A DNA stretch of 22,594 nucleotides from a virus: the IMG/VR virus record IMGVR_UViG_3300030060_001342, positions 1 through 22,594 of that record. One strand, 5' to 3'. A program made the translations under genes and the position numbers. The notes under the pieces were generated by a model. It was not told the DNA's origin and did no database searches. It saw nothing but the letters and a program-made list of their open reading frames with translations. Below are positions 1 to 22,594 of this stretch, one piece after another; within the stretch, counting starts at the first letter, position 1; every line of letters begins with the position of its first letter.

Positions 1-2
1 GT

Positions 3-1109
3 GTAGCTGTAGATGGTTATGAAGGAAGTCCACCAGCATTTAATATAATTGAGGTGGAAGGTAGGGAGTATGCTGAGTTTATGGGTGGATCAAATAAACT
101 AGATTATGAAGATGATGGCAGTTTAGATTATGGCATAGGTGTAAGTTTTACTAGGATTGACTCTTTTAATTCATCAAACTGGAATCAGTTAGCAGGTTGG
201 TGGAGCGAAGGCAATGTTAAAACTATAGTAGATAGCGAAGGTATAAGAGTGTTTCCATTAACATTTGGCACAGACACAGACCCATACCCTACAGAGTTAG
301 TCAATAACTGGTTTTTTGGAATGTCAAGAAATATTTATTTAGGATGGGCAAGATTATATGGACAAAACATGCTTTCATTTGGTGGTGGTGGTTTTGTAAA
401 AAGTGGTGATATTTTAAAAGATCTAACAACTAGTGATGGCGATAAACAGGATTTTGAATATTATGTTAAATTAGAAATGGGCAGTGCAGAGTGTGGTGTA
501 TTAACTTATGAAGGTGATAGAAGTTTGCCTGTATGGTGGGTGCAACATACTAAAGGTGCAGAACAATTTTGGAATGTGAAAGCTGATGCACTTGAGCAGT
601 ATGGTGATGGACAAAACACAAGTTCTATACCACAAGGGCAAGAAATGGTAGTTACAACAGGCTTTAAGGTTGCAGACTTTTCAGGTGTTAAAAACTTAGA
701 AAGCAATAATCAATTTGTGCTTGGCGACAGGTATTGGGATGAACAAACAGAAACTTTTAAATTAGATACCACTATAGGTGGGGAAGCAGCATACTTTGAT
801 TTTAGAAACATGAAATGGGTAAGGAGAGCAGTAGTTAAAGACTTCCAAGACCAAGAATTATTTGCACAAGTAGAAGGCAGGGTGGATAATATAAATTTAA
901 GGTATACAAGCACTCAGGACATTTTAAATACAGAACAAATGAGGGCATATGACAATATAGGCCAGAGGCAACAAGTAAATGTAGTTGCAACACAAAGTAT
1001 GGCTCAACCTAAAAGAAGGCCTGTAAAACAGCAAAAAACAGCTATTAAGGGTAAAACCAAAACTAAAGCTAAACCAAAAACAAAAATACCAAAAGGAAAA
1101 GGCTATTAA
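3..1109 (+). CDS. Tail-module structural protein, 5' truncated by the window edge
   Basis: The reading frame is open from the first full codon at position 3, so the real start lies outside the window; the GTG at 54 is only an internal codon. About 368 residues are visible. The body is rich in Gly, Trp, Tyr and Asp, as in beta-rich virion proteins, with no catalytic motif I recognise. The last ~35 residues are a Lys/Pro/Thr-rich basic tail rich in TKAKPK-type repeats, perhaps a DNA- or partner-binding extension. The stop overlaps the next start (TAATG), so it is translationally coupled to the large hub-like gene. A tail role is inferred from this neighbour only. I do not recognise the family. 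Confidence 0.7.
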   Translation, partial: VAVDGYEGSPPAFNIIEVEGREYAEFMGGSNKLDYEDDGSLDYGIGVSFTRIDSFNSSNWNQLAGWWSEGNVKTIVDSEGIRVFPLTFGTDTDPYPTELVNNWFFGMSRNIYLGWARLYGQNMLSFGGGGFVKSGDILKDLTTSDGDKQDFEYYVKLEMGSAECGVLTYEGDRSLPVWWVQHTKGAEQFWNVKADALEQYGDGQNTSSIPQGQEMVVTTGFKVADFSGVKNLESNNQFVLGDRYWDEQTETFKLDTTIGGEAAYFDFRNMKWVRRAVVKDFQDQELFAQVEGRVDNINLRYTSTQDILNTEQMRAYDNIGQRQQVNVVATQSMAQPKRRPVKQQKTAIKGKTKTKAKPKTKIPKGKGY

Positions 1110-3889
1110 TGGCTAATTATAATAGACAAAATAGGCCTAATGTATCTAATGCATGGTGTTATTTATGTGATCACAACTTTCCATATGGGCCTGTAAATTA
1201 TTTTGACCCTAGATATGATGTTTATATTAGTTATTCATTTAAAGAAGGGCAAAGGCCACAATCAATAGAAGATAATCAAGCAATGTTAGCACTTTTAGAT
1301 GACAGTCAGTCTACAGTAGGTACAAGCAGTTCACTTATAATTACACCAGCACACATTATGTATGGCACAGGAGCCACTAATTGCAATACTGATAATGGAA
1401 GTGATGATTGGGGTAAATTAACAGAGGAAGACTATGGCCCTAACAATGATATTAATGGTGATGGCAATTTTGGTGGACAAGCAGACTTTGGACACATTGT
1501 AAATTCTAGTACAGATTATTTAGAAATAGAAACAGGAGCAGGTTTTGGAGCCAATAACTTTTTATCAAATTTTGGGTTGCCATATTTCATGTCTTTCACA
1601 AATGCATCACAACAAGGTGTTGGCAATATTATTACACCACAAAATGAAATATATATACCTCCTGCATGGGTTGTAGATGTAATATTGGATAGTGATGACC
1701 AGTGGGTAAAATCTATAATAGTAAGAATACCAAATGCACACTGGGCAAATTTATTTAGAGAAGAAGGTGCCTATGGAAATTTAATGTTATCAGCTTACAT
1801 TGGACAAGGGCCAGTTGATACAGATTTAGGAACTGTAGATGTTAATTATTTAATAGATAAAATTACAGGTAGAATGGGGTATGGCAATTCAGAATACCCA
1901 GCTAATATCCCATTTGGTGTACCTTCTGCCTATGAAATACCTTATGATACTTTAGTTGGGCAAAGAGTTTCTTTAGGGTTTAAAATGAGATTTGGCAAGT
2001 TTGATGACCAAGCACAAGAATTAGCTGATTACAACCATTACTACACTGCATTAGTAGATCCAAGTGCAGATCCTGAAAATATAGCATTAAAAAATAATAT
2101 TTTATTTGGAACAGGCTCAATTCCTAATTATCAGGTAACTATGGGCAGTTTTGAATTACCTAGAGAGGTACCAATAAATGAAAATGTAATAGGTAGTTTC
2201 AATTTAAACTTTCAGGATTTCGAAGGTGTTGCAAGAGTACTTGTAGTGGACAATCAGCATGTAGACTCTGAAGGTATTATTAATCAGCTAGATAATGACA
2301 TGAGGTCAATATATGATCAGTTAGAGGTAATAGGTTTTAATTACATAGATGACGCTGCCAACTATGGTATTGTTGAATTTGATTATGAAACTGACAGCTT
2401 AGGTGTCAGGTTTGATGTGCATCCTGTGGATTTATTTCACACATTCTATTTTACATACACAGGTGTTGCTAGTGGTGCAGATTCATTTTCAGTATATGTG
2501 CAATTAATAAGTTCAAATCATGGTAATGATAGTTGGAATGATTATTTCAATGAAATACCACCTGCATTTAAATGGTTTAGAGTGCATAACACTAACATAG
2601 ATGTAGTTGCTGAAAGTGATGAAGATGATGACAGTGATATGGTAATAGACCCTAGTGAAGATGATTTTGACATAGTAGATGATGATGAGGTAATAATACC
2701 ACCTGAAACAGAAGATGATTATGAGCCAGACCCAAACCAAACTCTTATATTAAATCCTGTCGATATATGTTTCCATTTTTTAGAACAGGAATTAAAATAT
2801 GCAGATGGCATAGATGCAGAAGCAATTATAGAGGCTAGGGATAACCATTTAAATTGGAGATTTGATTTTGTAATAAATGAAAGAGATACAGGCAAGAACC
2901 ACATTCAGGATTTAGTTTCAAATATGAAGTCGTCACCAACATTTAATAACAATAAACTATCATGGTTTAATATAAAAACAACTTACACTGGTGATGAGCC
3001 CAAAATAACTATTACATCAAAAGATATTATTAGTTATGAATATAGCAGAACAGATGCAAGTGATGTAAAGACAAGCATTGAAGTTAAGTATAACTATGAC
3101 ATTGGATTAGATTCTTATTTATCTACAACAGGTGATTTAAAAGTTAATGATGCAGGTGGTGGTATATTTGAAGGTGTTTACCATATTACAAGACCTTATG
3201 CAGATATGCCCAATTATGACATGGTAAACCCTGAGGATAAAATAAATTATTATGGTGTAAAAACTGAAAATGGCTCAAAGATAATACATGAAGATACACA
3301 TGAAATTATTGAAACTAAATACATTACAGATCCTTACACAGCATCAGAGTTTGCAAAGTTTCAATTAACCAGCAGATGTAATGTTCACAATAAAATTACC
3401 TTAACATTACCTTTAAAATATTATTATTTAGAAGTTGGTGATTTAGTTGATTTTGATGCTATGATAAAGGGTAGAAAGTTATTTGGTGAAAAATATGTAC
3501 TTGATAAACCTGATGAAATGCCTATTAGATGTGGACAATTTATACTACCATTATTTATAATTACAGATGTTAAAAAAACTTTAAAAAATGTAACTATTGA
3601 ATTATATCAGTTGCATCACTTAGATTATGAAACTGCACCTGTTTACAATGGTTTTGAATATCAATTAATTACCCCTACAGGGTTTCTTCCTGATGTTCCT
3701 GATTTTCCAGATCTTACACCAGCAGGTACTGGTGATTTAAATGGTGATGGGTCGATAGATGTGTTAGATGTTGTATTGGTAATGAATTTAATACTTGATG
3801 GTGAATACAATGAGGCAGGTGACTTAAATGGCGATGGCCAATTAGATGTGCTAGATATAGTTATGATTGTAAATGTTATAATAGGATAA
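1109..3889 (+). CDS. Large tail hub/tip-like protein with C-terminal type I dockerin
   Basis: This is a 926-residue protein in three parts. Residues 1 to about 500 are a beta-rich region of unknown family with one isolated DINGDGN calcium-type loop near residue 115. Residues ~501-542 are an Asp/Glu linker. Residues ~543-865 resemble the hub domain of siphophage tail-tip proteins (lambda J-like logic): a cluster reading LTLPLKYYYLEVGDLVDFD follows TASEFAKFQLTSRCNVHNK, as in hub domains that bind the tail tube. Residues 875-926 are a complete dockerin: two copies of GDLNGDG followed by xxDVLD, with D1, N3, D5, D9 and D12 all present in both, each followed by a hydrophobic helix. It starts at the TAATG overlap with the upstream gene. 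The hub assignment is inference; the dockerin is read directly. Its likely job is adhesion or assembly of extra tail-tip parts. Confidence 0.8.
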   Translation: MANYNRQNRPNVSNAWCYLCDHNFPYGPVNYFDPRYDVYISYSFKEGQRPQSIEDNQAMLALLDDSQSTVGTSSSLIITPAHIMYGTGATNCNTDNGSDDWGKLTEEDYGPNNDINGDGNFGGQADFGHIVNSSTDYLEIETGAGFGANNFLSNFGLPYFMSFTNASQQGVGNIITPQNEIYIPPAWVVDVILDSDDQWVKSIIVRIPNAHWANLFREEGAYGNLMLSAYIGQGPVDTDLGTVDVNYLIDKITGRMGYGNSEYPANIPFGVPSAYEIPYDTLVGQRVSLGFKMRFGKFDDQAQELADYNHYYTALVDPSADPENIALKNNILFGTGSIPNYQVTMGSFELPREVPINENVIGSFNLNFQDFEGVARVLVVDNQHVDSEGIINQLDNDMRSIYDQLEVIGFNYIDDAANYGIVEFDYETDSLGVRFDVHPVDLFHTFYFTYTGVASGADSFSVYVQLISSNHGNDSWNDYFNEIPPAFKWFRVHNTNIDVVAESDEDDDSDMVIDPSEDDFDIVDDDEVIIPPETEDDYEPDPNQTLILNPVDICFHFLEQELKYADGIDAEAIIEARDNHLNWRFDFVINERDTGKNHIQDLVSNMKSSPTFNNNKLSWFNIKTTYTGDEPKITITSKDIISYEYSRTDASDVKTSIEVKYNYDIGLDSYLSTTGDLKVNDAGGGIFEGVYHITRPYADMPNYDMVNPEDKINYYGVKTENGSKIIHEDTHEIIETKYITDPYTASEFAKFQLTSRCNVHNKITLTLPLKYYYLEVGDLVDFDAMIKGRKLFGEKYVLDKPDEMPIRCGQFILPLFIITDVKKTLKNVTIELYQLHHLDYETAPVYNGFEYQLITPTGFLPDVPDFPDLTPAGTGDLNGDGSIDVLDVVLVMNLILDGEYNEAGDLNGDGQLDVLDIVMIVNVIIG

Positions 3890-3890
3890 T

Positions 3891-4352
3891 ATGTATAGAA
3901 CTGAAAAAATAAATGCAAAATACACTGATAAAATAGACAGCAAGAACAGGCCTATAGCAACTGAAGCTAAAATTGAGTATGGTGATGGAGAGGTGTTTTT
4001 AAAAACTAATGGCGAAATAGCAGCCATAGATATAAAATATGAAGGTGCCTTTAAAGGTGTAAATACATTAGGTGACGGCTGGTTATACAAATGCAACAAT
4101 AACAGAATTATTATAGCTAGTTTAGCACAGGCACCATTCAAAGAAAGGATCTTTAATTATATTGGTAATATTAAAATTAAAAATGCAGAGTTTGCGACAT
4201 GGGATGGTAAAAAATTTAGGGTACAAATACAATCAAAAGAACAAACAACTTGGGCAAATAGTTATGCAACTTGGAACAGCGATACAAGAAAACCTGAGGA
4301 AGTTTTTAAAGACAAAACAATACACAAAGAAATAACTAAAAGCAGAATTTAG
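3891..4352 (+). CDS. Small unknown protein of the tail module
   Basis: A 153-residue protein starting one base after the dockerin gene stops, with a modest Shine-Dalgarno (AGGAT) in the end of that gene. It is mixed in charge, with a Lys-rich C-terminus and no membrane segment or signal peptide. A Trp/Thr/Ala-rich stretch near residues 120-130 (TTWANSYATWNS) is the only distinctive piece. I do not recognise the family. Its position between the hub-like gene and the conserved tail-region gene, in the same direction and without a gap, argues for a virion or tail-assembly role, but that is inference. Confidence 0.65.
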   Translation: MYRTEKINAKYTDKIDSKNRPIATEAKIEYGDGEVFLKTNGEIAAIDIKYEGAFKGVNTLGDGWLYKCNNNRIIIASLAQAPFKERIFNYIGNIKIKNAEFATWDGKKFRVQIQSKEQTTWANSYATWNSDTRKPEEVFKDKTIHKEITKSRI

Positions 4353-4359
4353 GAGAATT

Positions 4360-5511
4360 ATGGCGAGAAGAAAAATAGGCAAACCAAGATTTTATGCTGA
4401 TTTACCCTCATATTTGAAAGTAAAAGGCTATTTCACAGGCACTAATATAGACAATGTAGTCGACTTAACACTAAACCCCACTGAAGAAAATAGCGAAAAA
4501 TTATGGCAATTTGACCCTAGTCTTACAAAAACATTTAAACTGGATGCATCTGAAAGTAGTGCAAGTTTTGATTTTCACTTTGATAAAAAAGATAATTTAG
4601 ATGTATTTAATAAACAACTGCATGAATTAATAACAAATCCTGCAACATATTCAAATAAAACAGGATTGTATGGTGGTGTGCTTGGTCATACATTTTGCAG
4701 TAAAGAAGCACAAGATGAATTCCAAAATTTATTAACATACCATATAGCAATATTAGGTAATCCAACTAATGATGTACAAGACCAACAAACAGAGGATGCA
4801 ATAGCATTTGCTGATGAAATAAGCAACATACAAAACTTTACAACACAAACACCAACTTACAATGGTTATTCTTTGTGGAATATTAATGGCATAAGGTTAT
4901 CATCATTTGATGAAGGTACACAGGCCACTGGTATAGCCTTAAAAGTTTATACAGCAACTAATGCAACATTTGACACAGACACATCTATAGATATAGGTGC
5001 AATTACTTATGGAAGATGGTTTGAGCCTGAACATGCATTTGAATTGAAAGCCTCAGTTAAAAATGACTATGAGGGTTTTAAAACTAAAAATACTATAGGT
5101 GGCAATACATTAATTAATATAGATCATTTAGGTGTACCAAACTGGGGTAACTTACCTGCATGGACTCTAGAAAAGCAAATTGGCCATGACTATAACATAG
5201 GTGGTCATACAGGCAGAAGAACTTGGAGTGTGGGTTTAAACTTTATGTCAGATGATGAGCTATTGAGTGACCCAAATAACAGTAACCAGTTTTTTATTTA
5301 TGACGAAGATGCTAACTCATACAAATTTGATGATAGCATGAGTTCTTTTTTTGGTTTGACAATGGGTGGCAGGATTCCTTTTCTCTTTTGTCCTGATACT
5401 GATGCAGACAATAAAGAATTTGCAAAATGCATTATCACAAAACCTCCTACCTACAAACAGGTCGCTAATAACCTGTTTTCAACTAACTTCACAATAGCTG
5501 AAGTTTTTTAG
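4360..5511 (+). CDS. Conserved phage tail-region structural protein
   Basis: A 383-residue protein with a clear Shine-Dalgarno (AGGAG, 4352-4356) before ATG 4360. Its C-terminal third has a pattern I recall from a protein widespread in uncultured marine phage contigs: GRRTWSVGLNFMSDDELL, then SSFFGLTMGGRIPFLFCPD, then a final QVANNLFSTNFTIAEVF. In that family the gene sits with tail genes; its exact role (distal tail, baseplate or tube-associated) is not known to me. It has no signal peptide or membrane segment. It is the last gene of its transcript: a strong terminator follows 34 bases after the stop. A virion structural role is likely; the specific role is open. Confidence 0.7.
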   Translation: MARRKIGKPRFYADLPSYLKVKGYFTGTNIDNVVDLTLNPTEENSEKLWQFDPSLTKTFKLDASESSASFDFHFDKKDNLDVFNKQLHELITNPATYSNKTGLYGGVLGHTFCSKEAQDEFQNLLTYHIAILGNPTNDVQDQQTEDAIAFADEISNIQNFTTQTPTYNGYSLWNINGIRLSSFDEGTQATGIALKVYTATNATFDTDTSIDIGAITYGRWFEPEHAFELKASVKNDYEGFKTKNTIGGNTLINIDHLGVPNWGNLPAWTLEKQIGHDYNIGGHTGRRTWSVGLNFMSDDELLSDPNNSNQFFIYDEDANSYKFDDSMSSFFGLTMGGRIPFLFCPDTDADNKEFAKCIITKPPTYKQVANNLFSTNFTIAEVF

Positions 5512-5545
5512 GCAATAATACATACTCGACAATACAGCAACAAAC

Positions 5546-5569
5546 AAGGCTCTTAATTGAGCCTTTTTT
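5546..5569 (+). terminator. Rho-independent terminator closing the tail operon
   Basis: A perfect 7-bp stem AAGGCTC / GAGCCTT (5546-5552 with 5559-5565) encloses the loop TTAATT, and the T run continues to 5569. It sits just after the conserved tail-region gene and just before the early leader, so it separates late tail transcription from the early operon. Confidence 0.88.
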
Positions 5570-5587
5570 GTATATATTATATATTTA

Positions 5588-5704
5588 TTATAATTATTCC
5601 TCCTCTATAAATAAAAATAAATTATAAAAATGTTTGGAAAAGTTATATAAACTATATTAACTTGTTGTTAAGGTTAAAGGTTAAAAAATAATAGGAGATT
5701 AAAA
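5588..5704 (+). promoter_or_regulatory. Leader/promoter element, copy A (repeat of 15584-15704)
   Basis: This non-coding stretch lies between the terminator and the first early gene. It contains TATAAT at 5589-5594 (a perfect -10 hexamer, but with no convincing -35), then TATTCCTCCT at 5595-5604, A-rich DNA with TTATAAAAATGTT, a tandem AGGTTAAAGGTTAA, and the Shine-Dalgarno AATAGGAGATTAAAA. The same blocks recur in the same order and nearly the same spacing at 15584-15704. CTCCT (within TATTCCTCCT) could pair with AGGAG of the Shine-Dalgarno, 5 bp only. It probably marks the start of the early transcript; whether it acts as promoter, 5' UTR or both is inference. Confidence 0.6.
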
Positions 5705-6010
5705 ATGAAAGCAGAAATAAAATTCAATAAAATAGAAAATAATGGTGATAGTAGAGGTGTAAGATGGGCAAACCTAGAAGTTACTCTCACAGATGATAAA
5801 AGTGGAACTAACAGGTGGGCAACCATTACTGTTCATTGTAATGGATTATGGTTAAAATTAGCATCTTGCCATACATTCAAAAATCTTCAATGGATAATGA
5901 AGGCCTTAGAAACAGAAAAAAATGGGGTTACTATTGAAAAACATATCAGAGATAGGGCAAATGAAATATGCAAATGTCATGATATGATTCAAAAGAAATC
6001 TGTAATATAA
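5705..6010 (+). CDS. Unknown small protein, first gene of the early operon
   Basis: A 101-residue soluble protein with a strong Shine-Dalgarno (AGGAG 8 bases before ATG). The N-terminal half looks like two or three beta strands (IKFNKIENNGDSRGVRWANLE region); the C-terminal half is helical and carries the Cys/His cluster EICKCHDM. I do not recognise the family. As first gene behind the leader it should be expressed early and strongly, which suggests a host-takeover or regulatory job, but nothing in the protein proves that. The gene behind the second copy of the leader (15705) encodes a similar-sized but unrelated-looking protein. Confidence 0.7.
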   Translation: MKAEIKFNKIENNGDSRGVRWANLEVTLTDDKSGTNRWATITVHCNGLWLKLASCHTFKNLQWIMKALETEKNGVTIEKHIRDRANEICKCHDMIQKKSVI

Positions 6011-6029
6011 ATAAATAAGGAAAACTTGT

Positions 6030-6230
6030 ATGGCTCACACAAGGCTTTTGACTAGGAAAACTTGCAGGGGTGGAAAAGCAAAAGTGAGCCAAAAATTTAG
6101 AAACAAAAGGAGAAGTGGAATGTCAGAAGCTATGTTTGATTTGTTATACATAATGAGAGAAGTTTGTTATATAATTTTAATTATAATGCTATGGTTTGTT
6201 AGTGTTAAATACTTAAGGAGTGATAAATGA
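6030..6230 (+). CDS. Small single-pass membrane protein, possible dual start
   Basis: A 66-residue frame. Residues 1-30 are strongly basic (TRKTCRGGKAKVSQKFRNKR); residues ~40-60 form one hydrophobic helix (VCYIILIIMLWFVSV) followed by a short charged tail. Two in-frame starts are well supported: ATG 6030 with AAGGA 8 bases upstream, and ATG 6120 with AAGGAG (6107-6112) 7 bases upstream. The second would give a 36-residue protein that is essentially the membrane helix. Both products may be made. It overlaps the next tiny gene by ATGA. The function is unknown; a membrane-acting early protein or holin-like modulator is conceivable. Confidence 0.6.
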   Translation: MAHTRLLTRKTCRGGKAKVSQKFRNKRRSGMSEAMFDLLYIMREVCYIILIIMLWFVSVKYLRSDK

Positions 6231-6322
6231 ATTATTACACAAAAAGAGATATTAAGGATGCAGTTTGGTTTGTTTTAATGATAATAATGTTCTACCTAAA
6301 CATGGTTGTTTGGGCAGTTTAA
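6227..6322 (+). CDS. 31-residue single-pass membrane miniprotein
   Basis: ATG at 6227 overlaps the previous stop (ATGA) and has AAGGAG at 6214-6219, 7 bases upstream, so initiation signals are excellent for so short a frame. The protein is a short charged N-terminus (NYYTKRDIKDA) followed by one membrane helix of about 18 residues (VWFVLMIIMFYLNMVVWA). No homologue comes to mind. The stop (6320-6322) is immediately followed by the next gene's Shine-Dalgarno. Together with the preceding gene it makes a tandem pair of tiny membrane proteins in the early operon. Confidence 0.55.
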   Translation: MNYYTKRDIKDAVWFVLMIIMFYLNMVVWAV

Positions 6323-6331
6323 GGAGGTTAA

Positions 6332-6589
6332 ATGGCTGATTTTTTAATAAAAGTAGATGAGCATACACCTATGTTGTTTAAGGCTTTAATAAAGTATTCT
6401 CCATACAGGCAGAATTACTTTGCAAAAGAACTTAATATAATGCCTAGCAATTTGTCGTCATATTTAAATGGCAAAAAGGTTATGCCACATAAGATCAGGG
6501 ATGGTTTATTAAATTTGTTAGGGTTCAATAAAGATATACCCTACATAATGATAACACAAGATTACAATAAAATAATAAGGAGCAAATGA
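6332..6589 (+). CDS. Small helix-turn-helix DNA-binding protein
   Basis: An 85-residue protein started by a near-perfect Shine-Dalgarno (AAGGAGG, 6321-6327). Residues ~25-62 read as a Cro/CI-type helix-turn-helix: YRQNYFAKELNIMPSNLSSY, then LNGKKVMPHKIRDGLLNLLG, with the usual pattern of a first helix ending in Lys-Glu-Leu and a recognition helix SNLSSYL. There is no other domain, so it is a compact transcription factor or a DNA-binding accessory factor. It is the only classical DNA-binding regulator I see in the window and may act on the two leader elements. That target is inference. Confidence 0.65.
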   Translation: MADFLIKVDEHTPMLFKALIKYSPYRQNYFAKELNIMPSNLSSYLNGKKVMPHKIRDGLLNLLGFNKDIPYIMITQDYNKIIRSK

Positions 6590-6590
6590 T

Positions 6591-7250
6591 ATGTCTGTAA
6601 AAATACATGGTAAAGAATATAAAATGGTAGTTGAAAGAGTAGATGAGTTTCACAATGACCACAAAGAAAACAGATCTATAAATACATCAATAATTAGGTT
6701 TGAAGATGATACTGTTATAGTTAAGGCAACAGTTAGAATTGGTGATGATGAATTTACTGGTCATGCATATGAAGAAGTAGGCTCATCGCAAATAAACCAA
6801 ACTTCTGCATTAGAGAATTGCGAGACGTCTGCAATAGGTCGAGCATTGGCAAGTGCTGGATATGCTGGTACTGAGTTTGCAAGTGCAGATGAAGTTGCAA
6901 GTGCTATAAGTAAACAGGATAGTGGTTACAAAATGAAAACACCACAAACTAAATACTCAAAGCAAAGCAAAACAGATTTTACAAATGATGCTTGGAGAGA
7001 TGATTTGGTTGGTTATAAAAAACAGGAAAAAAAGCACCTTACATGGAGAACATTGCCAGAGGCTGATTTGCTTTGGATAATTGAGGAAGGGCCAAACTCA
7101 TGGAATGAAAAAGCAGTTGCAGAACATGGTGCGAGGCAAAGTGTTAGTGCAGCTATAAATGATGATGTAAAAGATGATGTAGATATAAAAACAGATAAGG
7201 TTAGTGCAAAGGAAATGGATGACATATTTGGAACAAAAAATGCAAAATAA
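6591..7250 (+). CDS. Single-strand annealing protein, Erf/Rad52-like
   Basis: A 219-residue protein starting one base after the previous stop. Residues 66-106 carry the signature I know from phage annealing proteins of the Erf/Rad52-like group: SSQINQTSALENCETSAIGR followed by ALASAGYAGTEFASADEVAS. These proteins coat single-stranded DNA and pair complementary strands during recombination-dependent replication. The N-terminal 60 residues form the beta strands expected before this motif; the C-terminal 100 are charged, as is usual for the partner-binding tail. A PD-(D/E)XK nuclease gene follows directly, matching the common annealase-nuclease pairing. Which subfamily it belongs to (Erf, Sak or Rad52) cannot be settled by eye. 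Confidence 0.65.
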   Translation: MSVKIHGKEYKMVVERVDEFHNDHKENRSINTSIIRFEDDTVIVKATVRIGDDEFTGHAYEEVGSSQINQTSALENCETSAIGRALASAGYAGTEFASADEVASAISKQDSGYKMKTPQTKYSKQSKTDFTNDAWRDDLVGYKKQEKKHLTWRTLPEADLLWIIEEGPNSWNEKAVAEHGARQSVSAAINDDVKDDVDIKTDKVSAKEMDDIFGTKNAK

Positions 7251-7719
7251 CCTTCATAAAAGGATAAAGTTTGGGGAGATTGGAGAGCATAAATTTGAAG
7301 ATTTTTGCAAAAGAAATGATATATGGTGCCAAAGGTTTGGTATAACTACTAGAGATTCTTATGCAATACCAAAGCAAATGTTCTACAAGATCCCTAAGCT
7401 AATAAAATCTGCTCCTGATTTTTTAATGGTCAATAAAAAGTTTCATTTTGTTGAGTGTAAAATGGCTGACAAAAATAGTGGTATGCATGTTAAAATAAAA
7501 CAACATGACATGAAACATTACCAAACATGGGCCAATGTTGGTGATCTTTTATTTTATATTTACAACTTTAAATACAATGAAGCATATTTAGTTGAGTTTT
7601 ATTACATAGCAGAGTTTATAAATAATAAAGATTATAAGCAGGGCATGTATAATGAAAATGGAAGATATTATTATGAGGTGCTAATGGATGATATAAGAGC
7701 ATATGGGAGGCAACTATGA
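7219..7719 (+). CDS. PD-(D/E)XK nuclease, partner of the annealing protein
   Basis: A 166-residue protein if translation starts at ATG 7219, which has AAGGA at 7209-7213; ATG 7240 (159 residues) is an alternative, and the GTG at 7204 has no such support. Numbered from 7219, the active-site motif is visible: Pro-Asp at 66-67 in KSAPDFLMV, then FHFVECKM with Glu 79 and Lys 81, the D...ExK set of the restriction-endonuclease-like fold. An upstream Glu-rich helix (GEIGEHKFEDFC) supplies the usual helix-1 acidic residue. This fits a phage exonuclease or Holliday-junction-type nuclease. The gene overlaps the annealase end by 32 bases and the next gene by ATGA. Confidence 0.65.
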   Translation: MTYLEQKMQNNLHKRIKFGEIGEHKFEDFCKRNDIWCQRFGITTRDSYAIPKQMFYKIPKLIKSAPDFLMVNKKFHFVECKMADKNSGMHVKIKQHDMKHYQTWANVGDLLFYIYNFKYNEAYLVEFYYIAEFINNKDYKQGMYNENGRYYYEVLMDDIRAYGRQL

Positions 7720-7904
7720 ATTGTAATATTTGCGATTCTGAAATAGAGTCAAATAATGGTGATGTAGTAGGTTATTTTGGTATAACTGAAGTTAGTTTTT
7801 GTATTTGGTGTTATAGTTCTATAACTGATATGGTTATACAAATACAAGGCTTTGACAATATAGATATATTAAAAGAAAAAATAAAAGAGTTAGAAAATGA
7901 GTAA
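7716..7904 (+). CDS. Small zinc-ribbon protein
   Basis: A 62-residue protein overlapping both neighbours by a few bases (ATGA with the nuclease, 8 bases with the PLP-like gene), so it is translated as part of the same string. Cys3 and Cys6 (CNIC) and Cys29 and Cys32 (CIWC) form a four-cysteine zinc knuckle pair; the remaining C-terminus is a short charged helix (ILKEKIKELENE). Proteins of this shape bind nucleic acid or act as small subunits. No specific family is recognised. Confidence 0.6.
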   Translation: MNCNICDSEIESNNGDVVGYFGITEVSFCIWCYSSITDMVIQIQGFDNIDILKEKIKELENE

Positions 7905-8595
7905 AATATTAATTGAAAAATACAATGATGTTCATGTCCTGAGAGATGATATTTTGGCTGGTGGCACTAAATCTGTGCTAATGCCACACATTATTAAAGA
8001 TATGCAAGAGTATGTATATTGCAGTCCAGTGTATGGAGGTTTTCAAATAGCTTTAGCTGATTACTGTAGAAAATACCAAAAAAAGGCAACAATATTTTGT
8101 GCTGCAAGAAAAAACAAACACAGAAACACTTTAGAATGCATTGCACTAGGTGCTAATGTAATTGAGGTGCCATATGGCTACATGAGTGTTTTAGAAAGCA
8201 GAGCAAGGCAATATTGTAGCGAAAACAATGCAAAGAAAATAGTGTTTGGTGCAAACTCTGAAGAAAACATTAATATTTTATCTAAAAGGGTTACAAAGGT
8301 AATAGAAACATTAGGTGGTGAGCCTCAGGAGATTTGGTGTGCTATTGGCAGTGGTACACTTGCTAAAAGTATATTGAGGGCCACAAGCAGCAGTATTGTT
8401 AATGGTGTGCAGGTGGGTAAGGTGTATACAGAAACACATAAAAGGTTAAATGTTTATAAATACCCAAAAGGGTTTGATAAGGTTTCCAGTTATGTATCAC
8501 CCTTTCCATCTATGCCAAATTATGATTTAAAAGCATATGAGTTTTGTGTTAAATATAAACAAGGTGAAAATGTTCTATTTTGGAATGTTTTATAA
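7897..8595 (+). CDS. Short PLP fold-type II-like enzyme
   Basis: A 232-residue protein whose pattern follows the tryptophan-synthase-beta / ACC-deaminase superfamily. LRDDILAGGTK (residues 15-25) mirrors the RDD...GGNK segment that carries the Schiff-base lysine, making Lys25 the candidate. YCSPVYGGFQIALADYCRKY then KKATIF mirrors the substrate loop and helix. CIALGANVIEVP (81-92) matches the usual ALGAxV strand. IWCAIGSGTLAKSIL (146-160) mirrors the glycine loop that holds the PLP phosphate. It is about 100 residues shorter than typical members (~330) and diverges after residue 180. It lies directly upstream of the DNA methyltransferase, a pairing I believe recurs in phages, so a role in DNA modification is plausible but unproven. 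Confidence 0.6.
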   Translation: MSKILIEKYNDVHVLRDDILAGGTKSVLMPHIIKDMQEYVYCSPVYGGFQIALADYCRKYQKKATIFCAARKNKHRNTLECIALGANVIEVPYGYMSVLESRARQYCSENNAKKIVFGANSEENINILSKRVTKVIETLGGEPQEIWCAIGSGTLAKSILRATSSSIVNGVQVGKVYTETHKRLNVYKYPKGFDKVSSYVSPFPSMPNYDLKAYEFCVKYKQGENVLFWNVL

Positions 8596-8605
8596 GGAGA
8601 TTAAA

Positions 8606-9502
8606 ATGACAAATGTAGACTTATTTGGTAATGAGGTAGTGGAAAAAGGTAGTTTAAAAGATAGTTATATAGTACCACCATTTTCTATTTTGGACACAGT
8701 ACAGGGCGACTGGTTTAACAGGAAGCGAAAATGGACAACACTTGGCATACAAAGTGAATTAGGCAGAGATGCTGAGTGTGTACCAAGCAGATTTGGCAAC
8801 AGTGATGAAGAATATTTTAAAAAGTATGGCAGAAAACCTATGAGTGGTACATCAATATTTGACCCTGTGCTTTGTGAGATTATGTATAGCTGGTTTGTAA
8901 AAGAGGGTGGCAGCATTTTAGATCCCTTTGCTGGTGGCAGTGTAAGGGGTATTGTGGCTAATTATTTAGGTTATAACTATACAGGTGTTGAATTAAGGCA
9001 AGAACAGGTAGATGCAAACATGCAGCAAGGTATTGATATATTAAACCTTGAAAGTCCTGAGTGGATATGTGGCGACAGCAATCAAGTTTTAGATAAAATG
9101 GATAGGCAGTTTGATTTTGTGTTTAGTTGCCCTCCCTACTATGATTTAGAGGTGTACTGTGATGACCCTAATGATTTGAGCAATATGTCTTATAATGAGT
9201 TTAATGAGGTTTATGAGTCAATTATATATAAATCTTGTAAGTTATTAAGAAACAATAGCTTTGCCTGTTTTGTTGTGGGTAATTGTAGGGATAAAAATGG
9301 TTATTTAATGGATCTTGTAGGCAATACTATTAGAGCATTTGAAAAATCAGGACTAAGATTTTACAATGACATAGTTTTAAAAAATGCTTATGGCACTGCG
9401 ATGCTTAGAGCGTCAAATACAATGACATATAAAAAAGTTGTTAAAGTGCATCAAAATGTGTTAGTTTTTTGTAAAGGTAATCCTAAAAGTTTTATAGGTT
9501 AA
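8606..9502 (+). CDS. DNA amino-methyltransferase (N6-adenine or N4-cytosine)
   Basis: A 298-residue protein started at ATG 8606 behind AAGGAG (8594-8599); the longer frame from 8537 adds 23 residues lying inside the previous gene and is unlikely. SAM-binding motif I is ILDPFAGGSVRG (DPFAGGS at 106-112) with Glu129 in YTGVEL as the probable ribose ligand. The catalytic motif IV is FSCPPYYDLEVY (CPPY at 175-178). The motif order I then IV, and blocks such as GTSIFDPVLCEIMYSWF and HQNVLVFCKG, match a methyltransferase type common in phages and sometimes fused to ParB-like domains. No restriction partner is present. It probably protects phage DNA from host nucleases or prepares bases for further modification. 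The target base cannot be read off. Confidence 0.85.
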   Translation: MTNVDLFGNEVVEKGSLKDSYIVPPFSILDTVQGDWFNRKRKWTTLGIQSELGRDAECVPSRFGNSDEEYFKKYGRKPMSGTSIFDPVLCEIMYSWFVKEGGSILDPFAGGSVRGIVANYLGYNYTGVELRQEQVDANMQQGIDILNLESPEWICGDSNQVLDKMDRQFDFVFSCPPYYDLEVYCDDPNDLSNMSYNEFNEVYESIIYKSCKLLRNNSFACFVVGNCRDKNGYLMDLVGNTIRAFEKSGLRFYNDIVLKNAYGTAMLRASNTMTYKKVVKVHQNVLVFCKGNPKSFIG

Positions 9503-9527
9503 GGCTAAAGGTAAAAGGAGATTAAAA

Positions 9528-10325
9528 ATGGCAAAGAGGTATTTAGAGAGCCAGTTGTGGGATAAAAGCTGGTTTAGAAAATTACACCCTAAATTAAAAT
9601 TGTTTTATTATTACATGATTAGCAAATGTAACCATGCAGGAGTATGGTCTGATGTTGATTTAGAACTTGCAGAGTTTCAAATAGGTATGACTATTGATGA
9701 AAAAGAAATACTAAAAGAACTAAAAGACCACATACATGTTATAAAGGCCAATGTGTGGTATATACACAAATTTGTTAAATTCCAGTATGGAGAGTTAAAT
9801 CCTAATGTAAGAGCTCATGCTAGTGTTATTAAAATATTAAAGGAAAACAAATTAAAGGTTAGTAAAGGGTTAGTTAAGGGTTTACCACACCTTAAAGACA
9901 AAGATCAATATAAATATAAAGATAAGGTTAAGAATAAAGAAAAGGAGAATAATGTGGAGTTTGATGAGATACTAGACATAAAACAGGATGAAAATAAGTT
10001 TGAAATTAGAAGGATTAAGTTTATAAATGAGCTTAATAAAGAGTTTCATAAAAAATATACAAAAGAGCTTAGAAAAGCATTTTTTGAATACTGGACAGAG
10101 CCAAACAAGAGTAAAACCAAAATGAGGTTTGAGCTAGAAAAAACATGGGATACTGGCAGAAGATTGGCTAGGTGGGCAAATAACTCTTTTAATAAAGAAC
10201 AAGATATTAGAAGTTATGATAGTGACGTTGAACTGAAAAAGACTGAAAAATTAAAAGAACAAATGGAACAGGTAGCTAAAGATGCAGCAAATCCTGAAGA
10301 AGTTAAGAAAATTTTAGGAGTATAA
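9528..10325 (+). CDS. Replication initiator/helicase-loader-like protein
   Basis: A 265-residue protein with the same leader-type ribosome site (AGGAGATTAAAAATG) as the genes at 5705 and 8606. Residues 1-95 look like the winged-helix N-terminus of phage replisome organisers (SWFRKLHPKLKLFYYYMISK, then the short-residue block AGVWSDVDLELAEFQIG). A charged Lys/Asp/Glu linker follows at ~120-150. A C-terminal block, FFEYWTEPNKSKTKMRFELE then KTWDTGRRLARWANN, is a pattern I know from phage replication proteins. Such proteins bind the origin and recruit the host or phage helicase. No phage helicase or polymerase is visible in this window, so host replication enzymes or genes outside would be needed. 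Confidence 0.65.
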   Translation: MAKRYLESQLWDKSWFRKLHPKLKLFYYYMISKCNHAGVWSDVDLELAEFQIGMTIDEKEILKELKDHIHVIKANVWYIHKFVKFQYGELNPNVRAHASVIKILKENKLKVSKGLVKGLPHLKDKDQYKYKDKVKNKEKENNVEFDEILDIKQDENKFEIRRIKFINELNKEFHKKYTKELRKAFFEYWTEPNKSKTKMRFELEKTWDTGRRLARWANNSFNKEQDIRSYDSDVELKKTEKLKEQMEQVAKDAANPEEVKKILGV

Positions 10326-10327
10326 GT

Positions 10328-10381
10328 ATGAGGGGAGCAACCTTAACCTATCTCAAATCCCTACACTCTCAAAGGGTTTGA
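10328..10381 (+). CDS. Possible 17-residue leader peptide
   Basis: ATG 10328 has AGGAG at 10316-10320, 7 bases upstream, inside the end of the initiator gene. The frame encodes MRGATLTYLKSLHSQRV and stops at TGA 10379-10381, six bases before the ATG of the zinc-ribbon ORF. The peptide reads through the left arm of a 10-bp inverted repeat and into an inner hairpin, so its translation would open both. I read it as a regulatory leader rather than a functional protein. It is too short to be sure of. Confidence 0.35.
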   Translation: MRGATLTYLKSLHSQRV

Positions 10382-10397
10382 TCTCCATGCTCCCCTC
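10330..10397 (+). promoter_or_regulatory. Nested inverted repeat over the start of the zinc-ribbon ORF
   Basis: A perfect 10-bp outer stem GAGGGGAGCA / TGCTCCCCTC pairs 10330-10339 with 10388-10397. Inside it, 10353-10362 can pair with 10373-10381 (TCAAA, bulged T, CCCT against AGGG, TTTGA). The right side of the inner stem includes the only Shine-Dalgarno-like bases (AAGGG) of the zinc-ribbon ORF, and the outer stem abuts its ATG at 10387. This G+C-rich stem stands out in A+T-rich DNA. It could gate translation, slow transcription, or be a DNA-level site such as an origin or packaging signal. Confidence 0.5.
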
Positions 10398-10563
10398 TGC
10401 AAAAATTAAATGCAATAAATGTAAAACTCTAAAAGATAGGAGTGAGTTTTATAAAATATTTTCAGGGTACATGCAAAAGAACTGTAAGTCCTGTGTGGCA
10501 AAAATTAATAAGGAGAAACAGATTGAGCTCAAAAGAAGAAAAAATACATACAAAATCTTCTAG
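10387..10563 (+). CDS. Small zinc-ribbon protein (treble-clef-like CxxC pair)
   Basis: A 58-residue frame from ATG 10387; the alternative TTG at 10378 lies inside the hairpin and is less likely. Cys9/Cys12 (CNKC) and Cys33/Cys36 (CKSC) frame the segment KTLKDRSEFYKIFSGYMQ. This pattern is familiar as the zinc-binding module found in front of HNH or recombination-endonuclease VII domains, but here it stands alone with a basic tail of ~20 residues. The ribosome site is poor and buried in the upstream hairpin. Its last 41 bases overlap the resolvase gene in another frame. It may be an accessory DNA-binding protein. Confidence 0.5.
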   Translation: MLPSAKIKCNKCKTLKDRSEFYKIFSGYMQKNCKSCVAKINKEKQIELKRRKNTYKIF

Positions 10564-10918
10564 CAACTGGGAAACTATAGAAATCAAAGACAGGGTATAT
10601 AGTAGAAATAAAATAGATAGAATGCATTGGTCTGCAAAAAGGAAACTAAAAAAACAATATCAATTACTAATCAGGAACCAAATAAGGTTAAGTGGTTACA
10701 AACCTGCTGAAACAAAATACAAGCTAAGTATTAACTGTTATGTTCCAAGATTAATGGATATTGATAACTTATGGGGTGGCCTAAAACAATTTATTGATGC
10801 ACTTACAACTGAAAAGTTTATTTATGATGATAGCAATAAATGGTTAGAAATAAAGCAGATAAAACAATTTAAAAACAAAGAACCAAAAATTTTAGTAGAA
10901 AGAAAGGCTGTACTATAG
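10523..10918 (+). CDS. rusA: RusA-type Holliday junction resolvase
   Basis: About 131 residues if translation begins at TTG 10523, which has AGGAG at 10511-10515, 7 bases upstream. The frame is open from 10442 but has no ATG until residue ~61 of that frame, in the middle of the domain, so a non-ATG start is needed. The fold signature is clear: SRNKIDRMHWSAKRKLKK near the N-terminus and, later, LMDIDNLWGGLKQFIDAL followed by KFIYDDS. This supplies the conserved Asp set (two in DID, one in the IYDDS strand) that binds metal in RusA. The usual length is ~120 residues. It cuts four-way junctions before packaging; the small terminase gene follows 13 bases later. Confidence 0.82.
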   Translation: MSSKEEKIHTKSSSNWETIEIKDRVYSRNKIDRMHWSAKRKLKKQYQLLIRNQIRLSGYKPAETKYKLSINCYVPRLMDIDNLWGGLKQFIDALTTEKFIYDDSNKWLEIKQIKQFKNKEPKILVERKAVL

Positions 10919-10931
10919 TTAAAATAAACCA

Positions 10932-11306
10932 ATGACACAAGCAAAAAAAAATAAAACACAAACTGCACAAATTGCACAAAAAACAGATAAAAAGAAAAAA
11001 GACTTTCTAAAAGCATTAAGAAATAATTTAGGTCATATAACTAATGCATGTGTGGCTGCTAACATTAGCAGAAGAACATATTATGAGTGGATAGAAAAAG
11101 ATGATGACTTTAGAGAAGATGTAAGTCATGTGCAGGAGTCTTTGCTAGATCTTGCAGAAAGTAAATTGCTAGAAAACATAGAAAGCAATGAAAATGTGGC
11201 TATTATATTTTATTTAAAAACTAAAGGCAAAAAAAGAGGTTATATAGAAAAGCAGGAGGTTGATATAAATAAACCTTTTGAGGAAGTATCTTTTGATGAA
11301 CTCTAA
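10932..11306 (+). CDS. terS: Terminase small subunit
   Basis: A 124-residue protein directly upstream of the large terminase gene and overlapping it by 11 bases. After a Lys/Gln/Thr-rich N-terminus, residues ~25-60 carry the helix-turn-helix usual for small terminases, LGHITNACVAANISRRTYYE then WIEKDDDFRE, followed by a helical oligomerisation region (VQESLLDLAESKLLENIE) and the segment FYLKTKGKKRGY. It should recognise the packaging site and hand DNA to the large subunit. There is no obvious Shine-Dalgarno before ATG 10932, which is unusual in this window; reinitiation after the resolvase gene may help. Confidence 0.8.
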   Translation: MTQAKKNKTQTAQIAQKTDKKKKDFLKALRNNLGHITNACVAANISRRTYYEWIEKDDDFREDVSHVQESLLDLAESKLLENIESNENVAIIFYLKTKGKKRGYIEKQEVDINKPFEEVSFDEL

Positions 11307-12585
11307 CACCTTAAGGCTACATAAATCAGATTATTTTCCACACCAGTGGGAGTTTTTAAAAAGTGGCATGATTGGTAAAAACAAAGACAAGTCAGTCACA
11401 GGATTTATTGGTGGAATGGGTTCAGGGAAAACACACTCATTTATAGCAAAAACAGCACTAAATCATTTCTTTAGAAAAAACAAAGATGGTATTAGCAATG
11501 GATGGATCATTTATCCAACCTATGCACTAGCAGAGGAAGTGTTTGTGCCTAAGTTTTTAGAGATATTAGAAAAGAAAAACATAGCATATGATTATAATAT
11601 TTCAAAACATACTATTAAAAGTGTGTATGGTAATATAAGAATCTTCCAAATGGTAAAACCACAATCAATAATTGGAGTGAGCCTCAGCTACTGTGGATTT
11701 GATGAATTTGATGTCAGTAGTTATAAGTATTGTGAAACAGCATTTAATAAAGCTATTGGTAGAATGAGGGATTGCGAAAATCCTGAAATATATATTACAT
11801 CAACTCCTGAGGGTTTTAAGTTTAGTTGGGAGTTATTTGAGGGTGACAGAAAAGATGATAGCAAGTTTTATGTTAAGGGCAGAACAAAAGATAACTTTTA
11901 TTTACCACAAACATATATTAAATTACTGGAACAAAATTATGACAGTAAACTATTAAAGGCATACTCTGAAGGTGAATGGGTTAATATACAGCAAGGACAA
12001 ACCTACTATCAATTCGACAGAGATACCAACATTCAAAAGGTACAATACAACAGATCCTTGCCTGTTAGAATGGGAATTGATTGGAATGTTTCGCCTGAAT
12101 GTGCTGTCTTATGGCAATACTACAAAGAACAACCCCAAATAAGAGTTTTTGACTGTGTATCATTAACACATGCAGGTGCAGGTGATTTACTTACAGAAAG
12201 AATGGTAAAAACAGTTAAAAATAAGTACCCAAATAATGAATATATTGCATATCCTGATGCAACAGGACATAGCAGGGGAACATCAGCCATGTATTCAGAT
12301 ATTGACCTCTTGATTCAAGGTGGGTTTAAAGTTAAGGCTTTAAAGAAAAACCCACTGGTCATTGATAGGGTAAATGCAGTTAATAAGGCATTAGATGGTA
12401 ATTTAGTTATAGACCCTAACTGCAAAGAGCTTATTAATGACCTTGAAAAAACTTCTAATAAAGAAGGTACAAGAGAAATAGACAAAACTAACAACAGTCT
12501 TACACATATGTCTGATGCATTAGGTTATGCAGTTCATTGGGAACTACCAATAATGAAACCAACATTGGGGAGTATTAAAAGATGA
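11296..12585 (+). CDS. terL: Terminase large subunit (packaging ATPase and nuclease)
   Basis: A 429-residue protein started at ATG 11296 with AGGAAG at 11281-11286; the upstream TTG at 11278 is less likely. The ATPase carries Walker A GGMGSGKT (residues 39-46), Walker B YCGFDEFD (Asp136-Glu137) and the coupling motif TSTPEG. The RNase H-like nuclease shows acidic residues in the expected order: Asp262 (MGIDWN), Asp321 (YPDATGHS) and Asp407 (HMSDALGYA). It powers DNA into the procapsid through the portal and cuts the concatemer. The length is typical for siphophages. Its stop overlaps the portal start by ATGA. Confidence 0.95.
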   Translation: MNSNTLRLHKSDYFPHQWEFLKSGMIGKNKDKSVTGFIGGMGSGKTHSFIAKTALNHFFRKNKDGISNGWIIYPTYALAEEVFVPKFLEILEKKNIAYDYNISKHTIKSVYGNIRIFQMVKPQSIIGVSLSYCGFDEFDVSSYKYCETAFNKAIGRMRDCENPEIYITSTPEGFKFSWELFEGDRKDDSKFYVKGRTKDNFYLPQTYIKLLEQNYDSKLLKAYSEGEWVNIQQGQTYYQFDRDTNIQKVQYNRSLPVRMGIDWNVSPECAVLWQYYKEQPQIRVFDCVSLTHAGAGDLLTERMVKTVKNKYPNNEYIAYPDATGHSRGTSAMYSDIDLLIQGGFKVKALKKNPLVIDRVNAVNKALDGNLVIDPNCKELINDLEKTSNKEGTREIDKTNNSLTHMSDALGYAVHWELPIMKPTLGSIKR

Positions 12586-13943
12586 TACCAAACACAAGCG
12601 AATTATTAGTATTAAATGCTAAGTATGATGCTAGGCAACAAGTAAAAAATGAGTGGAAAAGACAAAGGCTAGATGCATTAGAGTATTATATGGGCAGGAG
12701 TTTGCCCTACACAATGAGTTATTTTGATGAGTCCTTATTTGAAAAAGTGCCACCATCAAACATTAATGTAACAAAAAGAATTATTGACAGGGTATCATTA
12801 GTATATATGAAGCCACCAAAAAGGATATACACAAAAGAAGAAACCCCACTGCTGTTTCACCAAAAAGATTTTAAACTGCAAAGGCTAGAAAGAATGACAA
12901 ACTTGCTTGATGCAGTTTTATTAAAACCCTGCATTAGGTACAACCATGACAATGAGGCTAGAATAGAATATGATATAATATGGGACTATGAACCTATGTT
13001 TGGCGATGATCCTCTTACACCTACAGCTTTTACATACCCAATTGCAGTGAAAGATACTGTTATAGATAATACACCAGAAATGCATGTTTACTGGGACAAA
13101 GATAACACATTTACATTTGACAACAATGGTAAGATTTATACAAATCCTGACAACCCTGATATGTTAAACCCATATGGGGTCTTACCATTTGTTGAGTGCT
13201 ACAGGGAGGGTAAACCTGAGTCAAGTTATTTGGACACAAATGCTTCAAGCGATTTAATTCAAACTAATACACTTATAAATGTAGCTGAAACTAACAAGGC
13301 AGCCAATATTATGTTTCAGTCCTTTGGTTATATATACATTAATGGTAGCCAGTTAGAAAAAGATGAACTAGATATAGGGCCTGATAAAATTAGTTTTCTA
13401 GGCATAGATGGTACTATGAATTTAGTATCGCCACCTGACACAGTTGAAACTATAACAAATGCAATTACAACATCTTATAAAATGTTGGCACAAAACTACC
13501 ACATAGATGTGAGCTTTGTTGAAGGCACAACAGCACAATCAGGTGTTGCAATTAAACTCAGAAACCAAGAGCTCACTGATGAAAGAGTAAGCGATGTTGT
13601 AAGGTGGCAGGATTTCGAGCAACAACTGTTTGAATTGGAAAGAAGGATGATAGCTGTAGATTTAGGCCAAGATGCAGGTGAGCTAGATAGTATTGATTAT
13701 CAGGAAAATGTTGAAATATTATCTGACAAAGAGCAAAGAGAAAAATGGGACTGGGAATTAGCTAATGGCCTTATAGACAGGGTAGATATATTAATGCAAA
13801 GAGATCCTGACAGGTTTCCTGATAGGGACACTGCTGAGGATTATTTGTTTGAAAGAAGCACAGATGTTATAGAAGATGATGATGAAGATGATGAAGATAA
13901 TAATAACAATTCATTGTTATCACAATTAACTAAACCTGTATAG
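12582..13943 (+). CDS. Portal protein
   Basis: A 453-residue protein immediately after the large terminase, overlapping by 4 bases. Length, position and features fit the SPP1/HK97-type portal: an N-terminal region with KRIIDRVSLVYMKPPKRIY, a central beta region, and the helix-rich part with QNYHIDVSFVEGTTAQSGVA and IKLRNQELTDERVSDV typical of portal stem and clip helices. The C-terminus has an Asp/Glu run (EDDDEDDEDNNNN) before the end. Twelve copies would form the DNA entry ring and the head-tail joint. I see no frame problem. Confidence 0.88.
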   Translation: MIPNTSELLVLNAKYDARQQVKNEWKRQRLDALEYYMGRSLPYTMSYFDESLFEKVPPSNINVTKRIIDRVSLVYMKPPKRIYTKEETPLLFHQKDFKLQRLERMTNLLDAVLLKPCIRYNHDNEARIEYDIIWDYEPMFGDDPLTPTAFTYPIAVKDTVIDNTPEMHVYWDKDNTFTFDNNGKIYTNPDNPDMLNPYGVLPFVECYREGKPESSYLDTNASSDLIQTNTLINVAETNKAANIMFQSFGYIYINGSQLEKDELDIGPDKISFLGIDGTMNLVSPPDTVETITNAITTSYKMLAQNYHIDVSFVEGTTAQSGVAIKLRNQELTDERVSDVVRWQDFEQQLFELERRMIAVDLGQDAGELDSIDYQENVEILSDKEQREKWDWELANGLIDRVDILMQRDPDRFPDRDTAEDYLFERSTDVIEDDDEDDEDNNNNSLLSQLTKPV

Positions 13944-13951
13944 GAGGGTAT

Positions 13952-14074
13952 ATGCCTAAGAAAGTAAGTTGGCTCTATGGTGGTAAAAGATATTATGGTA
14001 CACTTATAAGAGAAACTAAAACACATAAATTTGCAAGAACTGCTAGTGGTAAAACTAAAAAGATAAAAAAGTAA
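13952..14074 (+). CDS. 40-residue basic protein in the head module
   Basis: ATG 13952 has an excellent Shine-Dalgarno (TAGGAGGG, 13941-13948) and the stop overlaps the next start (TAATG), so this short frame is very probably translated. The product has about one third Lys/Arg, two aromatic patches (WLYGGKRYYG) and a Lys-rich end (GKTKKIKK). No family is recognised. Small basic proteins in this position may bind DNA or scaffold during head assembly. Confidence 0.65.
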   Translation: MPKKVSWLYGGKRYYGTLIRETKTHKFARTASGKTKKIKK

Positions 14075-14370
14075 TGGCTGAATATCAAGGAAGAAAAGTT
14101 ACACTAGACAAACCTAGAAGAATACAGAAAGGTGACACTGGATATGGTAAAAGCAAGTTTGAGGTATTTGTCAAGGATGGTGAAAGAGTTAAGAGAGTTC
14201 CTTTTGGATCACCTACTATGAGCATAAAAAGACAATCACCTAAAAATAGAAAGAGTTTTAGAGCAAGATTTAAGTGCGATAAAAACCCACCCAAAGACAA
14301 AACAAAAGCAAGATATTGGTCATGCAAAATGTGGCAATCAGGCAAATCAGTATCAGATATGTTAAAATAA
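14074..14370 (+). CDS. Small basic conserved phage protein
   Basis: A 98-residue, strongly basic protein between the portal and the minor head protein, coupled to both by TAATG overlaps. The C-terminal half, KRQSPKNRKSFRARFKCDKN then KTKARYWSCKMW, is a block I recall from small head-module proteins of marine phages. It has Cys residues spaced as possible zinc ligands. The N-terminal part (VTLDKPRRIQKGDTGYGKSK, then FEVFVKDG) looks like a short beta domain. Its function is unknown to me; a DNA-binding or capsid-associated role is likely from charge and context. Confidence 0.65.
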   Translation: MAEYQGRKVTLDKPRRIQKGDTGYGKSKFEVFVKDGERVKRVPFGSPTMSIKRQSPKNRKSFRARFKCDKNPPKDKTKARYWSCKMWQSGKSVSDMLK

Positions 14371-15113
14371 TGTCTGACCAGCAATTTATAGAGAAAAACT
14401 CTGCACAAATAACTAAAATACTTATGCAAGTACAGGAAAAAACAATTGCAGAGTTGTTTGCATTGAAAGGTAATTTAGAGGCACAAGAGTTTGTAAGGCT
14501 AATAGAAGGCCTAGATATTAAGCAAATAGTTAATGCAAAGTCTGCTAATGCTATAGCACTACATGTAGCTGGACATTCTACAATGCTTGAAAGTATAGAA
14601 GGTTTTGCTGATATAGCTGAAGAAACATTACAGGCCCTTGTTAGGTTTAATGCTGAATCCCTTATAAATGATATAGATAACATAGCTGTGAACATAAAAA
14701 AGGAAGTTATAAAAGGTGCAATAGCTGGTGTAGGTAGAAATGGAGTACTGCAAGAGCTTAGGAAATTAACCAACATGTCAGAAGCACAAATGAAAACAAT
14801 AATAGACACAGGCATGAATGAGTATAGCAGGTCAGTAACAAGAATTATGATGGATGAGATGCCTGATGATACTAAATATGTATATATAGGCCCTACAGAT
14901 GAAAAAACTAGGGTGGAATGTTTAGAGATGGTTGCATCAGGAGAACAAACATTAGAGCAAATAAATGTTTTTTCAAAACAGTATGGCAGAGATGTTTTAA
15001 TAAATGGTGGTGGCTATAATTGCAGACATAAATGGGAAATAGCTGTGCAAGATAAGTTTGGGCATGATCCAAAAGGTGCTAAAAGGAGATTAAATGAAAA
15101 AGAAAGGGCCTGA
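14370..15113 (+). CDS. Minor head protein, phage Mu gpF-like
   Basis: A 247-residue protein starting at the TAATG overlap; the ATG at 14316 would add 18 residues inside the previous gene and is rejected. Residues 1-150 are helical. The C-terminal ~80 residues have the gpF-like signature: KYVYIGPTDEKTRVECLEMV, then a glycine-rich loop and INGGGYNCRHKWEIAV, with the paired Cys and the CRHxW motif. Such proteins sit at the portal vertex and enter the head early in assembly; in some phages they are ejected with the DNA. The position right after the portal agrees. The end overlaps the next start by 20 bases. Confidence 0.78.
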   Translation: MSDQQFIEKNSAQITKILMQVQEKTIAELFALKGNLEAQEFVRLIEGLDIKQIVNAKSANAIALHVAGHSTMLESIEGFADIAEETLQALVRFNAESLINDIDNIAVNIKKEVIKGAIAGVGRNGVLQELRKLTNMSEAQMKTIIDTGMNEYSRSVTRIMMDEMPDDTKYVYIGPTDEKTRVECLEMVASGEQTLEQINVFSKQYGRDVLINGGGYNCRHKWEIAVQDKFGHDPKGAKRRLNEKERA

Positions 15114-15579
15114 TTTTAAATTTAAAACACCTATTTTTAGCAAACAAAAAATGAGGGTGCTGGGAGCTCATTTTGTAAATGAATATAGAAAAATTACCTT
15201 TAGTAAAAATAACCCTATCATGTCTACTGGCAACCCCTTTCCAAAAAAATATTCCCCTGCTTATTCAGCTAGAAAAAAAACTGGTAAAATGTACAGGCAA
15301 GACTCAGGGTATAGGGCATCATATGCACCATACTTAACAGGCGACTTATTTAGAGATGTTACTGCATCAAGCAACCCAAAAAGGAATGAGTTTTCTATAG
15401 GTTGGAATAAAGAAGCTGATAAAATAGAACACCTAAAGAAACAAGGCAGAATACTGGCCAGTAAATCTAACCCTGTTAGTCCACAAGTAATGGTAAAAAT
15501 TATGCCACATATAGCAAAGTTCATGAATCAAGCACTAATGTCAGGGCAACAAGTTATAAAAATTAAAGATAAAAAATAG
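15094..15579 (+). CDS. Putative neck or tail-completion protein
   Basis: A 161-residue basic protein with AAAGGAGATTA as ribosome site inside the end of the minor head gene. The core reads PYLTGDLFRDVTASSNPKRN, FSIGWNKEADKIEHLKKQGR and a following NPVSPQVMVKIMP, which resembles the layout of HK97 gp10 / Mu gpG-type virion-morphogenesis proteins: a first loop with LTG, a strand with IGW, then a helix before a C-terminal NPxxP. If so, it joins head to tail. This is an inference from shape and context; no single residue proves it. Confidence 0.5.
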   Translation: MKKKGPDFKFKTPIFSKQKMRVLGAHFVNEYRKITFSKNNPIMSTGNPFPKKYSPAYSARKKTGKMYRQDSGYRASYAPYLTGDLFRDVTASSNPKRNEFSIGWNKEADKIEHLKKQGRILASKSNPVSPQVMVKIMPHIAKFMNQALMSGQQVIKIKDKK

Positions 15580-15583
15580 TTAG

Positions 15584-15704
15584 TTATACATATTCCTCCT
15601 TATAAAACCCAAAAAAGTTATAAAAAAATGTTGCTCTGTATTGAGTATATTTGCTAGATTATTGGAGGTTAGAGGTTAATAAAAAAACAATAGGAGATTA
15701 AAAG
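15584..15704 (+). promoter_or_regulatory. Leader/promoter element, copy B (repeat of 5588-5704)
   Basis: This stretch shares ordered blocks with copy A: TTATACATATTCCTCCT (copy A has TTATAATTATTCCTCCT), TATAAA, TTATAAAAA...ATGTT, AGGTTAGAGGTTAA, and AATAGGAGATTAAAA before ATG 15705. The distance from TATTCCTCCT to the ATG is 114 bases here and 110 in copy A. The -10-like hexamer is TATACA rather than TATAAT. It begins only five bases after the previous gene, with no terminator between, so it could be an internal promoter or a 5' UTR control element. Confidence 0.6.
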
Positions 15705-16022
15705 ATGATATCAAGTAAAATAGGACAAAAAAGTAGCTGGAAAATAGATAGATTAGAAAATAAAGACGAGTATGTTGAAAACCTTATCCTACAGTTAGAG
15801 GGTAATGTGGCAGGATTTAAAATGTTTGAAACATTTATAAATTGTGATTCAGAAATGAGATCAAACTTGGGTGGTACAGATGACGAGTCTAATGTTGAAT
15901 GGTATGAGAATCACATTAGAAGGCAGTTAATGAAATTAGATACAACTGCTTTAGCATTTTTAAGTAATGCTATAACTTTAATAGAAAATGGACAAGAAGG
16001 TACTATCAGATTTCAAGGATAG
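15705..16022 (+). CDS. Unknown small protein behind leader copy B
   Basis: A 105-residue acidic, soluble protein with AGGAG 9 bases before ATG 15705. The sequence is predicted mostly helical (DEYVENLILQLEGNVAGFKM; TTALAFLSNAITLIENGQEG) with no Cys and no membrane segment. It has a gene to itself: the duplicated leader is in front and a terminator 21 bases behind, so it appears to be a one-gene transcription unit placed between head genes. I do not recognise the family. Sharing control with the first early gene suggests early expression rather than a virion role. Confidence 0.65.
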   Translation: MISSKIGQKSSWKIDRLENKDEYVENLILQLEGNVAGFKMFETFINCDSEMRSNLGGTDDESNVEWYENHIRRQLMKLDTTALAFLSNAITLIENGQEGTIRFQG

Positions 16023-16043
16023 AGACCTCTAAATACAATAAAG

Positions 16044-16076
16044 AAAAACCCTGAGTGTAACAGCTTGGGGTTTTTT
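16044..16076 (+). terminator. Rho-independent terminator after the 105-residue gene
   Basis: A 12-bp stem AAAAACCCTGAG / CTTGGGGTTTTT (16044-16055 with 16064-16075, two G-U pairs) encloses the loop TGTAACAG and runs into a T tract. It ends the short unit begun at leader copy B. Confidence 0.82.
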
Positions 16077-16164
16077 GTTTTAAAATAAATGTAGACTTTA
16101 ATATATATTAAATATATATTATGTTGAAAGATTTATAATCAATTACTCACAAAAGAGGTTACAA
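16077..16164 (+). promoter_or_regulatory. A+T-rich gap before the scaffold gene, possible promoter
   Basis: Between terminator and scaffold gene lie a 14-bp A+T palindrome TTAATATATATTAA (16098-16111), an overlapping second one (AATATATATT, 16110-16119), and TATAAT at 16134-16139 without a correctly spaced -35. A new promoter is expected here because transcription ends at 16076 and the capsid genes must be transcribed; the exact site is not decided by the sequence. The scaffold ribosome site is AGAGG. Confidence 0.35.
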
Positions 16165-16749
16165 ATGTCAGAAGAAAACACAACTCATACTGAAGCAAAT
16201 CAGGTAAATCAACCTAGCACTGAAGCTAGTCAAAACAATGTATCTGATGGTATTCCCAAGCACAGGTTTGATGAAGTCAATAATAAATACAAAGATATGA
16301 CTACACAAAATCAGGAGTTAAAAGCTCAACTGGACGAGTTTAAAAAAACCCAAGCAGCTGAAAAACAAAAACAGCTAGAAGAACAAGGCAAGTGGAAAGA
16401 CATTGCCGAACAAAGAGGGCAAGAACTCGAAAAAGCTCAGGCAGATGTGGCGAAATGGAGCGAATATAAAACTAATAAGAGAAGCACTCTTATGGAGCAA
16501 CTAACTGATGATTCTGACAAAACAATAGCAGAAGGACTATCCTTAGAAAAGTTGGAGTTGTATGTAGGTAAGGTTACAAAAGCAAACCCACTACCAACCA
16601 ATACAGCTAGAGCAGCTTCTCAGCAACCACAAGGCGACTTTGGTGGCTATTCATCTTATGCTGAATGGGCAGCCAAAGATCCAAAAGGCTATGAAGAAGC
16701 CAATGGTCAAGTGAATTTGGGTGGTATTCCTATTGGAGTTGAACAGTAA
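16165..16749 (+). CDS. Head scaffolding protein
   Basis: A 194-residue, highly charged protein just upstream of the capsid gene. After a disordered Thr/Asn/Gln-rich N-terminus, IPKHRFDEVNNKYKDM (30-45) matches a motif seen at the start of many phage scaffolds. Residues ~36-105 form a long coiled coil rich in Glu/Lys/Gln. The C-terminus has Gly/Tyr/Trp-containing flexible sequence (DFGGYSSYAEWAAKDPKGYE) that could contact capsid protein. It would act inside the procapsid and leave before DNA entry. Remaining CpG dinucleotides look somewhat more frequent in this gene than elsewhere. Confidence 0.75.
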   Translation: MSEENTTHTEANQVNQPSTEASQNNVSDGIPKHRFDEVNNKYKDMTTQNQELKAQLDEFKKTQAAEKQKQLEEQGKWKDIAEQRGQELEKAQADVAKWSEYKTNKRSTLMEQLTDDSDKTIAEGLSLEKLELYVGKVTKANPLPTNTARAASQQPQGDFGGYSSYAEWAAKDPKGYEEANGQVNLGGIPIGVEQ

Positions 16750-17040
16750 ATGAGTAAAAAAGTAATTGTTAAAAAAGATCAGCCTAAAATAAATGATGGT
16801 GGACACAAACCATTTGGGGTAGATCTTGACCCTAATAATGACCTATGCCATGTTACTAATAAAGAAGATGGCAGTTGCAAGGCCTATTATAAAGGGAGCA
16901 AAATGCAATATGACGATTACATTTCTGAGCTAGAAAATAGAGTTGATAGAAATTCTAAAGGCAAATCAATTACCACACAATCCATAGGCACCTTCTCAGG
17001 ATGGGGAGAGGGTAAGCTGAAAAAACCTTATCAAAGTTAA
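16750..17040 (+). CDS. Unknown small protein between scaffold and capsid
   Basis: A 96-residue hydrophilic protein beginning directly after the scaffold stop; GGAG at the end of the scaffold gene lies 10-12 bases before the ATG. It contains two Cys (NNDLCHV and GSCKAYY) and a short helix (YDDYISELENRVDRN). No family is recognised. Its place between scaffold and major capsid genes suggests a capsid-associated protein, which is inference. Confidence 0.6.
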   Translation: MSKKVIVKKDQPKINDGGHKPFGVDLDPNNDLCHVTNKEDGSCKAYYKGSKMQYDDYISELENRVDRNSKGKSITTQSIGTFSGWGEGKLKKPYQS

Positions 17041-17134
17041 TTTTAAATAAACACAGCTTTAATTAGCGACACATTCAAAATGAAGGCTCACTAGAGCAGT
17101 TGAAAGAATGATGTAAGATAAGGAAATAATTATC

Positions 17135-18037
17135 ATGGCATTAGATAATGGAACAACAACAGTAACTGCCTCAGCATCAGTATTAGGTGGTGTAGGTAAG
17201 GTACTAGGCGATGCAGTAATTGCATTTAACAAAGTAAATGTGGTATCACCATTAGTAACATCAAGAATAGGTGTATCAGGAGCAAAAACAGTAGAATTTG
17301 CTGATTGGAAAGTAGCAGCTTCTAGTGATGTAGGAGAAGCGACTGAGGCAGGAGATGAAACAGCACAGCAAATAGACACAACTGCTAGAACTGCAACTCT
17401 TTCTGAGCATGTAATCCAAGTGGACATTTCTGACCTAGCTGAGCAAAGTTATGGTGCAGGTGGATCTTTAGGAGCAGGTGCAGGAGCAGTTATTGGTAAT
17501 GCTATTTCAGCAAAGCTAGATGCAGACTTAGTTGCATTGTTTGCAGCAGGTTCGCTTACCAATGATGTTGCAGGAGCAGGTGTTACACTTACACAATCAC
17601 ACATATTTGAATGCTTAAGATTGTTACATGCTAACCAAGCACCAGCACCTTTAAACCTAGTATTAGGTACACAGCAAATGTATGGTGCTAAAGGCCTTTC
17701 AACAATTATTACAGGTGCAGCAAGTCCAACAGCAACAAACTTATTTGGTAGATCTGAAGCAGGACAAGATTTAGCAATGAATGGTTTTGTTACTAAATTT
17801 GCAGGATTTGATGTATATACAACTCCTGAGATTGTTGAAGATGGTAATAATGATGAAGCAGGTTGTGCATTTTCAAAAGGTGCATTTGGATTTGCTACAG
17901 GCTCTGCTGGAATTATGTCTATTGAAACACAAAGAGATGCTTCCAAAAGAATCACAGAGTATGTAGGAACAGGTGTATGGGGTGAAACTATGATTAAAGA
18001 CCTATATGCAGTTTCCTTAACTTCAGATGTATCATAA
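17135..18037 (+). CDS. Major capsid protein (HK97-fold type)
   Basis: A 300-residue Ala/Gly/Thr-rich protein after the scaffold, with AAGGA 10 bases before ATG 17135. Its layout fits an HK97-fold capsid protein of the uncleaved, scaffold-dependent kind: an N-terminal arm, VEFADWKVAASSDVGEATEA (E-loop region), SEHVIQVDISDLAEQSYG, the spine helix around ISAKLDADLVALFAAGS, and a P- or A-domain part with LNLVLGTQQMYGAKGLSTII and GFDVYTTPEIVED. It ends with the typical FGFATGSAGIMSIETQRD, KRITEYVGTGVWGETMIKDL and YAVSLTS. A strong terminator directly follows. The antisense frame over this gene is a codon-bias shadow. Confidence 0.88.
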   Translation: MALDNGTTTVTASASVLGGVGKVLGDAVIAFNKVNVVSPLVTSRIGVSGAKTVEFADWKVAASSDVGEATEAGDETAQQIDTTARTATLSEHVIQVDISDLAEQSYGAGGSLGAGAGAVIGNAISAKLDADLVALFAAGSLTNDVAGAGVTLTQSHIFECLRLLHANQAPAPLNLVLGTQQMYGAKGLSTIITGAASPTATNLFGRSEAGQDLAMNGFVTKFAGFDVYTTPEIVEDGNNDEAGCAFSKGAFGFATGSAGIMSIETQRDASKRITEYVGTGVWGETMIKDLYAVSLTSDVS

Positions 18038-18047
18038 ATCATAATAT

Positions 18048-18071
18048 AAGGGTGGTGTAAAAGCCACCCTT
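18048..18071 (+). terminator. Terminator directly after the capsid gene
   Basis: The stem AAGGGTGG / CCACCCTT (18048-18055 with 18064-18071), extended by a T-G pair around the loop GTAAAA, is followed by TTAATTT. The tail of Ts is interrupted, so partial read-through to the small structural genes behind is likely. Confidence 0.75.
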
Positions 18072-18093
18072 TAATTTACAGGAGAAAAAAACT

Positions 18094-18252
18094 ATGGATA
18101 TATATTACAAAAAACCTAATGGCGAAATATTTAAATTTGAAAGAGGCAAAATGAAGGAATCTTCATGTGATGCTAAGTTTGTTAAATGTGATGCTAAAGG
18201 CAATGCAATTAAAGAAGAAAAAAAACCTTCTAAGAAGAAAGGAGCTAAATAA
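18094..18252 (+). CDS. 52-residue basic protein after the capsid gene
   Basis: ATG 18094 has AGGAG (18080-18084) 9 bases upstream and the stop overlaps the next start (TAATG), so translation is well supported. The N-terminus looks like a small beta hairpin (DIYYKKPNGEIFKFERGKMK), followed by two Cys (SSCDAKFVKC) and a Lys-rich tail (EEKKPSKKKGAK). No family is recognised. It is probably a small head or head-tail accessory protein by position. Confidence 0.62.
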   Translation: MDIYYKKPNGEIFKFERGKMKESSCDAKFVKCDAKGNAIKEEKKPSKKKGAK

Positions 18253-18734
18253 TGGCAAACAACTTTAGCAATAATAAAGTTATCACAGTAACAGCTACTA
18301 CAGATGCTGAAGGTATTGCACAGAACAAAGTTGTTGCAACAGGCATAGAAATTCCAAATGCTGTTTTAGGTAATGCAGGGTGTGCCTTAATTAAGTCAAT
18401 AGCATTATCAGATGCTAGTAACACATCTTTAGAATGTGATATTATTTTTACATCTGTAGCAACAGCAATATCAGGTGATGAAGGAAAAGCAGTAGGTGAA
18501 GATGTTGCAGACCTAGATGATGTTATAGCAAATGCAGCAGGATTTGTTCAGCTTGGCTCATCTGACCACACAGACCTTATTGATGCTAGATTGCATACTA
18601 AAACAGGAATAGATTTAATGGTTGAGGCAGCAGAAGATTCTAAAAGCATATACATGCACATTATTAACAGAGGTAGTACAGCAACATTTGGAGCAACTGA
18701 TGATGTGAAAGTTAAAATAGGATTAATACAATAA
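18252..18734 (+). CDS. Putative head decoration or virion protein
   Basis: A 160-residue protein rich in Ala, Val, Asp and Ser, beta-strand-like throughout (VITVTATTDAEGIAQNKVVA; LECDIIFTSVATAISGDEGK; SIYMHIINRGSTATFGATDD). It has no Cys pair, signal peptide or catalytic motif. It is coupled to the 52-residue gene upstream and the lysozyme downstream by TAATG overlaps. It follows the capsid protein, the usual place for a decoration protein; a small tail or adhesion protein is the alternative. Its role is inferred from position and composition only. Confidence 0.55.
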   Translation: MANNFSNNKVITVTATTDAEGIAQNKVVATGIEIPNAVLGNAGCALIKSIALSDASNTSLECDIIFTSVATAISGDEGKAVGEDVADLDDVIANAAGFVQLGSSDHTDLIDARLHTKTGIDLMVEAAEDSKSIYMHIINRGSTATFGATDDVKVKIGLIQ

Positions 18735-19138
18735 TGTCTTTACTAGAAAACATCAAAGAGTCTGAAGGCTTCAGGTCATCAGTATATGATGACAGCTTAG
18801 GGATACCAACTATTGGATATGGTTTTGCCATTAAAGATTTGCACCTAACTAGAGATGATTGCGATAAAATATTAGAAAGGAAAGTTGCAGAACTAAAAAT
18901 AAGAGTGCATAACAAATTTCCTTTTATAATAACACTACCAGAAAGTATTCAGGATGTAGTTATAGAATGTTGCTATCAGCTAGGTGTTACAGGTTTTAGT
19001 AAGTTTAAAAAAACATTAGCATATTTGGAAGCACATGAGTTTGAAAAAGCAGCCTTAGAAATGCTAGATAGTAAATGGGCCAAACAAACACCCAATAGAG
19101 CTAAAAAACTATCTGATATAGTGAAGTATGCGAAATAA
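18734..19138 (+). CDS. Endolysin, T4-type lysozyme (GH24)
   Basis: A 134-residue cytoplasmic muramidase that cleaves the glycan of peptidoglycan at lysis. The catalytic triad of T4 lysozyme is present at identical numbering: Glu11 (ESEGFR), Asp20 (VYDDSLG) and Thr26 (PTIGYGF). The C-terminal WAKQTPNRAKKLSDIVKYAK is also typical of the family. It is about 30 residues shorter than T4 lysozyme and has no signal peptide or SAR helix, so it needs a holin to reach the wall. The next gene, coupled by TAATG, encodes a membrane protein that could supply this. Confidence 0.93.
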   Translation: MSLLENIKESEGFRSSVYDDSLGIPTIGYGFAIKDLHLTRDDCDKILERKVAELKIRVHNKFPFIITLPESIQDVVIECCYQLGVTGFSKFKKTLAYLEAHEFEKAALEMLDSKWAKQTPNRAKKLSDIVKYAK

Positions 19139-19479
19139 TGGATATAATAGCTGTATTAGAGCAATTTGGGTTGCCTGTGGCTATGTTGTGTGCCTTTGGA
19201 TACTATATTTGGCGTCAGAACTTATGGATTCAAAATGACCTTACAAAAGATCTGCACACAAAGTTTAACAATATACACTCTGTTGTTGATTCTGATTTAA
19301 GGCATATACTTATAAAATTAATTGATCAGCAAAAATTAATGCAACTAGACCTCAAAGGTATTGAAAAAAGTCAGATGACAATGGAAAGAATTACCATAGA
19401 CATTATAGGTAAATTGATGGACAAAGACAGTGGCAATGGATTTAAGAAAAAACTAGAAAAGTTTCTAAAGGAGAACTAA
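19138..19479 (+). CDS. Candidate holin or lysis-associated membrane protein
   Basis: A 113-residue protein with a single N-terminal membrane helix (residues ~10-26, FGLPVAMLCAFGYYIW) followed by a long charged, probably coiled-coil helix and a Lys-rich end (KKKLEKFLKEN). One membrane helix plus a cytoplasmic coiled coil resembles BhlA/UviB-type holins. It sits directly behind the lysozyme with a TAATG overlap, the classic lysis-cassette place. A membrane-anchored structural or spanin-like role cannot be excluded. Confidence 0.55.
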   Translation: MDIIAVLEQFGLPVAMLCAFGYYIWRQNLWIQNDLTKDLHTKFNNIHSVVDSDLRHILIKLIDQQKLMQLDLKGIEKSQMTMERITIDIIGKLMDKDSGNGFKKKLEKFLKEN

Positions 19480-19686
19480 ATGAAGAAATTTGTAAAGTGG
19501 TTACAAGAATATGCAAAGTCTTATATTAAAAATTATGTTAAAAGCAATAAAAATGAGATTGTTGCTAAAATAAACAAAAAAGTAGATTTGCCTTTTTTAA
19601 ATGAAAAGCAAGAGGGCGAGTTAATTGAGTCAGTGTATGAAATTATAGTTGAAGTGTTTGATGATACAAAAGATTCTTCTAAATAA
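19480..19686 (+). CDS. Small amphipathic protein of the lysis/fibre junction
   Basis: A 68-residue protein begun right after the previous stop with AAAGGAG as ribosome site. The N-terminal ~30 residues form a basic, aromatic amphipathic helix (KFVKWLQEYAKSYIKNYVKS); the core KINKKVDLPFLNEKQEGELI followed by ESVYEIIVEVF looks like a helical hairpin. I recall similar small proteins near phage lysis genes but no assigned function. It may be a membrane-surface protein. Confidence 0.6.
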   Translation: MKKFVKWLQEYAKSYIKNYVKSNKNEIVAKINKKVDLPFLNEKQEGELIESVYEIIVEVFDDTKDSSK

Positions 19687-19846
19687 AGCTATAGACTATT
19701 TAGCTAGTAATTTTAAGTTGTTAAAAATACTTAAATATGTAGAGGAGCCAAATGAGCTTGACATCAAAGTGCATGAACATGATGCAAAAATAATGAGCCA
19801 TGACACAAGGCTACAGGCTTTAGAAAGAGCAATCAAAAAGAAATGA
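19661..19846 (+). CDS. Small coiled-coil protein overlapping both neighbours
   Basis: A 61-residue frame from ATG 19661; the TTG at 19649 is a weaker option. It overlaps the previous gene by 26 bases and the fibre gene by ATGA. The first half is a hydrophobic/basic helix (IQKILLNKAIDYLASNFKLL), the second a charged heptad-like coiled coil (VHEHDAKIMSHDTRLQALER). No family is recognised. The ribosome site is weak, so it likely relies on coupling with the upstream gene. Confidence 0.5.
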   Translation: MIQKILLNKAIDYLASNFKLLKILKYVEEPNELDIKVHEHDAKIMSHDTRLQALERAIKKK

Positions 19847-20988
19847 GCAAAGAACTGAAATTAGATAACCAGCTAGACCAAAACCTAAAACAATTAAAGG
19901 TTGATGAAGAAGCCACACCCATAGAAATATCAACTAAAGAAGTAAGAATCAATGAAAAAACAACAATAGAAAAAACATTGCAACTTAATGGTGATTTAGA
20001 TTTAGTTGGCACAGTAGGCACACTTAATTTTCCTGATCAAATTCAACTACAATCAGCACCAAGTGATGGTGCATTAAGTATAGAAGCAGCAGGACTTTCA
20101 ATTCTTTCTGCTTTGTGGTCAGGAACTGATGGAGATGCAGCTAATAATGATGCTACTTTAACATTGTTTGCTTCAGCTAATATGGATGCTAAAATATTAT
20201 TTATACACTCAGCATCAATTCAATGGAATGTAGGTGTGGATGGCTCTGATTCAAGCAAGTTTATATTTCATGCAAGTACAGGAACATTAGGTGATAATGC
20301 GAAACTAACATTGACTACTGATGGTGATATGATACTAGCAGGTGATTTAGCTGTTAATGGTGATGACATAACCACAGATGGTAATATGAATTTAGATAGT
20401 GGTGGCTCACTTACATTAGATGCCCATGATGGTAATTTTATTGCTAAAAAAGCAGGAACTGAATTTAGTGCTGCTAATAGTGCTTATGCAGGTATGATAC
20501 TTGGCTATACTTGTCTTAAAGGAGATGGTACAAACATAAGTACTTTTGAAATACAAAACTCTATTACTGTGGAAGATGATACACATAAAATAACATTTAA
20601 AACACCACCTAGTGAAAATGTAGAAATTGTAGCAAGTTTTTTTATTAATAGGTCATCAACAGATACAAGGATTACTGCTGGGTTGTCTGACCAAGATGCT
20701 TCAACAGGATATAACTCAATAGGACAAACATTTGAATATGACTATGGAGGATTAAGTTTTAGTGATGATGAAATAGATGATGAAGCATTAACTGCAAGAT
20801 GGGTGTTAAGTGCAAGTGAATTAGCAGCAGTAGGCTCTAGCAATACTTTTTGGATAGGGTTAGGTACAGGTGGTTCAACTAAAAATGCTTACTTGCAATA
20901 TGGATTTAGGTCAACACATAATCTTATGTATAGTCCTTTCACAATCAAAGCAACAGCCTTACCAGCATCAATTTATGACGGACAATAG
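19843..20988 (+). CDS. Tail fibre or spike-like protein
   Basis: A 381-residue protein. The N-terminal ~45 residues are helical and charged, a likely attachment region (LKLDNQLDQNLKQLKVDEEA). It then has short repeated beta motifs: GDLDLVGTVGTLNF (50-63), GDMILAGDLAVNGDDITTDG (161-180), NMNLDSGGSLTLDAHDGNF (181-199), the G-D-L-x-V-x-G pattern common in phage fibre shafts. The C-terminal ~170 residues are a globular beta domain (FEYDYGGLSFSDDEID and later) that may bind the receptor. No chaperone-type self-cleaving end is visible. Confidence 0.7.
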   Translation: MSKELKLDNQLDQNLKQLKVDEEATPIEISTKEVRINEKTTIEKTLQLNGDLDLVGTVGTLNFPDQIQLQSAPSDGALSIEAAGLSILSALWSGTDGDAANNDATLTLFASANMDAKILFIHSASIQWNVGVDGSDSSKFIFHASTGTLGDNAKLTLTTDGDMILAGDLAVNGDDITTDGNMNLDSGGSLTLDAHDGNFIAKKAGTEFSAANSAYAGMILGYTCLKGDGTNISTFEIQNSITVEDDTHKITFKTPPSENVEIVASFFINRSSTDTRITAGLSDQDASTGYNSIGQTFEYDYGGLSFSDDEIDDEALTARWVLSASELAAVGSSNTFWIGLGTGGSTKNAYLQYGFRSTHNLMYSPFTIKATALPASIYDGQ

Positions 20989-20996
20989 GAGAATAA

Positions 20997-21782
20997 ATGA
21001 GTTTTACAAATAAAAGCATAGCAACAAGTTATGGAGATATACTACAAACAGATAACAATGGTAGTGGAAGAACTGCTAGTGGCACAGTAATAAAAGATGG
21101 GTTAGGCCAATCCACTGCTTTGACTTTAGGTAGTGATAAAATTAAAGTAAAACCAGCAAGTGATAGCACAACTGCTGTTGTTGTAGAAAATGCAGCAGGA
21201 ACTGATATATTGGTAGTAGATGCAACTAATACAAGCATAAAAGCAGGAACTACACAAAGTTATGTAAACACACAAATAAAAGAGTTTGGTGTTTTTGATA
21301 TGTCACCAACAGCAGACACACATCATCCTATGGTAGCAATGAATGCAATGTATTCATCAGGAGCATCAGCACTTGCAACAATGACAGATTTTGGAACAGG
21401 CACAGACCCTGCAACTACATTTGCTTTTTCAAGTGGTGCAGAACACATAGTGCCATTGTATTGGTATGTGCCTACTGCAATTACAATAGATGAGGTGCGA
21501 GTTATAGCTTCAACAGATGCAGCAGATACATTAAACTTTCACTTGTATTCTTATGCAATGGGAACTGGTACTGGTGTTGGTGCAGGTGATTTAGGAGATG
21601 GAACATTACTTGCACACAATGGTAGTAGTTTAACTACTGGAGATGACAGGATAACAACAACAACTCTTACAATAGATTCTGCAAACACAACAGCAGATAG
21701 GGTTATATTAGCATTTGTTGAAAATGTAGGTGACACAAATGACATCACAGCACAATTAATAGTAAAATATCATTATCAATAG
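20997..21782 (+). CDS. Fibre-associated beta-rich structural protein
   Basis: A 261-residue Thr/Ala/Gly/Ser-rich protein with AGGAG before ATG 20997. The N-terminus contains shaft-like pieces (SDKIKVKPASDSTTAVVVEN; AAGTDILVVDATNTSIKAGT). The rest looks like a jelly-roll-like domain: HIVPLYWYVPTAITIDEVRV and TADRVILAFVENVGDTNDIT. This type is frequent in marine phage tail-fibre regions as far as I recall. It may be a second receptor-binding or capsid-surface protein. There is no enzymatic motif. Confidence 0.6.
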   Translation: MSFTNKSIATSYGDILQTDNNGSGRTASGTVIKDGLGQSTALTLGSDKIKVKPASDSTTAVVVENAAGTDILVVDATNTSIKAGTTQSYVNTQIKEFGVFDMSPTADTHHPMVAMNAMYSSGASALATMTDFGTGTDPATTFAFSSGAEHIVPLYWYVPTAITIDEVRVIASTDAADTLNFHLYSYAMGTGTGVGAGDLGDGTLLAHNGSSLTTGDDRITTTTLTIDSANTTADRVILAFVENVGDTNDITAQLIVKYHYQ

Positions 21783-21791
21783 GAGAAACTT

Positions 21792-22594
21792 ATGGCAGGT
21801 TATACAAAAGAAATTAGAATATCAACACCTAAGGGTGATTATCAAAAAAGAATTTCAGGCTCATACAATGTTATGTTTGATAAAACTATAAAAGTAAACA
21901 ATACAAATACAGGTATTGATTTAGTTAATTATTCAAGAGATATAGCAAATGATACTATGGTAGCACCTAAAGCAATATTAGTAGAAAACACAGGTTCAGT
22001 TGCCTGTGAGTTATTAATAACCACAGCAGAGTGGGTTACAGATGATGCTACTGACTCAGCAGATACATTAAATGATGCCTCACACTACTTAAGTTTATTG
22101 TTACCAGCAGGTGAATGTGTGTATTTGCCTAATAGCAGGATTATAGGAACATCAACAGCTTTTGGTGGTGGTATGGGTATTGCACATAGCAATCTTACAC
22201 CTAACTCAAATGAATATGTTGATAGTGGTGCAGATGTAGACCATGCGACAGCTGCTGATATAGGTTCAGATGCGACACATACAACACTAAATTTAGAAAA
22301 TGGACACAGCAAATATTTTAAGGTAGGCGATTTAATTAGGTTGGAAAATGAAATTTGCGAGGTGACAGAAGTTGGAACAGGAGCAGATTTAGCTAATAGC
22401 ACACTTACAATTATTAGAGGTTTGTATGGATCAACAGCAGCCACACATGCAGATGATGTTGCTGTAAGGCTTCCCTTTTTTAACATGCACCATGACTTTG
22501 ATGACACTTCATACAATGGTGGTGGTAATGGCACTGCAACAGTGGCAAAAACCAATGCAAGTGGTAAATTCAGGGCAATGAACTTTTTTGGCAT
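21792..22594 (+). CDS. Virion structural protein, 3' end beyond the window
   Basis: ATG 21792 with AGGAG (21781-21785) opens a frame that stays open for 267 codons to the window end, so the gene is partial. It begins MAGYTKEIRISTPKGDYQKR and is rich in Thr, Ala, Asn and Asp. Around residues 170-205, YFKVGDLIRLENEICEVTEV then LTIIRGLYGSTAATH is a pattern I know from phage tail and fibre proteins (a VGD-xIR-xxxEI strand, then RGxxGTxAxxH). It continues the fibre cluster. The antisense frame at 22085-22594 is its shadow. Confidence 0.72.
   Translation, partial: MAGYTKEIRISTPKGDYQKRISGSYNVMFDKTIKVNNTNTGIDLVNYSRDIANDTMVAPKAILVENTGSVACELLITTAEWVTDDATDSADTLNDASHYLSLLLPAGECVYLPNSRIIGTSTAFGGGMGIAHSNLTPNSNEYVDSGADVDHATAADIGSDATHTTLNLENGHSKYFKVGDLIRLENEICEVTEVGTGADLANSTLTIIRGLYGSTAATHADDVAVRLPFFNMHHDFDDTSYNGGGNGTATVAKTNASGKFRAMNFFG

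Follow-up and report, generated by a model that had tools for sequence, protein, structure and literature searches.

A type I dockerin in a phage tail module and an adjoining protein of predicted cohesin-like fold: a candidate tail-tip joint

Few known non-covalent protein joints are as strong as that of cohesin and dockerin, which is also a standard tool of biotechnology. The window analysed here, the first 22,594 nucleotides of the viral record IMGVR_UViG_3300030060_001342, encodes a tail hub-like protein of 926 residues that was predicted from its sequence to end in a complete type I dockerin, which raises the question of what such a domain would hold on to at the tip of a phage tail. The original prediction offered two functions, a plug for a tail component at the tip or a grip on a cohesin displayed by the host; of these, the tail-component plug is the best supported by the analysis that follows.

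The complete record is 30,583 bases long and its ends share a direct terminal repeat of 106 nucleotides (105 of 106 identical; positions 1–106 of the window and the end of the record). The shared repeat, together with a tail gene that continues from one end of the record into the other, indicates a probably complete genome. The tape-measure protein (phrog_3779, E-value 6.5e-10) is encoded two genes upstream of the 926-residue protein, which is followed directly by two further genes, here ORF2 and ORF3 (table 1). No match covering the body of the 926-residue protein was found in family libraries or among PDB sequences; the label ‘tail hub-like’ reflects its synteny with the tape-measure gene. 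Further along the window, positions 7897–8595 encode a threonine dehydratase-type pyridoxal-phosphate enzyme (phrog_7093, E-value 2e-34), a metabolic gene that is unusual for a 30 kb phage, adjoined by a DNA methyltransferase gene at 8537–9502. At the right edge of the window, a short stretch of bases is undetermined and is translated as XXXX (L002:2588-2600; approximately 22,590–22,600 of the record).

Table 1. Features of the tail module, in window coordinates.
Feature	Position	Strand	Basis
Gene between tape measure and hub, C-terminal part	54–1109	+	gene spans record ends (106-nt terminal repeat)
Tail hub-like protein, 926 aa, dockerin at C-terminus	1109–3889	+	intact ORF; tape-measure gene two genes upstream; relatives with 23–35% identity across the hub
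Type I dockerin, two calcium-loop repeats	3731–3886	+	PF00404, 30.3 bits (cut-off 22.9)
Repeat 1 calcium loop, DLNGDGSIDVLD	3734–3769	+	sequence reading; per-position conservation
Repeat 2 calcium loop, DLNGDGQLDVLD	3821–3856	+	sequence reading; per-position conservation
ORF2, 153 aa, predicted cohesin fold, putative dockerin partner	3891–4352	+	AlphaFold2, Foldseek, VIA; fusions in L044/G001 and L063
ORF2 β-sandwich (cohesin-like) core, residues 24–120	3960–4250	+	pLDDT; VIA model_range 24..123
ORF3, 383-aa putative tail protein	4360–5511	+	L166 homologue with second dockerin mid-protein

The final 52 residues of the hub-like protein read GDLNGDGSIDVLDVVLVMNLILDGEYNEAGDLNGDGQLDVLDIVMIVNVIIG, followed by the stop codon. 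Reading of the two 12-residue loops confirmed that both are intact, each with D1, N3, D5, D9 and D12 as originally described. With the whole protein as query, the Pfam model Dockerin_1 (PF00404) matched residues 875–922 with an E-value of 4.8e-07 and a score of 30.3 bits, above its cut-off of 22.9, and the dockerin segment alone scored 36.4 bits. Generic EF-hand models all fell below their own cut-offs on the 926-residue protein, leaving Dockerin_1 as the only one to pass, so that the profile search bears out both the complete type I dockerin and its distinction from a generic EF-hand. When a profile built from the dockerins of this phage family was compared with solved structures, the best matches were the cellulosomal dockerins 2ccl_B (E-value 8e-09) and 1ohz_B (4e-08), with calmodulin-like EF-hands behind them. 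Judged by its sequence, the domain is an ordinary member of PF00404. A fold comparison was computed on the model of a relative, L063, whose dockerin superposes on that of C. cellulolyticum (2vn5_B) with a Z-score of 10.1 and an rmsd of 1.2 over 56 of 56 residues; helices follow the calcium loops at residues 68–80 and 97–110 of that model. The dockerin of the window itself is identified from its sequence.

Searching viral contigs with the whole 926-residue protein gave no match, and relatives were instead reached through the terminase, TerL, which led to 17 related viral loci. All five TerL relatives with a homologue of the hub have a dockerin match in the hub gene, four of them above the Pfam cut-off. 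Larger scans were then seeded on ORF2, on the C-terminal domain of the hub using patterns outside the dockerin, and on ORF2 proteins from deep branches, and the resulting loci were analysed with profiles of the hub, the dockerin and ORF2. Every one of the 71 IMG/VR loci that cover the hub domain and ORF2 carries a dockerin in the tail module; at 95% ORF2 identity, the 71 loci fall into 35 clusters, and since many contigs were recovered by several scans, 35 is the count to use. Loci that lack hub, dockerin or ORF2 stop at a contig edge, and deep-branch relatives fetched later again contained both the dockerin and ORF2. One candidate member, L108, was rejected as unrelated. Among INPHARED phages, ORF2 was absent and no close dockerin was found, and bacterial genomes yielded no relatives of ORF2. 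An unannotated human faecal phage record (MT836518.1:226-441) matched the dockerin end of the hub weakly, with 34.7% identity and an E-value of 1e-3.

The segment is thus retained in relatives, and its presence in 35 of 35 lineages shows that it is not there by chance. This distribution also bears on the view that the segment is a generic calcium-binding EF-hand pair with no docking function. EF-hand models do match it, below threshold, and a few lineages depart from the complete domain: the first repeat is degenerate in L054, L056 and L058, and the hubs of L095 and L098–L101 have a single repeat followed by an acidic stretch. Against this stand the passage of the cut-off by Dockerin_1 alone, the fit of the L063 model to a solved dockerin at 1.2 Å and the retention of the domain across all lineages, and we consider a generic EF-hand pair highly improbable.

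Conservation within the loops sets the phage dockerins apart from their counterparts in clostridial cellulosomes. In all 31 representatives, both repeats have V or I at position 10, and position 11 is L in 26–27 of the 31. In C. thermocellum, the recognition code of the dockerin is Ser11/Thr12 and Ser45/Thr46 (PMC5772552), residues that we equate with loop positions 10–11 by our own reading of the loops; the phage dockerins thus have [VI]-L where the clostridial ones have Ser-Thr. The constancy of this pair at the counterpart of the recognition code counts in favour of a docking function.

The partner of the dockerin had been expected elsewhere, as no cohesin-like gene was evident in the window. 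By sequence this still holds: the cohesin model PF00963 has no match in ORF2, in the whole 30.6 kb genome or in its relatives, so a search of the full genome with that model did not produce the partner. ORF2 had no significant match in Pfam, NCBIfam or PDB sequences either, and hhalign of ORF2 against 23 clostridial cohesins, run alongside reversed-alignment controls, gave no significant result (probability under 1%). By structure, the statement does not hold. An AlphaFold2 model of ORF2, built from 21 sequences, has a confident β-sandwich core at approximately residues 21–120 (block pLDDT 74–90, mostly 85–90). Compared with the PDB by Foldseek, the model has cohesins at ranks 1–9, the best being 2vo8 (E-value 2.1e-4, probability 1.00), and VIA places cohesins at ranks 1–8 with Z-scores of 9.0–9.7 over 94–102 residues. 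In L063, where hub, dockerin and ORF2 form one polypeptide, a single-chain model has a pLDDT of approximately 90–95 over most of the dockerin and ORF2 domains, and Foldseek with the ORF2 part yields cohesins at ranks 1–11 (best E-value 1.9e-3). Models of two different family members therefore agree on a cohesin-like fold, and ORF2 is predicted to fold as a cohesin-type β-sandwich. Since the sequence tests fail despite this prediction, we do not file ORF2 as a member of PF00963. Nine unnamed viral proteins in BFVD have the ORF2 fold (E-values up to 4e-9), one of them 100% identical to ORF2, so some sequences of the family are already public, though unnamed.

Other β-sandwiches of the same class are close enough that the fold by itself is no proof of dockerin binding. 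For ORF2, VIA also returns the N-domain of GH20 (Z-score 9.0) and chitin- and cellulose-binding domains, spanning Z-scores of 7.5–9.0. These matches, together with the absence of detectable sequence homology to cohesins, would fit a carbohydrate-binding or other β-sandwich (CBM2, chitobiase N-domain) acting as a glycan-binding tail adhesin, in which case the dockerin would be a calcium-stabilized C-terminal cap or would bind something else. However, cohesins are a tiny part of the 350,542 chains searched, and they fill the top Foldseek ranks for both models; the neighbour of ORF2, moreover, is a dockerin. We regard a glycan binder as quite unlikely.

The arrangement of the genes links the two domains more directly. 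In most lineages, the dockerin forms the C-terminus of the hub and lies between a few bases and approximately 170 bases before the ORF2 domain. In two lineages, L044/G001 and L063, a single reading frame spans hub, dockerin and ORF2, giving a fused polypeptide. L060 and L062, in which the hub stops early, were considered as counter-examples with ORF2 but no dockerin; this was rejected, as the dockerin (33.0 bits) lies near the N-terminus of the same hub. In L105, the hub has no dockerin, and a separate gene for a 187-residue protein between hub and ORF2, immediately preceding ORF2 (L105:3493-4053), carries one at its C-terminus. L166 has two: one in the hub and a complete one in the middle of the ORF3 homologue (L166:4311-5627), so that two dockerins flank one cohesin-like gene in a single genome. 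The dockerin relocates, yet its loss from the tail module was never seen in the 35 lineages.

In nearly every lineage, ORF2 comes immediately after the gene that carries the dockerin. The dockerin was found alongside it even though it formed no part of the search seeds, which were ORF2 or the hub minus its dockerin. Hub and ORF2 never occurred separately and are always co-inherited, which makes the co-occurrence of the dockerin a fact about one clade rather than an independent argument for binding. For the pairing of dockerin and ORF2, fusions and relocations weigh more than co-occurrence. Co-variation supplies the chief evidence against this pairing: dockerin distances correlate with those of hub and ORF2 at r = 0.34–0.37, against 0.86 for equally short subsets of hub and ORF2, and beyond the hub the partial correlation between dockerin and ORF2 distances is 0.13, a value equalled or exceeded in 134 of 2000 permutations. 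This poor correlation may reflect saturation of a short, constrained motif, exchange of the dockerin as a cassette, or binding to something else than ORF2, for example a cohesin of the host.

The last possibility corresponds to an explanation in which the dockerin was acquired from dockerin-rich bacteria as a receptor-binding module and attaches to a cohesin displayed on the surface of the host, ORF2 being an unrelated structural protein or cap. The dockerin does not keep pace with hub and ORF2 in its evolution, as might be true of a module fitted to a changing target, and its location in a tail-tip protein, terminal or nearly so, with occasional relocation or duplication, is also compatible. 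It does not account well for a protein of predicted cohesin fold encoded directly beside the dockerin and, in two lineages, forming one polypeptide with it. Because the adjoining gene has this predicted fold and is fused to the hub and dockerin in two relatives, a phage partner is likelier than a host one, and we hold the host-surface grip to be rather unlikely.

We consider it probable that the phage tail module supplies genes for the two halves of a dockerin–cohesin-like joint, with the dockerin docking ORF2 to the hub. After translation, the dockerin of the hub would bind calcium and fold, and its helix surface would dock ORF2 as in cellulosomes. ORF2 would thereby be held at the tail tip of the virion in a calcium-dependent manner, as an adaptor or adhesin. 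In L044/G001 and L063, gene fusion makes the connection between hub and ORF2 covalent.

This proposed pair resembles the clostridial type I cohesin–dockerin pairs (2vn5, 1ohz, 6kgc-f) in having a dockerin with a duplicated calcium loop as the terminal domain of the client protein, its repeats near two-fold symmetric, and a candidate partner of predicted cohesin-type β-sandwich fold. It differs in scale and content. Unlike clostridial cellulosomes, the phage genome usually has one dockerin and one cohesin-like domain, located in the tail module, and the 30.6 kb genome studied here combines its single dockerin and lack of a PF00963 match with the absence of a scaffoldin and of enzymes. The cohesin-like core is also shorter, at approximately 97 residues compared with approximately 140 in clostridial cohesins, and has no detectable sequence similarity to them. 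Cohesin folds outside cellulosomes have precedents in the glycoside hydrolases of C. perfringens (2vo8, 2jh2, 2w1n) and in Archaeoglobus (2xdh), which count among the top structural matches to ORF2; these non-cellulosomal cohesins and dockerins are cellular proteins, unlike the phage tail-module pair. ORF2 is reminiscent of the siphophage tail-tip adaptors that connect the hub to receptor-binding proteins: its gene follows those of tape measure and hub, and its probable role is to join tail-tip parts. To our knowledge, the adaptors described so far join via other folds, rather than a dockerin–cohesin joint. We found no dockerin or cohesin described in a phage tail or virion in the open-access full-text literature, and no virus described there as using a cohesin–dockerin joint; a region of an E. 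coli phage protein has been reported as structurally similar to PDB 2wz8, termed a cellulosome dockerin carbohydrate-binding module (PMC5967307).

The case is directly testable, as both proteins are small, and the at least 35 diverse candidate dockerin–ORF2 pairs constitute a natural set for engineering. More tentatively, these phages could possess a self-sufficient viral joint for building the tail tip, in which the dockerin is a mobile cassette that has passed from one tail protein to another, possibly enabling the exchange of tail-tip parts among related phages or competition with the cohesin–dockerin systems of the host. A phage family that encodes both halves of the joint side by side would represent a new mode of tail-tip assembly.
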